This document shows, piece after piece, positions 1 through 64,000 of a DNA stretch of 64,000 nt. Position 1 is the stretch's first letter. Each line of letters begins with the position of its first letter. The DNA comes from Pelosinus sp. UFO1. Lineage in GTDB: Bacteria; Bacillota; Negativicutes; DSM-13327. The stretch is from contig NZ_CP008852.1 in the NCBI RefSeq assembly GCF_000725345.1, forward strand, positions 2,906,001 through 2,970,000. Reading direction: 5' to 3'. The translations under genes and the position numbers were made by a program. The notes under the pieces were generated by a model, which worked only from the letters and a program-made list of their open reading frames with translations, made no database searches and was not told the origin of the DNA.

Positions 1-86
1 TCTTTGACAAAGACTTCCCCTACGGTAAGAGCATATAGTTATTCTTGCCTAAATAGCGAAATAGCAACAACCTATTGTAATACAAC

Positions 87-2219
87 CTATATTCCAAGCT
101 CTTTGCGTTTCTTTTCGATATGGTCTACATAAATTTGAATTGTTTTCTCTGCACTTGTTTCCACTGTTAATTTGCCTAAGCCTAAAGTTTCCGTAGTTTC
201 TGTTAATGTTTTTACTACTAAATCACTACCTGTTACAGAAGGAACAGGGGCAACATGTACTAACCAACCAAGGGCAATTGCAGTACAAGCATCGGCAACA
301 GCCTTTTGCTCCAAGTATTCTGGGGCACCGATAACAATTGGCAACATATTTGTATCTACATCTAAAGTATCCGCAATCTCCATAGCCGTCTGCGTCATCT
401 TTCCAATGTCCACACATGCACCATAAGAGAGGACCGGGGGAATTCCTAGGGATTTACAAACCGCTTTTAGGCCGGATCCAGCCTCATCTGCTGCTTTTGG
501 ATCAGCCAGTCCAGTATATTGCATAACCGAAGAAGTACACCCTCCTGATAACACAAGAATATCTTTTTCAATCAAACCTTTTGTAATCTTAAAGATATTA
601 CTACCACCTTGACCATAACGAGCCGTAGTACAACCAACTATCGTTGCAATACCACGAATCTTCCCTTCTACAATTGCATCAATAAGAGGTTTCCAAGAGC
701 CACCTAACGCTGCTTTAACTGATTCTGTACTAAAGCCAATCATGCAATCTGAGACATGTGGTGGAATGTAAACTTCTCTATTTTCAGCCTTACGTTTTGT
801 ATAGGCTGTAATGGCCATATCCAGAATTTTTTCTGCTTGTTTGCGCATTTCTTCAGGTTTAAATTCTACGACTTCTGTATCAGGCATACGGATGACTTCG
901 TGAGTGCTTACCATGGTAGTACCAAAACGTTTCGCATAAAGAGGTAAGGTCGGAATGGTACAGTTATAATCAAACATGAATAAATCTACAGCACCTGTGG
1001 CTAGTAAATATTCCTCTGACAACCATTCTCCTTCTTGGCCAGCATAAGCAGACATTTTTCCAGTATCTTCATAGTTTAATAATTGTTGCCCTTCACAAAC
1101 ATGTCCTAATACCTGAAGACCTGTTGCGCCAGCCTTTTTAGCCTTTTCTTGCCACTCAGGAGAAGAGGCAAGTTCAATAACAATATGAGCTGCAAGTGGC
1201 ATATGGCCATTTGTAATAATATTGACCTTTTCCTTATTTAACAAGCCCATATTTTGTTTTGCTGTTCTTATCTTTTGTGTACCCATTAATATTTCTTGTA
1301 ATATATCTAATGCAAATAAACCTTGGTATTCATTGGCAATCCCTAAACGTACCGAGGTTAATAGAAAATCGACCGGATCGGCATTTAAGTTTGTCATACA
1401 TTTTGTTTGTGCAAACGCAACCTCACTAAAGCCGCCACCAGGGAATAACTTTAATTTCCGCCACAGCTCTTGACGTTTAGGAGGAGCAAATACTTTAGTC
1501 ATTGCTGACTCTTCCCAATAAGGCCGGCTAATATCTTCCAAAACCCAGTTTGCGAAATTTACAGCAACTTTTTTTACATCTTCATGACTATCTAATCCGG
1601 CCATTTCAGCATATTTGAGTAATTTATCTTTATCGCGAATTTTTAAACCACTATCTGGATTTTCTGCTGCTGCCTTTAAAGTTCGGGCCACCTGCTGGGC
1701 ATGAAAAATATTAGCGGAAGTTCCAATCGTTACATGACGATATACAAAATTTCTTGATACCATTACATCCGCATCCACGCCACAAGCTCCGCGTGGTACT
1801 TTGGCATTTATACGACAAGGACCATTGGCACAAAGCTGACATGACAATCCTTGTACACAAAAAGTACAACGAATCTTTTCCTGTTGATCAAATCGATCAA
1901 ATACATTTGTAAGCCCTTGAGCATGAACATGTTGGTACATTTCACGCATAGCTGGATCTACAATAACATTAAGAGGAAATCCCTCTTTCCCCTGATCCGT
2001 TCCCTGAATATGTTTACGCTGCCATTTATGTACCTCTTCCATAGAAGGAGATTTCTCAATATCATAGTATTTTTTTGCGTTTTGATGCACGTCAAAATGT
2101 CGATTTGGATCATTTGTACCACTGGCATCACCTTTTCCTGAAACAGATTCCACATCACCTCGACTGGTTTGATCTGTACTTTTAATTAATGTTTCATTTC
2201 CTTGATCTGACAACTGCAT
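87..2219 (-). CDS. cooS: Anaerobic carbon monoxide dehydrogenase catalytic subunit
   Basis: Ni-Fe-S enzyme interconverting CO and CO2 in the cytoplasm. The 710-residue product carries the D/B-cluster cysteines (C118, C121, C127, C130, C135, then C146) and downstream C-cluster segments of the CooS family (YNC, GCTTARYGQGG, SGGCTSS, YGACVD). It is longer than the usual ~630-640 residues: about 75 extra hydrophilic residues precede the first cysteine. AAGGAGGT lies unusually close to the ATG (about 3 bases), yet no better start is apparent. No acetyl-CoA synthase, CooF or hydrogenase gene is visible next to it, so whether it serves CO oxidation, redox balance or acetogenesis cannot be decided here. 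The 86 bases beyond its stop show nothing recognisable. Confidence 0.95.
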   Translation of the reverse strand: MQLSDQGNETLIKSTDQTSRGDVESVSGKGDASGTNDPNRHFDVHQNAKKYYDIEKSPSMEEVHKWQRKHIQGTDQGKEGFPLNVIVDPAMREMYQHVHAQGLTNVFDRFDQQEKIRCTFCVQGLSCQLCANGPCRINAKVPRGACGVDADVMVSRNFVYRHVTIGTSANIFHAQQVARTLKAAAENPDSGLKIRDKDKLLKYAEMAGLDSHEDVKKVAVNFANWVLEDISRPYWEESAMTKVFAPPKRQELWRKLKLFPGGGFSEVAFAQTKCMTNLNADPVDFLLTSVRLGIANEYQGLFALDILQEILMGTQKIRTAKQNMGLLNKEKVNIITNGHMPLAAHIVIELASSPEWQEKAKKAGATGLQVLGHVCEGQQLLNYEDTGKMSAYAGQEGEWLSEEYLLATGAVDLFMFDYNCTIPTLPLYAKRFGTTMVSTHEVIRMPDTEVVEFKPEEMRKQAEKILDMAITAYTKRKAENREVYIPPHVSDCMIGFSTESVKAALGGSWKPLIDAIVEGKIRGIATIVGCTTARYGQGGSNIFKITKGLIEKDILVLSGGCTSSVMQYTGLADPKAADEAGSGLKAVCKSLGIPPVLSYGACVDIGKMTQTAMEIADTLDVDTNMLPIVIGAPEYLEQKAVADACTAIALGWLVHVAPVPSVTGSDLVVKTLTETTETLGLGKLTVETSAEKTIQIYVDHIEKKRKELGI

Positions 2220-2351
2220 TACCTCCTTTTTTTCTAGCTTTTGCTATTTTCAAAGAGGCTATTCATCTATATACAACACTTTCACTATAACTAATAGAAT
2301 ATTGTAGCTATGAGGAAACGAAAAGATACTATTTAAAATACTATACTCTAA

Positions 2352-2394
2352 AAAGAAAAGAAGCCTGCCTAAAGGCAAACCTCTTCTCTTACTT
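2352..2394 (-). terminator. Rho-independent terminator after RNase J gene
   Basis: Stem-loop around GAAGCCTGCC-TAAA-GGCAAACCTCTTC. Read on the minus strand it is followed by a T-rich stretch, between the RNase J stop and the cooS promoter region. Confidence 0.7.
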
Positions 2395-2433
2395 TTAGAT
2401 AAAACGTAATCTAATTATATAATCTCAGGGTTA

Positions 2434-4107
2434 TTAAACCTCCATAATAATAGGTAAAATCATTGGACTACGGCGAGTCTTCTCATAAACAAATTTACTT
2501 AAGGCATCTCGAACACTACCTTTGATTGCAGCCCATTCAGTCACTTTATTGGCCTCACAATTAGCAAGGACCTGCTTTACTTTTTGTTTAGCTTCAACCA
2601 TTAAGTGTCCTGATTCTCTAACATAGACAAAACCACGGGAAACTAAATCGGGACCCGCTACAACTGAGCCACTGGCCTTATCTATAGTGATAACTACAAT
2701 GAGAACTCCATCTTGAGATAATTTGCTACGATCACGCATAACAATATTTCCTACGTCACCTACTCCTAAACCATCAACAAAAACCTTACCTGACGTGACT
2801 TTCCCTGATAACTTCCCACTAACAACACCAGCTTCTTTGGAAAACTCAAAGACCTGTCCGTTACTACCTATAAAAATATTTTCCTTGGCAACGCCCAATT
2901 CTTGAGCTATCTTTCCATGGCTTATTAACATCCGATACTCGCCATGCACGGGAATAAAGTATTGAGGACGAACTAAGGTTAACATTAATTTTAATTCTTC
3001 CTGGCTGGCATGCCCTGAAACGTGAATACCAGCAGAACGTTCATGTATCACTTCTGCTCCTAATCGTAATAAGGCGTCAATCGTCTTTGACACGGATTTC
3101 TCATTACCTGGAATCGGTGTCGCAGAAATAATAACAGTATCACTAGGACTAATCTCAATTTTTCGATGATCGTTCATTGCCATTCTCGTTAAGGCAGACA
3201 TAGGTTCCCCTTGGCTACCAGTCGATAAAATCAATATTTGGTTTCCTGGATAGTTTTTAATCTCATCAATGTCAATTATGACACCTTCGGGAACCGTTAA
3301 GTACCCAAGTTCTGTAGCAATATTTACAACGTTAATCATACTGCGTCCGATAATTGCCACCTTACGGCCATATTTACAAGCAGACGTAATCGCCTGCTGT
3401 ACACGTAATACGTTGGATGCAAAGGTAGCTAAAAGAATTCGCCCCTTCGCATTGTGAAATGCTTCATCCAAAGCAATGCCGACCTGTCGTTCTGATTTCG
3501 TAAAACCCGGTCGTTCCGCATTCGTGCTGTCAGACATCAAGACGAGTACACCTTCGTCACCTAATTCGGCGAATTTATGAATATCCATTGCTTTACCGTC
3601 AACTGGTGTATAATCAATTTTAAAATCACCCGTATGGACAATTGTCCCAACCGGAGTCTTAAAATACATTCCTACGGCATCAGGAATGGAGTGACATACG
3701 CGAATGAACCCTACTTGAATGGTACCAAATGATATTTGATCGCCTGGGTTCACTGGAACCAACTTGTAGTTTGCCACGCCATTTTCTTTTAATCGGCACT
3801 CGGCTAACCCTAATGCAAGACGCGTACCATAGACGGGTACATCAATTTGCTTTAATAGATAGGATAAAGAACCAATGTGGTCTTCGTGGCCATGAGTGAT
3901 AACAACCGCCCTTATCTTATCCTGATTTTCAAGAAGATAGGAGATATCAGGTATAACTAAGTCAATCCCTAACATATCATCTTCTGGAAATGCTAAACCA
4001 GAATCAAGAATGATAATATCATCTTCGTAGCGAATTACTGTCATATTCTTGCCGATTTCGCCTAACCCACCAAGTGGAATAATGGCTAATTTATTTTGTT
4101 TTTCCAA
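2434..4107 (-). CDS. rnj: Ribonuclease J (metallo-beta-lactamase/beta-CASP RNase)
   Basis: Endo- and 5'-exoribonuclease for mRNA decay and RNA maturation. The N-terminal metallo-beta-lactamase motif HGHEDH is at residues 72-77, preceded by the family signature LGGLGEIGKN near residue 12; beta-CASP and C-terminal domains follow. The open frame extends 33 codons further upstream, but a TTG at 4105-4107 lies seven bases after a strong GGAGGT and gives the family-typical N-terminus and length (557 residues), so I choose TTG. The upstream extension has no family similarity I recognise. The gene is 182 bases downstream of the histidine kinase on the same strand and ends in its own terminator. Confidence 0.95.
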   Translation of the reverse strand: MEKQNKLAIIPLGGLGEIGKNMTVIRYEDDIIILDSGLAFPEDDMLGIDLVIPDISYLLENQDKIRAVVITHGHEDHIGSLSYLLKQIDVPVYGTRLALGLAECRLKENGVANYKLVPVNPGDQISFGTIQVGFIRVCHSIPDAVGMYFKTPVGTIVHTGDFKIDYTPVDGKAMDIHKFAELGDEGVLVLMSDSTNAERPGFTKSERQVGIALDEAFHNAKGRILLATFASNVLRVQQAITSACKYGRKVAIIGRSMINVVNIATELGYLTVPEGVIIDIDEIKNYPGNQILILSTGSQGEPMSALTRMAMNDHRKIEISPSDTVIISATPIPGNEKSVSKTIDALLRLGAEVIHERSAGIHVSGHASQEELKLMLTLVRPQYFIPVHGEYRMLISHGKIAQELGVAKENIFIGSNGQVFEFSKEAGVVSGKLSGKVTSGKVFVDGLGVGDVGNIVMRDRSKLSQDGVLIVVITIDKASGSVVAGPDLVSRGFVYVRESGHLMVEAKQKVKQVLANCEANKVTEWAAIKGSVRDALSKFVYEKTRRSPMILPIIMEV

Positions 4108-4289
4108 GAAAAATACCTCCAATATTTGAGTTTGTACATTTAAGTTTTTTTCACCAATAGACGTTCCGTAAACCAACCGTTCCCGCTTTCGATTGGTTTC
4201 ATCCAAATGTTCATAAATGAAAATACCCGCTCAAAACCCATTACTTTCTATTGTACTTCAAATTGCTTCAATATACAAGTTTTGGCGTA

Positions 4290-5381
4290 TTAAACAATAC
4301 TTTTTTCACAATTTTTACCCTTTAATGGAATTTCCACAAAAATTTTAGTGCCTTGACCTAGTGCTGATTTAATAACAAATTTTCCTTCCACCAAAGCAAC
4401 ACGTTCTCTCATTCCATAAATACCCAAACAAGTATGGCTATGGGAATTTCTAACGATTTCTGTATCAAAACCTACACCGTCATCATCAACCAACAAAATA
4501 AGTTTATCCTGTTTTTTATTTAAGGATACCCAAACCTGTTTTGCTTTTCCATGTTTGACTATATTCGTTAATGCTTCCTGTAAAATACGATATAATGTGA
4601 TTTCTACTTCAGGAGAAAATCGTTCTCTTGATAAGTTATTAAAATCAACATACATAGAAATTCCATATTGCTTAGTATAGTTTTCTATATATTTTTTAGC
4701 AGCAGCTACTAACCCTAAGTCATCTAATAATACAGGGCGTAATTCAACTGCCATATGATGCACCGCTTCTAAGGTCGTAACCGCAAGGTCACGCATTTCT
4801 AGTATCTTTTCTTGCTCCTCGCTACTTTGCACTTGCTCTGCGAGGACACGTAGACCAACAATGATGGAAGTTAAGGACTGGCTTGTTTCATCGTGGAGCT
4901 CCCGTGATATTCTTTTACGTTCATCTTCTTGTATTGTAATTATTTTATTTAAAAATATAGACTGAAGTTCTTCTTTTTCTGTTAATGCCCCTACTAACCT
5001 TTCCTGCCTGGCATTTGATTGAAGATTGGCTTCTACGAAACGTGCAGCTAACCTCGCATAAGGCTCCGCAGTTTTTTGATCACCAGTTACGCCAATTAAG
5101 CCAATACATTGCTCCTCAAACATTATAGGAACATTAAAGCCATTGCGGGTACCAGGCATATCTATTTCATCTTCTTCACTAACATAAAACTCCTTCACAA
5201 CCCCATTCTGCAGCATCTTTGCCCCGGCTTCATGAATTTGTCCAATACGTTCTCTACTAAAAGACGCAATAATTACTCCATGTTCATCAAGTATATTTAC
5301 ATTCTTATTTAATTCAACAGCTACAGTATCTACTAAAGACTGCGCAAATTTCGCATCTAATCGTCTATGTTCATTTTCCAC
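4290..5381 (-). CDS. Soluble sensor histidine kinase with diacid-recognition-like input domain
   Basis: NarL/DegS-class kinase of 363 residues. Residues about 5-120 resemble the sugar-diacid-recognition (CdaR N-terminal) domain; a HisKA_3 dimerisation domain follows, with phospho-acceptor H163 in ELHDETSQ; the HATPase domain has an N-box (NIVKHG), a DDDGVGFD G1 box and GIYGMRERV. There is no membrane segment, so it should sense a cytoplasmic ligand. The start is GTG with GGAGG seven bases upstream. No response-regulator gene lies in the window, so the partner is unknown. The ligand is inferred only from the domain resemblance. Confidence 0.85.
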   Translation of the reverse strand: MENEHRRLDAKFAQSLVDTVAVELNKNVNILDEHGVIIASFSRERIGQIHEAGAKMLQNGVVKEFYVSEEDEIDMPGTRNGFNVPIMFEEQCIGLIGVTGDQKTAEPYARLAARFVEANLQSNARQERLVGALTEKEELQSIFLNKIITIQEDERKRISRELHDETSQSLTSIIVGLRVLAEQVQSSEEQEKILEMRDLAVTTLEAVHHMAVELRPVLLDDLGLVAAAKKYIENYTKQYGISMYVDFNNLSRERFSPEVEITLYRILQEALTNIVKHGKAKQVWVSLNKKQDKLILLVDDDGVGFDTEIVRNSHSHTCLGIYGMRERVALVEGKFVIKSALGQGTKIFVEIPLKGKNCEKSIV

Positions 5382-5481
5382 TTGGAAACCTCCAAAAATA
5401 TTCTTGCGTATCCTATTTCTTCAGACACTTTGCATAATCCTATATTTTTTAAAATTTCAAAAAATATATTTTAATTATTGA

Positions 5482-5510
5482 TTGACAAGTAATCATAGTT
5501 TTAATAAAAT
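5482..5510 (+). promoter_or_regulatory. Sigma-70-type promoter of the lysine permease
   Basis: TTGACA (5482-5487), 17-base spacer, TAAAAT (5505-5510), just upstream of the lysine riboswitch. Confidence 0.8.
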
Positions 5511-5532
5511 AAGCAAAGAATTGAATAGGTTG

Positions 5533-5770
5533 TGATTATAGAGGTGCAAGTGTTATGAGTAAGTATAGTGAGCCGGAAGCAATGAACTATACTGAAAGGA
5601 ATAGTTGCCGAAACAAAAAAATTCCTACTTTTTTTGTTGGGCTTGTATTGAATAAATGCAAGACTGTCACCAAAAGCTTCTTTTGGGTGGAGTGCTATCT
5701 CACACAAGCGGTAATTTATCTTTGTATAAATTTTTTGGTTGTGAGATAGCTCACAACCATTTTATTTTGT
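5533..5770 (+). promoter_or_regulatory. Lysine riboswitch (L box) with terminator
   Basis: The leader contains the L-box landmarks in order: AGAGGTGCAAGT, AGTAAGTATAGTGAG, CTGAAAGG, GCCGAA, GACTGTCA, GGAGTGCTATCTC. A terminator GGTTGTGAG-atag-CTCACAACC (5737-5758) followed by T-rich sequence comes next. The GCTATCTCACA closing region can pair with TGTGAGATAG of the terminator, giving the alternative antiterminator. It directly precedes the permease gene, so lysine should switch transcription off. Spurious reading frames on both strands overlap this RNA. Confidence 0.92.
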
Positions 5771-5787
5771 AAATTAGGAGGTAAATT

Positions 5788-7209
5788 ATGTCAATTCCTA
5801 CTGTAAATCTGAAAGAATTATGTCCAGAAAAAGTAGGCCTCAAGCGTGACATGAAATCACGCCACCTTATGATGATTTCTATCGGTGGTACCATTGGTAC
5901 TGGACTCTTTCTAGGATCAGGTCAAACCCTTAGTCAAGCAGGTCCTCTTGGTGCTGTTCTTGCCTACCTAACAGGCGGTTTTATCATGTATATGGTTCTC
6001 TTATGCTTAGGTGAACTAACGGCAGCCATGCCTGTTTCTGGCTCGTTTCAAAGTTATGCCTCTCGTTTCATATCCCCTGGAGCTGGTTTCACCACTGGCT
6101 GGTTATACTGGATAAACTGGGCAATTTGTATTGCTGCTGACTTTACCGCTGCAGGTATTATTATGAATAATTGGTTTCCACAATTGGCGATCTGGATGTG
6201 GTGTGGAATCTTTGCTGTGATGTTAGCCTTATTAAACATCATCTCGGTAAAGGCCTATGGTGAAGCAGAATTCTGGTTTGCTGGTATCAAAGTAACTGCA
6301 ATTTTAGCTTTTATTGTCGCTGGTGCAGGTCTGTTGTTTGGTTTTTCTAGTCATTCTCTCCCTATTGTCGGGCTCTCCAATTTTAATACTGGCTCTGGTC
6401 TTTTTCCGAATGGCTTTGAAGCAGTATTTTTAACTATGATCGCTGTAGTGTACTCTTTCCAAGGTGCTGAGCTTGTAGGGATTGCTGCAGGTGAATGCGA
6501 AGACCCAAGTAAAAATGTTCCTCGCGTTATTAAAGGGATTACTTTCCGCATTATTATATTTTATGTGTTAGCCATGGTTGTACTCGCAGGTATTATTCCT
6601 TGGCAAGAAGCAAGTGTCTTAGAAAGTCCTTTTGCCCATGTATTCGGTATGTTAGGATTCCCTTTAGCAAAAGATATTATGAGTTTTGTTGTTATGACCT
6701 CCGCCTTATCTGCAGGTAATTCCGCTTTATATGCCTGCTCTCGTCTCCTCTGGTCTATGTCCAAGGAAGGATTAGCACCTAATTTTCTAGGCAAGCTAAA
6801 CTCTCGTGGTGTTCCTATCAATGGTGTTTATTTGACTCTAGTATTAGCTTGCATGTCTTTACTTACCAGTGAGTATGCTGCCGATACCGTATATTTGTGG
6901 CTTATGTCTAGTACAGGGCTTACAGGTTGTCTAATTTGGGTTATTATTGCTTGGTGCCAGATAAACTTCCGTAGAGAATTTGCTCGCCTAGGTGGTAAAT
7001 TGGAACAACTCAAATTTCGTACACCATTCTACCCACTTGTACCTGTACTTGCTTTGGTATTAAACATTGGTGTTATTTTCAGTCTATATTTCGATGAATC
7101 ACAACGTATTGTTCTTTACACTGGTATTCCTGTACTGCTTGCTATCTATTTATATTATGTAATATTTTTAGATAAAAAAATCACAGGATCGAAAGCCCAA
7201 AGCCTGTAA
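5788..7209 (+). CDS. lysP: Lysine-specific permease (APC family)
   Basis: Amino acid/proton symporter of the inner membrane, 473 residues with about 12 hydrophobic segments. The first helix has the APC motif ISIGGTIGTGLFLGSG (residues about 30-45). The N-terminus and the long YAxRFxxPxxGFxxGWxYW stretch resemble LysP/AAT-type permeases. The lysine riboswitch in its leader strongly supports lysine as substrate, which sequence similarity alone would not. An AGGAGG site lies seven bases before the ATG. The gene is monocistronic, ending in a strong terminator. Confidence 0.92.
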   Translation: MSIPTVNLKELCPEKVGLKRDMKSRHLMMISIGGTIGTGLFLGSGQTLSQAGPLGAVLAYLTGGFIMYMVLLCLGELTAAMPVSGSFQSYASRFISPGAGFTTGWLYWINWAICIAADFTAAGIIMNNWFPQLAIWMWCGIFAVMLALLNIISVKAYGEAEFWFAGIKVTAILAFIVAGAGLLFGFSSHSLPIVGLSNFNTGSGLFPNGFEAVFLTMIAVVYSFQGAELVGIAAGECEDPSKNVPRVIKGITFRIIIFYVLAMVVLAGIIPWQEASVLESPFAHVFGMLGFPLAKDIMSFVVMTSALSAGNSALYACSRLLWSMSKEGLAPNFLGKLNSRGVPINGVYLTLVLACMSLLTSEYAADTVYLWLMSSTGLTGCLIWVIIAWCQINFRREFARLGGKLEQLKFRTPFYPLVPVLALVLNIGVIFSLYFDESQRIVLYTGIPVLLAIYLYYVIFLDKKITGSKAQSL

Positions 7210-7215
7210 ATATAA

Positions 7216-7254
7216 AAAATGGTGGCCTCTTAAATGAGGTCACCATTTTTTTAT
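7216..7254 (+). terminator. Terminator of lysP
   Basis: AATGGTGGCCTC-ttaaat-GAGGTCACCATT followed by TTTTTTATTT. Confidence 0.9.
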
Positions 7255-7336
7255 TTACAGGCAAAACTTACTATGAAACACAGCCCCCTATTTATGTTAT
7301 AATATTATGTAAATTAAATAGGTAGGAGGCATCATT

Positions 7337-8293
7337 ATGGATTCCTTATCCCATGCACTAATTGGCATGGCTGTTGCTGGTTTATCTGGACATCCTCTAT
7401 CCTTACATGATCCTATTTATCTTGCGACGGTTATTGGCGCGCAAGCACCTGATTTTGATATTATCGCTCAAGTCAAAGGAAATTTTTCTTACCTTAGACA
7501 GCACCGCTCTTTTTCTCATTCCATCCCTGGTTTATGCATGTGGGCAGCTATGATTAGCTTAAGTCTTTATGCTTTTATGCCGGAAACCAATCTTTTTTCC
7601 TTATTTGGCTGGGCCTTTGCTGGTTGTCTGTCACACAGTATCATTGATTATTTTAATACCCATGGAGTGGCAATTTTATGGCCTTTTCGTAAGGAACGCA
7701 AAAGCTTACAACTTTTAAATGTATTTGACCCTATACTCCTATTGCTCATGACGAGTATCTATACTTTACCCATTACTATGTTTATCTTATCTTGTCTTAC
7801 TTTTTTTACGATTGTGGCATATATTAGCCTTCGCATACTCCTCCGCAAAAAGGCAAGAAGGCAAATACATGAGATATTTTCCCATGAAGATATTGTACAA
7901 GTCTCAATTATGCCTTCCTTACAGCGTATATTATTTTGGGATTTTGTCTTAGAAACAAAACAATCTTATACAGTTGGACAACTAGGAGCTATTTATCCCG
8001 TATTAGAAACCAATGCCAACTTAACAAAACAAAAAGCTGTTTCTCCCTTTACCTTGCAAGCCCAAAAAACGATACTTGGTGATTTTTTCACTACCTTTAC
8101 CCCCTTTATTTATTTTGAAGAGGAACAAAGCCTTCATTCCAGCTGTGTAAATATTTACGACCTTCGCTATATCGCAAATAAAGAATTTCTACACCGAGGG
8201 ACGATCATTTTTGATAATAATCGACTTCCAACAGAGTCTTATCTTTATTCCTATGGAAATACAATGAAAATTCCATGTAACCAGCTAAGGTAA
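7337..8293 (+). CDS. YdjM/DUF457-type membrane-bound metal-dependent hydrolase family protein
   Basis: 318 residues. The N-terminal half matches the YbcI/YdjM (DUF457) membrane family: MDSLSHALIGMAVAG, the AQAPDFDII aspartates (residues about 36-44) and HRSFSHS (about 57-63), with several hydrophobic segments to residue ~170. Conserved His/Asp residues suggest metal binding, but the reaction is unknown in the family. The C-terminal ~140 residues are soluble. GTAGGAGG precedes the ATG and TATAAT-like bases lie near 7297. It stands alone between two terminators. Confidence 0.8.
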   Translation: MDSLSHALIGMAVAGLSGHPLSLHDPIYLATVIGAQAPDFDIIAQVKGNFSYLRQHRSFSHSIPGLCMWAAMISLSLYAFMPETNLFSLFGWAFAGCLSHSIIDYFNTHGVAILWPFRKERKSLQLLNVFDPILLLLMTSIYTLPITMFILSCLTFFTIVAYISLRILLRKKARRQIHEIFSHEDIVQVSIMPSLQRILFWDFVLETKQSYTVGQLGAIYPVLETNANLTKQKAVSPFTLQAQKTILGDFFTTFTPFIYFEEEQSLHSSCVNIYDLRYIANKEFLHRGTIIFDNNRLPTESYLYSYGNTMKIPCNQLR

Positions 8294-8295
8294 CA

Positions 8296-8342
8296 CAAAC
8301 AGAAAAAAATTCTCCTGAGGATTTTTTTCTGTTTCTTTTTTT
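8296..8342 (+). terminator. Terminator after the DUF457-type gene
   Basis: AAACAGAAAAAAATTCTC-ctga-GGATTTTTTTCTGTTT followed by CTTTTTTT. Confidence 0.85.
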
Positions 8343-8461
8343 CTACAAATTTGAATTCCTTCTAGTACTTCCCTTACAACATTTACCTCTTCTTTTAGGA
8401 AAGGGCTTTCAAACTTTTTGGCGAATCTCTCTAACATTATGTAAACAAGAGGGGTTTTTCT

Positions 8462-9331
8462 ATGTCGAAATGGATACAAGCTTTTTTATCGATTACATTA
8501 ACATTTGTAACCAATACAACCTTGGCATCATCTGACTCTTTCTCAATTGGAACCTGGCATACTTCCGGATTACAAAGCTGGCAGACTACATTTCCTTTAC
8601 ATACAAAGGTAATTGATGGTGCCTCCGAATTGAATTACCCACACGAAGACATTTATCTCATAGCAAGTTTTGGCAAGAAACTAGCAAAACACCAATCTCT
8701 ACAGCTTGAAGTAGGCATGACAACCAGTCCTACTACCAAGCTTGGCACTGATTCCGATTGGGACTATTCAAAAAATAATAATTTATGGTATTTTGGCACT
8801 TTTGACACGCAAAATAAAGGTCTTTTTGTCACAGCCGACTGGAAAAAAAATCTTACAAAACGCACTGATTTCTTAGCTGGGTATCAGTATAATCGAAACC
8901 TTTACTCTATGAAAAATGGCTTTTACTCAATAGAAGATTATTCAAACGTAAATGTCCCCCTCGTCAATTTAGATTCAAGCTATCTTATGATTTATCAAGG
9001 TCCACATTTCGGGGTACGGCATACAATTCCCTTAACGAATACAACTGCACTTATTGGCTCTTTCATATATTCCCCTTTACTGTTAGCCCAAGGTCAGGGC
9101 TGGTGGAATCTACGTGATTTATCATTTGCCCATTCTGGTACGGCAAGAATGTTTGATACAAAAATTGGTTTACAATTTGCTCTAAACTCAACCTCAGTAC
9201 TTTCCTTAGGTTATCGCTATCAATATTTTAGTCTTTATAACGGCCGAGAAAATACAAATCCAGACATAATATGGAACAAGGCGGTTAATGTTCAAAAGGG
9301 CTATTATATGACTGGAATTATCAAGTTTTAG
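8462..9331 (+). CDS. Outer-membrane beta-barrel protein of the PGA locus
   Basis: 289 residues with a signal peptide (hydrophobic residues about 5-22, cut near LASS). The rest is rich in alternating aromatic/polar strands (LGYRYQYFSLYN, GYYMTGIIKF) and ends in Phe, the mark of a BAM-assembled outer-membrane barrel. Its size would fit an 8-10-stranded barrel; omptin- or OmpW-like folds are possible but I recognise no active-site signature. It ends 11 bases before pgaA, so it is probably the first gene of that operon and may help polymer export or modification (inference). Confidence 0.75.
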   Translation: MSKWIQAFLSITLTFVTNTTLASSDSFSIGTWHTSGLQSWQTTFPLHTKVIDGASELNYPHEDIYLIASFGKKLAKHQSLQLEVGMTTSPTTKLGTDSDWDYSKNNNLWYFGTFDTQNKGLFVTADWKKNLTKRTDFLAGYQYNRNLYSMKNGFYSIEDYSNVNVPLVNLDSSYLMIYQGPHFGVRHTIPLTNTTALIGSFIYSPLLLAQGQGWWNLRDLSFAHSGTARMFDTKIGLQFALNSTSVLSLGYRYQYFSLYNGRENTNPDIIWNKAVNVQKGYYMTGIIKF

Positions 9332-9342
9332 AGGAGCTTTCT

Positions 9343-11637
9343 ATGGATATTCCTAAATACACACTCGCCTTCGCCATTACAGCATTACTTAGCACCAATT
9401 ACTTTATTCCTCTTGCCTGGGCTAACGATATACACCTGCCGGCTTTACAAATCGCCTATGAACAAAACCCTTATAATGAGCAAGCGGCCTACGACTATGC
9501 CTTAGCCCTAGCTCGCAATGAGCAATTCCCTTTGTCATTGAACCTATTTAAGCAGCTGTCTGCAAATAGTACGAATCCGAATATACTATTTGACTATGCC
9601 ACCGTGTTAGCATGGTCAGGAGATAATAGGGGCGCAATCTCACTATATGAAGACCAAATACTTCATCTTGAGAGGGTACCCCTATATGTTAAAAAGAACA
9701 TAGCCGGTGCCTACTACAAGCTGGCAAAATTCAAAGAAGCATACCTACTCTATCATGAAGTTGGTGCAGCTGGAGATCGCCAGGCTAGGCGCTGGGAAGC
9801 GGAAGCCTTGATGCACATAAATGATTTCGCCCTCGGAAATAAAATCTATGATCAGCTTATATTTGAAGATCCAACTGATATTGAAACTTATGTTAGCCGC
9901 GGGTCAATGCTGATTTTAGCTGGTGACCCAGTAACTGCTGCCATTGATGTAACGAGAGCACTCCAGTTAATACCTGCTGGTCAGGAAGGTAACCCAGAGC
10001 GTCAATTACGCAATGAGATGTCTATTGCTTTTATACAACATGGTGATTACAGCAGGGGCATCCTGCTATTACAACCAACAATAACCGATGGTTCTGCTAG
10101 TATGAAAATGCAATCAAATTATATTTATGCCCTAAGATTAAACAATGATTATAAGCTAGCAATTCAGGAAGCAACCAAACTTTGGACAGACCTCAGCCTA
10201 GTACCGGATTTTGGTTTGCAAGCCCTAGCTGATTCCTATCTTCGCTCAGCACAACTGCAAAAAGCGATATCAATATACAATTTAATTCTCCAGCGAGGCA
10301 ATGAGGGAACCAATTTAAAGTCTGTAAAATTAAGTTTAGCTTATGCCTATGTAAAATCTGGCAACCGAAGTAAAGGGTTGTCTCTCTATGATGAAATACT
10401 ATCTGCCCATCCTGACTTGGCCTATATAGTAGCAGAAGACGCTGCTTCTTTTATAGAAAGTAACGAATTTCTCACGGGTAAAATGTTATATAAAAAACTA
10501 ATTGCTGTTTTTCCAAATGATGTATTGTATCGAAAACAATTCGCTTATGCCTTATCCGAAAAGTATATGCCCCGAGAATCCTATGAGCAATATAAGGCCT
10601 TAAGTACACTGAAAGATGGTAATCTTGTTGGATTATCAGGTATCGTTAGCACAGCTCTAGCAGTAGGCGATTATAAAACAGCAGATACAGCACTTGATTC
10701 TCTTGAAGAAAGCTATTCCTATAGTCCTATTACAGATCAAGCAAGTAAACGGTATGAGGCTCGCCCCAAAGGCAGTATTGAATATAATTACCAGGTAGAA
10801 AGTGATTATAAAAACAACAACACAATAATAGCGGAACTTACGGCCAAGCTCCATATAAGGGGACGGTTCTCTCTATTAGCAGGGGCAAATAGGAATATCA
10901 TGAACAACGGAGTAAACTCCGCTACTTTACAAACCAATTCTTTTGGTCTCAAATACCAAGACACCAGGCAAGATGCTACCATTTGGCTAGACAATTATCG
11001 TTTTACTAACCTATTTACCGGTTATCGCTTCTTTGCCAATCACTATTTTAATGACAATTCTGTAGTGGGGTTAAAAGTAGAACGTGCTCCCATAAAAGAT
11101 CTAAAATCACTACTGTTGCCTATTATGTCTACTAATTATCAAGTAAGCTTTCATCGCCAATTGGGTCTTAAAGATCAGTATAACGTTGCTTTCGCCTCTT
11201 CCAATTACAGTGACAGCAATGTTTCGGAAACCTATGGAGTAAATTTAGAACACACTATGTTTTCAAATGAGAAAAAAACTCTAACCTGGTTTACATCTTT
11301 TGACCGAATTAATTACAAATACCAGGAAATAAAAGGTCAACCTTTGACCTATGAGCCTCCAACCGTTCGAGAAGCCTATGTTATAGGATTTAAAGAACGC
11401 TGGACTCTTGAAAAGAACTCTTGGAATGCAAATTTCAGAGCTGTTTGGGATCGAGATCGCCCTGAAGCATTTGCCTTTTCACCGAGCGTTGGTGTAGAGT
11501 TTAACCACCAATTTTCACCGAACAAAGTGCTCGTTGCAGGACTTGAGTATGGCTTTCATAATACCCTACCTACAAGCATAAACACTCTAGGCATTGGGTA
11601 TAAACAATCTTACCTTTATTACCGAGTGAATTGGTAG
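9343..11637 (+). CDS. pgaA: PgaA-like outer-membrane exporter of poly-beta-1,6-GlcNAc
   Basis: 764 residues: signal peptide (cut after LPLAWA-like residues near 27), then TPR-like helical repeats to about residue 450 (YDYALALARNEQ, YANAYAYVKSG-type units), then a beta-barrel of about 300 residues ending in YYRVNW. This TPR-plus-barrel plan is that of PgaA, which conveys partly deacetylated PNAG through the outer membrane. E. coli PgaA is about 807 residues. The terminal Trp fits outer-membrane targeting. It has its own GAGGAG site and runs into pgaB. Confidence 0.85.
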   Translation: MDIPKYTLAFAITALLSTNYFIPLAWANDIHLPALQIAYEQNPYNEQAAYDYALALARNEQFPLSLNLFKQLSANSTNPNILFDYATVLAWSGDNRGAISLYEDQILHLERVPLYVKKNIAGAYYKLAKFKEAYLLYHEVGAAGDRQARRWEAEALMHINDFALGNKIYDQLIFEDPTDIETYVSRGSMLILAGDPVTAAIDVTRALQLIPAGQEGNPERQLRNEMSIAFIQHGDYSRGILLLQPTITDGSASMKMQSNYIYALRLNNDYKLAIQEATKLWTDLSLVPDFGLQALADSYLRSAQLQKAISIYNLILQRGNEGTNLKSVKLSLAYAYVKSGNRSKGLSLYDEILSAHPDLAYIVAEDAASFIESNEFLTGKMLYKKLIAVFPNDVLYRKQFAYALSEKYMPRESYEQYKALSTLKDGNLVGLSGIVSTALAVGDYKTADTALDSLEESYSYSPITDQASKRYEARPKGSIEYNYQVESDYKNNNTIIAELTAKLHIRGRFSLLAGANRNIMNNGVNSATLQTNSFGLKYQDTRQDATIWLDNYRFTNLFTGYRFFANHYFNDNSVVGLKVERAPIKDLKSLLLPIMSTNYQVSFHRQLGLKDQYNVAFASSNYSDSNVSETYGVNLEHTMFSNEKKTLTWFTSFDRINYKYQEIKGQPLTYEPPTVREAYVIGFKERWTLEKNSWNANFRAVWDRDRPEAFAFSPSVGVEFNHQFSPNKVLVAGLEYGFHNTLPTSINTLGIGYKQSYLYYRVNW

Positions 11638-11672
11638 TTCGCTGCCCCCAGTCTAGGAAAGGAGAACCAGAT

Positions 11673-13523
11673 ATGGTGCCTAATCTCTTGCTTACCACAG
11701 CTTTATCCTTACTGTTTTTTTTATCGTTTACAAGCCCAGTTATTGCAGCAGAGGAAAATGGTGTTATGATTCTTTGTTATCATGATGTTGTGGAACACCC
11801 CTACAACACCTTTACGATTACTCCCAATACGTTGAAAGAACACTTTGAATTTCTCAAGAAGAATGGCTACCATCCTATATCATTAGATCAATATCTTGAG
11901 GCCTCTACGCAGGGTACCCCTTTACCCAATAAGCCTATTTTACTTACTTTTGATGATGGTTATCTATCACTTTACACTAAGGTATATCCACTACTTAAAG
12001 AATATAATTACCCTGCAGTCTCGGCCATTGTTACCTCTTGGACAGACTATGCTCCACCGGATGTAGGAGAGGTAATAACATGGGGACAAATACGGGAAAT
12101 GGAAAAGTCGGGATTAATTTCTTTTGCATCTCATACTCACCAATCTCATCGCTCCGCCATAATGAACCCCCAAGGTGATAGTGGAAAGATGACAGAAACC
12201 TTACAATATATTCACGGACAATATGAATCTATTGATATCTATCATCAACGTATACAAAGTGATTTAAAACAAAGCCAGACCGTCTTTGAAAAGGAGCTCG
12301 GACACAAGGTAAAAGCGATTGCTTGGCCTTATGGCAGTTACACGAAATCTGCAATTGACATTGCCCAGAAAGAAGGTTTTACCTTGTTTTTAGGGCTAGA
12401 TGACGTTTTTAACTCTTTAACTCCCTCCAGCATGACAAATGCCCGTCGAGGAATTATAGAAACAAATTTGACAGGAGACAAATTTGCTAATTTTCTAAAA
12501 TCAGGTACTCATACATCCAAACAAATGATGGCTGCGCAACTTGACATTGATCTTATTTATGATCCATTAAGTGCTAGCGAAACGGAAAATAATCTTGCCC
12601 TAGCAATTGAATCTTTGCGTGCTGCCGAAATAAATACAATCTTTTTACAAGGATTTAGTGATATAAATGGGAATGGGAACATCGAAAGTGTTTATTTTTA
12701 TACTAAAGAAGCTCCTGTTCGAGCTGACATTTTCAGTCATATCGCTGCAAAACTCCGTAAAGAAGGATTTATAGTTTATGCTTGGATGCCCACCTTGGCC
12801 TGCCAATGGCTGTTAAAAGATCGACCAGAAGATACAGTTATTGCTTACTCAGACAAAGGGAAGGGTTGGTACAATCGAGCAACATCATTTAGTCCAGAGG
12901 TACAAACACATTTAGAAGCACTATTTAGTGACCTAGCAGCTTATAGTTACATTGACGGTATCTTATTTCAAGATGACTTATATCTTAACGACTATGAGGA
13001 TTTTTCACCAGCAGCAAAGAGATCCTTTTATAATTCTACAGGTCTAGCATTAACTCCTGAAATCTTACAAGACAGTGAAACCCAAGCCCAATGGGCACAA
13101 ATCAAAACAAAGGCTTTAACAGATCTAACTAAAAAACTTATCGTAGCGATGAAGCAGTATCGCCCTTATCTAGCAACAGCACGTAATTTATACCCTACCA
13201 TTATAACTGAGCCTCAATCTGAATTTTGGTTGTCCCAAAATTATGATCAATACCTCACCACTTACGATTACACCATTGTTATGGCTTACCCCTATATGGA
13301 AAAGCAGTATGATAAGCCCCTTGTCTGGTTAGGCCAGCTTGCAGATACGGCTTTAAAAAATAAAGTCAATACCTCTAAAGTAGTCTTTAAGCTACAAACC
13401 TACGACTGGCATAAAAAACAATGGCTTAGTGTCAGGGAATTACAGCAGCAGGTTGCTACTTTAAAAAGCAAGCATGTCATTCATTTTGCTTTTTATCCTG
13501 AAAATATATTTTCATCACCATAA
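11673..13523 (+). CDS. pgaB: PgaB-like poly-beta-1,6-GlcNAc N-deacetylase
   Basis: Periplasmic enzyme that partly deacetylates PNAG for export. Signal peptide at residues 1-26 (ending VIAA); polysaccharide-deacetylase (NodB) domain with D94-D95 in LTFDDGY and metal histidines in H154-T-H156-QSH159; the C-terminal half (from ~residue 300) is the PgaB glycosidase-like domain. Product length is 616 against ~670 in E. coli; I see no lipobox cysteine. A frame open from a TTG at 11631 overlaps the pgaA stop, but ATG 11673 follows AGGAAAGGAGA and begins the signal peptide, so I choose it. Confidence 0.9.
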   Translation: MVPNLLLTTALSLLFFLSFTSPVIAAEENGVMILCYHDVVEHPYNTFTITPNTLKEHFEFLKKNGYHPISLDQYLEASTQGTPLPNKPILLTFDDGYLSLYTKVYPLLKEYNYPAVSAIVTSWTDYAPPDVGEVITWGQIREMEKSGLISFASHTHQSHRSAIMNPQGDSGKMTETLQYIHGQYESIDIYHQRIQSDLKQSQTVFEKELGHKVKAIAWPYGSYTKSAIDIAQKEGFTLFLGLDDVFNSLTPSSMTNARRGIIETNLTGDKFANFLKSGTHTSKQMMAAQLDIDLIYDPLSASETENNLALAIESLRAAEINTIFLQGFSDINGNGNIESVYFYTKEAPVRADIFSHIAAKLRKEGFIVYAWMPTLACQWLLKDRPEDTVIAYSDKGKGWYNRATSFSPEVQTHLEALFSDLAAYSYIDGILFQDDLYLNDYEDFSPAAKRSFYNSTGLALTPEILQDSETQAQWAQIKTKALTDLTKKLIVAMKQYRPYLATARNLYPTIITEPQSEFWLSQNYDQYLTTYDYTIVMAYPYMEKQYDKPLVWLGQLADTALKNKVNTSKVVFKLQTYDWHKKQWLSVRELQQQVATLKSKHVIHFAFYPENIFSSP

Positions 13524-13554
13524 TCCACCCCACCCAAAGAAAAAGGAGCTTCTT

Positions 13555-14799
13555 ATGCTTACTAGCACAATAATTACTTTTTTTATAAACTTTCTTTTCT
13601 ACTACCCTTTCGCTATGAGCATACTTTGGACATTGGGTGCATTGTTCTTTTATTTTCGGCGTGAACATAACAAAAGCCGTGAAGCACCGATATTTGATCA
13701 ATATCCGTTTGTATCTGTTCTTATTCCTGCCCACAATGAAGAAATCTCAATTTCTAGCACGATTTTTAGTATCTTATCATCGAATTACCCGAATTTTGAG
13801 GTGATTGTCGTAGATGATGGCAGTATTGATAAAACACCTGCTATATTGGAAGAAATGGTGGACCGTTACCCCAAACTGCGCTTCCTGCGGCTACAAGAAA
13901 ATAGAGGGAAACCTACTGCACTACGTTATGGAACCTTAGCAAGTCGTGGAGATATTATTCTTACCATCGATGCAGATGCCCATCTCGATGCTGACGCAAT
14001 CCATTGGATGGTTGGTCACTTTTTAAGTGGTCCTAGGGTAGGCGCGGTTACAGGAAACCCTAGAGTACGAAACCGCACTACTTTACTAGCGAAAATTCAA
14101 GTAGGTGAATACTCGTCTATTATTGGTATGATTAAACGAACTCAGCGAATCTTAGGCAAGGTATTAACTGTCTCAGGTGTCATTGTTGCATTTCGTAAGC
14201 AAGCCCTCTTGGATGTAGATCTTTGGGACATTGATATGATTACTGATGATATTAATATTACTTGGAAGCTAGAAAAACGATTTTGGGATATTCGCTATGA
14301 ACCCAATGCCCTGTGCTGGATTTTAGTGCCAGAAAGTTTATCAGGTCTATGGAAGCAACGAGTCCGCTGGGCCCAAGGAGGCGGTGAAGTCATTCGGCGT
14401 CATATTAACATTTGGACAGATTGGCGCCAGCGCCGTATGTGGCCTGTATATCTTGAATATGTAACATCTGTCATGTGGTCCTACACCTATGTTACTTTTC
14501 TGTCCCTATGGATTCTAAGCTTACTATTCCCGTTTATGAATCTTCATGCTATGAGTTTACTTCCTGGTTGGAAGGGGTCTCTATTGGTTTTGATTTCAGT
14601 TATACAATTTAGTGCGGCACTTTATATCGATAAACGTTATGAAAAAGGCCTTTTTAAATATGTATTTTGGGTAATATGGTATCCTTGGGTTTACTGGATT
14701 ATTACTGCATTCGCCACAGTCAAAGCTACACCGACTGCCCTTTTTCGTAAAATGGGGACCCCTGCAACATGGGTGAGCCCAGATCGAGGTTTATCCTAA
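13555..14799 (+). CDS. pgaC: PgaC-like poly-beta-1,6-GlcNAc synthase (GT2)
   Basis: Processive inner-membrane glycosyltransferase polymerising UDP-GlcNAc. In the 414-residue product: N-terminal membrane segment(s) at residues 8-35; GT2 motifs DDGS 87-90, DADA 139-142, TDD 230-232 (acceptor/base region) and QRVRW 268-272; then C-terminal membrane segments. The frame reaches upstream into pgaB, but ATG 13555 follows AAAGGAG and gives the family start. E. coli PgaC is 441 residues. It acts together with PgaD, normally under c-di-GMP control; no diguanylate cyclase is in the window. Confidence 0.93.
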   Translation: MLTSTIITFFINFLFYYPFAMSILWTLGALFFYFRREHNKSREAPIFDQYPFVSVLIPAHNEEISISSTIFSILSSNYPNFEVIVVDDGSIDKTPAILEEMVDRYPKLRFLRLQENRGKPTALRYGTLASRGDIILTIDADAHLDADAIHWMVGHFLSGPRVGAVTGNPRVRNRTTLLAKIQVGEYSSIIGMIKRTQRILGKVLTVSGVIVAFRKQALLDVDLWDIDMITDDINITWKLEKRFWDIRYEPNALCWILVPESLSGLWKQRVRWAQGGGEVIRRHINIWTDWRQRRMWPVYLEYVTSVMWSYTYVTFLSLWILSLLFPFMNLHAMSLLPGWKGSLLVLISVIQFSAALYIDKRYEKGLFKYVFWVIWYPWVYWIITAFATVKATPTALFRKMGTPATWVSPDRGLS

Positions 14800-14853
14800 A
14801 ATATTTTTTGAGGTGTTAAGGCCAGCATTGCTAGCATCTTCGGGGGTGATAAA

Positions 14854-15423
14854 ATAGGTAGTCACTTACTAATCAATAAACCACAACTAAAGAGTTTCTT
14901 ACTACGTATTTTAGAAACTTTTTTTTCCGCATTATTTTGGATATTCTTTCTTTACTTCTGCTATCCATTACTAATTGCTACTTTTTCCATATTTATGGAC
15001 CATTGGTATATTTTAGACTTTTCTCCCTACTCATCGCCCAAACCCACTCTCGAAATGATGCTATATACCTTTATCTTTGCTCTATTTATTCTTATTTTAC
15101 TAATAAGCTGGTCATCATGGAATTATTTGTGTTATGGCTGCTTAGATCGTCGCACCCCCCCTGCTACGGTTCCCAACTCCAAATTAGCCCTGGCCTTTAA
15201 TATACCACTAGAAACTATTATCAATGCCCGTGACGCCAAATATGCGTTAATTACACCAGCACAGTTTACGTTTACCCTTACCCTGCTAAAAAGATTATCA
15301 TCAACCTCTCCTTGTTTATACTTGGAAAGAGTAAGTCCCTTGCCTTGGAAGAAGCTAAATGATGCTTCACTGAAAACAAAGACACTCTATTTCCCTACAC
15401 TTCACAGAAAGTTGATAGAATAG
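14854..15423 (+). CDS. pgaD: PgaD-like subunit of PNAG synthase, with apparent non-canonical start
   Basis: Small inner-membrane partner of PgaC. The frame codes two hydrophobic segments (FFSALFWIFFLYFCYPLL and LYTFIFALFILILLISW) and then a soluble tail, the PgaD plan (E. coli 137 residues; 189 here). The frame is open from 14812, yet has no ATG, GTG or TTG until ATG 14995, which would remove the first membrane segment. An ATA at 14854 lies about six bases after GGGGGTG, just where PgaD-like sequence (LLINKPQ) begins. Either AUA (or an AUU further up at 14827) is used, or the gene is damaged or miscalled at one base. Confidence 0.7.
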   Translation: MGSHLLINKPQLKSFLLRILETFFSALFWIFFLYFCYPLLIATFSIFMDHWYILDFSPYSSPKPTLEMMLYTFIFALFILILLISWSSWNYLCYGCLDRRTPPATVPNSKLALAFNIPLETIINARDAKYALITPAQFTFTLTLLKRLSSTSPCLYLERVSPLPWKKLNDASLKTKTLYFPTLHRKLIE

Positions 15424-15464
15424 AAAAAACTATCTTATGTTATCACGTAAGATAGTTTTTTCTA
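15422..15464 (+). terminator. Terminator of the pga operon (possibly bidirectional)
   Basis: AAAAAACTATCTTA-tgttatcacg-TAAGATAGTTTTTT, immediately after pgaD and before the convergent hemerythrin gene; U-tracts on both strands. Confidence 0.9.
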
Positions 15465-15495
15465 TTGCTATTCAAATTTTCATTCAACAGCTTCT

Positions 15496-15915
15496 TTAGT
15501 TTATGCCGCTATCATTAAAGAACTTTCCATAACTTTTATCGCGAACCATAATATGTTTCGTAATCCACTCTTTAAGAAACATAAAGGTAGGAAAAGACAG
15601 AGCGACTACTCCTTCGTTGTGCTGTTCTAAAAATTTATTTACTTCTTGTATATAATACTCATGTTCCTTTTTATGCTCTACATATTGAGGGAAATTAAAC
15701 TTTATCATTAATTCTTCTTCTGCTGTAAAATGATACTTCACATATTCTAACAATTCTACTAATGTCTGATGTGTTAAAGCCCTCTCCTCTTCCAAGTCTT
15801 CACACTCAAATACTTGCTTATAAACCCCATTAAATAAATCAATTAATTTCTTATGGTCATTGTCAAATTCTTGCACATTTGTAGAATATGCTTCATCCCA
15901 TTTAAAAAATGCCAT
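15496..15915 (-). CDS. Bacteriohemerythrin
   Basis: Single-domain diiron O2-binding protein of 139 residues. All metal ligands of the family are visible with normal spacing: H21, H62, E66, H81, H85, H121 and D126. Oxygen scavenging or sensing is the usual role in anaerobes. ATG 15915 follows AAGGAGGA by a good spacing, so I prefer it to a start 14 codons upstream. The 349 bases between this gene and the next one (15958-16306) hold an imperfect inverted repeat near 16229-16260 and AT-rich promoter-like sequence, nothing else I recognise. Confidence 0.92.
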   Translation of the reverse strand: MAFFKWDEAYSTNVQEFDNDHKKLIDLFNGVYKQVFECEDLEEERALTHQTLVELLEYVKYHFTAEEELMIKFNFPQYVEHKKEHEYYIQEVNKFLEQHNEGVVALSFPTFMFLKEWITKHIMVRDKSYGKFFNDSGIN

Positions 15916-16306
15916 CTTTATTCCTCCTTTCCACCATGCTTTCTTTCTCTCTCTCATTCGCCTGAAAATCCTTAGTTCCCTGCTTGACCACTTTATTTTA
16001 TGCCTAAAATTGTAATGATATCATCTAGTTATACCATTAAAAATAATACAGTAATATTTTAGTAATGACCACATGTTAATTCAACAGTTGCTATTTGACG
16101 TAAAAAAAGCAAGCCTGATATTCTCTATTACCCTAATTTATTAAAGCAACAATAGGGCAATACGGCTTTCTAGTTTGATTTTATAATAAAAGACTCTTTT
16201 ACTCAAATCGTTATGGGGCTAAGTATTATATGAAGAAAAGTTTTTGAAGACTTTTCATATATCTTTTGGACATAATAAAAGTAAGATCTAAAGAAGGAGG
16301 TACTAT

Positions 16307-16519
16307 ATGACTAAGAGACATATCAAAGAATGGTCAGAAATTAACCAAATCGTCCCAAAACTACCCGATGATAAACGGCAAATTTTGTACCAAGAATTGA
16401 AACGTTCCGGACAAGTTGAAAACCCCATTAATTATACCGAAACGCATCTCGAGGGCGGTGATGCAGATGATGAATACAGACGGACAGACAGACAGACAGG
16501 CAAGCCAGATCTAGAGTAA
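16307..16519 (+). CDS. Small hydrophilic protein of unknown function
   Basis: 70 residues, charged, no membrane segment, preceded by a perfect GAAGGAGGT site. I do not recognise the family. The helical N-terminal part (HIKEWSEIN...DDKRQILYQELKRSG) may be a small fold; the C-terminal tail is coded by a GACA tetranucleotide repeat (see 16476-16500). It has its own terminator, so it is probably a real monocistronic gene. Confidence 0.7.
   Translation: MTKRHIKEWSEINQIVPKLPDDKRQILYQELKRSGQVENPINYTETHLEGGDADDEYRRTDRQTGKPDLE
16476..16500 (+). repeat. GACA tetranucleotide microsatellite inside the 3' end of the small gene
   Basis: ACAGACGGACAGACAGACAG: about five units of GACA with one interruption. 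Unit gain or loss would shift the frame of the last ~13 codons. Confidence 0.7.
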
Positions 16520-16552
16520 GCTTTGGGTCAAGAATGGTTGTGAAGTAAAAAG

Positions 16553-16599
16553 GGAAAAGCCAGTAACGCACTGCCAATACGTTGCTGGCTTTTTTCTGT
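16553..16599 (+). terminator. Terminator after the small hydrophilic protein
   Basis: AAAAGCCAGTAACG-loop-CGTTGCTGGCTTTTTTCT. Confidence 0.9.
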
Positions 16600-16725
16600 A
16601 GCAGATCCAATACTACTGACGCACTTTTGAAATGCAGAAATGTAGAGAAACCTTTTCTCCATGACACATTGAAATAAACTTTTTTACAAAAAAATAATTT
16701 TTTTCAATTTTTAAAAAGAAATCTC

Positions 16726-16754
16726 TTTACTTTTTTTCTAATTTGGCGTATAGT
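16726..16754 (+). promoter_or_regulatory. Probable promoter with long 5' leader for the zinc-ribbon gene
   Basis: TTTACT, 17 bases, TATAGT. Transcription would start near 16761, leaving a leader of about 115 bases before ATG 16878, with AATGA-aattc-TCATT at about 16824-16838. No known riboswitch recognised. Confidence 0.45.
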
Positions 16755-16877
16755 TTAGAAGCACTCAAATAGATCGATTGGGGCTGACATCCGTCCTTGT
16801 TAAAGGTTACTTTAATAAGAGACAATGAAATTCTCATTACCTATTTTAGTAACAGATTTTAGGAGGCTATACAAAAC

Positions 16878-17171
16878 ATGACTCAAGACAAAACTTTAAC
16901 TTGCCGCGATTGCGCAGACCAATTCGTATTCTCAGCTTCAGAACAAGATTTCTTCGCTGAAAAAGGTTTCACCAACGAACCAGGACGTTGCCCTTCATGT
17001 AGAGCAGCTCACAAACAAAGAAATGGTAACGGTGGCCGTAACAGCAACTACCAACAACGCGAAATGCATGACGCTACTTGCGCTTCATGTGGTGTTGAAA
17101 CACAAGTTCCTTTCCGTCCAAGCGGCGACCGTCCTGTATATTGCAGAGATTGCTTTAGCCAGAACCGCTAG
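16878..17171 (+). CDS. Double zinc-ribbon protein (CxxC-x20-CxxC type)
   Basis: 97 residues with two zinc-ribbon units: CRDC (residues 9-12) paired with CPSC (about 38-41), and CASC (about 69-72) paired with CRDC (about 89-92); a basic Gln/Asn/Gly/Arg linker joins them. This matches small probable zinc-binding proteins annotated in many Firmicutes, of unknown function; the basic linker suggests nucleic-acid contact (inference). Codon use is biased and the AGGAGG site is strong, so it is probably well expressed. Confidence 0.85.
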   Translation: MTQDKTLTCRDCADQFVFSASEQDFFAEKGFTNEPGRCPSCRAAHKQRNGNGGRNSNYQQREMHDATCASCGVETQVPFRPSGDRPVYCRDCFSQNR

Positions 17172-17177
17172 GATGTC

Positions 17178-17216
17178 AGAAAGTCCCTGTCTTATGACAG
17201 GGGCTTTTTTTATTTT
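17178..17216 (+). terminator. Terminator of the zinc-ribbon gene
   Basis: GTCCCTGTC-ttat-GACAGGGGC followed by TTTTTTTATTTT. The remaining ~310 bases to the next gene show no further gene or RNA I can support. Confidence 0.9.
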
Positions 17217-17527
17217 CGACTTATTTTTTTTGCTACTAATTTATCATTGATTTTTTATTTATGAGCAAACAGTAGTTAACTCTTCTAGTTTATACAATGA
17301 AAGCGAAGAATCCTAGCACTGAAACCAAAGAAAAAACTCGTAAAACCTCCCCTCATTACACAGTTGAAACTTTTGAACTCATTCTCCATCGACCAATAAT
17401 TAACTAATAATTCTATAAAAATAGCAAGTACTATGGTACAATTCTAATGTAGTCCCAAAACATATATGAGCATTCTTAACCAATATTTCAAATATTACTA
17501 CAAGGGACAGCACATGGAGGTTTCATC

Positions 17528-18667
17528 TTGGCGAAAGAACATACTATTGATATACCTGCCCATTGTAATATTTATTGCAATGCAGCATTAAGAACATTAC
17601 GAGTTTGTTTTAGTGAACCCTCAGATGGCATAAATGATGATACTGGAATTTTACTATTAATTCCAGGTTTTGGGGCAGATTTAAATTCAAACGTTTATAA
17701 AAAGATGCGAGAAATATTTGCTGATCAATATAATCTTATAACAATACAATGTGATTATTTCGGTCAAGAGTATATGCAAGAACCAGTTAACATGAGATTT
17801 GACATAGTCCGTTTTCTAGAAGATTTATCCTTTAAAAATCCAAAGTTGATTATAAATGAATCAACTTTAAGTGCGGATGTTATACAAGATCTGGCGTATA
17901 AGTATAATATTACAATTTTTCGTACTAGTAATTTTAACGAAACAATTGAAAATTTTAATGATATGGGCCTAATGCAAACTTTAGATAATTTAACAGCTAT
18001 CTTAGCAGTGATAGCTATTTTAAATGATAATAAATTAATTTTTAATGCAAAAAAAATCATAGCTTATGGTCATTCCCATGGCGCTTATTTAGGCTATTTG
18101 TGCAACGCATTTGCCCCCACACTTTTTTCACTGCTCATTGATAATTCAGCTTGGCTATTTCCCCGTTATTTAAACCCTGAAACACCAAGAACTATAGTAG
18201 ACATGATAGCTTCTAAAGATGAAACATATGTGTGTACATATATTTCATCTTTAGCAGCCCAGCTTTCACAGGATAAAGAATTATTAGAACTACCTTTATT
18301 ATACAAACAATTCAATAATAATTGTATAATAAGTTCTTTTCACGGAACTACCGATACCCTAATATCCTGTACTGACAAAAAAGTTTATTGTTCCTCTATA
18401 CCATTTTGCCAGTACAATGAAATTTCAGCGGCAGATATTGATGGTGTAATATTTCGTTCTACAAACCATGGATTAGATGCGGATTTTTTAGAGTTTTTCC
18501 ACTATAATATGGCACGCTATAAAGATCAATTCAGTACTTCTTCTAAAATTCTACTTCCAGACGTAGTTTTTAAAACAACTCAATTTACTTATGAGGTAGA
18601 CTATTCAATAGGGTTTCCTAATTTGATTATAAAAGGAGAACATTCAGGCAGGAATAAGGCCTTCTGA
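17528..18667 (+). CDS. DUF2920-like alpha/beta-hydrolase
   Basis: 379 residues, cytoplasmic. Alpha/beta-hydrolase features: oxyanion-region PGFGAD (residues 46-51), nucleophile elbow GHSHG with S183, acid candidate D276 in FHGTTDTLIS, and His candidate H314 in STNHGLD. This arrangement resembles DUF2920, a family otherwise noted near flagellin-glycosylation genes in Campylobacter; none are visible here. The TTG start is supported by GGAGG eight bases upstream. It is noticeably AT-richer than its neighbours, which would fit lateral acquisition. Substrate unknown. Confidence 0.7.
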   Translation: MAKEHTIDIPAHCNIYCNAALRTLRVCFSEPSDGINDDTGILLLIPGFGADLNSNVYKKMREIFADQYNLITIQCDYFGQEYMQEPVNMRFDIVRFLEDLSFKNPKLIINESTLSADVIQDLAYKYNITIFRTSNFNETIENFNDMGLMQTLDNLTAILAVIAILNDNKLIFNAKKIIAYGHSHGAYLGYLCNAFAPTLFSLLIDNSAWLFPRYLNPETPRTIVDMIASKDETYVCTYISSLAAQLSQDKELLELPLLYKQFNNNCIISSFHGTTDTLISCTDKKVYCSSIPFCQYNEISAADIDGVIFRSTNHGLDADFLEFFHYNMARYKDQFSTSSKILLPDVVFKTTQFTYEVDYSIGFPNLIIKGEHSGRNKAF

Positions 18668-18919
18668 AAAAACGTTGCTTTTATAGACATACTCAGCTTG
18701 TTACATAAGAATTCTTAAATCTTGATAAAATTTTTCTTTTTAAGAATGTGACTAAAGAAATTAAAGGACTAATAGAGTAACTCGAATGATAGTTCTTTGG
18801 TCCATTCGATAGGTAGGCGGGCCACGACACGCTTTCCCGTAAAAACTTCTTTACTCCCTTTCCATTTCGCATTAAAATAAACGTAATTAATCTAAATTTA
18901 AATAGGATGGAGGTCACTT

Positions 18920-19060
18920 ATGGCTGGATGTAACGAACAAAACTGCACCTGTCCAAAAACAGATTGCGAACGGCACGGTAAATGTTGTCAATGTATAAAT
19001 TTTCATCGTGAAAAAGAGAATCTTGTCTATTGCTTACGGAAAATTGCCAACAAGAACTAG
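18920..19060 (+). CDS. Cysteine-rich miniprotein (46 residues)
   Basis: A short gene with a strong ATGGAGG site and seven cysteines in the first 25 residues plus one later, in the pattern CNEQNCTCPKTDC...HGKCCQCINFHR. The pattern resembles the small DUF6485-type cysteine proteins (low certainty). Zinc or Fe-S binding is likely. It has its own terminator. The 252 bases upstream (18668-18919) hold AT-rich sequence with no recognised RNA element. Confidence 0.7.
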   Translation: MAGCNEQNCTCPKTDCERHGKCCQCINFHREKENLVYCLRKIANKN

Positions 19061-19081
19061 TATTCTTTTAAGCAGCAATGT

Positions 19082-19118
19082 AGAAAGACCTTACCTAAAT
19101 TGGTAAGGTCTTTTCCAT
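19082..19118 (+). terminator. Terminator after the cysteine-rich miniprotein
   Basis: AAAGACCTTACC-taaatt-GGTAAGGTCTTTT. Confidence 0.85.
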
Positions 19119-19167
19119 TATTCGAACCGCGTCATTATTTTTGTTAATAATGCTAGTCAATGCTACT

Positions 19168-20379
19168 CTACACTCGGATTAGTTCTTCTTTATAACGTGC
19201 TTCTTTAACCAAAAGAAAGGCGGCAATCAGTAATGCAAACATAAGAGATATGCCAATTAAAAGTACTACCCCTTCCCATCCATACCAGCTGAGAAATTGT
19301 CCTCCCATTGTTCCAATTAAACTCGCGCCTACGTAGTAAAAAAGTAGATATAAAGAAGCAGCCTGCGCTTTATCAGAATGAGCACACTTCCCTACCCAGC
19401 TACTAGCCACCGAGTGACTGCCAAAGAAACCATACGTAAAAATGGCAACGCCTATAATTTTTATATACAAATTAGCATGTAAGGTAATCAGACAACCTAG
19501 CAGCATAATACCTACAGACAAACATAAAATTTTAGAACTGCCACTATTGTCAGCAAGTTTTCCCATATAGGTGGAGCTAAAGGTACCAATTAGATATACT
19601 CCAAAAATACAACCAACAACCGTCTGACTTAAGTTATAAGGCGGAGACATTAATGAATAACCAATATAATTGTACAAGGTAACAAAGCTTCCCATAATCA
19701 AAAAGCCCGTCATATAGAGCAGAAATAACTCTGTATTTTTTAACTTTCTAGCCAAAGCAGGAACTACTTCTTTTATTGCTATGGTTTTAGGTGAAAAATT
19801 ACATGAATCTGGTAAGCTAGCCCAGAACCATATGCTGACTAAAAGGCTGATCAAACCAATACCGACCAGGGCGATATGCCATGAAAAATAATCTGTCAAA
19901 GTACTGACAATAATACGTCCAGTCAAACCACCAACAGAATTGCCACTAATATAGATCCCCATAACCAAACCTGCAATACTTGGATCAAACTCCTCATTTA
20001 TATAAGCCATTGCAATCGCAGGATATCCCGCCAGCATAATCCCCTGCAAAGCCCGCAAGGCTAATAACATTTCAAAGTTCTGACAGAAAGAAATAATAAC
20101 AGCTAACACTGAAGAACTCAGCAAAGCTATACCCATTACTATTTTTCGCCCTCTTACATCCGATAACCATGACATAGCTAACATAAACAATGCTAACAAC
20201 CCTGTAACAAAGGATATAGAGAGACTCGCATAAGAAGGTGCTACTTTAAACTCTTGTGAAAAAACAGGAATCAAGGGCTGTGTACAATAAAGCAATGCAA
20301 AGGTAACAAAACTTCCTAAAAATAATGCGGATATTCCCCGCCAATACAAAGGATCACCCTTTTGTATATTTCCCCTCAT
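19168..20379 (-). CDS. MFS transporter, YnfM/AraJ-like
   Basis: Inner-membrane efflux permease of about 403 residues with 12 hydrophobic segments and the MFS loop motif SDVRGRK between helices 2 and 3. The N-terminal sequence (SFVTFALLYCTQPLIPVFSQEF) is typical of the YnfM-type group of putative drug or metabolite exporters. The frame opens at a TTG three codons earlier, but ATG 20379 is better spaced from AGAAGG. It is divergent from a LysR regulator, the same pairing as ynfM/ynfL in E. coli. Substrate unknown. Confidence 0.85.
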   Translation of the reverse strand: MRGNIQKGDPLYWRGISALFLGSFVTFALLYCTQPLIPVFSQEFKVAPSYASLSISFVTGLLALFMLAMSWLSDVRGRKIVMGIALLSSSVLAVIISFCQNFEMLLALRALQGIMLAGYPAIAMAYINEEFDPSIAGLVMGIYISGNSVGGLTGRIIVSTLTDYFSWHIALVGIGLISLLVSIWFWASLPDSCNFSPKTIAIKEVVPALARKLKNTELFLLYMTGFLIMGSFVTLYNYIGYSLMSPPYNLSQTVVGCIFGVYLIGTFSSTYMGKLADNSGSSKILCLSVGIMLLGCLITLHANLYIKIIGVAIFTYGFFGSHSVASSWVGKCAHSDKAQAASLYLLFYYVGASLIGTMGGQFLSWYGWEGVVLLIGISLMFALLIAAFLLVKEARYKEELIRV

Positions 20380-20462
20380 AACATCCAATCCTTCTTCTTT
20401 TCTTTAACTTTCCTCTTCATTCTAAACTTGGATTGATCATATGTCCAATGCATCATTTTTAT

Positions 20463-20484
20463 ATAATCAATGTTATATGATTAT
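20463..20484. promoter_or_regulatory. LysR-type operator between MFS and lysR genes
   Basis: Perfect inverted repeat ATAATCA-n8-TGATTAT in the divergent intergenic region; the dyad has the T-N11-A form of LysR sites. Confidence 0.5.
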
Positions 20485-20571
20485 ATATCATCAGTTTGAC
20501 ATTTCATCTTCTCCTAGTTATGATTTAACAAAAGAGTTCTGATTACATAGCAGAAAAAGGTGGTTTGTTTC

Positions 20572-21447
20572 ATGGAATGGCATCAACTTGAATACTTTAA
20601 GCTAGTGGCGGAATTACAACACGTTACTCATGCCGCTGAACAACTATCTATTTCTCAACCAGCCCTTAGCCGTTCCATTGCTAAATTAGAGGAAGAATTG
20701 GGCTTTCCCTTATTTGAACGCCGTGGAAAAAACGTTGTACTTAATCGCTATGGAGAAATCTTTCTCCAGTATGTTGAAAAGTCAATGCAGGAAATCACCG
20801 CAGGAAAACAAGCCATTCATGATTTAATTCATCCCGACCACGGCAGCGTATCCTTATCCTTTCTTCATTCCCTAGGGCCAAATCTTGTACCAGGCTTATT
20901 AAGTAAATTTCGCCTAACATGCCCTAATATACAGTTTAAGCTTTATCAAAATACTACTACCCTCTTATTGGACCAACTGGAGAACGGTGAAATTGATTTA
21001 TGCCTCTGCTCTCCCGTTGCAACAAGAGAGCACGTGGAATGGGAACCCCTCTTTGCTGAAGAATTATTTGTTGTTATCCCTCATGGTCATTACCTAGGAA
21101 CGCGTGACACTATTGAACTTAAAGAAATTGCGGCTGAACCCATTATTACCTTCAAAAAAGATTATGGCCTCCGCATTTTAACAGACCAATTCTTTAAAGA
21201 GGCAAATATCGATCCATTTATCACCTTTGAAGGGGAAGAAATTATGACAGTTGCTGGTCTAGTTGAAGCCAAACTTGGTGTTGCTTTAATTCCACATGTA
21301 TTTGGCTTAGATAAAGCGAAGATTTCTTTCTTACCTATCTCTAACCCCCTATGCCAGCGCACCATTGGTATCGCCTGGATAAAAGAACGCTATCTGTCCC
21401 CCGCTGCCCAAAAATTCAAGAGTTTTGTCATCCAGTCCTTCCAATAA
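20572..21447 (+). CDS. LysR-family transcriptional regulator
   Basis: 291 residues. N-terminal winged helix-turn-helix (residues 1-60: LEYFKLVAELQHVTHAAEQL, SISQPALSRSIAKLEEELG) and a LysR substrate-binding domain. ATG 20572 lies nine bases after AAGGTGG; a GTG four codons upstream is less well placed. It probably regulates the divergent MFS gene through the 20463-20484 dyad (inference). Effector unknown. Confidence 0.9.
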   Translation: MEWHQLEYFKLVAELQHVTHAAEQLSISQPALSRSIAKLEEELGFPLFERRGKNVVLNRYGEIFLQYVEKSMQEITAGKQAIHDLIHPDHGSVSLSFLHSLGPNLVPGLLSKFRLTCPNIQFKLYQNTTTLLLDQLENGEIDLCLCSPVATREHVEWEPLFAEELFVVIPHGHYLGTRDTIELKEIAAEPIITFKKDYGLRILTDQFFKEANIDPFITFEGEEIMTVAGLVEAKLGVALIPHVFGLDKAKISFLPISNPLCQRTIGIAWIKERYLSPAAQKFKSFVIQSFQ

Positions 21448-21495
21448 ATAATAAGACTTCTTCCCTTTATGGAAGAAGTCTTATTATTTTTGTAA
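21446..21495 (+). terminator. Strong, probably bidirectional terminator
   Basis: AATAATAAGACTTCTTCC-ctttat-GGAAGAAGTCTTATTATT between the convergent lysR and DUF4931 genes. Confidence 0.92.
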
Positions 21496-21536
21496 TACCT
21501 TAATGATCGTAGCCATCGGTATTATGAAAGGCAATA

Positions 21537-22298
21537 TCAAAAATATATTTTCTGTATCTCTTCTATAACTTCCTCACCCCGGCTTGACACCTGAGGAATA
21601 GAATAGCCGATAAAAATAGGGGAAGTAACAAGTCGTGGCATAATCTTGGCAGAAATTTGACCCTCTAACTGGTAGAAAAATATATTATAACTGTTACATC
21701 TTTTATGAAAATGGTTTAATAAATAGTGGGCAATGATTTGTATATAGTCAGCCATTTGATTCAGCGCTTTTGCATTGTACAATCTTACGTTAAATTCACA
21801 AAACCCGACTCTCGGTTGTTTTGCTAGATTTAACTCTGCACCACTACTTTGATGAATAACAGTTCCTTCTAAACTATTCGCTGTTATTCTTGTGGTATAA
21901 TCTATATTTTTCAAACCAACAATTTGCATATGAGGATGTCTTATCGTGCCACCTGAACAGGGACCATGATTTTTATAAAAAAGCACAGAAGCAAATTCTT
22001 TGCTTTGTATCATTTCTTGCCATTTTTCCACGCTAAAATGAAATAAACGGTATAAATGTTCTTTTGAATACAGTGACAATTCAGAATGACAATCCTCTGT
22101 TTCAATAATTAGAGTTTGTAACGTATCCCTTAATACTGGGTATTTATTTTTTAATAAAAGGATGGGGCCATCTTCTGCAATCACACCCTCTAACTTTTCC
22201 CTACAGCAAAATGGACACTTCACTTCCGTATTTACAATATTCTCTGGTTTAAAACTACCAATCGTAGAGTCAAAAATTAAATGATTCGTTTCCGCCAT
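21537..22298 (-). CDS. DUF4931 (GalT/HIT-like) protein
   Basis: 253 residues. A CPFC zinc-type motif lies at 28-31 and the HIT-superfamily active-site pattern HPHMQ at 121-125 within GGTIRHPHMQIVG, as in galactose-1-phosphate uridylyltransferases and the DUF4931 family. It likely acts on a nucleotide-linked phosphate, but the substrate is unknown. GGGGAGA precedes the ATG. A long perfect inverted repeat sits directly upstream of the ribosome site. The gene is separate from the trp operon terminator. Confidence 0.75.
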   Translation of the reverse strand: MAETNHLIFDSTIGSFKPENIVNTEVKCPFCCREKLEGVIAEDGPILLLKNKYPVLRDTLQTLIIETEDCHSELSLYSKEHLYRLFHFSVEKWQEMIQSKEFASVLFYKNHGPCSGGTIRHPHMQIVGLKNIDYTTRITANSLEGTVIHQSSGAELNLAKQPRVGFCEFNVRLYNAKALNQMADYIQIIAHYLLNHFHKRCNSYNIFFYQLEGQISAKIMPRLVTSPIFIGYSIPQVSSRGEEVIEEIQKIYF

Positions 22299-22310
22299 AC
22301 TATATCTCCC

Positions 22311-22362
22311 CTATAATCTTGAAATGGTTCTTACCTATATAATAACCATTTCAAGATTATAG
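22311..22362. repeat. Perfect 19-bp inverted repeat before the DUF4931 ribosome site
   Basis: Arms CTATAATCTTGAAATGGTT (22311-22329) and its exact complement (22344-22362), loop 14 bases. No U-tract follows on either strand, so it is more likely an operator or a 5'-UTR stem than a terminator. Confidence 0.85.
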
Positions 22363-22381
22363 ATAAATCTCCTTTAATAAA

Positions 22382-22407
22382 TAAAAAACGCTTACGCGTT
22401 TTTTTCG
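22382..22407 (-). terminator. Terminator of the trp-pheA operon
   Basis: AAAAAACGC-ttac-GCGTTTTTTT; the minus-strand reading gives the U-tract downstream of pheA. Confidence 0.8.
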
Positions 22408-22454
22408 AAATTGAGAGCATAGAATTTCAACATAGCCCCAGTCTTGGCTGATAA

Positions 22455-23330
22455 CTAAAGAGTACTATTCTGCAAGGTACAAAGAGGATAAGAACCAAAG
22501 CTTTTAAACCACAAACTTTTGGCTTTTACTGCTTCTACGGCACTACGTACATTACTTTCCTCCATACTGCCATCTAGATCGAAGAAAAAAATATAGTTGC
22601 CGAGACCAGTACGTGCAGGTCTTGATTCTATTCTTGTAAGATTTACATCTCTCCCGGCAAATTCCTGTAGGATTTCACACAAACTACCTGGACGTGTTCC
22701 ATCAATTTGGCACACTAGGGAAGTTTTATATTTATCTTGAGAAGAAGGATTAGCGGGGTGATTTCCTAATACAATAAACCGAGTACAATTCGTAGAACTA
22801 TCCTGAATGTCCCTAGACATAATCTGCAAATCATAAATACCAGCAGCACCTAGACTGCCAACTGCTGCATAATTTTCTAAACCGCTAGCAACTAAAGTGG
22901 CAGCATCTGCAGTACTATTCATCGTCCGCAGCTCAGCTTCAGGAAACAATTTTCTCAAATTCCGTCGACACTGGGCCAACGCTTGGGGATGAGAAACGAT
23001 TACCTTAATTGAATCCGTCTTCTCTTTAACTAGCAGATTGTGCCTTACTGGCCAAATCACTTCCTTGATAATATACAACGTAGTTTCGTGGGCTAAGATA
23101 TCTAAGGTGACATTCACTGAACCTTCAAGCGAATTCTCTACCGGCACGATACATTCCGCTACTTCTTTAGATTCTACTGCCTTAATCGCCATATCAATAC
23201 TAGAGTAGGTTTTAAAATCTACTTTCATATCTTGGTATAGGCAGAATGCCACTTCCTCGCTATAGGTCCCATGTGGCCCAAGGTAACCTACTATTTTTTC
23301 TAAAATGGGCCCACTGTTAGTGTAAGTCAT
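22455..23330 (-). CDS. pheA: Prephenate dehydratase
   Basis: Converts prephenate to phenylpyruvate (phenylalanine branch). 291 residues: substrate domain with YLGPHGTYSEE near residue 16 and the catalytic TRF motif in NCTRFIVLG; C-terminal ACT domain with the phenylalanine-binding ESRPARTG motif for feedback inhibition. Monofunctional, without chorismate mutase. It is the last gene of the trp operon, 31 bases after trpG, so tryptophan-responsive T-box control would also touch phenylalanine synthesis. Confidence 0.95.
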   Translation of the reverse strand: MTYTNSGPILEKIVGYLGPHGTYSEEVAFCLYQDMKVDFKTYSSIDMAIKAVESKEVAECIVPVENSLEGSVNVTLDILAHETTLYIIKEVIWPVRHNLLVKEKTDSIKVIVSHPQALAQCRRNLRKLFPEAELRTMNSTADAATLVASGLENYAAVGSLGAAGIYDLQIMSRDIQDSSTNCTRFIVLGNHPANPSSQDKYKTSLVCQIDGTRPGSLCEILQEFAGRDVNLTRIESRPARTGLGNYIFFFDLDGSMEESNVRSAVEAVKAKSLWFKSFGSYPLCTLQNSTL

Positions 23331-23361
23331 CCTTAGTACCTCCCATTACGCATAAGTAATG

Positions 23362-23925
23362 TTATTTTTGTAAAAAATTATTAAACAATTTCATGCCTTC
23401 AGGTGTTAATACAGACTCAGGATGAAATTGCACTCCCTCTACTGTATATTCCCGGTGCTTAAGCCCCATGATCAAACCATCTTCTGTTTTAGACGTTACT
23501 TCCAGACAAGCAGGCACACTTTCTGAATCTACTAGTAACGAGTGATACCGTCCTGCTACAAAGGGTTGAGGTAAACCTTGATAGATTCCAGTTCCACTAT
23601 GGTGCACAAAGGATACCTTACCATGTACGGGCTTTGGTGCACGCACGACCCGCCCGCCGAATACCTCGGCAATTGACTGATGCCCAAGACAAATGCCTAA
23701 AATAGGTACTTGCCCAGCAAATTTTGCAATTACCTCTTTGCTGATTCCTGCATCATCAGGAGTCCCAGGGCCTGGTGAAATAATAATAGCCGAATAATTC
23801 TTTGCGGCAATTTCCTCTACCGTGGTTTGATCATTGCGAACAACTTCTACCACATACCCTAAACTAGCAATGTATTGATACACATTATACGTAAAGGAAT
23901 CATAATTATCAATAATTAAAATCAT
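23362..23925 (-). CDS. trpG: Anthranilate synthase glutamine amidotransferase component
   Basis: Supplies ammonia to TrpE. Class I glutamine amidotransferase: DNYDSFTYN start, nucleophile Cys in GICLGHQ, His/Glu of the triad in VQFHPES. The frame opens at an ATG touching GGGGAGG; the second ATG three codons on (23925) has proper 9-base spacing, giving 187 residues. The gene overlaps the end of trpE, implying coupling. It may also serve p-aminobenzoate synthesis (PabA), which cannot be excluded. Confidence 0.93.
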   Translation of the reverse strand: MILIIDNYDSFTYNVYQYIASLGYVVEVVRNDQTTVEEIAAKNYSAIIISPGPGTPDDAGISKEVIAKFAGQVPILGICLGHQSIAEVFGGRVVRAPKPVHGKVSFVHHSGTGIYQGLPQPFVAGRYHSLLVDSESVPACLEVTSKTEDGLIMGLKHREYTVEGVQFHPESVLTPEGMKLFNNFLQK

Positions 23926-25408
23926 AATTCTCATCCTCCCCGATAACCTTAAATAGCACTTTCGCCTTATTTATAATTTCTTGGTATTCCATTTCAGGTA
24001 CAGAATCGGCAACAATTCCAGCCCCCGTTTGAATCCCTACCTGCTCTCCATCAATCACCATGGTACGTATGGTTATGCAAGTATCCATATTTTTTCTAAA
24101 ATCAAAATATCCTACAGCTCCCCCATAAGGTCCACGAGGCGCTTGCTCCAATTCATGTATAATCTCCATGGCCCGCACTTTAGGTGCACCACTTAACGTT
24201 CCCGCTGGGAAACAAGCAGACAATACATCGATAGGCGAATATTTCGGATCAAGTACACCAGATACTTCAGAAACCAAATGCATCACATGAGAGAAGTATT
24301 CTACCTCCATCATGCGACGAACCTTTACTGTACCTGGCACACTCACTCGCCCAACATCATTACGGCCTAAATCGACTAGCATACAGTGCTCCGCTCTTTC
24401 CTTTTCATCCGCTAACAATTCGGCTGCTAGAACTTCATCCTCCTCCGAATTTTTACCTCTGGGTCTCGTGCCTGCTATCGGACAAGTAAAAATATTCCCC
24501 CCCTCCAATTTAACAAGAGTTTCGGGAGAAGCCCCCACGATCTGACGATGACCTACATTAATATAAAACATATAAGGAGATGGATTAACTTGGCGTAAGC
24601 GTCGATACAAAGCAAAAGGTGTCTTTGTCAGTTTTTTATAAAAGGGCTTAGATAACACGACTTGAAATATATCTCCTGCTACGATATATTCCTTTGCCTT
24701 TTTTACCATCTCTATATAATTCTCTTTGATAGAAGACTCATCGACTTCAAATTTTGTTTTCACCTCTGATTCTTCTGTCCTACTACCTAAATTACCGGGT
24801 AGCACCACTGGTTGCTGCAACTTATCCATTAAATGTTGCAGCTGTTGTATCGCTTTTTCATAAACCTTCCCGATGTTGTCCTGCAAATCTACGCTCGCCA
24901 AATAAAGCAGCTTCGCAGAATGGGTTAAATGATCCATTACAACTATGACACGGCAGAACATAAACTCTCCCAACACTTCTTCATCAGGAATCATTAGCCC
25001 TCTAATACGTTCCCATGTCCCCACGGTTTCATAATTAAAGTACCCTACAGCACCGCCACTAAATGGTGGTAAGCCAGCGATATCAGGAAAGGAAAATCGT
25101 TCTAAAACCTGTTTTAACGCAATGAGGGGCGGCTCATCAATGAGTTGCGTCTCTTCTTCCATGGTAACCTGTGACTGTTTGCTTTTCCCGGTAACTGTGA
25201 CAAAAGGTTGTGCGCCAATAAAAGAATATCTACCAAAAGCTTTACTCGTATCAGCGCTTTCTAGAATAAAACCAGGATCATTACCAGTAATTTTAGAATA
25301 AATGGAAACAGGAGTCTCTAGATCAGCAGAAATATCGATATAAACAGGAATCAAATTATGCTCTTTTGCCAAATGGCAAAAGTCACTTTGACTTGGAACT
25401 ATCTTCAC
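23909..25408 (-). CDS. trpE: Anthranilate synthase component I
   Basis: Chorismate to anthranilate with TrpG. About 499 residues with chorismate-enzyme motifs CPIAGTRPRG, DLGRNDVGRV, FPAGTLSGAPKVRAME and TGAGIVADS. The tryptophan-binding LES motif (ILESADTS) near the N-terminus indicates feedback inhibition. A frame from ATG 25426 is open, but GTG 25408 is nine bases after GAGGAGA, so I prefer GTG. The gene overlaps the 3' end of trpA. Confidence 0.95.
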   Translation of the reverse strand: MKIVPSQSDFCHLAKEHNLIPVYIDISADLETPVSIYSKITGNDPGFILESADTSKAFGRYSFIGAQPFVTVTGKSKQSQVTMEEETQLIDEPPLIALKQVLERFSFPDIAGLPPFSGGAVGYFNYETVGTWERIRGLMIPDEEVLGEFMFCRVIVVMDHLTHSAKLLYLASVDLQDNIGKVYEKAIQQLQHLMDKLQQPVVLPGNLGSRTEESEVKTKFEVDESSIKENYIEMVKKAKEYIVAGDIFQVVLSKPFYKKLTKTPFALYRRLRQVNPSPYMFYINVGHRQIVGASPETLVKLEGGNIFTCPIAGTRPRGKNSEEDEVLAAELLADEKERAEHCMLVDLGRNDVGRVSVPGTVKVRRMMEVEYFSHVMHLVSEVSGVLDPKYSPIDVLSACFPAGTLSGAPKVRAMEIIHELEQAPRGPYGGAVGYFDFRKNMDTCITIRTMVIDGEQVGIQTGAGIVADSVPEMEYQEIINKAKVLFKVIGEDENYDFNY

Positions 25409-26204
25409 AATAGCCACTCTCCTCATCTAACCTTTTACGAATAGAGCGAACTAAGGTGCGGACCCCTGTAACACCTTCCGTGGTAAGTTTCTCTAGTATA
25501 GCACTACCAACAATCACTGCATCTGCGTACTGAGCAGCCGCAGCAGCCCCTTCTGGAGACCCTATACCAAAACCAATTGCCATAGGAATATCCGTAGCCT
25601 GGCGAGCCGTAGCTATAACAGAGCCTATTTGACTATAATCAATATTTCGTACTCCAGTAACACCTGTATTAGAAACACAGTACAAGAAGCCCTGCGCTTT
25701 CTGGCTAATGTTATGAATTCGATTTGTTGTCGAGGTGGGGGCAATGAGCTGAATTAGAGAAACACCTTCCTTATGGCAAATATTCTCTAATAGAGGGGAT
25801 TCTTCAATAGGTAGATCAGGTACAATTAGACCATTGATTCCAGCTTCAGCAAAAGCAGCAATAAACTTCTCCATCCCATAACCTATTATGCTATTTACAT
25901 AGGTCATCACTACTAAAGGTATCGCCGACTGTTTCCGTATTTCTTTTATTAATTGTATGGATTTTATTGTTGTGGCACCAGCTTTTAAAGCCAAGGTCGC
26001 TGCCTTTTGAATGACAGGGCCATCAGCAATGGGATCAGAAAAAGGAATACCAATTTCGACAACATCAGCGCCCTCCTTCTCCATTGCAAGAACTGCATCT
26101 AATGTTGACGCATAATCAGGATAACCAGCCGTTATATATACAATAAGCCCTTTTTTGCCAGAAGCCTTTAATCCTTGTAACTTTTCCTCCAAGTTCACCA
26201 TCAT
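25383..26204 (-). CDS. trpA: Tryptophan synthase alpha chain
   Basis: Cleaves indole-3-glycerol phosphate to indole for TrpB. 273 residues, TIM barrel, with the catalytic Glu in [16 protein letters not shown] (about residue 50) and Asp in [10 protein letters not shown]. The start overlaps the trpB stop (ATGA), typical of coupling. Confidence 0.96.
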
Positions 26205-27382
26205 AATCCCCCCATTACTTTTACTGCCATATCCACATCTTTATCACCACGACCAGAAAGGCAAACTATAACCGCCTCATCAGACTCTGTCTTAGGCATA
26301 ATTTCTTCTAAGTAAGCCAAAGCATGGGAACTCTCAAGAGCAGGAATTATGCCCTCTACACGAGCTAAACGTTGAAAAGCTCCCAATGCTTCTTCATCAG
26401 TTACCGCTTTGTACTCTACAATCCCACTATCTTTAAAAAAGGAATGTTCTGGGCCCACTCCTGGATAATCAAGGCCTGCAGAAATGGAGTAAGGTTCTAT
26501 AATTTGACCATCCTCATCTTGTAATAAATAACTAAAAGCTCCATGAAGTACACCTGGCCGCCCTTTGGTTAAGGATGCTGCATGTTCCGTTGTAGTAACG
26601 CCTTTCCCTGCTGCTTCCACACCAATCTTAATGACCTCTTTATCATTACGAAAAGCATAAAATATCCCCATCGCATTACTGCCGCCACCTACGCAAGCCA
26701 CCATATATTTTAGCGTTCCTATGGCTTGGGTTTTCATTTCTTCTTTCACTTCTTCGCCGATCACTTTTTGAAAATCCCGGACAATCATGGGATAAGGATG
26801 AGGCCCAACCACAGAACCAATAATGTAATGAGTATCCTCTACATTCGTAACCCAGTAACGAATGGCTTCGCTTGTGGCATCTTTTAACGTGCCCGTTCCA
26901 CTAGTTACAGGTACTACTTCTGTACCTAAAAGACGCATACGAAACACATTGAGAGCTTGCCTTTCAATATCTTCTTTCCCCATATATACCCGGCATTCTA
27001 AGCCAAAAAGTGCAGCAACCGTAGCGCAAGCTACCCCATGTTGACCAGCACCAGTCTCAGCAACAATTTTCTTTTTTCCCATCCGCCGAGCAAGTATCGC
27101 CTGCCCGATGGCATTATTGATTTTATGAGCGCCTGTATGAAGTAAATCTTCTCGTTTTAAATAAATTTTTCCCCGCCCATAATGTTCTGTCAAGTTTTTG
27201 GCAAAATACAATTTCGTAGGGCGACCGGCATATTCCCTTAGATAAAAACTCAACTCTGCCTTAAAAGAATCCTCATCTTTCAATTTCCCATAACTCTCTT
27301 CTAATTGAAGCAAGGCTGGCATCACCGTCTCAGGTACAAACCGTCCTCCAAAATCTCCAAATCGTCCGTTTTTATCAGGCAT
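26201..27382 (-). CDS. trpB: Tryptophan synthase beta chain
   Basis: PLP enzyme condensing indole with serine. 393 residues; PLP lysine in [12 protein letters not shown] (about residue 88), phosphate loop GGGSNAMG, start [16 protein letters not shown] as in TrpB1. AAGGAGG precedes the ATG. A 39-base gap separates it from trpC. Confidence 0.97.
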
Positions 27383-27421
27383 GTAGAATTCCTCCTTGTT
27401 TTATATCCATCATTTATCACT

Positions 27422-28186
27422 TTATTTTCGTAAAGCCATTTCTTGGGTCATACTACTAATGTCTTGGGCTCGAACCAACCCTTCCCCGACGAGTATTCCT
27501 TTGACTCCTGCCTGCTCTAGCCTTCTTGCATCTTCTCCTGTTTTAATGCCGCTCTCACTAATTAACAATACGTCGCTAGAACAATGAGGCAATAAGGAAA
27601 ATGTATTGCTAATATCTGTCTTAAAGGTCTTCAAATCCCGATTATTAATTCCCACTAAATTAGCCGAAGTTTTTTGCACCCTAAGAAGCTCTTCTAAGGT
27701 GTGAACTTCTACTAAACAATCTAACCCTAGTTCCTTGGCAATCCCTAAGTACTCTTCTATTTCTGCATCCGTTAACACAGCGGCAATCAACAAGATGGCA
27801 TCTGCTCCTACCAGCCTAGACTCATAAATCTGATAAACATCAATAATAAAATCTTTACGTAATATAGGTAAACTCGTAACGGCCCTTACCGCTGCTATAT
27901 TTTCTAACTTCCCATTAAAGTGCAAATCGGTGTGAACAGAAAGAGCCGTTGCTCCATTTACCGTATATAATTCTGCTAATTGAGTTTCTGTATAGTTAGT
28001 GCATAGTTGACCTTTCACTGGAGAAGTTAGCTTACATTCTGCAATAAGTGCCCAAGGAGCTTCTTTGATAGCTTTATAAAAAGAAAAATGGCCTTTTTTT
28101 ATACCTTCCCTAAAACTAGACAAGGGTTGTTGTTTTTTGCGTACTTCTACCTCAAGACGCTTTTTCATGACAATTTGGTTCAGCAT
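27422..28186 (-). CDS. trpC: Indole-3-glycerol phosphate synthase
   Basis: 254 residues, TIM barrel; catalytic lysine in IAECKLTSPVKG and LRKDFIID, glutamate in LVEVHTLEE, and GINNRDLKTF. The start overlaps the end of trpF. Monofunctional, not fused to TrpF. Confidence 0.96.
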   Translation of the reverse strand: MLNQIVMKKRLEVEVRKKQQPLSSFREGIKKGHFSFYKAIKEAPWALIAECKLTSPVKGQLCTNYTETQLAELYTVNGATALSVHTDLHFNGKLENIAAVRAVTSLPILRKDFIIDVYQIYESRLVGADAILLIAAVLTDAEIEEYLGIAKELGLDCLVEVHTLEELLRVQKTSANLVGINNRDLKTFKTDISNTFSLLPHCSSDVLLISESGIKTGEDARRLEQAGVKGILVGEGLVRAQDISSMTQEMALRK

Positions 28187-28806
28187 GTTCTGCCCCCTCT
28201 TTCTGCCTTGCGAGCAGCAATAATAAATTGTTGGATTTTATCAAGATCCTTCTTACCATTTGTTTCTACCCCTCCTGAAACATCAATCCCTTTAGGAGCC
28301 ATTGTTTGGATTGCTAACGCAACATTCTCAGGCGTAAGACCGCCAGCCACCATTAACGGAAGTGTAACTTGACGGGAAAGACTCTTCATAGACTGCCAAT
28401 CAAAGGTTTTTCCTGTTCCACCATATTGACCGGGCGAAAAACTATCTAATAAAATCCAACTAACAGGATATTCCTTACACCTCTCAATAACAAACTCGGG
28501 ACCTACTCGAAAAGCCTTTATAATAGGACGACCAACTAATCGGCAATACTCAAGGCTCTCTTCTCCATGAAGTTGGACAAAATCCAATTTACAACACTGA
28601 GCAATTTCTTGTACCTCTTGCAGAGATTTATTAACAAAGACGCCAACCTTACCAATGCCTTTTACTTGCTGCACAATCTTTATCGCCTCTTTTACTGGGA
28701 TCTGGCGCTTACTCTCAGCAAATACAAAACCCAGTAAATCAGCCCCCGCTTCCTTAGCTGCCTGGGCTACCGCAGTAGAGGTAATACCACAAATCTTGAT
28801 GATCAT
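28180..28806 (-). CDS. trpF: Phosphoribosylanthranilate isomerase
   Basis: 208 residues, TIM barrel; catalytic Cys in KICGITS and Asp in LLDSFSPG, phosphate site GIDVSGGVE. Overlaps trpD by ATGA and trpC by seven bases, so the three are translationally coupled. In the common order trpF follows trpC; here it precedes it. Confidence 0.95.
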   Translation of the reverse strand: MIIKICGITSTAVAQAAKEAGADLLGFVFAESKRQIPVKEAIKIVQQVKGIGKVGVFVNKSLQEVQEIAQCCKLDFVQLHGEESLEYCRLVGRPIIKAFRVGPEFVIERCKEYPVSWILLDSFSPGQYGGTGKTFDWQSMKSLSRQVTLPLMVAGGLTPENVALAIQTMAPKGIDVSGGVETNGKKDLDKIQQFIIAARKAERGGRTC

Positions 28807-29834
28807 ATTTTGCTTTCCTTATACCCTTGACTGAAATTTTTCAGTTCCTGCATTTTAGCTAAGGCAGCACCACTGTCAATACTCTTGGCAGCAATTGCGA
28901 TACCTTCCTTTATGTTTTCAGCCTTGCCTGCAACAACAAAAGCAGCTCCTGCATTAAGTAACACAATATCACGTTTCGGACCGGATAAATTTCCTCGGAA
29001 AATATCCGAAATAATGTTAGCATTGTCTTCCGGCGTTCCGCCACGATATGCGTCTAAGCCACCACCACTAAAACCAAACTCGGTAGGATCAATCATATAG
29101 GTTCGAGTCGTTTGTCCGTTGACTTCTGTCACCTGGGTGGGTGCCGTCGTTGAAATTTCATCTAAACCGTCCAGACCATGTACTACCATTGCTCTCTTTA
29201 CTCCTAACATCCCTAAGGCTTCTGCCAGCTTAGGAGTTAAAGAACGTTCATACACACCAATTAATTGATAGTTGGCTCCAGCAGGATTGGTTAAGGGTCC
29301 TAGCATATTGAATACGGTACGAAACCCTAACTCTTTGCGGGGTTTGGCAGCATACTTCATAGCCTTATGAAAAGAAGGAGCATATAAAAAGCCCAACTTA
29401 ATAGCAGCCACCGACTGGATTATGCCTTCTGTGGGTAAGTCCACACGAACACCTAAAGCCGTCAGTACATCGGCACTACCACAAGAACTAGATAATCCAT
29501 GGTTACCATGTTTGGCAACAACAACACCGCTACCTGCCAAGACAAAGGCTACCGCTGTGGATACATTAAAGGTGCCTGTTTTGTCACCTCCCGTGCCACA
29601 GGTATCAATCATATCCTTACTACCACATTCTATTTTCAAGGAATGGCTACGCATGGTTTCAGCAAAGCCAGTAATCTCTTCAATGGTTTCTCCTTTCATC
29701 CGTAATGCCGTAATAAAAGCACCAATTTGTGCCTCACTCCCTTGCCCAGACATAATCATATCCATAGACTGCTGTGCACCTTGACGTGATAAATGTTCAC
29801 CCGCGATCACCTGTGCTAAAAACTCCTTAAACAT
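28803..29834 (-). CDS. trpD: Anthranilate phosphoribosyltransferase
   Basis: First gene of the operon, about 343 residues; family motifs DTCGTGGDKTGTFNVST (near residue 78) and KHGNHGLSSSCGSADVL. The frame starts two codons earlier at an ATG touching AAGGAGGA, while ATG 29834 has normal spacing. It directly follows the T-box leader. Confidence 0.95.
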   Translation of the reverse strand: MFKEFLAQVIAGEHLSRQGAQQSMDMIMSGQGSEAQIGAFITALRMKGETIEEITGFAETMRSHSLKIECGSKDMIDTCGTGGDKTGTFNVSTAVAFVLAGSGVVVAKHGNHGLSSSCGSADVLTALGVRVDLPTEGIIQSVAAIKLGFLYAPSFHKAMKYAAKPRKELGFRTVFNMLGPLTNPAGANYQLIGVYERSLTPKLAEALGMLGVKRAMVVHGLDGLDEISTTAPTQVTEVNGQTTRTYMIDPTEFGFSGGGLDAYRGGTPEDNANIISDIFRGNLSGPKRDIVLLNAGAAFVVAGKAENIKEGIAIAAKSIDSGAALAKMQELKNFSQGYKESKI

Positions 29835-29900
29835 AGCCATTCCTCCTTACAAATTAACCTAATACTAGTACCCTAGATTCCCCAAATGTTAAAAATGAAT

Positions 29901-30196
29901 ATAAAAAAACCACTCCGACCCGAAAGGGGCGAAATGGTTCGCGATACCACCCTAATTTGGAAAGCAAAGCTTTCCCTCTATTCAGGTACGGGATAGAAAT
30001 CCGATACCCTAGCCCCATAACGGTGGCAACCGGTTCATCCTACTAACACAACGTGTTCGCATGAACAGCTCACAGGTCCATTCCATAACCTCTTTGGGCC
30101 GGTCATCACACCTCCAGTTTCCTGGTCACCGACTCGCTGATCCAACGTTTGATTATCTACTCATCCTGATCATCGCTAATTACAAATTCTATTTAC
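29901..30196 (-). promoter_or_regulatory. T-box leader with Trp (UGG) specifier
   Basis: Read on the minus strand: AGTAGA of stem I, specifier segment GAATGGACC with UGG at 30078-30080, T-box antiterminator AGGGTGGTATCGCG at 29940-29953, then a terminator (AACCATTTCGCCCC / GGGTCGGAGTGGTT) followed by TTTTTTTAT near 29902-29908. Uncharged tRNA-Trp should allow read-through into trpD. Confidence 0.95.
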
Positions 30197-30200
30197 GCAC

Positions 30201-30229
30201 ATTCTATTCAATAATTTCGTCCTTGTCAA
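30201..30229 (-). promoter_or_regulatory. Promoter of the trp operon
   Basis: Minus strand TTGACA (30224-30229), 17-base spacer, TAGAAT (30201-30206). Confidence 0.85.
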
Positions 30230-30329
30230 GAGTTTTTTATTAATTTGTTCCCTCACACTGTACAAGTGTATCTTTCTTCTAACTTATATGTAACATTTAT
30301 TAATTTTATATTAAAAATAAAACTATTGC

Positions 30330-30357
30330 TTGACACTTTTAAATCTTTTGATATAAT
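30330..30357 (+). promoter_or_regulatory. Promoter of aroF-aroC-aroK
   Basis: TTGACA (30330-30335), 16-base spacer, TATAAT (30352-30357); transcription should start near 30364. Confidence 0.88.
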
Positions 30358-30364
30358 GAGAAAC

Positions 30365-30386
30365 AGTTACTGGAAGTTCAGTAACT
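30365..30386 (+). promoter_or_regulatory. Inverted repeat at the aro transcription start
   Basis: AGTTACTG-gaagtt-CAGTAACT, perfect 8-bp arms beginning at the predicted +1: a repressor operator or a 5'-terminal protective hairpin. Confidence 0.6.
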
Positions 30387-30414
30387 CAACTAAGCTTTAT
30401 CGGAGGATGTTCTC

Positions 30415-30573
30415 ATGACACTTCACATGCATAAAGAAATTGAACAACAATATTTTTACTTTTTTGGTTGGAGCTACTTTTTTAGCTTCGACTTTTTCGC
30501 TTGGAAAAAAGTAAATGTATGGTTTTTCAATGAGTATTTAGATGCGAATGTCAGGATGACATCTAATGGATAA
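30415..30573 (+). CDS. Aromatic-rich attenuation leader peptide of the aro operon
   Basis: A 52-codon frame with CGGAGG eight bases before the ATG. Residues 13-41 are crowded with aromatics: 10 Phe, 4 Tyr and 3 Trp in the peptide, including runs YFYFF, YFF and WFF. It ends 26 bases before a terminator hairpin and about 100 bases before aroF. This is the design of a ribosome-mediated attenuation leader: stalling at Phe/Tyr/Trp codons when charged tRNA is scarce would prevent termination. I do not recognise it from any database; C. glutamicum aroF is known to have an analogous leader. Codon composition is the direct evidence; the mechanism is inferred. Confidence 0.85.
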   Translation: MTLHMHKEIEQQYFYFFGWSYFFSFDFFAWKKVNVWFFNEYLDANVRMTSNG

Positions 30574-30598
30574 TTACAATCCATTCCTAGCATCTCTA

Positions 30599-30628
30599 CA
30601 AGACTCATGTGAGTCTTATTTTTTTTAC
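30599..30628 (+). terminator. Attenuator terminator in the aroF leader
   Basis: AAGACTC-atgt-GAGTCTT followed by ATTTTTTTT. Upstream segments AGATGC (about 30540) and GCATCT (about 30590) could pair and compete, but the antiterminator is not resolved by eye. Confidence 0.85.
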
Positions 30629-30677
30629 CTAGAATCAAATTTTTCATGATAAAATAAAAATTAGGAGGCTATTACTT

Positions 30678-31691
30678 ATGGTTATCGTACTACATCCTTC
30701 TGTAACAGCAGAACAAATCAATGAATTGAAAGCAGAATTAGAAAAAGGTGGCTGCAGCGCTTGGCCTACTTATGGAGAGTTCCAGACTATTATCGGTGTA
30801 GTGGGCAGTACTCACAAACTTGATAAAGATAAGCTAGCTAGTAAAAACTATGTAGAGAAGGTATTATCCGTGCAAGAACCTTATAAAAAAGCCAATCGGC
30901 TCTTTCATCCAGAAAACAGTGTCTTTTCCGTTGGAAACCAAACCGTTGGTGGGAATAAATTAACCATCATTGCAGGCCCTTGCTCTGTCGAGAACGAAAA
31001 CCAAATTGTTACCGTAGCGAATCAAGTGAAAGCGGCCGGTGCCGGCTTCTTACGTGGTGGTGCCTACAAACCAAGAACATCACCTTATAGCTTCCAGGGT
31101 TTAAAAGAAGAGGGACTTGAATTACTCAAAATCGCTAGAAAAGAAACAGGACTGCCAATCGTATCTGAAATGATGTCAATTGCTACCTTGGATAAGTTTG
31201 TGGAAGACGTTGACATCATACAAATTGGTGCCCGTAACATGCAAAATTTTGATCTCCTAAAGGCGGTAGGCCAAACGAATAAGCCGATCTTATTAAAACG
31301 AGGATTAAGTGCAACCATTGAAGAATTACTGATGTCAGCAGAGTATATAATGGCAGAAGGCAATGAAAATGTTATTTTATGTGAACGAGGCATTCGTACT
31401 TTTGAAACTTACACACGTAATACTCTCGACTTAAGTGCCGTACTCGCGATAAAAAAACTAAGTCATCTTCCTGTAATCGTTGATCCTAGTCATGCCGCCG
31501 GAAAATGGTGGATGGTAGAGGCCCTCTCCAAAGCATCCATTGCGGTTGGTGCTGACGGACTTATTATTGAAGTACACAATGACCCAGCTAATGCTAGCTG
31601 CGATGGTCCACAATCCATTACACCGGAGCGCTTTTCCGCATTAATGGATACCTTAGGCCAGCTTGCAAAAATTGAAAACAGGGCTATTTAA
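30678..31691 (+). CDS. aroF: 3-deoxy-7-phosphoheptulonate (DAHP) synthase, type I-beta
   Basis: First step of the shikimate pathway (PEP plus erythrose 4-phosphate). 337 residues: an N-terminal ferredoxin-like regulatory domain (residues 1-70) and a TIM barrel with IAGPCSVEN (about residue 100), GGAYKPRTSPYSFQG, and metal/PEP motifs IGARNMQN and DPSHAAGKW. The N-terminal domain is the type of small regulatory domain through which aromatic amino acids act in such enzymes. An AGGAGG site precedes the ATG. Expression is probably controlled by the leader peptide at 30415. Confidence 0.96.
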   Translation: MVIVLHPSVTAEQINELKAELEKGGCSAWPTYGEFQTIIGVVGSTHKLDKDKLASKNYVEKVLSVQEPYKKANRLFHPENSVFSVGNQTVGGNKLTIIAGPCSVENENQIVTVANQVKAAGAGFLRGGAYKPRTSPYSFQGLKEEGLELLKIARKETGLPIVSEMMSIATLDKFVEDVDIIQIGARNMQNFDLLKAVGQTNKPILLKRGLSATIEELLMSAEYIMAEGNENVILCERGIRTFETYTRNTLDLSAVLAIKKLSHLPVIVDPSHAAGKWWMVEALSKASIAVGADGLIIEVHNDPANASCDGPQSITPERFSALMDTLGQLAKIENRAI

Positions 31692-31747
31692 ATTTTGACG
31701 GTAAAAGTTCTCGCTTTTCCGAATTCTTCACTTCAGGAGGTTAACAA

Positions 31748-32815
31748 ATGAGTGGCTCATGGGGTAAAAAAGTTCATTATACAATTTTTGGCGAAAGCCA
31801 CGGAAAAGGGATTGGCATTACGATTGACGGACTGCCCCCTGGCCTAGAAATTGACTTGCAGGAAATAACTAGAGAATTAGAACGTCGTGCACCTGGAAGA
31901 AATCCTTTGTCAACAGCACGTAACGAAACAGATGCCTTTACCATTTGGAGTGGTTTTTTAAATGGTAAAACCACTGGGAGCCCGCTATGCGCCATCATTG
32001 AAAATCAGGATCAAAAGTCCACAGACTATGATTCCCTCGCCTTTACATTTCGTCCTGGCCATGCAGATTATTCTGGTTCTGTAAAGTACAAAGGGTGCAA
32101 TGACTTAAGAGGCGGAGGGCATTTTTCTGGCCGCCTCACAGCTCCTCTAGTCTTTGCCGGCGCCATTGCCAAACAGCTTCTTAGACAGAAAAACATTTTC
32201 ATCGGTGCCCATATACAGCGCATCGCTTCCACAGCGGAAGCTAACTTTGATGCCGTCGCGGTTGACAAGGAAACACTTGACCAATTAGGCAATCAAGCTT
32301 TTCCCGCCCTTGACCCCTTGTTAGGTGAAGCAATGCAAGAATGTATTCTTGCTGCTAAATCTCGAGGCGACTCTGTCGGCGGTGTCATTGAAGCAGCCGC
32401 TATTCACTTACCTGCTGGGCTAGGAGAACCTTTTTTTGACTCTTTAGAAAGCACACTGGCACATCTATTATTCTCTATCCCTGCCGTTAAAGGCGTGGAA
32501 TTTGGTGCAGGTTTTGCTTTTGCTCAATTAAATGGCAGTCAGGCAAATGATGCCATGTATAACCAAAACAATAACATCATAACTTCTACCAATCACAATG
32601 GCGGTATCCTTGGTGGAATCTCTAGTGGCATGCCCCTTATTTTCCGTGTAGCAATTAAGCCAACACCTTCTATCGCTCTTGAGCAACATACCATAAACAG
32701 CAAAGGGGAAAACGTCTCCATCACGGTCGGTGGACGTCATGACCCTTGTATTGTACCTCGTGCTGTGCCAGTAGTAGAAGCCGTTACTGCAATGGCCCTA
32801 TGGGATGTCTTATAG
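31748..32815 (+). CDS. aroC: Chorismate synthase
   Basis: Forms chorismate from EPSP using reduced FMN. 355 residues with FGESHGKGIG near residue 15, RPGHADYSGSVKY, GGGHFSGRLTA and DPCIVPRAVPVVEAM-type C-terminal motif. Second gene of the aro operon, with AGGAGG. Confidence 0.97.
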   Translation: MSGSWGKKVHYTIFGESHGKGIGITIDGLPPGLEIDLQEITRELERRAPGRNPLSTARNETDAFTIWSGFLNGKTTGSPLCAIIENQDQKSTDYDSLAFTFRPGHADYSGSVKYKGCNDLRGGGHFSGRLTAPLVFAGAIAKQLLRQKNIFIGAHIQRIASTAEANFDAVAVDKETLDQLGNQAFPALDPLLGEAMQECILAAKSRGDSVGGVIEAAAIHLPAGLGEPFFDSLESTLAHLLFSIPAVKGVEFGAGFAFAQLNGSQANDAMYNQNNNIITSTNHNGGILGGISSGMPLIFRVAIKPTPSIALEQHTINSKGENVSITVGGRHDPCIVPRAVPVVEAVTAMALWDVL

Positions 32816-32827
32816 CAGGAGGTCACT

Positions 32828-33325
32828 ATGAAGAATATTGTACTCATTGGTATGCCCGGATCTGGTAAATCCTCGATTGGCGCTATGGTAAGCGAGAAGC
32901 TAAAAACTACCTTTCTTGATATCGATCACTATATTGAAGTAAAAGAACAAAAAAAAATTCCTGAACTTTTCCTATCAGGAGAAGCTTACTTTCGTCAAAT
33001 AGAAAGTAACGCAGTCAAGGAACTCTATCGTGAAAACTCCCTAGTTATTGCCACTGGCGGCGGTATTGTTACTCGTCCAGAAAATATGGTACTTCTGAGA
33101 GAAACAGGTATTATATTTTATATTGAACGCCCCCTTCCAATGATATTAGCATCTTCTGATCTTACCACTCGTCCCTTGTTAGCCGAGGATAATAATAAAA
33201 TATATACACTTCACCAAGAACGTAAACACCTGTATGAAAACTATTGTCATTTTCGTATTCCGAATCATGGAATCTTAGAAAAAGCTGCCGAACAAATAGT
33301 AACTATTATAAAAGAATCTCAATAA
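32828..33325 (+). CDS. aroK: Shikimate kinase
   Basis: 165 residues: P-loop GMPGSGKSSIG (residues 8-18), shikimate-binding DIDHYIE, and TGGGIV. Only 12 bases separate it from aroC, so they are cotranscribed. The other shikimate genes (aroB, aroD, aroE, aroA) are not in the window. Confidence 0.96.
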   Translation: MKNIVLIGMPGSGKSSIGAMVSEKLKTTFLDIDHYIEVKEQKKIPELFLSGEAYFRQIESNAVKELYRENSLVIATGGGIVTRPENMVLLRETGIIFYIERPLPMILASSDLTTRPLLAEDNNKIYTLHQERKHLYENYCHFRIPNHGILEKAAEQIVTIIKESQ

Positions 33326-33348
33326 TTATAATGAATTTCTTAGTATAA

Positions 33349-33393
33349 AGAGATAAGGCTTCACGAATCTTCCGTGAAGCCTTATCTTTATTT
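33349..33393 (+). terminator. Terminator of the aro operon, shared with dctP
   Basis: GATAAGGCTTCACG-gaatctt-CGTGAAGCCTTATC then TTTATTT; it overlaps the end of the convergent dctP gene. Confidence 0.9.
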
Positions 33394-34398
33394 CGTATCT
33401 TGAATTTCTTTTATCAAATCTTTATATTCGGGATATTTAGCATAAAGTGGTGCAACAGCTTGCTGAAATAATTCTTTATTAGGAATAATAACATTGACGC
33501 CTTGTTCTTTTAACTTCTCCATCGACTGTTTTGAAAATTCACTCCACAGTTGCTTTTGATACACTGTAGAATCTTTGGTAGCTTGCTGAATTAACTCTTG
33601 ATCTTGCGGTGAAAGAGTATCCCAAGTTTTCTTGCTAATGATAATTGTTTCAGGAACAGATACATGTTCCGTAATGGTAAAATACTTTGCTAATTCATAA
33701 TGCTTGGTAGAATAGAAACTTGGTGGGCTATTTTCTGCTGCATCGAGAGCTCCCGTTTGGAATCCCGGATATACATCTAAAAATGGCGTTGTTAAAGGTT
33801 CTCCTCCCATACTCACTATCATTTCTTTTTGAATTTTAACATCTAAGACTCTTGTCTTTTGACCCAATAAATCCTGAGGGGATTGAATGGGTTTTTTGGA
33901 ATAAAAACTACGCGCTCCCGCATCATAGTAACCCAACCCAACAAAACCGTTTTTTTCTAGGCCTTTTAGTAATTTTTCTCCTATCGGACCATCAAGTACC
34001 TTCCACTCATGATCCGCATCACGAAAAAGAAAAGGTGTCATAAAAACATTAAGTTCTGGAGAATAACCCACTAATGAAGAAACGCTTATCCGACCAATAT
34101 CTAAAGTTCCCACTTGCGTAGCATCAAGAATATCCTTTCCATCCCCTAAGATGGCACTGCTGTACACTGTCATCTTAATATGTCCATTGCTTCTTTCTTC
34201 TAATAATTTTGCCATGTACCTTAATCCTTTAGTTGTAGGATAGTCTTCTGGCTGATTATCCGTCGCTTTTAATAGAATGACCGATTTTTCTTTCGACACT
34301 GTAGATGTGCTTTTCGCATAAAAGCTAAATCCTGCACCAATTATGATAATGATCGCAAATACTATTCCTACTATTTTATAATATCCTGTTTTTTTCAT
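33388..34398 (-). CDS. TRAP-type solute-binding protein (DctP family) without a visible permease
   Basis: 336 residues with one N-terminal hydrophobic segment (residues 8-28; signal or anchor) and the DctP fold: GDGKDILDATQVGTLDIG, FMTPFLF, the ligand-binding Arg segment LGQKTRVLDVKIQKEM, and ENSPPSFY. These normally deliver carboxylates to TRAP permeases DctQM. No dctQ or dctM is present; instead a chemoreceptor gene lies 73 bases upstream on the same strand. It may therefore present ligand to that receptor or serve a permease elsewhere. Confidence 0.88.
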   Translation of the reverse strand: MKKTGYYKIVGIVFAIIIIIGAGFSFYAKSTSTVSKEKSVILLKATDNQPEDYPTTKGLRYMAKLLEERSNGHIKMTVYSSAILGDGKDILDATQVGTLDIGRISVSSLVGYSPELNVFMTPFLFRDADHEWKVLDGPIGEKLLKGLEKNGFVGLGYYDAGARSFYSKKPIQSPQDLLGQKTRVLDVKIQKEMIVSMGGEPLTTPFLDVYPGFQTGALDAAENSPPSFYSTKHYELAKYFTITEHVSVPETIIISKKTWDTLSPQDQELIQQATKDSTVYQKQLWSEFSKQSMEKLKEQGVNVIIPNKELFQQAVAPLYAKYPEYKDLIKEIQDTK

Positions 34399-34471
34399 AA
34401 TATCGCAGTTAACCGTTCAGCTAAGGAACAATTAACCTACCCCCTTTTTCACTTCAAATAAACGACATACA

Positions 34472-36214
34472 CTATAACTTAAACTGGCTCACTGTTTCTC
34501 GCAATTTTTCGGCTAAGTTTGTTAAATCAATACTGGCAGAAGCAATTTCCTCCATCGTTGCCGACTGCTCTTCAGAAGTACTAGAAATCGTCTGTATATT
34601 CGTAGAAGTATTATGGGTAATTTCTCTTATATTTGTTACAGAATCAACCATTGTACCACTTGCTAAATGTAGTGTATCCGCTGCAGAGCTAATGGACTGA
34701 ATCTGCCTATTTAAGTCTTCAACTAATGTAACAATATTTTTAAATTGATCACCTGTATTGGAAATTACAACAGTCCCTTTATGTACTTCTTGGGTTCCTT
34801 GGTCCATTATAGTTATCGCATTCAAAGTTTCTTTCTGAATGTCTTGAATGATTAAAGCGATTTCTTCAGAAGCTCGATGAGATTGCTCTGCTAATTTTCG
34901 CACTTCATCAGCAACAACAGCAAAACCACGCCCAGATTCTCCCGCTCTTGCAGCCTCAATTGCGGCATTAAGAGCTAATAAATTAGTTTGATCAGCGATT
35001 TGCCGAATTACACTAATAATTTCTCCAATTCGCGTGGAACTGTGATTCAGTTGTTCGATATTTTGAGCCGATTTTGTTACTACATCATTTATCATTGCCA
35101 TTTGAGTAACAGCACCTAAGACAGCTTCTCCGCCTTCTTTTGCAACATGCGCCGTTTGCTCTGAGTTAGCTGACACCGCCGTTACGCTATCTACAATGTT
35201 ACCAATCGTCAAGGACATCTCTTGGGTCACTTTAGTAGTATGTTCTACACCTTCTTCTTGTTTAAAAGTATCCCCCGCAACATGACTGGCGATTTCTGCA
35301 GTATAGGTAACAGATCTAGCTGTTTCCTCCGTACTCGCATTCAGTTGTTGACTTGCCGCCGAAACTTGCTCTGTTGCCATAGCTACCTGCTGAATCAAGT
35401 TCCTAAGTTTGCTCACCATTACATTGAAAGAGCCAATTAAATCCCCTATTTCATCATTATAATTATATTTCACAGATTTTGGTGTTAAATTTCCTTCTGC
35501 TATTTCTTCAGCAATTTTAGCAACATTGCCCAGTACACTGCCAATTTTCTTTCCTAAAATAGTCGCAGCAAAAATGAGAATTAAAAAAATACTTATATCA
35601 ATTATTGCAATGATTTTTTGCATGGTAGCAATGGATTCATTTGTTTCATTTACTTTTTCACTAATTTCTTGATTAGTGAAAACAATAAAGTCATCCATGA
35701 TTTTTACCACTGCATCTGCTCTTTGCCCTGTTGAATCCATGTATTTAATCGTATCTTGAATTCCTACTTTATCCCGAACTTTCAGCCCTTGTTCTAATGT
35801 TTGATTATAGGTCTTAACAGCCATTTTTAAGACGGCAACTTCCTTTACTGCTTGAGGAGAAGTCATCTTTTTCTCTAATCTTTCTAGGGTATCTGCCGTC
35901 TTTTGTTTGGAGTTTTGGTATAATTGAGCATAGTTTTGGTTTCCAGTAAGTATGTACCCTCTAATTTGCGTATTTTGATACCATAGCTCTGTATTTACAT
36001 CCTTAACATCTTGGATTTCAGGCGTTACTTCAGTAATAAGATAACTATACTTGTCCTTGGTTTGGTTAATTTGATAGAAGGTATAAATATTAATGCTAAC
36101 AAATAATGATAATAAAATAATAGCTGCTAAAATAATCTTCCTGCCGATGGTAATTCGCATAGACCGAGCTTTTTGAAAGTAAAGAATATTCTTACTTTCA
36201 AAAAGCTGTTTCAC
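34472..36214 (-). CDS. Methyl-accepting chemotaxis protein
   Basis: 580 residues from a GTG start. Order: membrane segment (about residues 25-47), periplasmic helical sensor (about 48-200, four-helix-bundle/CHASE3-like, [12 protein letters not shown]), second membrane segment (about 203-222), HAMP, and a cytoplasmic signalling domain with the conserved tip [20 protein letters not shown] followed by [14 protein letters not shown]. The start is uncertain: GTG 36214 has only a weak AAGGTAG, while ATG 36160 lies six bases after a perfect 16-bp inverted repeat with no ribosome site. The ligand may come from the adjacent binding protein (inference). Confidence 0.9.
36167..36207. repeat. Perfect 16-bp inverted repeat at the 5' end of the chemoreceptor gene
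   Basis: AGCTTTTTGAAAGTAA and its exact complement around a 9-base loop; on the minus strand it ends six bases before ATG 36160. It would form a strong mRNA hairpin at the start of translation. Confidence 0.85.
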
Positions 36215-36511
36215 CTACCTTTCTAATCTTTTTTATAAATGAATGGTAAATTTGAAATCATACCATTTATTTACTTACTTTTTTAATTAAATTAAGTTTA
36301 ACATATTGTTAACAAAATTGTAACTAATAAAAGCAAAAAACTACTAAAAATCCCAGACGTTGCTTATATAAAGTCGATATTTAGATCACTGCCACCGCCC
36401 TTTAGCAGCACGCTTTCCGTAAGGAACAATTCCACTATGCAAATTATAACATTTTTCGTCATAATTCCCCGCTTTTTATAACTATTTAATTCAAATTTTA
36501 TAAAAAATAAA

Positions 36512-36557
36512 AAAATGCCTTATTGTAACGTAAAACACATTACAATAGGGCATTCAA
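36512..36557 (-). terminator. Terminator after the abgA-like gene
   Basis: Arms around AATGCCtTATTGTAA / TTACAATAGGGCATT, then T-rich sequence on the minus strand. The rest of 36215-36588 is AT-rich with no gene I can support. Confidence 0.8.
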
Positions 36558-36588
36558 CATTTACTTTCTAAAAAATTTTAATAAGTTA

Positions 36589-37896
36589 TTACTTCAATAG
36601 CTCAGCAGCCATCTCTCCCAGTAATGCCGTAGACGAAACAAGGGCTTCTTCATTAAAATCAAAATGTGAATCATGATGCCCTGCCATTAATTCTGTTCCT
36701 ACAATTAAGTAAGTTGCCTGTCCGCCTTTTTGCTGGACGCGCTCCATGAAGTAAGTACAATCCTCGCTGCCTCCAAGGTTGACAGAAGGTATGACTTCAT
36801 CGAATAAACCACTATCTACAGCTACTTGTTGAAGTCTTGCTACCAATTCCGGATTACTTTCACATCCAACAGCGCCGCCCATTTCTGTAAGTTCTACAGT
36901 GACATCATACATAGCAGCTGCAGCTTTCAGAATTCGCACCGCTTCTTTATACATATATTCGTTAATTTCACTACTAGTCCCCCGGGTTTCTAATTTCAAA
37001 ACTGCATTTGCTGGCACTACATTCCGGCCTGTTCCAGCTTGTATAAATCCTACATTAATCCGCGATGCTCCTTTACTATGGCGTGAAATAGCATGAAGAT
37101 TCAAAGCCGCCGCCGACACAGCAAGTAATGCGTTACGCCCTACTTCTGGCGCGGCACCTGCATGAGCAGGAACACCAGTGAAAACTGCGTCTATCTTCGT
37201 AGTTGCTAAGAATCCCTCAGTATGACAAGTCACAGAATTGCTCTTCTTTAAAGCAAAACCTAAATGCATACCAATTAGATAATCTACATCATCTACCACA
37301 CCACGAGTTACCATCGCTTTAGCTCCCCGAACTCCTTCCTCTGCTGGTTGGAATATGAGCTTTACTGTTCCTTTTAATACATCTTTTAAGCCAACCAATA
37401 CTTCAGCTAGAGCTAAGCCTACTGCTGTATGACCATCATGACCACAAGCATGCATAGCTCCTTTGTTGACAGAGGAAAAACCTTCTTTATAAGGCCTATG
37501 CCCCTCTACTTCAGCCTCTACCACATCATTGGCATCCATGTCAAAACGAAAAGCTACTGTAGGACCGGGCTGAGAAAAATGCATAATACCTACCACCCCA
37601 GTCTTACCGCCTCTCATTTTTGCTAACCATGCTGGATTAGCCCCTTGTTCTAAAGCTCTTTTTTCCTGTTCTGCCAATTCTTTTGCTGATGGCACTCCCA
37701 TCATTGCTTCTTGATTAATAACCTCTTCCCCAGTGAGTACTTGATAACCAAGGCCCGTCAAGGCATCTGCCACAATGGAAGCCGTCCGAAATTCAGTCCA
37801 TGCAACTTCCGCATAATTGTGAAAGTCTCTGCGACGAGTGATAATTTTTTCGCTCTGCGCCTTAGCTAATTCCAAAATTCTTGAATTCATTTCCAA
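36589..37896 (-). CDS. M20 amidohydrolase, AbgA-like (p-aminobenzoyl-glutamate hydrolase type)
   Basis: 435 residues, matching the length of E. coli AbgA (436) and its sequence pattern: RRDFHNYAEVAWTEFRTA, DMDANDV, HACGHDGHTA and QPAEEGVRGAKAM with the M20 metal ligands, AHAGAAPE, and GHHDSHFDF. Such enzymes cleave amide bonds of acyl- or aminobenzoyl-amino acids. AbgB and the transporter AbgT are not visible. It lies 173 bases from another M20 enzyme on the same strand. Confidence 0.88.
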   Translation of the reverse strand: MEMNSRILELAKAQSEKIITRRRDFHNYAEVAWTEFRTASIVADALTGLGYQVLTGEEVINQEAMMGVPSAKELAEQEKRALEQGANPAWLAKMRGGKTGVVGIMHFSQPGPTVAFRFDMDANDVVEAEVEGHRPYKEGFSSVNKGAMHACGHDGHTAVGLALAEVLVGLKDVLKGTVKLIFQPAEEGVRGAKAMVTRGVVDDVDYLIGMHLGFALKKSNSVTCHTEGFLATTKIDAVFTGVPAHAGAAPEVGRNALLAVSAAALNLHAISRHSKGASRINVGFIQAGTGRNVVPANAVLKLETRGTSSEINEYMYKEAVRILKAAAAMYDVTVELTEMGGAVGCESNPELVARLQQVAVDSGLFDEVIPSVNLGGSEDCTYFMERVQQKGGQATYLIVGTELMAGHHDSHFDFNEEALVSSTALLGEMAAELLK

Positions 37897-37993
37897 TCTC
37901 CTTTATCTTTACTAAATCACTATTATCCTTTTCCATTATAATCAACATAGCGGTTATTAAAGTGAGAACCATATTTCAGCTTTGAATTGAACA

Positions 37994-38016
37994 CTAATAC
38001 ACTTAACGTGTATTAG
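37994..38016. repeat. 9-bp inverted repeat between the two M20 genes
   Basis: CTAATACAC-ttaac-GTGTATTAG; no U-tract, so a possible operator of the abgA-like gene. Confidence 0.5.
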
Positions 38017-38069
38017 CCCGTCTCCCGTCGCTGCAATAGGATGAATACCAATTAACATAAAAAAATTCT

Positions 38070-39320
38070 TTATTTTTTCCAAGAGAATTCTTTTCTAGCA
38101 ATTTCCCGGACTGCGGATAATAGTATTTCTGTTCCAGCTACCACATCATCTATACTAGCAAATTCCGCAGGATTATGACTGATTCCTTCTTTGCATGGTA
38201 TAAATACAATACCTGTAGGAGCAAAAGACGCTAAGTGCATAGCATCATGCCCCGCACCACTCGGCATCAACATGCTTTGATATGGGAGTTTGCTACATAC
38301 CTCCTGTAACACTACTGTCATTTCTTTTGATAACTGTACAGGAACTTCATCGGTAATGGTAATAATCTCAATACCTACATTTCGCTGTTTCTTCATTCTA
38401 TCCATCGCTGCTAAAAGCTCACTCACTACCCATTGCTTGCTATCTATAGAAATACTGCGTATATCAATTCCTAGTTCTACTCTTCCTGGAATTACATTGA
38501 TTGCGCCTGGATCTGCCTTAATAACTCCTGTTGTCCCCACCACGCCTTGGTGTCCAACCGATCTTGCCAACTGTTCCACCTGTAAAATAACTTCGGCGGC
38601 AGCCGTTAATGCATCTTGCCGCATATGCATTGGAGTGGCTCCTGAATGGTCTGCCTGCCCCGTAATAATTACCTTTAAACGGGTAGGTGCTGCTATGCCA
38701 GTGACAATTCCAATTTGCTTTCTCGTTGTCTCTAACACTTTCCCTTGCTCAATATGTAACTCCAAAAAGGCCTTAATCGGGTCCTCATATTGGGCTTTGT
38801 TAATGTTCTCTGGCACAAGCCCTCTTTGCCTAATTGCTTGACTTAAGGAAATGCCGTCCTTATCCTTATATTGCTCTAACTTCTCAAAAGAGAGCTTACC
38901 ACAAAAGGCTTTACTGCCTAAGGTAGCAACCCCAAAACGACTTGACTCCTCCGCCATAAACACAACTACTTCAATTGGATGATCATGTATTTCCTTTGTA
39001 TCCTCTAAACATTGCAATGCTTCTATTGCCCCTAGTACACCAACAACCCCATCATAATTCCCACCATTAGGGACACTATCAATATGAGAACCTAGCATTA
39101 CTACTGGTTGGTTAGGGCATACACCATTTTTTCGGCCAATAAGATTACCAAACCCATCAACTCGAACTGTAAGTCCCGCTTGCTTCATAAGTTCTATGAT
39201 TACTTCACGTGCTTCCCAGTCTTTGTCACTAAAGGCCAGTCGTGTAATGCCTCCTCCTTCCTGATTTCCTATCATTGCTAGGCGTTGAAAATTTTGTTCT
39301 AATCGCTTATAACTAACCAT
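38070..39320 (-). CDS. Zn-dependent hydrolase, N-carbamoyl-L-amino-acid hydrolase/allantoate amidohydrolase type
   Basis: 416 residues, M20 family, hydantoinase/carbamoylase group: GSHIDSVPNGGNYDGVVGV (residues 77-95), MAEESSRFG, LHIEQGKVLE, TGQADHSGATPMHMRQDA and SGAGHDAMHLA. These features separate AmaB/AllC from ordinary peptidases. It probably releases ammonia from carbamoyl amino acids or ureides, fitting nitrogen scavenging next to the AbgA-like enzyme. Exact substrate undetermined. Confidence 0.88.
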   Translation of the reverse strand: MVSYKRLEQNFQRLAMIGNQEGGGITRLAFSDKDWEAREVIIELMKQAGLTVRVDGFGNLIGRKNGVCPNQPVVMLGSHIDSVPNGGNYDGVVGVLGAIEALQCLEDTKEIHDHPIEVVVFMAEESSRFGVATLGSKAFCGKLSFEKLEQYKDKDGISLSQAIRQRGLVPENINKAQYEDPIKAFLELHIEQGKVLETTRKQIGIVTGIAAPTRLKVIITGQADHSGATPMHMRQDALTAAAEVILQVEQLARSVGHQGVVGTTGVIKADPGAINVIPGRVELGIDIRSISIDSKQWVVSELLAAMDRMKKQRNVGIEIITITDEVPVQLSKEMTVVLQEVCSKLPYQSMLMPSGAGHDAMHLASFAPTGIVFIPCKEGISHNPAEFASIDDVVAGTEILLSAVREIARKEFSWKK

Positions 39321-39387
39321 GCAATCATCTCACTTTTTCAAATTTTAGTACCTAACTTTATAACTTACAATGCAACCCTTATACAAA

Positions 39388-39424
39388 GTAAAAATAAACA
39401 CCTAGGTCTATAGACCTAGGCGCC
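39388..39424 (-). terminator. Terminator after the FNT channel gene, or palindromic site
   Basis: CCTAGGTCTATAGACCTAGG at 39401-39420 is a perfect palindrome; on the minus strand it is followed by TGTTTATTTTTAC. It lies downstream of the FNT gene. Confidence 0.6.
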
Positions 39425-39523
39425 ATTGCCATTGTTGAAAACTTCCATTTAAGTGTAAACCTTTTATTTCACAATGTCAATATAATACCTTTTATTGTAA
39501 AAAGAGACAAAGTATTCGCAATT

Positions 39524-40291
39524 TTATTCTTGCTGTGATATATACCAATATGGTAAGCCAACAAAAAGTGCACCACCAATAAAGTTCCCGATGGTTACAA
39601 AACTAATGTTATACAAAAATCCAGTTACAGTAATGCCTTCCAGAGTAGGCATGATAAGTACCGTAGATAATAAAGTCATATTCGCTACACTATGCTCAAA
39701 TCCCGTTGTAATAAAGGCAAATAAGCACCAAAAAACCATAATCAGCTTTCCCGTCTCTTCCTTCATTTTGAAAGAACACCAAATCGCAAGGCAGACCAGT
39801 ATATTACACAATATTCCTCTTACTAGCAGTTCACTCCATGGTAATGTCACTTTGGTATGAGCAACCTTAGCCATGAAAATAGCTGTACTTCCTTGTGCAA
39901 GCCCTGATAAAACAAATAAGTAGGATATTAAAACCGAACCTAATAAATTACCAATAAAACTAATAAGGTATATATTCATTGACTGACGGATTGTCACTTT
40001 CTTTTCCATGTTGCCAATTGTCATAATCATATTATTGCCTGTAAAAAGTTCAGATCCTGCCATAATGACTAGACTTAATGCAATACCAAAAGAGATTCCC
40101 ATAATAATGCGTATTGCCGAAGAATCTATTTGGGATAATATACCACCGATACTAAAAATAAGTAAAATGCCAAATCCAACGTACATTCCTGCAAGAGCTG
40201 CTGAGAGTAAATACTTCAAGGGACTTTTCTTGAGGAACTTACTCTTTACCTGAGCAGCAGCCGACAGTTTATTAATCTCTTCGTAATACAT
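39524..40291 (-). CDS. Formate/nitrite transporter family channel (FocA/NirC)
   Basis: 255 residues with six hydrophobic segments and FNT features: AGMYVGFG (first helix), GSELFTGNNMIM, and the WCSFKMKEETGK...FEHSVANM segment. It moves formate, nitrite or hydrosulfide across the inner membrane; the substrate cannot be fixed from sequence. ATG 40291 is five bases after GGAGG; a longer frame upstream is not needed. A Crp/Fnr-like dyad lies 70 bases before the start. Confidence 0.9.
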   Translation of the reverse strand: MYYEEINKLSAAAQVKSKFLKKSPLKYLLSAALAGMYVGFGILLIFSIGGILSQIDSSAIRIIMGISFGIALSLVIMAGSELFTGNNMIMTIGNMEKKVTIRQSMNIYLISFIGNLLGSVLISYLFVLSGLAQGSTAIFMAKVAHTKVTLPWSELLVRGILCNILVCLAIWCSFKMKEETGKLIMVFWCLFAFITTGFEHSVANMTLLSTVLIMPTLEGITVTGFLYNISFVTIGNFIGGALFVGLPYWYISQQE

Positions 40292-40360
40292 ATAAACCTC
40301 CAACACGTAATGACTATTCCAAAAGCTAACATCATCGTATCCCACAAACCCAATGTGGTC

Positions 40361-40376
40361 TGTGATTCATATCACC
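40361..40376 (-). promoter_or_regulatory. Crp/Fnr-family operator upstream of the FNT gene
   Basis: TGTGATTCATATCACC; GTGATTCATATCAC is a perfect dyad of the Crp/Fnr class (TGTGA-n6-TCACA). A second dyad CCACA-n7-TGTGG lies at 40342-40358. Confidence 0.55.
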
Positions 40377-40450
40377 ACGTTATGCCGACATTTAGAAAAA
40401 ACACATTATTCGGTAGCGCTCACATAAAAACTTAGATGACCTTCATAATT

Positions 40451-40484
40451 AAAAAGCTACTGGAATATTCCAGTAGCTTTTAAA
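40451..40484. terminator. Perfect palindromic hairpin, probable terminator
   Basis: AAAAGCTACTGG-AATATT-CCAGTAGCTTTT. It borders the repeat island and could end minus-strand transcription from it. Confidence 0.6.
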
Positions 40485-40489
40485 AAGAG

Positions 40490-40866
40490 CCCGTAATGAT
40501 CTACGCTACAGCCAATACCGATCATTACATACCTATACGCAATCTTTCGACTACCCACAAGCATTACACAACCGATACTGACCTTTGCTCGACTGCCACA
40601 GATACCTACCGAACCGGTCGCAATCTCTCGACAACGGCCGACCCCTATACTTCAGCACCCATGACAGTCTTAGCTCGACCGTTACACATCCCTTTTGACC
40701 ATACGACAACAGTTGGGCTGCCGTACAGCCTTACAAGACATATAACGATCTGCCCGCCGACTACTGCCGAACCTTTCGACCCGACAATAATCTTTGGCCG
40801 ACCAATACCGAACCCTATTAAGATCCGGCACCGGTCTTGGCTCAACCATTACGAACCCTTTACACT
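40490..40866. repeat. Degenerate tandem-repeat island
   Basis: About 375 bases richer in C on the plus strand (G on the minus) than the surroundings, made of imperfect units of roughly 40 bases around a core like ATCTTTCGACTACC / CTTTGCTCGACTGCC / TCTTAGCTCGACCG / ATCTTTGGCCGACC. Related segments CGCAATCTTTCGAC (40538) and CGCAATCTCTCGAC (40619) are 81 bases apart. Frames run through it on both strands, but none has a ribosome site or recognisable protein. Confidence 0.6.
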
Positions 40867-40986
40867 ACATAGTATGGTTTAATTACAGAATAGAATACGT
40901 GGTATTTTATTCCAATTAAATATTTTTTTGCAGGAAAACACATACATATATAGAAATTAGTAACAATACTAGTAAGGAGGCGTGCT

Positions 40987-41205
40987 ATGACAATTGAATT
41001 TACCTGTTTGTCCTGCACTCGAACTTTTGCTATTCCACTCACTGACATACCAAAAACCGATTACCTTTCCTGTATATGCTGCGGAAAACCTGTCCCAGTT
41101 GACTTAATACATTCACTTCAACGAGTGTGTGGAAGCTTTTCCTTAAACTCGGAAAACCAGAAAAATGATTCCCACTGGTATATCCGATTTATGCAAAAGG
41201 ATTAA
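40987..41205 (+). CDS. Small zinc-ribbon-like protein
   Basis: 72 residues with two CxxC pairs (CLSC at residues 7-10 and CICC at about 29-32), consistent with one zinc ribbon. Strong AAGGAGG seven to eight bases before the ATG, and a terminator follows. I do not recognise the family; the C-terminal half shows no motif. Confidence 0.7.
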   Translation: MTIEFTCLSCTRTFAIPLTDIPKTDYLSCICCGKPVPVDLIHSLQRVCGSFSLNSENQKNDSHWYIRFMQKD

Positions 41206-41238
41206 AAAGTGCCACTACCTACAAATATGCCATAATAA

Positions 41239-41277
41239 CAAAGAGTAAGCAGGCAAACGCCTGCTTACTCTTTTCCA
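41239..41277 (+). terminator. Terminator after the small zinc-ribbon gene
   Basis: AAGAGTAAGCAGGC-aaac-GCCTGCTTACTCTT, U-rich on both strands. Confidence 0.85.
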
Positions 41278-41299
41278 TTTCAATTTACTTTTACCTACA

Positions 41300-41410
41300 T
41301 TACGTAAAAATTTTCAAAATAGAAATTACAAGCCCAAGGAGTACAACACTAAAAGCTCCCATGACTAACGCAGTCTTATCGCTTTGTGCAAAAATATTGT
41401 TAGTGTCCAT
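41300..41410 (-). CDS. Small single-span membrane protein (36 residues)
   Basis: Short frame with GGAGGAAATAAGA before the ATG. A polar N-terminus (MDTNNIFAQSDKT) leads into one hydrophobic helix (residues 14-32) and a short KIFT tail. It begins 26 bases downstream of the lysR stop on the same strand, so may be cotranscribed. Function unknown. Confidence 0.6.
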   Translation of the reverse strand: MDTNNIFAQSDKTALVMGAFSVVLLGLVISILKIFT

Positions 41411-41436
41411 TCTTATTTCCTCCTTTTTTCATAAAA

Positions 41437-42327
41437 TTATTTCGCTATACCAAACATCTTAAAGATGTATTCCAACCAAGCCCTCGAAGCGTAGCTAAGA
41501 TAGGTGTTGCTTTTCCATGCAATCGCCAAATGCCATGGTTTAATTTGATTTTTCAAAGGCAAATAGGTAATTGATTGAAGATCTAATTTGGCACATATGG
41601 TTTGAGGAAGAAAAGCGATTGCTAATTTTGACGCCACAATATCAACCATAAAATCCCATTGAGAAGTTTCACAAACAACTTTAGGAGTAAACCCAAGTTC
41701 TTTACATTTATCTAGAATATGATCATGCAAGGCAAAGTCATCTCTATATAATACAAAAGATTCATCACGCAGCTCACTAATATCAACAATGGATCTATTG
41801 GCTAGGGGATGACTTGAATTCACAATCAGCATTAACGGATCTTCTAGAAAAGGAACCGTTTCTAATTCCGCCTTCGTTTTTGTTGGTAATACAACAATAC
41901 CAACATCAAGGGTACCCTCTTGAATTCTCTTCTCAATCTTTATCGACCCAACTTCCATCAAGTCGATGGTAATTTGAGGATAAAGAGAACTAAACTCAGC
42001 TATCGCTTTTGGAAACAGGGTTTGCACCATTGGAGAAATTCCAATCTTTAAATTACCGCTAGGAGTACCAGCTAAATTATACAATTCCGTATTAATACTA
42101 TTTAACGTATCTAAAATAATTTTTGCTTTTTCAAATAGCAATACCCCTGCATCGGTAAGAATTACCCGCTTTGGAGCACGATGAAATAAGGATACGCCCA
42201 ATTCACTTTCTAAATTTTTGATTAATTTACTTATGGTAGATTGAGAAACAAATAATACCTCAGATGCTTTTGTAAAGCTTTCTTGACGCGCCACTTCAGT
42301 AAAATATACCAAATGAATTATGTCCAT
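41437..42327 (-). CDS. LysR-family transcriptional regulator
   Basis: 296 residues; N-terminal helix-turn-helix (FTEVARQESFTKASEVLFVS, SQSTISKLIKNLE) and a LysR effector domain. The 245-base intergenic region upstream contains the dyad ATCCAT-accctat-ATGGAT near 42465. No divergent target gene adjoins it, so its regulon is not evident; the CitR/CidR-like subgroup is possible. Confidence 0.9.
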   Translation of the reverse strand: MDIIHLVYFTEVARQESFTKASEVLFVSQSTISKLIKNLESELGVSLFHRAPKRVILTDAGVLLFEKAKIILDTLNSINTELYNLAGTPSGNLKIGISPMVQTLFPKAIAEFSSLYPQITIDLMEVGSIKIEKRIQEGTLDVGIVVLPTKTKAELETVPFLEDPLMLIVNSSHPLANRSIVDISELRDESFVLYRDDFALHDHILDKCKELGFTPKVVCETSQWDFMVDIVASKLAIAFLPQTICAKLDLQSITYLPLKNQIKPWHLAIAWKSNTYLSYASRAWLEYIFKMFGIAK

Positions 42328-42520
42328 TACATCACCAAACCAATACCGTTTTTACTTAAATAATAACCATAATTTGTAAAAATGTCTATGTGATTTTTTC
42401 ATTTTGTATATATTACTTATATTCATTCTAGTAGAGATAAGTGAGTAAGTAAAATATCTCCTATCCATACCCTATATGGATATAAGTAATAGTAACTTTC
42501 AATTTCGTTAATACAGAATA

Positions 42521-42566
42521 AGACGACTGCTCCCTAGGAATAATCCTAAGGAGCAGTCATCTTAGC
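42521..42566 (-). terminator. Terminator of the polar amino-acid ABC operon
   Basis: GACTGCTCCTTAGGA-tta-TTCCTAGGGAGCAGTC on the minus strand, then GTCTTATTC. Confidence 0.8.
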
Positions 42567-42572
42567 TGTCTT

Positions 42573-43331
42573 TTATAGCATACTACTTAAAAACGCCTGG
42601 GTACGAGCTTGTGTCGGACTATTAAATAATAGTTCTGGTGTGCCTTGCTCAACAATATCGCCATTATCCATAAAAATAACACGCTGGGCCACTTCACGGG
42701 CAAAAGCCATTTCGTGGGTAACTACTAACATAGTCATATGCTCTTGTGCCAACTGACGCATAGCCTTTAATACTTCTCCTGTCAACTCTGGGTCTAAGGC
42801 TGACGTCGGTTCATCAAATAACATAATATCAGGCTTCATAGCCAGGGCTCTAGCAATAGCAACCCGCTGTTGCTGACCTCCAGATAATCGAGAGGGATAA
42901 CTATCCCTCTTGGCAAACAAACCTACTTTGCGCAGTAATTCTTCAGCTTCAGGAATAATAATTTCCTTTTTTATTCCCTTTACAACCATAGGCGCTTCAA
43001 CAACATTGTCAAGCACCGTCATATGAGGAAATAAATTGAATTGCTGAAACACCATGCCCATCTTATGACAAATCATCCGGGCCTTTTCCTCACGAACATA
43101 CTGGCATCGCCCATCTGCACCATCGGCAGCTAGAACTTCTTCTTCTATTTCAATGGTTCCCTGATCAATAATTTCTAACCTATTTAAACATCTAAGAAGT
43201 GTACTTTTACCTGAACCTGAAGGTCCAATAATGGCAACCACTTCCCCTTGCATCACTTCTAAGTTAATACCTTTTAGTACTTCAAGGCCATTAAAACTTT
43301 TGCGTATATTTCTTAAACGTATCATATTCAT
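42573..43331 (-). CDS. Polar amino-acid ABC transporter ATP-binding protein (GlnQ type)
   Basis: 252 residues: Walker [10 protein letters not shown] (residues about 36-44), Q-loop, signature [15 protein letters not shown], Walker [14 protein letters not shown]-loop VTHEMAF. Third gene of a binding protein-permease-ATPase operon, 12 bases after the permease gene. Substrate not defined by this subunit. Confidence 0.95.
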
Positions 43332-43343
43332 AAAAATTCACTC

Positions 43344-43997
43344 CTACTCATCATATGCTGCATAGCGCTGTTCAAGTTTATTAAACATCCAAGTTAATAC
43401 AAGTGTCATCGCCAAATAAAATACTGCTGCAATGATAAAGGGGGTCATATCAAATTCTCTCTGTACAATCGTTCTCGCCGTTCTCAAAAGGTCATTCATC
43501 GCCAAAACATAAATGAGGGAGGTATCTTTTACAAGAGTGATTGTTTCATTACTAATAGGAGGCAATACACGCTTAATCATCTGGGGCAAAATAATTCGCC
43601 TCATCGTCTGTATATAAGTCATACCCAATACCTTACTAGCTTCGTACTGACCCCGTTCGATGGATTGAATTCCTGCACGAAAAATTTCTGCAAAATATGC
43701 TGCATAGTTAAATACAAAAGCGACAATTGCTGCAGAAAAATCTGGCAATTTAATCCCAATATAAGGAATGAGAGGCAAGGCATAATATACAAATAAGAGC
43801 TGAAGCATTAACGGTGTGCCACGCATTAACCAAACATAGATTTCTACTAAAAAACGTAAAGGTTTATATTTTGATATTCGAGCTAATGCCAAAACTAAGC
43901 CTAATGGGATTGATAACACTAAGGTAATAAAAAACATTTCCAGTGTAACACTAGCTCCGTCTAGCATTGGCCCCATCATGGTTATTACTTTTTCCAT
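43344..43997 (-). CDS. Polar amino-acid ABC transporter permease (HisM/GlnP type)
   Basis: 217 residues with about five hydrophobic segments and the EAA loop EASKVLGMTYIQTMRRIILPQ. The open frame extends 16 codons further, but ATG 43997 follows AGAGGAGA. It pairs with the ATPase downstream and the lipoprotein upstream. Confidence 0.93.
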   Translation of the reverse strand: MEKVITMMGPMLDGASVTLEMFFITLVLSIPLGLVLALARISKYKPLRFLVEIYVWLMRGTPLMLQLLFVYYALPLIPYIGIKLPDFSAAIVAFVFNYAAYFAEIFRAGIQSIERGQYEASKVLGMTYIQTMRRIILPQMIKRVLPPISNETITLVKDTSLIYVLAMNDLLRTARTIVQREFDMTPFIIAAVFYLAMTLVLTWMFNKLEQRYAAYDE

Positions 43998-44068
43998 TGA
44001 TCTTCTCCTCTTTACTGATCCTGCAAAATTGAAGGCTAATGGCAAATACCATTAGCCTACTTCTATTA

Positions 44069-44851
44069 CTACTTAACTATGTCTGCTCCAAACCACTGTT
44101 GCGATATTTTTGCAGAAGTTCCATCTTTTTTCATTTCATCAAGTACTTTTTGTACTTTATCACGAAGTTCTTTATCTTCTTTTCTAAATCCGATGCCATA
44201 AGTTCCTACTTCGCCCAATGGCTTTTCAATCGCTACGTACTTGCCCTTTTCTTTGGACATATAGTATCTTCCTAGGATTTCGTCAGTAACAACAGCGTCT
44301 ACCCTACCCGTATTAAGATCCATAAACGCAGCAATAAAGTCAGGATAAACTTTGAAGTCCTTTAAAGAGCTTTTTAATGTTGCATCTTTTACTACTACTT
44401 CTTCACCAATACTAGCTTGTTGTACAGCCACTACTTTCCCACTTAAATCCGCCGCACTTTTAATCGGGGAGCCTGCAAGAACGAAGATTAACTGTTTACT
44501 TTCCATGTAGGGTTCACTAAACAATACATTCTTTTTGCGTTCTTCAGTAATATTCATGCCATTCCACAAGGCATCAATTCTTTTCCCATTTAACTCCGCT
44601 TCTTTACTGCTCCAATCGATAGGTTTGAACTCTACTTCCATTCCTAATTTTTTAGCCGCTTCTTTTGCCATGTCTATATCAAAACCAACGATGTTGTTCT
44701 TGTCATCTCTAAAGCCCATAGGAGGGAAGCTATCATCTAAACCGATTACAATCTTTTTCTGTACTGGTGTTTTTGTATCCGCACTACCACATCCTGCGAT
44801 TACCAAACCAGCCATCATAAGTAACAAAACTAACGTAACTATTTTTTTCAT
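44069..44851 (-). CDS. Amino-acid-binding lipoprotein of ABC transporter
   Basis: 260 residues, family 3 solute-binding protein. Lipoprotein signal with lipobox VIAGC (Cys about residue 22), then GLDDSFPPMGFRDDKNNIVGFD and the WNGMNITEERKK stretch typical of polar amino-acid (Gln/Cys/Arg) binders. ATG 44851 is eight bases after GGAGG. The ligand is not certain. Confidence 0.93.
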   Translation of the reverse strand: MKKIVTLVLLLMMAGLVIAGCGSADTKTPVQKKIVIGLDDSFPPMGFRDDKNNIVGFDIDMAKEAAKKLGMEVEFKPIDWSSKEAELNGKRIDALWNGMNITEERKKNVLFSEPYMESKQLIFVLAGSPIKSAADLSGKVVAVQQASIGEEVVVKDATLKSSLKDFKVYPDFIAAFMDLNTGRVDAVVTDEILGRYYMSKEKGKYVAIEKPLGEVGTYGIGFRKEDKELRDKVQKVLDEMKKDGTSAKISQQWFGADIVK

Positions 44852-45071
44852 ATGTAAATCCTCCACACAATGTATTTCATCTCATATTGGATATTATACT
44901 TTAGTACGGTAAAATTAGAAAGAGTTAAATTGGTGCAATTATAAAATTTAAAATCATCTTCCTTTCCTTTACTCCTTCAATCTCCTTATTTTGTTTTATT
45001 TCATTTTTAAATTTTTCATCCACTTTCACATGCTACTTCTAGCCATAATGTGAATATGTATAAGATAAGAA

Positions 45072-45170
45072 AAGAAAAGACTTGACTTGTGCCAAGCTCG
45101 GACGCAGGCAGAAGCCTTAGTCGTTCTTACTTGGAATCAAGGAAGTGTTATACTTTCTGATTCCGTAAAA
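45072..45170 (+). repeat. Dispersed ~100-bp structured repeat, copy 1
   Basis: Begins AAGAAAAGACTTG and ends CTGATTCCGTAAAA. Nearly the same sequence recurs at 59379-59477 and 62035-62135. This copy lacks two bases (TC) in the first arm and has a few substitutions. The rest of 44852-45220 is AT-rich promoter-like sequence with no gene I can support. Confidence 0.9.
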
Positions 45171-45210
45171 AAGCGGCATGAACTACACTAGGTAGCCATG
45201 CCGCTTTGTC
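45171..45210 (-). terminator. Terminator of the threonine aldolase gene
   Basis: GCGGCATG / CATGCCGC arms; T-tract on the minus strand, directly abutting repeat copy 1. Confidence 0.8.
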
Positions 45211-45220
45211 ATGTTATTAG

Positions 45221-46261
45221 TTACATGTTATTTTTATTGCATAGACCTTTAAGATCCTCAATAAATTCCCTAACAGCATCCTCCTTTGTCGCCCAAGAGG
45301 TGACAAGGCGAATGGCAGAGTGCTCCGAGTCCACCTGTGACCAAACATAAAAAGAATACTTTTCCTGAAGCTTTGTTATTATTCCATTGGGCAATATAGG
45401 AAAAATTTGATTCGACGGGGAATGAGTTAGGAACAAATAACCTGCCTGGCTAATTCCCTCCCTTAGTAAACTTGCCATCTCATTGGCGTGTGTTGCCAAG
45501 TCAAAGTACAAACCATCTCTGAAAAGCTCTAGAAACTGTATCCCAAGCAACCTCCCCTTGGCAAGGAGTGCTCCTTTTTGCTTCATATGAAAGCGGAAAT
45601 CCTCTTTAAGAGAATCTCGGCAAATAACAAGAGCTTCGCCCATGAGAGCACCATTCTTGGTTCCCCCTATGTAAAAAGCATCAACTAACATCGCTAGATC
45701 AGAAAGTTCCATGTCATTTTCATTAGAACATAGGGCGGAACCTAGCCTTGCCCCATCCACGTATAAAAAAAGTTGATTCTCTCGGCAAAACTGACTTAAC
45801 TCTGCTAATTCTTTCTTTTTGTAGATTGACCCAATTTCTGTAGGATTTGAAATATAAACCAATTTTGGCTTCACCATATGCTCGTCAGCGTGAATCTCTA
45901 AGACTGTTTTGAGATGTTCTGGCCCTATTTTCCCATCCTGTACTTCAATAGAAATAATTTTGTGTCCTGTAGCCTCAATCGCTCCCGTTTCATGGACTAG
46001 AATATGACCTGTATTGGCTGCAATTGCCGCTTCATGTGGTCTTAAAAAAGCCGAAAGCGCAGTGAGATTTGTTTGTGTACCACCAGAAAATAAGTGAATA
46101 TCGATATCTTTTTTCTTAATGTTTTCCTTTAACAGCTCAACGGCCTTACGTGTATAATAATCTTCACCGTAACCTTCAACTTGCTCTAAGTTCGTTTCGA
46201 TTAGAGCACGCAATATTTTGGGATGAGCTCCTTCACTATAATCATTCTTGAAACTATACAT
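45221..46261 (-). CDS. ltaE: Low-specificity L-threonine aldolase
   Basis: PLP enzyme cleaving threonine/allo-threonine to glycine and acetaldehyde. 346 residues, beta-eliminating lyase fold: N-terminal FKNDYSEGAHPKIL, PLP contact SGGTQTN, HETGAIEATGHK, DGARLGSAL and the PLP lysine in GGTKNGAL (about residue 200). Monocistronic. Confidence 0.9.
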   Translation of the reverse strand: MYSFKNDYSEGAHPKILRALIETNLEQVEGYGEDYYTRKAVELLKENIKKKDIDIHLFSGGTQTNLTALSAFLRPHEAAIAANTGHILVHETGAIEATGHKIISIEVQDGKIGPEHLKTVLEIHADEHMVKPKLVYISNPTEIGSIYKKKELAELSQFCRENQLFLYVDGARLGSALCSNENDMELSDLAMLVDAFYIGGTKNGALMGEALVICRDSLKEDFRFHMKQKGALLAKGRLLGIQFLELFRDGLYFDLATHANEMASLLREGISQAGYLFLTHSPSNQIFPILPNGIITKLQEKYSFYVWSQVDSEHSAIRLVTSWATKEDAVREFIEDLKGLCNKNNM

Positions 46262-46349
46262 TCTTCATCTATCCCCTTTGCTAATTAGCTTAGTATATTA
46301 TTTCATCAATACTTAGCATTTCCCCTTTTCACTTATGTAAAAAATATAA

Positions 46350-46385
46350 AAGACTTCAACGGAATATCCGCGAAGTCTTTCGAAG
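46350..46385 (-). terminator. Terminator of the ssu-aminotransferase-oxidase operon
   Basis: AAAGACTTC...GAAGTCTTT with inner CGGAatatCCG; T-rich on the minus strand. Confidence 0.8.
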
Positions 46386-46392
46386 CTTCTAT

Positions 46393-47811
46393 TTATATTA
46401 CTTCCTCTTTCTTCATATCAAAAATCTTGCCGGGATTTAAGATCAAATTAGGGTCAAATGCTTTTTTCACAGTTTTCATTAGTTCAAGTTCGGCCGGCTG
46501 AATGATGTTCTTTAAAAAATATTTGCGTTTAAAACCAATCCCATGTTCTCCCGACAGACGACCACCAAGTTGATATACTATCTCATACAGGCGATGCCGA
46601 AAAGTGCTAAGTTGCTCCTCCCATAGAGCTAATGGGCTCATTCCAGGAAAAATCCGTAAATGTATATTGCCATCGCCTGCATGCCCTGCAATACGAAACT
46701 CAAAGTCAAATTCAGTAATGAGAATTCCTAGTTTTTCAATAAGAATATTAATTTCATCGACAGGAACAACAATATCTTCAGAAATACCGACGGGATTGTT
46801 AACTTTAATAGCCGCCCCCCACTTCCTGCGTCCTTCCCATATTGTATCACCGTTAACTTTTTCAATACTCTTACAACCATGAGCATTACAAACTTGTGTA
46901 AGTCGCTCTTGTTTCCTCGTTAATTCCACTACATCTTGAGCCTCTAACTGTATAATTAAGCAATCACCCTCATCATCTTTAAATATCGGTTTCTTAAGAT
47001 AATTTTCGATGGCAATAACCGTCTGTTTATCAATCAATTCTAAGGAAATAGGATCAATCGAATCCTCTACTAAAATGCCCACCAAAGTAAGAGCCGTCTT
47101 GATGTCTGGAAATACTGCCAAAAAGCTGGGTAATAGAGGCGCAAGACGATGAAGTTTCAGAGTTATCTGGGTAATGATACCTAAAGTACCCTCAGATCCA
47201 ATGATTAATTTAACCAACCCATATCCTGTAGAATTCTTTTTTAAACGTCCGCCTAAGATAATGACCTCACCTTGCGGGGTTACGACTTCTAATTCGTACA
47301 CCTGATCTCCTGTAACCCCATACTTTACGGCCCGGTTACCACCAGCGTTTGTCGCCACATTGCCAGCAATCACACAATCATCGCTGCTACACGGATCTCC
47401 AGCATAAAGCAAACCATGTTTTTTTGCTTCCTGCTGAATTTGCAAAGTGGGAACGCCTGGTTCCACTACCATGTATCTTGCCTTAGAATCGACATGTAAG
47501 ATTTTATTCATACGACGTAAATCAATGACAATGCCTCCATGTATCGGCACCGCTCCTCCTGCAAGACCACTACCACCACCACGAGGTGTTATGGGAATCA
47601 ACTGACGATTGGCTAAACGGAGAATTTGAGCTACCTCATCCCTATTCCCGGGGAAAACTACAACTTCCGGTAACCACCGTCTGTCATCCTTAGTCCCAGC
47701 ATCGTGTGTATACTCACTTGATATAGTTTCACCAGCAATTACATGCTCACTACCAAGAGTTTCTCTCAATTCCAGTAAAGTTTCATTTGTTACATTGTTA
47801 TAAACCGTCAT
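46393..47811 (-). CDS. FAD-linked oxidase of the GlcD/D-lactate dehydrogenase family
   Basis: 472 residues: FAD-binding PCMH domain (TPRGGGSGLAGGAVP at about residues 75-89, GDPCSSDDCVIAGNVATNAGG at about 138-158) and a C-terminal FAD-oxidase domain with HAGDGNIHLR and SGEHGIGFKRKYF. It oxidises a 2-hydroxy acid (glycolate, D-lactate or similar). The start overlaps the aminotransferase stop (ATGA), so they are coupled. In this operon it may oxidise the carbon skeleton left after sulfur release or deamination (inference). Confidence 0.88.
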   Translation of the reverse strand: MTVYNNVTNETLLELRETLGSEHVIAGETISSEYTHDAGTKDDRRWLPEVVVFPGNRDEVAQILRLANRQLIPITPRGGGSGLAGGAVPIHGGIVIDLRRMNKILHVDSKARYMVVEPGVPTLQIQQEAKKHGLLYAGDPCSSDDCVIAGNVATNAGGNRAVKYGVTGDQVYELEVVTPQGEVIILGGRLKKNSTGYGLVKLIIGSEGTLGIITQITLKLHRLAPLLPSFLAVFPDIKTALTLVGILVEDSIDPISLELIDKQTVIAIENYLKKPIFKDDEGDCLIIQLEAQDVVELTRKQERLTQVCNAHGCKSIEKVNGDTIWEGRRKWGAAIKVNNPVGISEDIVVPVDEINILIEKLGILITEFDFEFRIAGHAGDGNIHLRIFPGMSPLALWEEQLSTFRHRLYEIVYQLGGRLSGEHGIGFKRKYFLKNIIQPAELELMKTVKKAFDPNLILNPGKIFDMKKEEVI

Positions 47812-49028
47812 TTTATAGTCTCCTTTTGCCCTCTTTGCAATAACTCTATTTTTTCAAGCCGTAAAAGAGCAGTTCGCAGTGTTTCTTCTGTTTTGCAAAA
47901 TGCAAAGCGCAATAAAAGTTGCCCATCTTTAGAAATATTCTGGTAAAAGCCGGATAAGGGCACAGCCGCCACCCCAATAGTTTCGATAAGTTGCTTGCTA
48001 AAAGCAACATCGTCGTCCCAGCCCAAATGACTAAAATCTGCCAACAAGAAATATCCCCCCTCGGGCACTAAGCAAGGAATGCCAAGTCTCTCTAACCCTT
48101 TAACTAATAGATCACGCCTGACCTTATAAGCATTTCTAAGGTCTTGATAATATGAGTCAGGAAAACCAATAGCCTCTATAGCAGCTTCTTGCAATGGTGC
48201 GGCAGCACTAATTGTTAAATAATTATGAGCAATTCGTATCCCTTTAGTAAGCTCAGGGGGAGCCACAACATATCCAAGACGCCAACCCGTTACACTGTAT
48301 GTTTTTGAAAATCCATTAACAATAATCGTACGTTCCCTCATCCCTGATAGTGTCCATAACCTAGGCGGATTGGTGTCATCAAAAACGATTTCATCATAAA
48401 TTTCATCAGTTATGGCCAATAAGCCATACCCCTTGCAGATATCTGCCACAATCGTAAGTTCTTCGATCTCAAAAACCCGCCCTGTAGGATTGTGCGGCGA
48501 ATTAATAAGAATAGCCTTTGTTCGAGGAGATAAGGCGGCTTCAATTGCCTCTCGTTCAATACGAAAGAGAGGTGGAGAAAGTTGTACATATACAGGTTTC
48601 CCTCCACAAAGAACAACATCTGGTGCATAAATAGTAAATGCTGGTTCCAAAATGATGACTTCATCATCAGGATTAACCACTGCGAGTAGAGATGCCGCAA
48701 TGCCTTCTGTTGCACCGCTGCAGATAGTAATTTCTGTTTCTGAGTCAAATTCCACATCATGTTGCTGGTCGAGTCTCTTGGCAATGCCAACGCGCAGTTC
48801 TAATACTCCCTGTGAAAGAGCATATTGATTGCAATCCGACTGTATTGCCTTTACTGCAGCGTCCTTAATTTCTATGGGTGCTGCAAAGTCAGGCGTTCCG
48901 CCACCTAGATTAATTGCTCCTCGCTCTTTAGCAAGAGCTGCAATTTCGCGAAATACAGGTAATTGTAAATTTTGAACTCGATTAGCCAAAGATATTGGAC
49001 GTTGTTTTTTATTTATTATCGTTCCCAT
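47808..49028 (-). CDS. Class I/II pyridoxal-phosphate aminotransferase
   Basis: 406 residues of the aspartate aminotransferase fold (KAT/methionine-aminotransferase-like): INLGGGTPDF, SGATEGIAAS, NSPHNPTGRV, DEIYDEIVF and PLP lysine in GFSKTYSVTGWRLGY. ATG 49028 follows AAGGAG; the frame extends 11 codons further. Linked to an SsuABC-type importer, it may transaminate a sulfur amino acid or a 2-oxo acid such as the methionine precursor; this is inference. Confidence 0.88.
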   Translation of the reverse strand: MGTIINKKQRPISLANRVQNLQLPVFREIAALAKERGAINLGGGTPDFAAPIEIKDAAVKAIQSDCNQYALSQGVLELRVGIAKRLDQQHDVEFDSETEITICSGATEGIAASLLAVVNPDDEVIILEPAFTIYAPDVVLCGGKPVYVQLSPPLFRIEREAIEAALSPRTKAILINSPHNPTGRVFEIEELTIVADICKGYGLLAITDEIYDEIVFDDTNPPRLWTLSGMRERTIIVNGFSKTYSVTGWRLGYVVAPPELTKGIRIAHNYLTISAAAPLQEAAIEAIGFPDSYYQDLRNAYKVRRDLLVKGLERLGIPCLVPEGGYFLLADFSHLGWDDDVAFSKQLIETIGVAAVPLSGFYQNISKDGQLLLRFAFCKTEETLRTALLRLEKIELLQRGQKETIK

Positions 49029-49066
49029 ACAATATAATCTCCTTCTTTTTACTTCAAACATAATCT

Positions 49067-49846
49067 CTAAATGGAATATTCAACCTTCTTCTTCTGAAAA
49101 TCCCCTTCATAATCTTCTTGCTTACTCATAACGCGATCTAAAATATATTTCTCAAAGTACATAAAATCATTATCCCTCACTCGCGGACGATCCAAGGTAA
49201 TTCGTACATCCATTCCAATCTTCCCCTGGTCAATAAAAATAACTCGATCAGCTAAAGCGACTGCTTCGCTCACATCATGGGTTACTAGAACCACGGTAAA
49301 TTGTTTTTGTACCCATAACCTTTCAATAAGTTGTTGCATTTCAATACGAGTTAAGGCATCCAAAGCCCCAAGAGGTTCATCTAATAAGAGTAATTTGGGA
49401 TCAGCTGCTAAAGCACGAGCTAAGGCTACCCGTTGTTTCTGACCACCGGATAAGACATAAGGCCATTCATTGATTCGATCAACTAAGCCAACTTCTCGTA
49501 GAGCGGCCCTAGCAATTTCTTCATTCTTGTTAACGGCACCAATTTGCACATTTTTTAGTACCTTTTTCCATGGCAATAAGCGGGCTTCTTGAAACAAAAC
49601 TCGTGTTTCAGCATTGATGCCATCAACCACATGATCATTTAAATAAACATTGCCTTCTGTAGGTTGTTCAAGTCCTGCAATCAATCTTAGCAAGGTACTT
49701 TTTCCACAGCCACTTCTACCTACGACGGCAACAAATTCGCCTTCTTTAATTGCTAATTCTACATCTTGCAAGACTGAAATATCACCAAATTTCTTAGTAA
49801 GATTTTGTATATTGAGATGTATCGTCTTTTTATTTACTTGCATCAA
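49067..49846 (-). CDS. ssuB: Sulfonate/taurine-type ABC transporter ATP-binding protein
   Basis: 259 residues: Walker [10 protein letters not shown], signature [15 protein letters not shown], Walker [14 protein letters not shown]-loop VTHDVSEA. The [12 protein letters not shown] segment is typical of the nitrate/sulfonate/taurine class. Four bases after the permease gene. Confidence 0.9.
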
Positions 49847-49850
49847 GATT

Positions 49851-50636
49851 TCACCACCCGCTATTTTTAATGTTGCGCCATTCTAACCATCTTTGCTCCA
49901 TTTTTTTAGCGATTATATCAGAGCTTTTACCAAGTAACGCATAGATAATAATACTTAATATAATTACATCCATTAGCATAAATTCTCTGGCATTCATTGC
50001 CATATATCCAATTCCAGAATTGGCAGCCACTGTCTCTGCAACAATGAGTGTAAGCCACATGATGCCTAGAGCATAACGTACACCTACTAAAATTGAGGCC
50101 AGGGATCCTGGTAAAATAATTTCCCAAAATAAAGAAAATCCTTTTAATCCATATACTTTTCCCATTTCGATGAGCCCAGGATCGATGGAGCGAATTCCAT
50201 GGAAGGTATTTAAATAAATAGGGAAAAATACGCCTAAAGAAACAAGTACTAATTTGACTTCTTCGCCAATGCCAAACCATAAAATCAGCAATGGAATTAA
50301 AGCAAGATGAGGAATATTTCGTATCATTTGCACTGAGGAATCGATTAACTTTTCCGCACTAGGGGATAGCCCATTGAGTAATCCCAATAGCAAACCAATC
50401 CCTCCCCCAATAATAAAACCACTCAATGCCCTTTGTGTACTTGTTATAACATAACCAATCAATTCTCCCGTTTTTATCATCTTAATAAATGTATCTACTA
50501 TTTTTAACGGCTGTGGCAGTATTTTGGAGGATATGACACCATCGCCCGTTAATACTTGCCAACCAATGACCACAAAAATAGGAATCAACCAAGGAATGAA
50601 TTGATTGATCCAATTTTTTCTATTGTTTCTTCCCAT
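49851..50636 (-). CDS. ssuC: Sulfonate/taurine-type ABC transporter permease
   Basis: 261 residues, about six hydrophobic segments, with the EAA-type loop [33 protein letters not shown], as in SsuC/TauC. Middle gene of the SBP-permease-ATPase operon. Confidence 0.9.
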
Positions 50637-50653
50637 TTGAAATCTCCCTACTT

Positions 50654-51694
50654 TTATTTTCCTTTATTCTCTAGTAATTTTTTTATTTCTTCATCAAATG
50701 CATTACTCCAGAAGGAACTGACATCGATTTTATTTTTCAATACCCCAGCTCCTAAAAATACATCGGCAACATCTTGTTCTGAAGCAATGGCCTGCATAGA
50801 AGTTGGTTTCACCTTATTAGGACGTTGTGCATTTCCTTCTTTGAATGTAATCAGTGATTGTTCAAAAGGCTCATGGGTATTCACTGCAATAATCTCTGCC
50901 CATTTTTCAGGATTGGCAGCAGCCCATTCATAAGATTTGTCTAATCTTGACAGATAATCAACAATTGCAGCATGTTTTGCCGGATCATTGATGGCATCTG
51001 GCGTCGCCTCAATCATAAAGTTTCCGGAAAGGATATCTTTAGCACTAACCAAAACAGTAGCACCTTGCTGATGTGCTGTAATGATCGCATTTCCGTACCC
51101 TGCTAACGCATCCACTTTACCCCCAACTAAGGCAATCAATCCATCCGAAGTTGACATTTGGACCGGAATGATATCATCCCAAGTCATTCCTGCTTGTTTC
51201 AGCATTTTCAATAGGAAATATTGAGAAGTGGTCGCTTTTACATAAGCAACCTTTTTCCCTTTTAAATCAGCCATTGCTTTAATATTTGACCCTTTAGGAA
51301 CAACTAATTCTTGATTTAATGTAGTTCCTTCATAGAATCCGATGACCTTAAAATTACCTCCATTACCTGATTGTGAAGCAAAGATTGGTGGAATTTCACT
51401 ACTAGTTGCCAGATCCAAATGATTCGCTGCCATGGCTTCTAGTTGCATATTCCCTCCTTGAAAGACACTATATTCTACCTTATAAGGTGTATTTTGAAGA
51501 CCTGCTGCCTTGAGACCTTCTTGAGATCTTGCCCAGCCAGTCTCTCCCATTCTAATTGTAACTTTACTCAAATCAACGGAAGAAGTAGCTACATTTCTCT
51601 TGCTATCAGCATCACTTGTAGCTGAATTGGTTCCACAACCTGCTAATGCTACTAGAACGGAGAATAGAAGCAACATACTTTTTATTATTTTCAT
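50654..51694 (-). CDS. ssuA: Aliphatic sulfonate-type ABC substrate-binding lipoprotein
   Basis: 346 residues. Lipobox LAGC (Cys about residue 19), then the SsuA/NMT1-like fold: VEYSVFQGGNMQLEAMAANHLDLATSSE, VPKGSNIKAMADLKGKKVA. ATG 51694 is the second in-frame start, placed after GGAGGG. Ligand probably an organosulfur compound, by family and by association with cysK and nitrogenase-like genes; nitrate or pyrimidine precursors are alternatives. Preceded by an attenuator that shares a motif with the nitrogenase-like operon. Confidence 0.85.
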   Translation of the reverse strand: MKIIKSMLLLFSVLVALAGCGTNSATSDADSKRNVATSSVDLSKVTIRMGETGWARSQEGLKAAGLQNTPYKVEYSVFQGGNMQLEAMAANHLDLATSSEIPPIFASQSGNGGNFKVIGFYEGTTLNQELVVPKGSNIKAMADLKGKKVAYVKATTSQYFLLKMLKQAGMTWDDIIPVQMSTSDGLIALVGGKVDALAGYGNAIITAHQQGATVLVSAKDILSGNFMIEATPDAINDPAKHAAIVDYLSRLDKSYEWAAANPEKWAEIIAVNTHEPFEQSLITFKEGNAQRPNKVKPTSMQAIASEQDVADVFLGAGVLKNKIDVSSFWSNAFDEEIKKLLENKGK

Positions 51695-51733
51695 ATTGAT
51701 ACCCTCCATTTTTAATTATTTTTTAAACAAATA

Positions 51734-51790
51734 GAAAAAGACTAAAGATGTATAGAAATACACCCTCAGTCTTCAGTTATCTGATCAACT
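51734..51790 (-). promoter_or_regulatory. Attenuator leader A (shared motif) before ssuA
   Basis: Minus strand: TTGATCAG-ATAA-CTGAAGACT, then a stem-loop (AGACTGAGGGTGTA / TATACATCTTTAGTCT) and TTTTTCTATTTG. The small UCAG/CUGA hairpin abuts the terminator stem as in leaders B1, B2 and C. Confidence 0.7.
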
Positions 51791-51906
51791 AAGATAAATT
51801 CATGATTAAGTTATCGTAAGCACAATATTAGCTTGGGACTACCCCCATCACTATAGTAAAAACTGTATCCATTCAACCGCTTTAACAATGAATATATTTT
51901 CCCCCT

Positions 51907-52623
51907 TCAAGACAATCCTTGACTTGTTACAAGCTTAATATTTGTCGTCTCCTGATAGGGATTTTCACTGACAGCAACACCGAACAAAAAATTTGTTGCC
52001 TTAACGATAAATTTTGCAACTTCGGCAATATTTTCCGTTATCTGGGTCGATCCGTAGGAACGACACATTGAAACACTACTTTGTTTACCCAAACCGATTG
52101 TTATCATTCTCATTAATCCACTCTTATAATCATTAGAAAAACCCCCATGTAATTTCCTCCGATTCACGACTATGATACCATCAGCTTCATAGGCATAGCG
52201 ATCAATAAATACGGGTATTCCCTGAGGAGTCTCACCAATGAGGATAGTTTCCATTGTTACATAGATAGGAGCACCTATAGCCCTTTCTGTAATTCCTATA
52301 GCTTCTAAAGCATGCCTTTGTTCATCAGCCGAAAGCCGCTGACCACCACTAATTGCCGGTACGATAAAAGGTTCTGCTCCCACTGATCGCAGTCTAGCAA
52401 TTAACACTTTGAGCATTTCAACTAGGTTACTCATTCCTTGATTTGCAACAGCCACTGCAATCTTTTGCCTTGGAATAATTTTCATCAAAACTTCTAAAGC
52501 ATCAATTTCGACGATTAGCTCTGCTCTCACATCTACCGAATGTTTGTTTCCTCGTAATTGTTTCCCCTTAAACAAAGGAGGCAAAGCAATAATACGAGGA
52601 AGATTATTTTTATTGGCACTCAT
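51907..52623 (-). CDS. Shortened LarA-like (DUF2088) protein
   Basis: 238 residues resembling only the N-terminal half of nickel-dependent lactate racemase-like proteins (normally ~420): VANQGMSNLVEMLK, VPAISGG...EQRHALEAIGI, NRRKLHGGFSNDYKSGLMRMITIGLGKQ, and FLFGVAVSENPYQETTNIKLV. It stops just where the family's second domain should begin, with no trace of the rest before ssuA. It is either a truncated gene or a one-domain variant. Start ATG is 12 bases after the ABC ATPase gene. Confidence 0.65.
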   Translation of the reverse strand: MSANKNNLPRIIALPPLFKGKQLRGNKHSVDVRAELIVEIDALEVLMKIIPRQKIAVAVANQGMSNLVEMLKVLIARLRSVGAEPFIVPAISGGQRLSADEQRHALEAIGITERAIGAPIYVTMETILIGETPQGIPVFIDRYAYEADGIIVVNRRKLHGGFSNDYKSGLMRMITIGLGKQSSVSMCRSYGSTQITENIAEVAKFIVKATNFLFGVAVSENPYQETTNIKLVTSQGLS

Positions 52624-52635
52624 AAGCTATCTCTC

Positions 52636-53523
52636 CTATAACGCTGCCGACGTCGATATGGCTTCCGCTATATTTTGATCTGAAAGTTGTTTTTCAGCCA
52701 GAACAGCTGGTTGGTTTTGCAGAAGCTCCCAAATCTTATGCCGTACCCACCCAAAGTCAGCAGATGAACGAATACCATCCCGGGGGCGCGGTAGATTAAT
52801 GCTAACAATTTCCTTGATACTTCCAGGATTGGTAGACATGACCGCCACCCGATCTGCTAAAAATACTGCTTCATCAATACCATGAGTAACAAATATAATT
52901 GTTTTTTTGGTTTTTTCCCAAATACGCAACAGTTCTTCCTGCAAAACTTCTCGAGTCTGGGCATCGACGGCCGCAAAAGGTTCATCCATCAATAAAACCT
53001 CAGGATCATAAGCCAAGGCTCTAGCAATGGCCACGCGTTGTTTCATCCCTCCAGAGAGTTCATGGGGATACCGATCTTCAAAATTGTGTAATCCAACCAA
53101 TTCAATATACTTCTGACTAATTTCTGCTCTTTGCTTTTGGGGAACTTTCTTTACCGCTAGACCAAATTCAACATTCTTCCGCACTGTCCGCCAGGGAAAA
53201 AGTGCATACCCTTGTAATACAATTCCTCTATCTAACGCTGGCCCAGTAATAAGCTTATTGTCAATAAATATTTCTCCCGAACTCGGCTTTGCAAGTCCAG
53301 CAATCATATCTAAAAAAGTTGATTTTCCACAACCACTTGGTCCAACAATTGCTAAAAACTCACCTTTCTTTACAGTGAGATCTAATTGTTTAATAGCCTG
53401 AAATTCTGTAGGTTTATCATCAGATTTTCTTTTGATTTGATATATACGATTGATATTACGGGCTACAATTTTTGCCGTTTTTTCCTCAACCTGGACCGCA
53501 GGCACCTCTCCCTCTCTCGACAT
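52636..53523 (-). CDS. Second nitrate/sulfonate/taurine-type ABC ATPase, without adjacent permease
   Basis: 295 residues: Walker A GPSGCGKST (about residues 59-67), signature [15 protein letters not shown], Walker B VLLMDEPFAAVD, H-loop VTHGIDEA. It has an N-terminal extension of ~30 residues. The permease and binding protein that normally accompany such an ATPase are absent; the nearest are ssuA/ssuC 1-2 kb downstream, which already have SsuB. It may be the relic of a second importer or an alternative ATPase. Confidence 0.88.
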   Translation of the reverse strand: MSREGEVPAVQVEEKTAKIVARNINRIYQIKRKSDDKPTEFQAIKQLDLTVKKGEFLAIVGPSGCGKSTFLDMIAGLAKPSSGEIFIDNKLITGPALDRGIVLQGYALFPWRTVRKNVEFGLAVKKVPQKQRAEISQKYIELVGLHNFEDRYPHELSGGMKQRVAIARALAYDPEVLLMDEPFAAVDAQTREVLQEELLRIWEKTKKTIIFVTHGIDEAVFLADRVAVMSTNPGSIKEIVSINLPRPRDGIRSSADFGWVRHKIWELLQNQPAVLAEKQLSDQNIAEAISTSAAL

Positions 53524-53551
53524 ATACCTCAGCTCCTTAAAGATAATTTTA

Positions 53552-53590
53552 AAAGGTCAAGTCCCCTCCTTAAGGGAACTTGACCTCTAG
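53552..53590 (-). terminator. Terminator between cysK and the ABC ATPase gene
   Basis: AGGTCAAGTTCCC / GGGGACTTGACCT arms; on the minus strand followed by TTTTAAAATTATC. It may divide the nitrogenase-like operon from the downstream genes or attenuate them. Confidence 0.7.
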
Positions 53591-53644
53591 TTTCCTAGTC
53601 AGACAAGTTATTCGTTCTAATTCTAATAACTTTGTTTTGAAAAA

Positions 53645-54574
53645 TTAGCTTTCTTGAAAAAGCACAGTACTAAGATACCTTTCCCCTGTATCCGGCAATA
53701 TCGTCACAATTAATTTCCCCTCATTTTCTTTACGTTTAGCAATTTGGAGAGCCGCAAATGTTGCAGCCCCAGAAGAAATTCCCACTAATATACCTTCTTC
53801 TTTTGCAAGAAGCCTAGCAGTATCTAAAGCTTCATCATTCTTGACTTTATAAATTTCATCAACAATGGGAAGGTTTAATACTTTAGGAACAAATCCTGCT
53901 CCAATCCCTTGAATTTTATGCGGTCCTGGCTGACCTCCAGAAAGAACAGGGGAATCAAAAGGCTCTACAGCAACTACCTGAATCGTCGGTTTACGTTTTT
54001 TAAGTACTTCACCAACACCCGTAATGGTACCACCAGTACCTACACCACCGATGATAATATCGACTTTACCATCAGTATCTTTCCATATTTCTTCGGCAGT
54101 AATTGCCCGATGAATCTCTGGATTGGCTGGATTGTTAAATTGCTGTGGAATAAAAGAATTTGGAGTTTGCGCTGCTAATTCTTCCGCTTTACGTATTGCT
54201 CCCTTCATTCCTTCACTACCTGGGCTCAATACTAATTCTGCCCCATATGCTTTCAATAAGTTACGCCGTTCAATACTCATAGTGTCAGGCATTGTTAATA
54301 TCAATCGATAACCTTTAGCTGCAGCGATGAAAGCCAGGGCAATTCCGGTATTACCACTCGTCGGCTCAATAATGACCGTATCTTCTTTAATAAGTCCTTT
54401 TTCTTCAGCATCTTTAATCATACTAAAACCAATACGATCTTTTATACTGCCACCAGGATTAAAAGATTCTAATTTAACGACAACGTCAGCTTTCGATCCT
54501 TGGGAGACTTTGTTAATTCTAAGTAGTGGTGTACCACCGATTAATTCTGTAATATTATTAGAAATTTTTGACAT
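53645..54574 (-). CDS. cysK: Cysteine synthase (O-acetylserine sulfhydrylase)
   Basis: 309 residues; PLP lysine K45 in [22 protein letters not shown] (about 71-81), [10 protein letters not shown] phosphate loop, and [11 protein letters not shown]. It converts O-acetylserine and sulfide to cysteine (possibly thiols to S-alkylcysteine). ATG 54574 follows GAGGAG. It is 37 bases after the nitrogenase-like D gene, so sulfide capture is genetically tied to that reductase. Confidence 0.95.
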
Positions 54575-54611
54575 ACCATTCACTCCTCTTATTTTTTACT
54601 TATGCTTTACA

Positions 54612-56126
54612 CTAACCATTTCCCTCATCAATATAAGAAAAAGCATCCTTTTCATACCAGTTTTTAAAGTAGGGAAGTTTAGTATTTTCACCTAAATTGC
54701 GATTAAAAGAAGGATTTTTCAAAACCCTTGCTAAGCGCCGAGCAAATTCAAAGACACCTGTATAACCTAAGAAAATATTACTTTGGTGAAATATTGGTAA
54801 AACAGGAATCCCTTGTTTACCTGCCCAGCCATTGCCACCAACATGGCCCACATATAAGTCAGGTTTCAAATTAGCAATTAAATTTGCTTGTTCAAAAGGC
54901 TGCCCAGTCGCTACATTGAAAGGAACTCTATCACCCTCTCTAACTTCGTCTAGCATTTCATCAGCAAACTGATCATAATGATAAGCGCGCATTCCTACAA
55001 CTTCGAGTCCAAGGTAGGTAAGAAGTTCGGCATTGGCAACTACACGAATTTCACCACCGCCAATCATTACCCTTTTCCCTTTAAACAGTTCTCGATAAGG
55101 TACCAATGCTTCTTCTAGAAGTTTGGTCTCTTGAGCAATAAACCGCTCTGCCGCTTCTTCAATACCAAAGAATTTAGCAATATCCAAAATCCAACGATTT
55201 GTATATTTTACACCAATTGGAATCGTGCGAAGGACGTAGGGAATATTATACTTTGTTTTTAAATGTTCCACGAAATAATCATCATGAGTGGCACAAATAC
55301 TCACATTTAATGACGCCTCAGTGGCCTTGAGAAAATCCTCAGGATGGGCATAACAAGGCAAGATGTTTAATTTGAGCTCCAGAGCCTTGAGTAATCTCAC
55401 CAATTCATACTCGTCAATACGGCTCATAGAGGAAACATTGAGCACATTTACTGTCCGACTAATACGATATTTTTCCTGTAATTCTTCAAGTTGATTTTTA
55501 TTATCTTGCTTAGATTTCACCTCTGCATCCAAATCTGGTATCAAATTCCTTAAGATTCCATGATAAACTGCATCATAAGCACTCGCCATAATTTTCGTTT
55601 TGAAGCCTTCGCAATGTACAGGTACTATTTTAGCTTGAATTTCGCCTTGCACTCCTTCAACAACGCTATCAATGTCATCGCCGATAATGGCTGGTACGCA
55701 GCTATTTACAATAATAATAGCACTTGGACGGAATTCTTTTTCAGCATACAAAATGGCATCTCGTAAATTATTTTCACCACCGTTGATTACTTCTGATTCA
55801 CCCATATTAGTATTAACCCATAACAATCCTCGTGCATTACTGTCACGCAATTGTTGAAAGTTCTTATTAATTCCAGCAACCGATAAATTAGCTCCACCGC
55901 AACCAAGAGGACCATGTACAATAACCACTGCATCACGAATCGTATTCAATATAGCCAAACTTAAATTTAACTGGCAACCTTGTGTTTGGGAAAATGTCCT
56001 CTTAATCCCATTAAGGCATCCCTTTTTTGATTGGTCCACCAAGTTGTTGCATGATCCGCCATATGCATTACAGGCTCTTAAACGATCTTCACGTACTGGA
56101 GGTGCTTTATCTTTTATATAATCCAT
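54612..56126 (-). CDS. Nitrogenase-like component 1, D-type subunit
   Basis: 504 residues of the nitrogenase component-1 superfamily. C51, C76 (HGPLGCGG) and C143 (NSCVPAIIGDD) fit the spacing of the three NifD P-cluster cysteines. C278 in SICATHDDY keeps the exact spacing (18 residues) to the KYxIP motif that follows the FeMo-cofactor cysteine of NifD. The FeMo-co histidine region (GY-D-G of NifD) is replaced by FLGYTGVF without the His. Extra N-terminal cysteines are C19, C26 and C37. It is neither NifD, NifE, BchN nor CfbD by eye. Linked to cysK, an MtaA-like methyltransferase and SsuABC, a methylthio-alkane-reductase (MarD)-like role is plausible. Confidence 0.85.
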   Translation of the reverse strand: MDYIKDKAPPVREDRLRACNAYGGSCNNLVDQSKKGCLNGIKRTFSQTQGCQLNLSLAILNTIRDAVVIVHGPLGCGGANLSVAGINKNFQQLRDSNARGLLWVNTNMGESEVINGGENNLRDAILYAEKEFRPSAIIIVNSCVPAIIGDDIDSVVEGVQGEIQAKIVPVHCEGFKTKIMASAYDAVYHGILRNLIPDLDAEVKSKQDNKNQLEELQEKYRISRTVNVLNVSSMSRIDEYELVRLLKALELKLNILPCYAHPEDFLKATEASLNVSICATHDDYFVEHLKTKYNIPYVLRTIPIGVKYTNRWILDIAKFFGIEEAAERFIAQETKLLEEALVPYRELFKGKRVMIGGGEIRVVANAELLTYLGLEVVGMRAYHYDQFADEMLDEVREGDRVPFNVATGQPFEQANLIANLKPDLYVGHVGGNGWAGKQGIPVLPIFHQSNIFLGYTGVFEFARRLARVLKNPSFNRNLGENTKLPYFKNWYEKDAFSYIDEGNG

Positions 56127-56139
56127 TTCATCCTCTCTC

Positions 56140-57480
56140 CTATCTGCTTCCTACTAATAATCCAAAAATATCTTCCACTAAACTTAATGCCCCACGATAA
56201 CCCACATAGGCTCTGTCGAGTACAACCCTATTGGATAGTGGATAGGATACACCTAAATGTGGTGCCCCTATAGATGTAGCAAAATCCCTATCTAAACTAC
56301 TTCCCAAAACAAATGCCGGGCTAAAGCTATCGAAATATCGATCATTATTATTTTTCTGCCACGAAGCATTAAAATGCTTGCTCACATTTGACGTATCGGT
56401 ATCAAATACAAGTTTAGGACGAATACCAGAAGTAAAGTCTTGAAATCTTGTTTCGACCAGCTGCTTCTCTTCATCCGTAAGAACATCGGTAATCATCACG
56501 AGCTCTGGTAACCATCCCAAATCATCAGCCAAAAATCTAGCAATTGCCGGAGCATAATTGACATCAGCCACAACTACACTGTACCGTTGGAAATCCAAAT
56601 CATTATAAACATCAGCCAATCGTTCTATATAGCTATAATAACGAGCCTTTTCCTCTGTTATAACCTTCTCAATGATAGTCTCTTTCGTTCCTAAGGCTTC
56701 GCCTACTGTACGCAAGAATCTTTCAGTTCCAGCTGCGCCGATAGGTAAGGGTGCAATCACATAAGGCACTCCATGGATTTCTTCGAATATTTTGGCAGGT
56801 TCAATCCCGTATACATCCGATACAACGATATTCAAACTAGCAGCACCAGCATATTTAAGATTATCTAGTGTTTCTCCTTCGCCAAAAAAGGTATTAACCT
56901 CATAACCAATTTTTTCAAGAAGCGCTTTCAATATATTCAAATTCCCTTTCCAAAATACATCCTGAATAGGGACAAGGCCAAATAAATTAACAACATTCTT
57001 TTTCTTCACTGGATTCTTTTCAACAAAGTCAGTGAATAGTTTACTTAGAACAATATCGTACCCTTTATACGAATTGCCTTTAAATCCACCTGTCTCCGCT
57101 CCCAAAACTGGCTTGCCCTCTTGGTGAAACCGATTTGCTACCGCCACTGCATCATCACCAATAATATCTACCATACATCCAGTAACTACAAAATATAAGT
57201 CACCATCAACAACTTCAAGTGTGGTAGCAATTTGTTCCGTTAATCGCTCTTCACCACCAAATACAATATCTTTTTCATAGATATTAGAACTTGGCAATGC
57301 CAATCCAGCACAATAGCCACTGCCCAAATAGCCAGATGCACCATGCAAGGCATTGGCAATATTACCACCGCACCCAGCTGCAGCATGGATAATAGGTATT
57401 ACTCTTGGCAAGACTTTCAAAGTTGCTATTGCGCCCCCAAGAGTGCACAAATAGCGTGGCCGCTCTATAAATTTGCTCAT
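56140..57480 (-). CDS. Nitrogenase-like component 1, K-type subunit
   Basis: 446 residues, K-like: C12, C37 (HAAAGCGG) and C102 (VTGCMVDIIGDD) correspond to the beta-subunit P-cluster cysteines, and IYEKDIVFGGEERL corresponds to the conserved D-VFGG motif. It lacks the long N-terminal extension of NifK. The K gene precedes the D gene by 13 bases, the reverse of nifDK, and no nifH-type gene is beside them; the nearest is the nifH-like fragment at 63723. Partner of the D-type protein in an alpha2beta2 reductase (inference). Confidence 0.85.
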   Translation of the reverse strand: MSKFIERPRYLCTLGGAIATLKVLPRVIPIIHAAAGCGGNIANALHGASGYLGSGYCAGLALPSSNIYEKDIVFGGEERLTEQIATTLEVVDGDLYFVVTGCMVDIIGDDAVAVANRFHQEGKPVLGAETGGFKGNSYKGYDIVLSKLFTDFVEKNPVKKKNVVNLFGLVPIQDVFWKGNLNILKALLEKIGYEVNTFFGEGETLDNLKYAGAASLNIVVSDVYGIEPAKIFEEIHGVPYVIAPLPIGAAGTERFLRTVGEALGTKETIIEKVITEEKARYYSYIERLADVYNDLDFQRYSVVVADVNYAPAIARFLADDLGWLPELVMITDVLTDEEKQLVETRFQDFTSGIRPKLVFDTDTSNVSKHFNASWQKNNNDRYFDSFSPAFVLGSSLDRDFATSIGAPHLGVSYPLSNRVVLDRAYVGYRGALSLVEDIFGLLVGSR

Positions 57481-57500
57481 ATATCTTCCTCCGTGTACTA

Positions 57501-58580
57501 TTAATTGAATTTCTCAGGATCAAATGGATATCGCCCAAACTCTCTAGCGACTTGAAACATAGCGTGAATATTTTCAACAGGAGCGCACATAGGAAGACCA
57601 CAACCTAGAGCTAAAATGTAGCCTTTAGGATTGTCATATGCCTTACACAGGCACCCTTTAGCATCACGGATGACATCATCAGGTGTTCCTAGATACATTG
57701 TCGCTGTAGGTTTGACATTGCCTAACAGGGCTACCCGGTGACCAACTTCTTGTTTGGCAACTGCCAAATCGATGGTATCATCTAAACTAAGAATTCCCGC
57801 CCCAGTATCAGCCATTGACTTCCAGATTTTTCTTGTATTGCCACAAATGTGCAGGGTCGGGGCACTCCCGCTTAACTCTTTAATAGATTGAATCAAGCCG
57901 CGTAAATAGGGAAATGCGAATTCATCAAACTGTTTAGGTCCTATTAGAGTCGCCGACGCAGTAGGATCAGCAACACTAAATCTAACTCCTAATTTTGCAG
58001 CTTCTCTTACATAAGCGAGAGTGCTGTCTACAGCAAATTTTAGCAACCGATGAACAAATTCAGGATTATGATAAAGATCACGAAGAAATTGGTCTGTTCC
58101 TCGAATGTTAGCCGCTGTAGTAAAAGGTCCTGCAAGATTGCTAACCACAGGAACATCATCGCCTATCCCCTCAACCATGAGTTCTAAAGCCTTTAAATGT
58201 ATGGGAAGACGACCTTTGCTCCAAGGATCAGGAATTTCTAGTCTTTCAAAATCGCCATACTCCTTGAGAACAAAATCTGTAATATATGGCGTATTCTCCT
58301 CTTTGGGATAAAAAACCGTAGACCCTACCGCTTCTGCAATACCAGGTAAACCAGGGCCAGTTCCCACAGACTCCACACCAAATATTCGGTAGGCTTCAAA
58401 TTGAGTTTGCGCCGTATGTTCTGCTGAATAATAGCATTGCCAGTGATTAATTCCAGCCAACTTGCCCGCTTGGTTGCTCACTTGAATACTACATGGTACC
58501 CGATCAAAAGGTTTTCCGGTTAACACAGCTTCCATTCGTTCTTTGGGCTTCATTTCATCACGGAAAACTCTAGTGCCCAC
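57501..58580 (-). CDS. Uroporphyrinogen decarboxylase-family methyltransferase (MtaA/CmuA-like)
   Basis: About 359 residues, UroD TIM-barrel. The zinc-thiolate site of MtaA-type methyltransferases is present: H244-x-C246 in LHICGN and C327 in LALGCGLP, which true uroporphyrinogen decarboxylases lack. Such enzymes move methyl groups between corrinoid proteins and thiols. As first gene of the nitrogenase-like operon (20 bases before the K gene) it may handle a methylthio or methylated product (inference). The frame opens at TTG 58604 without a ribosome site; GTG 58580 follows GAGGGA and is preferred; an ATG at 58553 has none. Confidence 0.85.
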   Translation of the reverse strand: MGTRVFRDEMKPKERMEAVLTGKPFDRVPCSIQVSNQAGKLAGINHWQCYYSAEHTAQTQFEAYRIFGVESVGTGPGLPGIAEAVGSTVFYPKEENTPYITDFVLKEYGDFERLEIPDPWSKGRLPIHLKALELMVEGIGDDVPVVSNLAGPFTTAANIRGTDQFLRDLYHNPEFVHRLLKFAVDSTLAYVREAAKLGVRFSVADPTASATLIGPKQFDEFAFPYLRGLIQSIKELSGSAPTLHICGNTRKIWKSMADTGAGILSLDDTIDLAVAKQEVGHRVALLGNVKPTATMYLGTPDDVIRDAKGCLCKAYDNPKGYILALGCGLPMCAPVENIHAMFQVAREFGRYPFDPEKFN

Positions 58581-58621
58581 ACTCTTTCCCTCACTTTCCG
58601 GCAATATTTATCATTTAATAA

Positions 58622-58691
58622 ACAAAAAAGGCAAAGATTGATCCTTCTATTAGGATCCGTCTTTGCCTTCAGTACGTATTACTGATCAGTC
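58622..58691 (-). promoter_or_regulatory. Attenuator leader B2 (shared motif)
   Basis: Minus strand: CTGATCAG-TAATACGTA-CTGAAGGC, with UCAGUA/UACUGA hairpin, abutting a terminator (AAGGCAAAGACGGATCC / GGATCAATCTTTGCCTT) and TTTTTTG. About 40 bases before the methyltransferase gene. Confidence 0.75.
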
Positions 58692-58766
58692 AAATTTATT
58701 ATGGATTTGTCGATAGCCATTTTTACAGTCCTCAAGTATTGAATACCTGCCAGATACTGTATAACT

Positions 58767-58831
58767 AAATAAAAAAGGCTAAAGTATATCCAAAAGGACA
58801 CTACTTTAGCCTTCAGTTTTTCTGATCAGCC
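58767..58831 (-). promoter_or_regulatory. Attenuator leader B1 (shared motif)
   Basis: Minus strand: CTGATCAG-AAAAA-CTGAAGGCT, abutting a terminator (AAGGCTAAAGTA / TACTTTAGCCTT) and TTTTTTATTT. The first of two tandem attenuators in one leader. Confidence 0.75.
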
Positions 58832-58866
58832 CAAAAAATATGTTATAAACACTGCACTTTTTCTTT

Positions 58867-58894
58867 AGTATAATTCATTTTACTAATTTGTCAA
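58867..58894 (-). promoter_or_regulatory. Promoter of the nitrogenase-like operon
   Basis: Minus strand TTGACA (58889-58894), 16-base spacer, TATACT (58867-58872). Transcript start near 58860 gives a ~280-base leader holding B1 and B2. Confidence 0.75.
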
Positions 58895-59107
58895 TACACT
58901 TTCTCACCCTAATTAAAAAATAAAATTATAAGTTGTAAATATAAAACTGTTACAAACTGATTGCTTAAATTCACTGCCCTTATAAATCTATCATTTTGCT
59001 AAAAATATATTTACAATTCCAACTCTAAATGCTATCATCTTTATCAAATACTAAAATAAGTGTGCGCTTACACAACTAAATCAGTACTGGCTGGTTAGAA
59101 AAAACTA

Positions 59108-59152
59108 AAGGCCGAGTCTATCCTACGGGATAAACTCGGCTTTTTCGTTTTA
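59108..59152 (+). terminator. Stem-loop terminator/attenuator before the small secreted protein
   Basis: GCCGAGTcTATCC-tacg-GGATAAACTCGGC followed by TTTTTCGTTTT. No plus-strand gene ends upstream, so it probably acts as an attenuator in the leader of the 59177-62020 operon. The stretch 58895-59107 is AT-rich with a TGTGCGCTTACACA dyad near 59060. Confidence 0.7.
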
Positions 59153-59176
59153 ATTCATTTTAGGGAGGTGGCATCA

Positions 59177-59380
59177 TTGGTTAGAAGACTATTGATATTC
59201 GGAGTCTTGTTACTTTCACTCTTATCGGCTGGACTGGTTTCAGCAGCTCATAATGAGAAAGAATGCATAAGTCAAGAAACAGAAACGATTCAGAATAAGA
59301 GTAATTCTGATAAGACTGATATAACACATAAAAAAGATAAGTGTTGCGATAAAGATAACAAAGAAAACGAAGATAATTAA
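59177..59380 (+). CDS. Small secreted cysteine- and lysine/aspartate-rich protein
   Basis: 67 residues: signal peptide (VRRLLIFGVLLLSLLSAGLV, cut near SAA), then a highly charged tail with three cysteines (one C, then CC in KDKCCDKDNK). It may bind metal in the periplasm. A TTG nine bases after AGGGAGG is the best start; a GTG at 59168 touches the ribosome site. Unknown family. Its stop overlaps the start of repeat copy 2. Confidence 0.6.
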   Translation: MVRRLLIFGVLLLSLLSAGLVSAAHNEKECISQETETIQNKSNSDKTDITHKKDKCCDKDNKENEDN

Positions 59381-59477
59381 GAAAAGACTTGGCTTGTGCC
59401 AAGTCCTCGGACGCAGGCAGAAGCCTTCGTCCGAGGACTTGGAATCAAGAAAGTGTTATACTTTCTGATTCCGTAAA
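59379..59477 (+). repeat. Dispersed ~100-bp structured repeat, copy 2
   Basis: Same element as 45072-45170. This copy can form a perfect 15-bp stem (CCAAGTCCTCGGACG / CGTCCGAGGACTTGG) around an AGGC-agaa-GCCT hairpin, plus flanking hairpins GACTTGGC-ttgt-GCCAAGTC and GGAATCaAGAAAGT-gttat-ACTTTCTGATTCC. Confidence 0.9.
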
Positions 59478-59501
59478 ATAACTATAAAAGGATGATAAAC
59501 A

Positions 59502-59732
59502 ATGACACTTAATCGATTTCTAGTCCTGTCTTTTTTTATATTTTCCTTGGGAATTGTCATTTTGTACAATGGACTTAATAGGGTTCCTTTGAGACAAATT
59601 GATCCTAATGCACTCCATAAACACGGGCAATCTTCACTACTTCAGAGTGAAGCCGTAGCCAATAAGACAACTACCGCCTCGGCGACTGCTTTGCGTCTTA
59701 AGAATATAGATATTATACAGAAAAGGAGTTAA
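59502..59732 (+). CDS. Small membrane-anchored protein of unknown function
   Basis: 76 residues: one N-terminal hydrophobic segment (residues 5-24), then a polar tail. AAGGATG-type site before the ATG. It is five bases upstream of the DUF4418 gene, so cotranscribed with the ABC exporter. No known family recognised. Confidence 0.6.
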   Translation: MTLNRFLVLSFFIFSLGIVILYNGLNRVPLRQIDPNALHKHGQSSLLQSEAVANKTTTASATALRLKNIDIIQKRS

Positions 59733-59737
59733 CCATC

Positions 59738-60145
59738 ATGAATCGTTATAAAATATTATCATGGATTGCTCTTTTTATTAGCATTTCACTGTTACTTTTA
59801 CCTAAATATGTACCAATTTGCACAGGACATACAGGTGATGGCAATCCTATGCAATGCCATTATACATACCAGGCTGAATTTATCATTACATTACTTGCTA
59901 TAATACTTTCTGCCAGTCTGTTAGTGCTACGCACTACTGAGGCCCGATTACTTAATAGCTTTGTTGTCTTCTTACTTGGAATTATCGTTATCATCCTACC
60001 CCAGCCATGGGCTATCGGCATCTGCGAAAATGGTGCTTGCTTAAAGACCACCTTTTTTACGACAATCGGCGGTAGTATACTTGCTATAATAGGCCTCGTG
60101 CTCCTTTTATTAACCCATAAAACACAATCGGAGGAGGTTATATGA
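59738..60145 (+). CDS. DUF4418-like membrane protein
   Basis: 135 residues with four hydrophobic segments and conserved cysteines between them (PICTGHTGDGNPMQCHYT at about residues 27-45, GICENGACLKT at about 90-100), the pattern of DUF4418. Paired extracytoplasmic cysteines hint at metal or thiol handling (inference). Its stop overlaps the ABC permease start by ATGA. Confidence 0.75.
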   Translation: MNRYKILSWIALFISISLLLLPKYVPICTGHTGDGNPMQCHYTYQAEFIITLLAIILSASLLVLRTTEARLLNSFVVFLLGIIVIILPQPWAIGICENGACLKTTFFTTIGGSILAIIGLVLLLLTHKTQSEEVI

Positions 60146-61341
60146 CCTTTCTAATTTGGAAAAATCTCTTGCATCGTAAACTGCAAAGCTTTGCTATCCT
60201 ATTTTCCATCGCTACCGGGGTTGCCATTATTTTATGCGTTTGGGCTCTTTATAACGGAGTGTCTTTTGGTATGGATATTTCAAAACAACGTATGGGAGCT
60301 GATATTGTCATTATACCTGGCGGCGCAACCATAGAACCTAGCCTCGTATTATTTGGTGGAGCAGCGGCCAATACCTACATGTCCCAAAAAAACGTTGACG
60401 CCATTCGTTCTATTCCTGGAGTTCACAAAGCAACCCCTCAATTCTTCACCCATAGTTTAACAGCAGACTGCCATGACATTGGAACGAATAACCGTATGAT
60501 TGGCTATGATCCAACCAGTGACTGGATCGTCGGGCCATGGCTAAAAAAACTACAAAAAACAGATCTCAAAGACAATGAGGTCATTCTCGGAGCGAAAGTA
60601 CCTACTTGGACGCAAAATAAAATTATGATCCTTGGGACTTGGTATGATATTGTAACTGTCGCAGAAGAAACTGGAACAACTCTAGATTATTCACTCTTTG
60701 TCAGTATGGCTGAAGCACGCCGTGTTGTTAATAAAACTCCTGCACTAAAATCAATATGGGAAAAACAAGGACCGCCTGCTGAACTTATTTCCACAGTGTT
60801 AGTGCAAGTCGATGAATCAGCTAATATCATGGATATCGTGACAAAGATTCAACAAGTTGATTATGTGCAAACCATTGTGGCAGCAGATGTTAAGAAACGT
60901 ATCAATGACCAGTTTACAGTTCTCATTGGTTTACTAGGGGGCATTGGCTTACTGGTGGTCTTGCTTTCTTTATTTCAACTCTTTTCACGTTTTTATACTT
61001 TAACTGTTGATAGGCAAGCAGAATGGGGACTTTACCTAGCACTTGGGGCTTCTAGTCAAGAGATATCTTCTATTATCGTGGGAGAAGCAGTAATCATCGC
61101 TTTTGCGGGATCGTTAGCTGGTCTTATTTTAGGTGGTGGGTTATATAAGCTAAGTTTAGTACTACTCCAGTCCTACCAATCCTTTCCTTTTGTTGAGCCA
61201 GCTTGGCACTTCTTCGCTATTGCCTCTCTCTTATTAATAGGAATTTTTTCTGCCCTAGGAGCTCTGGCCGCTTGGCTACCTGCTTACCGGGGTAGTCAAG
61301 TCGACCCAAGTACCGTCATGACACATGGTGAATTTAATTAA
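60142..61341 (+). CDS. MacB/FtsX-type ABC transporter permease
   Basis: 399 residues: membrane segment at residues 15-38, a large extracytoplasmic MacB-type domain (about 40-265, including RMGADIVIIPGGA), then three C-terminal membrane segments of the FtsX domain (about 270-395). Such permeases export lipoproteins, peptides or other substrates together with an ATPase; here encoded next. Confidence 0.9.
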   Translation: MTFLIWKNLLHRKLQSFAILFSIATGVAIILCVWALYNGVSFGMDISKQRMGADIVIIPGGATIEPSLVLFGGAAANTYMSQKNVDAIRSIPGVHKATPQFFTHSLTADCHDIGTNNRMIGYDPTSDWIVGPWLKKLQKTDLKDNEVILGAKVPTWTQNKIMILGTWYDIVTVAEETGTTLDYSLFVSMAEARRVVNKTPALKSIWEKQGPPAELISTVLVQVDESANIMDIVTKIQQVDYVQTIVAADVKKRINDQFTVLIGLLGGIGLLVVLLSLFQLFSRFYTLTVDRQAEWGLYLALGASSQEISSIIVGEAVIIAFAGSLAGLILGGGLYKLSLVLLQSYQSFPFVEPAWHFFAIASLLLIGIFSALGALAAWLPAYRGSQVDPSTVMTHGEFN

Positions 61342-61354
61342 TGTGGAGGGAAAA

Positions 61355-62020
61355 ATGAGCAACTTAATTGAACTACAAAATATTAGTAAAAGTTATGGCG
61401 AGGATATCATTTTCTCAAACTTATCTCTCTCTGTAAAAAAAGGTACAGCGTTAGCCATTGTTGGCGATTCGGGTGGTGGAAAAACTACCCTTTTATCAGT
61501 CATGGGATTGCTGCAAAACACTACGTCAGGTAGGAGACTAGTTGATAATATTGATGTGGGTTCTTTAACTAAACAAGAACAAGGCAAAATGCGAGGTAAA
61601 TATTTTGGTTTTGTTTTTCAAAGGGCCCGTTTGATCAACTCCCTCACAACTCTTGAAAATGTAATGATACCTGCCTGGCTAACCCAAAAAGATAGCAATT
61701 TAAAAAACAGAGCACTGGAATTATTAACCCACTTTAACATGGAACATCGTTTACATCACAAACCTGAGCAACTTAGTCTAGGGCAATTGCGTCGCATTTC
61801 CCTTGCCAGAGCCTTATTATTGAATCCCCCCATCTTATTGGCTGATGAACCAACCAACGACTTAGACCCAGCCTTGGCCAAAAGTGTTGCCGATTGTTTG
61901 TTACAAGCACGCAATACTGGAACCAGTGTCGTAATCATTACCCATGACCCTGCTTTGGCAGCCCGGGCTGATGAAGTCCTCAGTCTACAGAACGGACAAC
62001 TAAACCGAGTTCAACACTAA
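61355..62020 (+). CDS. MacB/LolD-type ABC transporter ATP-binding protein
   Basis: 221 residues: Walker A GDSGGGKTT (about residues 36-44), Q-loop VFQRARL, signature LSLGQLRRISLARAL (Leu replaces the usual second Gly position), Walker B ILLADEPTNDLDP, H-loop ITHDP. ATG 61355 follows GGAGGG; the frame extends 10 codons into the permease gene. Partner of the upstream permease. Confidence 0.92.
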   Translation: MSNLIELQNISKSYGEDIIFSNLSLSVKKGTALAIVGDSGGGKTTLLSVMGLLQNTTSGRRLVDNIDVGSLTKQEQGKMRGKYFGFVFQRARLINSLTTLENVMIPAWLTQKDSNLKNRALELLTHFNMEHRLHHKPEQLSLGQLRRISLARALLLNPPILLADEPTNDLDPALAKSVADCLLQARNTGTSVVIITHDPALAARADEVLSLQNGQLNRVQH

Positions 62021-62034
62021 GAGTACATACTTAT

Positions 62035-62135
62035 AAGAAAAGACTTGGCTTGTGCCAAGTCCTCGGACGCAGGCAGAAGCCTTAGTCGTTCTTACTTGGA
62101 ATCAAGAAAGTGTTATACTTTCTGATTCCGCAAAA
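62035..62135 (+). repeat. Dispersed ~100-bp structured repeat, copy 3
   Basis: Nearly identical to copies 1 and 2; shares with copy 1 the ...CTTAGTCGTTCTTACTTGG block where copy 2 has the perfectly complementary arm. It follows the ABC operon and abuts the operon terminator. Confidence 0.9.
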
Positions 62136-62186
62136 AGCAAAGGTTAAAGAGCGCTAATTAACGCTTTTCAACCTTTGCTTTTTTTC
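62134..62186 (+). terminator. Terminator of the DUF4418-ABC operon
   Basis: AGCAAAGGTT...AGCG-loop-CGCT...AACCTTTGCT followed by TTTTTTTCTG. The remaining bases to 62324 show nothing recognisable. Confidence 0.85.
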
Positions 62187-62324
62187 TGAATAACAGTTGC
62201 TCCATCTTAATCAACGTAGAATAAATTCAATTTCACTATATACTTACCCAGGATACTATTGTAATCGTCGCGCTGATTAATAAACTCTGAAAAAATAAAA
62301 TTACTACCTCCTCAATATTAGGTC

Positions 62325-63593
62325 TCATAATAACACCTTATTTGTCAATTGATTCACTGTGTAAGATAAACCATTCTCTACAGTATCACAGTACTCTACA
62401 CTGTAAATTCCTTTTGCCCCTAATTGTAGTTTTGCATGATACCCAATACGCATTGTTAAAACAGCATCGCAATCTTGTACAGATAGAATTGTACCCTCTC
62501 TTTTTGATTCGTCATTATCACACTCTTCCATACCCTGACAATATTGTTCTACTGCTCGTTTTTCTAATACCTGAAAGTCATGACCATCACCTTGATAAAT
62601 AATAAATTCAGCAGCATGGCCAAAATGCTGATCAACAAGTTTGCCATACTTAGATGTGACAGCAATTTTATATTGTTTTTCCTCTACCTTGGGTGTCCTT
62701 ATCTTTGGTGTTTGTCGGTTGCACATACGAAATTCTTGTGAACGATCTTCCCCCAAAAGTCCAATAGCATCCGCTCGGCATTGCTTACAATGCCTCATTT
62801 GCTGAATATCGAGTTGGCAAGTATTCCTAAGATCATTAATATCTTTCATACTGGTTTGAGGGAATTCTTCAAAAGCACTACCTGGAGCAGGAATCAACGG
62901 CATAATATTGGTAATAAAGGCACCAAGTTCTTTTACTTTCTTCACTACCTCAGGTATATGATGGTCGTTGATACCTTTTATCATCACAATATTAACCTTG
63001 ACTAGTACTCCACGTTGGGCTAGGTATTCGATACCTGCCAATTGATTTCTCGAAAGTAACTCTGCTGCCGCAGATCCTTCATAAATTTTCCCTTTATAAG
63101 AAACAAATTTATAAATTTTTGCTCCGATTTCAGGATCTAGTGCATTGACGGTCACTGTCACATGATGAACCCCTAGGGCAATAATTTCACTTGCATATTC
63201 TGGAAACATCAGCCCGTTCGTTGATAAACAAAATGTGACATCTGTGTTAGTTTCTTTTATTTTTTCAATTGTCGCCTTAGTATATTCCCAATTTGCCAAA
63301 GCATCACCTGGGCCAGCAATACCAACTACAGTTAGCTGGTCAATCTCTCTTTTTACCCAAACAAATTTTTCTTTGGCCAAATCTGGTGTTAAAACCTCGC
63401 TAGTTACGCCAGGCCTACTTTCGTTGACACAATCAAATTTCCGATTACAATAATTGCACTGTATATTACAATTAGGCGCTACTGGCAAATGGATGCGCGC
63501 ATATTTATTGTGTGCATCAGCGGAATAACAAGGATGTTTTTTTGTTTTCTCTAAGATCTGATCACTTATCAAATTAGGGGAAGGGTTAGTCAT
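62325..63593 (-). CDS. nifB: Nitrogenase cofactor biosynthesis radical SAM protein NifB
   Basis: Makes the 8Fe-9S-C core (NifB-co) of nitrogenase cofactors from [4Fe-4S] clusters and SAM. 422 residues: radical-SAM Cys motif C42-x3-C46-x2-C49 (NCNIQCNYCNRKFDC), the GPGDALAN glycine motif, CKQCRADAIG cysteines near 275, and a C-terminal NifX/NafY-like domain (about 310-420) with DQHFGHAAEF. AGAAGGAGA precedes the ATG. It lies 129 bases after the nifH-like gene on the same strand, with motif C in between. It could serve both a true nitrogenase and the nitrogenase-like enzyme here. Confidence 0.95.
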   Translation of the reverse strand: MTNPSPNLISDQILEKTKKHPCYSADAHNKYARIHLPVAPNCNIQCNYCNRKFDCVNESRPGVTSEVLTPDLAKEKFVWVKREIDQLTVVGIAGPGDALANWEYTKATIEKIKETNTDVTFCLSTNGLMFPEYASEIIALGVHHVTVTVNALDPEIGAKIYKFVSYKGKIYEGSAAAELLSRNQLAGIEYLAQRGVLVKVNIVMIKGINDHHIPEVVKKVKELGAFITNIMPLIPAPGSAFEEFPQTSMKDINDLRNTCQLDIQQMRHCKQCRADAIGLLGEDRSQEFRMCNRQTPKIRTPKVEEKQYKIAVTSKYGKLVDQHFGHAAEFIIYQGDGHDFQVLEKRAVEQYCQGMEECDNDESKREGTILSVQDCDAVLTMRIGYHAKLQLGAKGIYSVEYCDTVENGLSYTVNQLTNKVLL

Positions 63594-63657
63594 TTTTCAT
63601 CTCTCCTTCTGTACTAACAGTACTCCTAGGTAAGAACCTAATGTCATCTTATGAAAT

Positions 63658-63711
63658 GAAGGCTACAGAAATAGTTACTTTTCTGCAGCCTTCAACTAAT
63701 ATGATCAGCTT
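63658..63711 (-). promoter_or_regulatory. Leader C (shared motif) between nifH and nifB
   Basis: Minus strand: GCTGATCATATTAGTTGAAGG, then a hairpin GAAGGCTGCAGAAA / TTTCTGTAGCCTTC. The U-tract is weak (ATTTCAT), so termination is less sure than in A, B1 and B2. Confidence 0.6.
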
Positions 63712-63722
63712 ATGGTTCTTTA

Positions 63723-64000
63723 TTATATTCCTTCTGCTTTACTGCGTACCTCGCCTGTTTCCATAGCCAATAACTGATCAGCCCATTTAGCAGCCCAATC
63801 TCTTAGCTCGCTAATCTCTAAGGGTGACGGAACTTTTGATTCTGTAGTTTCTATCACTTTTTTCGCAAGACTTTGATATACTTTAGCCTGTTCTGAATTA
63901 GGTGCCGCTTCTATCGTTGTTTTGCCTTGTAGCTCAGATTGGGTTACAGTAACTGAACGAGGAACATATTCCACAACACGGGTCTTAGTTCTAGCAACAA
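63723..64000 (-). CDS. nifH: Nitrogenase iron protein NifH, 3' part (5' end outside the window)
   Basis: Only the last ~92 residues are in the window; the frame is open to the edge (VARTKTRVVEYVPRSVTVTQ). EYVPRSVTVTQSELQGKTT and EAAPNSEQAK match the C-terminal third of NifH, especially the anaerobe (cluster III) type, with a charged tail WADQLLAMETGEVRSKAEGI. The P-loop and [4Fe-4S] cysteines are outside, so dinitrogenase reductase versus a NifH paralogue cannot be settled. Confidence 0.85.
   Translation of the reverse strand, partial: VARTKTRVVEYVPRSVTVTQSELQGKTTIEAAPNSEQAKVYQSLAKKVIETTESKVPSPLEISELRDWAAKWADQLLAMETGEVRSKAEGI

Follow-up and report, generated by a model that had tools for sequence, protein, structure and literature searches.

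Probable translation of pgaD from an AUA codon behind an extended Shine-Dalgarno sequence in Pelosinus sp. UFO1

In Pelosinus sp. UFO1, the pgaD gene, which closes a pgaABCD cluster for the exopolysaccharide PNAG, is probably translated from an AUA codon at position 14854, as judged from its sequence context and its conservation. The cluster lies on the plus strand of the window, i.e., the 64,000-nucleotide stretch of contig NZ_CP008852.1 that was analysed, and consists of a pgaA-like porin gene, pgaB, pgaC and pgaD, in that order. The first gene (9343–11637) encodes an outer-membrane export porin with TPR repeats, whose matches to TIGR03939 (4.4e-23) and PF21197 PgaA_barrel (2.7e-4) both score under the curated cut-off. 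The PNAG N-deacetylase gene pgaB (11673–13523; TIGR03938, 559.7 bits; PF14883 and PF01522), for which the ATG was picked to agree with the ORF start of a relative, and the PNAG synthase glycosyltransferase gene pgaC (13555–14799; TIGR03937, 542.7 bits), which begins with an ATG behind the Shine-Dalgarno (SD) sequence AAGGAG, are both equivalogs over their cut-offs, so that pgaD stands in the neighborhood expected for its family, with the reservation that the porin is recognized only below cut-off. Directly 3′ of pgaD, on the same strand, an inverted repeat (AAAAAACTATCTTA...TAAGATAGTTTTTT) followed by a T-run (15424–15461; read from the sequence) is the probable terminator of the pga operon. 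The repeat is mostly kept in a second species of the genus (G006), where one arm carries a mismatch and indels of single bases occur.

The pgaD frame is bounded upstream by TGA at 14809–14811 and ends with TAG at 15421–15423. It is the same frame as that of pgaC, from which it is separated by two stops (TAA at 14797 and TGA at 14809), so that read-through from pgaC was set aside; the ATA follows the pgaC stop after 54 nt. If started at the ATA (14854–14856, plus strand), the coding sequence (14854–15423) comprises 189 codons and the stop. The protein read from 14857 belongs to the PgaD family by the curated cut-offs of both Pfam PF13994 (E 1.1e-11; 45.3 bits against a cut-off of 27) and NCBIfam TIGR03940 PGA_PgaD (44.9 bits against 31.45). 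Because the PF13994 match begins at residue 4, counting 14857 as residue 1, the conserved PgaD domain begins just after the ATA. A role in PNAG synthesis and c-di-GMP binding together with PgaC is a property of the family and is predicted for this protein. The first ATG, GTG or TTG in the frame is the ATG at 14995, 47 codons past the ATA; the expected N-terminus holds an AUH codon and no usable in-frame standard start.

Upstream of the ATA lies an extended SD sequence, GGGGGTGAT (14842–14850, plus strand), which can form nine consecutive pairs, one of them G.U, with the 16S tail; the 16S 3′ end was read from the Pelosinus genome as GGATCACCTCCTTTCT. The pairing of GGGGGUGAU with this tail amounts to −13.4 kcal/mol, and the GGGGG core is 7 nt from the ATA. 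The initial annotation had described an intact frame, PgaD-like from about 14854, with no standard start before 14995 and with an ATA well spaced from GGGGGTG (14842–14848), and this description was confirmed throughout. On both strands of the window, an SD sequence this strong at a distance of 5–10 nt precedes 1 of 3,284 ATA triplets, which is the ATA at 14854 itself, and none of 2,274 ATG triplets. It also precedes 1 of 3,951 ATT, 1 of 2,845 TTG and 0 of 1,198 GTG triplets, the ATT and the TTG being one site (59176/59177), and among positions of any kind it was found at 18 of 127,934. The other seven of the eight in-frame AUH codons between 14812 and 14994 have SD scores of 0 to −2.1. The predicted RNA structure around the pgaD start is unremarkable (z 0.75; 157 of 200 shuffled sequences fold equally well or better).

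Under the explanation proposed here, the nine-base helix between GGGGGUGAU and the 16S tail would hold the 30S subunit over the AUA, and the initiator tRNA could then start at this poor codon, which is normally discriminated against by IF3. Much less protein would be made than from an AUG, and this would limit PgaD, the partner needed by PgaC; a small supply of PgaD would in turn leave PNAG synthesis modest and sensitive to control through c-di-GMP and PgaC. If the AUA is the start, the pga cluster is intact and carries a built-in brake on PgaD, whose amount determines PNAG synthesis in E. coli, and one more natural AUA start is added to the short list of those outside infC; genes of this kind could then be found through searches for extended SD sequences. 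Gene callers limited to ATG, GTG and TTG would mark pgaD as truncated or broken, and the absence of PNAG could be inferred from such a call.

Initiation at AUA with the aid of an extended SD sequence is a known mechanism with experimental precedent in Staphylococcus aureus (PMC13009471). There, infC, ccpN and citZ are given AUA starts and cvfC1 an AUU start, all four mapped by Ribo-Ret; in RPMI, luciferase reporters of ccpN, citZ and cvfC1 reached about 10% of the AUG level, and in BHI the ccpN reporter reached as much as 30%; and the codon and the SD sequence of ccpN and cvfC1 are described as conserved (PMC13009471). These genes and pgaD have in common an AUA or AUU start with extended SD–anti-SD pairing close by. 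They differ in that the pgaD start is proposed from sequence and would lie in an exopolysaccharide gene of a presumably distantly related Firmicute. By analogy with these reporters, a low level of PgaD is a reasonable expectation from the rare start. The pgaABCD cluster of Escherichia coli has the same gene order and its PgaD belongs to the same family; there, PgaC requires PgaD for its activity, and PgaD loses stability when c-di-GMP or PgaC is missing, as reviewed in PMC8461298. In the work cited there, the control of PgaD is post-translational, through stability, whereas a translational setting is proposed for the Pelosinus gene. Among the titles and abstracts listed for pgaD or Pelosinus together with start codons, nothing relevant was seen, and biofilm or pga terms were not found in PMC6107796.

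The conservation of the arrangement was examined in a genus set of eight genomes, including that of UFO1. A close copy of pgaD is present in two of them, UFO1 and G006, which is a different species by the way the set was built; none of the six others has a close copy, although a distant match is present in one. The PgaD of the second species is 89% identical in protein, and the ATA, the SD sequence and the entire 30-nt block at 14827–14856 are identical. In the 54-nt interval that follows the pgaC stop and ends at the ATA there are three differences, all of them 5′ of 14827. The codon and its SD sequence are thus conserved in the one close copy found (1 of 1), two sequences in all, and the identity of the 30-nt block is suggestive, not decisive, given a divergence of about 8%. 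Family and order searches (10 genomes each) gave G006 as the sole further close copy, as did a DNA search of 21 genomes, and searches at the level of the class (300 genomes) and the phylum (398 genomes), both sampled from larger groups, otherwise gave distant PgaD proteins only. No pgaD copy was found in a plasmid search; a contig search with the single PgaD protein gave no match, and one with a PgaD alignment gave a single match, probably a long-form relative (G043:C35; see below).

Between the two species, pgaD has 47 differences at 564 positions, of which 25 are synonymous and 22 nonsynonymous, and dN/dS is 0.23 over 14857–15420. For the same pair of genomes, the values are 0.27 for pgaA, 0.205 for pgaB and 0.07 for pgaC. 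The 46 codons between the ATA and the first standard start (14857–14994) contain 5 synonymous and 3 nonsynonymous changes, with a dN/dS of 0.15 against 0.26 for the rest; these are small numbers, and they point to a translated and constrained N-terminus.

The starts of other PgaD proteins were compared with the position of the ATA. Eight shorter-type loci, selected from the hits, were read (L002, L004, L005 and L046–L050); L002, L004 and L005 are one gene in three genomes, and L048 may not be a short form, as its open frame runs to 603 codons. When window residue 1 is projected without gaps onto these loci, all eight have a standard ATG no more than 7 residues before or 2 residues after the matching position. 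The ATA itself is one codon before the position matching that residue. Some of the eight loci have extra standard starts near the ATG. L002 is a paralogue in the UFO1 genome, and L004 and L005 are the corresponding genes of two further genomes from the genus. Among homologues from other families, those that match better (L036–L045; 28–38% identical) are of a long form, in which some 85–130 codons of open frame precede the domain. This extension looks like an N-terminal membrane segment, and by inspection the long-form starts are often TTG. Since these better matches are of the long form, the ancestral N-terminus of PgaD is uncertain, and the protein may be slightly longer. In UFO1 and the second species, pgaD either is of the short form or has lost the extension. 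We also considered that a deletion of the extension took the original start with it and made the AUA necessary, with no intermediate to show it.

The presence of standard ATG codons near this position in the eight shorter-type loci, together with the facts that ATA is one base from ATG and that the SD sequence is still in place, would fit a loss of the start codon, by which PgaD is not made, PNAG synthesis is off and the remainder is a pseudogene. A different species carries the same ATA, however, and the frame has been kept open under a dN/dS like those of pgaA and pgaB and above that of pgaC, which would not be expected had pgaD been silent since the species split. Neither the relaxed constraint nor the strain-private lesion of a start-loss pseudogene is seen, and we regard this reading as distinctly improbable. 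A point mutation that silences PNAG synthesis in this strain had been offered in the initial annotation as the alternative to an AUA start, and a sequencing error as a reason for doubt; the first is not borne out as far as it can be checked, as the only close copy found has ATA and not ATG, and an error of sequencing or assembly at the ATA was rejected, since the other species has the same bases. Because the block of ATA and SD sequence is identical in both, it is very unlikely that the ATA is an error or a mutation private to the strain. The AUA start of the infC kind that the initial annotation favored is instead supported by this identity, by purifying selection, by the exceptional SD sequence and by the ATT start of infC in the same genome (see below). 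Since the second species has the same arrangement, it looks like a retained low-output setting and not like damage.

Two other codons within the conserved block were weighed against the AUA. Translation from the in-frame AUU at 14827 would add nine residues; AUU is a classical non-canonical start, a GAGG(A/T)G further 5′ could serve as its SD sequence, and the two species do not differ in the 30 nt that run from this AUU to the AUA. Its SD pairing, on the other hand, reaches only −2.1 kcal/mol at 10 nt (−6.6 in the second species) against −13.4 for the AUA, and the shorter-type homologues that were read have their ATG near the AUA position, which makes a start at 14827 very unlikely. The out-of-frame UUG at 14828, absent from the account in the initial annotation, opens a possible nine-codon leader ORF (14828–14857, plus strand, TTG...TAG), whose UAG overlaps the AUA as AUAG. 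This ORF is a candidate with the same TTG and stop in the second species. PgaD might be reached from it through −1 slippage at A-AAA-UAG (14851–14857) or through termination and restart at AUAG. Both species share the UUG and the A-run as well as the nine-codon ORF with its UAG, and by inspection pgaD seems to start at a UUG in several relatives with the long form. A strong SD sequence just upstream can also stimulate slippage, and one lies just 5′ of this site. The UUG itself, however, has a weak SD sequence (−2.1, and −6.6 in the second species, at a spacing of 11), a standard slippery heptamer is lacking and only the P-site AAA could re-pair, and less has to be assumed for direct initiation at the AUA; the restart version agrees with the AUA as start and does not oppose it. 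On balance, a UUG origin of PgaD is highly unlikely. Finally, the ATG at 14995 is the first standard start in frame and would be taken by a standard-start gene caller (142 aa), but it is barely credible as the true start, as it has no SD sequence and drops 46 residues that include the conserved beginning of the PgaD domain, look by eye like the first membrane segment and have the lower dN/dS given above, on small numbers.

Comparable starts were also sought elsewhere in the genome. The infC gene of UFO1 has an ATT start behind AGGGGGTGA (−13.9 kcal/mol, spacing 9) and no in-frame standard start upstream, and its GGGGGTGAGCGACAATT string is the same in all five genomes read (G000–G004). It resembles pgaD in the SD core GGGGGTGA, in the non-canonical AUH codon and in the lack of an in-frame ATG, GTG or TTG upstream, and differs in the codon, AUU, and in the 9-nt spacing. 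The genome was scanned with the pattern GGRGGTGA-N4-6-ATH, with the reversed pattern as control. The pattern matched 35 times, at 34 places, and its reverse 29 times, so that the combination of SD sequence and AUH is not clearly enriched overall; the two patterns are also about equally frequent in the seven further genomes of the genus. An open frame of at least 150 codons follows at 7 of the 34 places, namely infC, pgaD, rpoN, a patatin-like gene and the loci L087, L088 and L105. Among these seven, only infC and pgaD have no in-frame standard start either upstream or within 15 codons downstream. Three were dropped as AUH starts: in L105 the very next codon is ATG, L088 has other standard starts close by, both in frame and out of it, and in L087 a GTG preceded by a GAGGTG of its own lies three codons upstream. 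The sigma-54 gene rpoN (TIGR02395, 458.9 bits; L108, G000:C1 ~4264593, minus strand; also L139–L142) appears to start at an ATC behind GGAGGTGATTCCT, with the same codon and SD sequence in five of five genomes read; upstream, the sole standard start in its frame is a GTG that falls within its own SD sequence. The patatin-like phospholipase gene (PF01734; L112, G000:C1 ~2231257, plus strand) has GGGGGTGATCTTATT at the expected N-terminus, with an in-frame ATG 25 and a TTG 8 codons upstream. Both rpoN and the patatin-like gene are further candidates for AUH starts.

In the genus scan, 20 of at least 125 matches listed for G001–G004 were examined, chosen as recurring or pgaD-like strings. Eleven of the 20 are infC, rpoN or an LD-carboxypeptidase gene, and the other nine open no frame longer than 24 codons. 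The LD-carboxypeptidase gene (S66; PF02016; L143, L144 and L145) has an ATT behind GGAGGTGATCTT in G002, G003 and G004 and appears to start at this ATT in the three species. G002 and G003 have an in-frame ATG 37 codons upstream, and in G004 no standard start precedes the ATT in its frame. It is conceivable, though doubtful, that infC (AUU), rpoN (AUC), pgaD (AUA), the patatin-like gene (AUU) and the LD-carboxypeptidase gene (AUU) form, in this genus, a small group with AUH starts behind nearly perfect extended SD sequences, the translation of which would go up and down with the stringency of IF3; this would tie biofilm polysaccharide and sigma-54 output to the state of translation. At pgaD, the overlapping nine-codon leader ORF (AUAG) might add coupling. 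We know of no reason for an autoregulation of pgaD through IF3. In E. coli, autoregulation by IF3 is established (PMC13009471).

Two observations concern PgaD outside the window. The paralogue L002 belongs to a second pgaC-pgaD pair in the UFO1 genome (G000:C1 ~4011295–4014672), in which the short PgaD has an ATG behind AGGAGGT; the gene after this pair resembles, by eye, a GH10 xylanase. In L041, L044 and L045, from three genomes of other families, the PgaD domain runs in frame into a further protein within an open frame of more than 900 codons, and by eye this fused protein looks like a cellulose synthase regulatory subunit, presumably BcsB-like.
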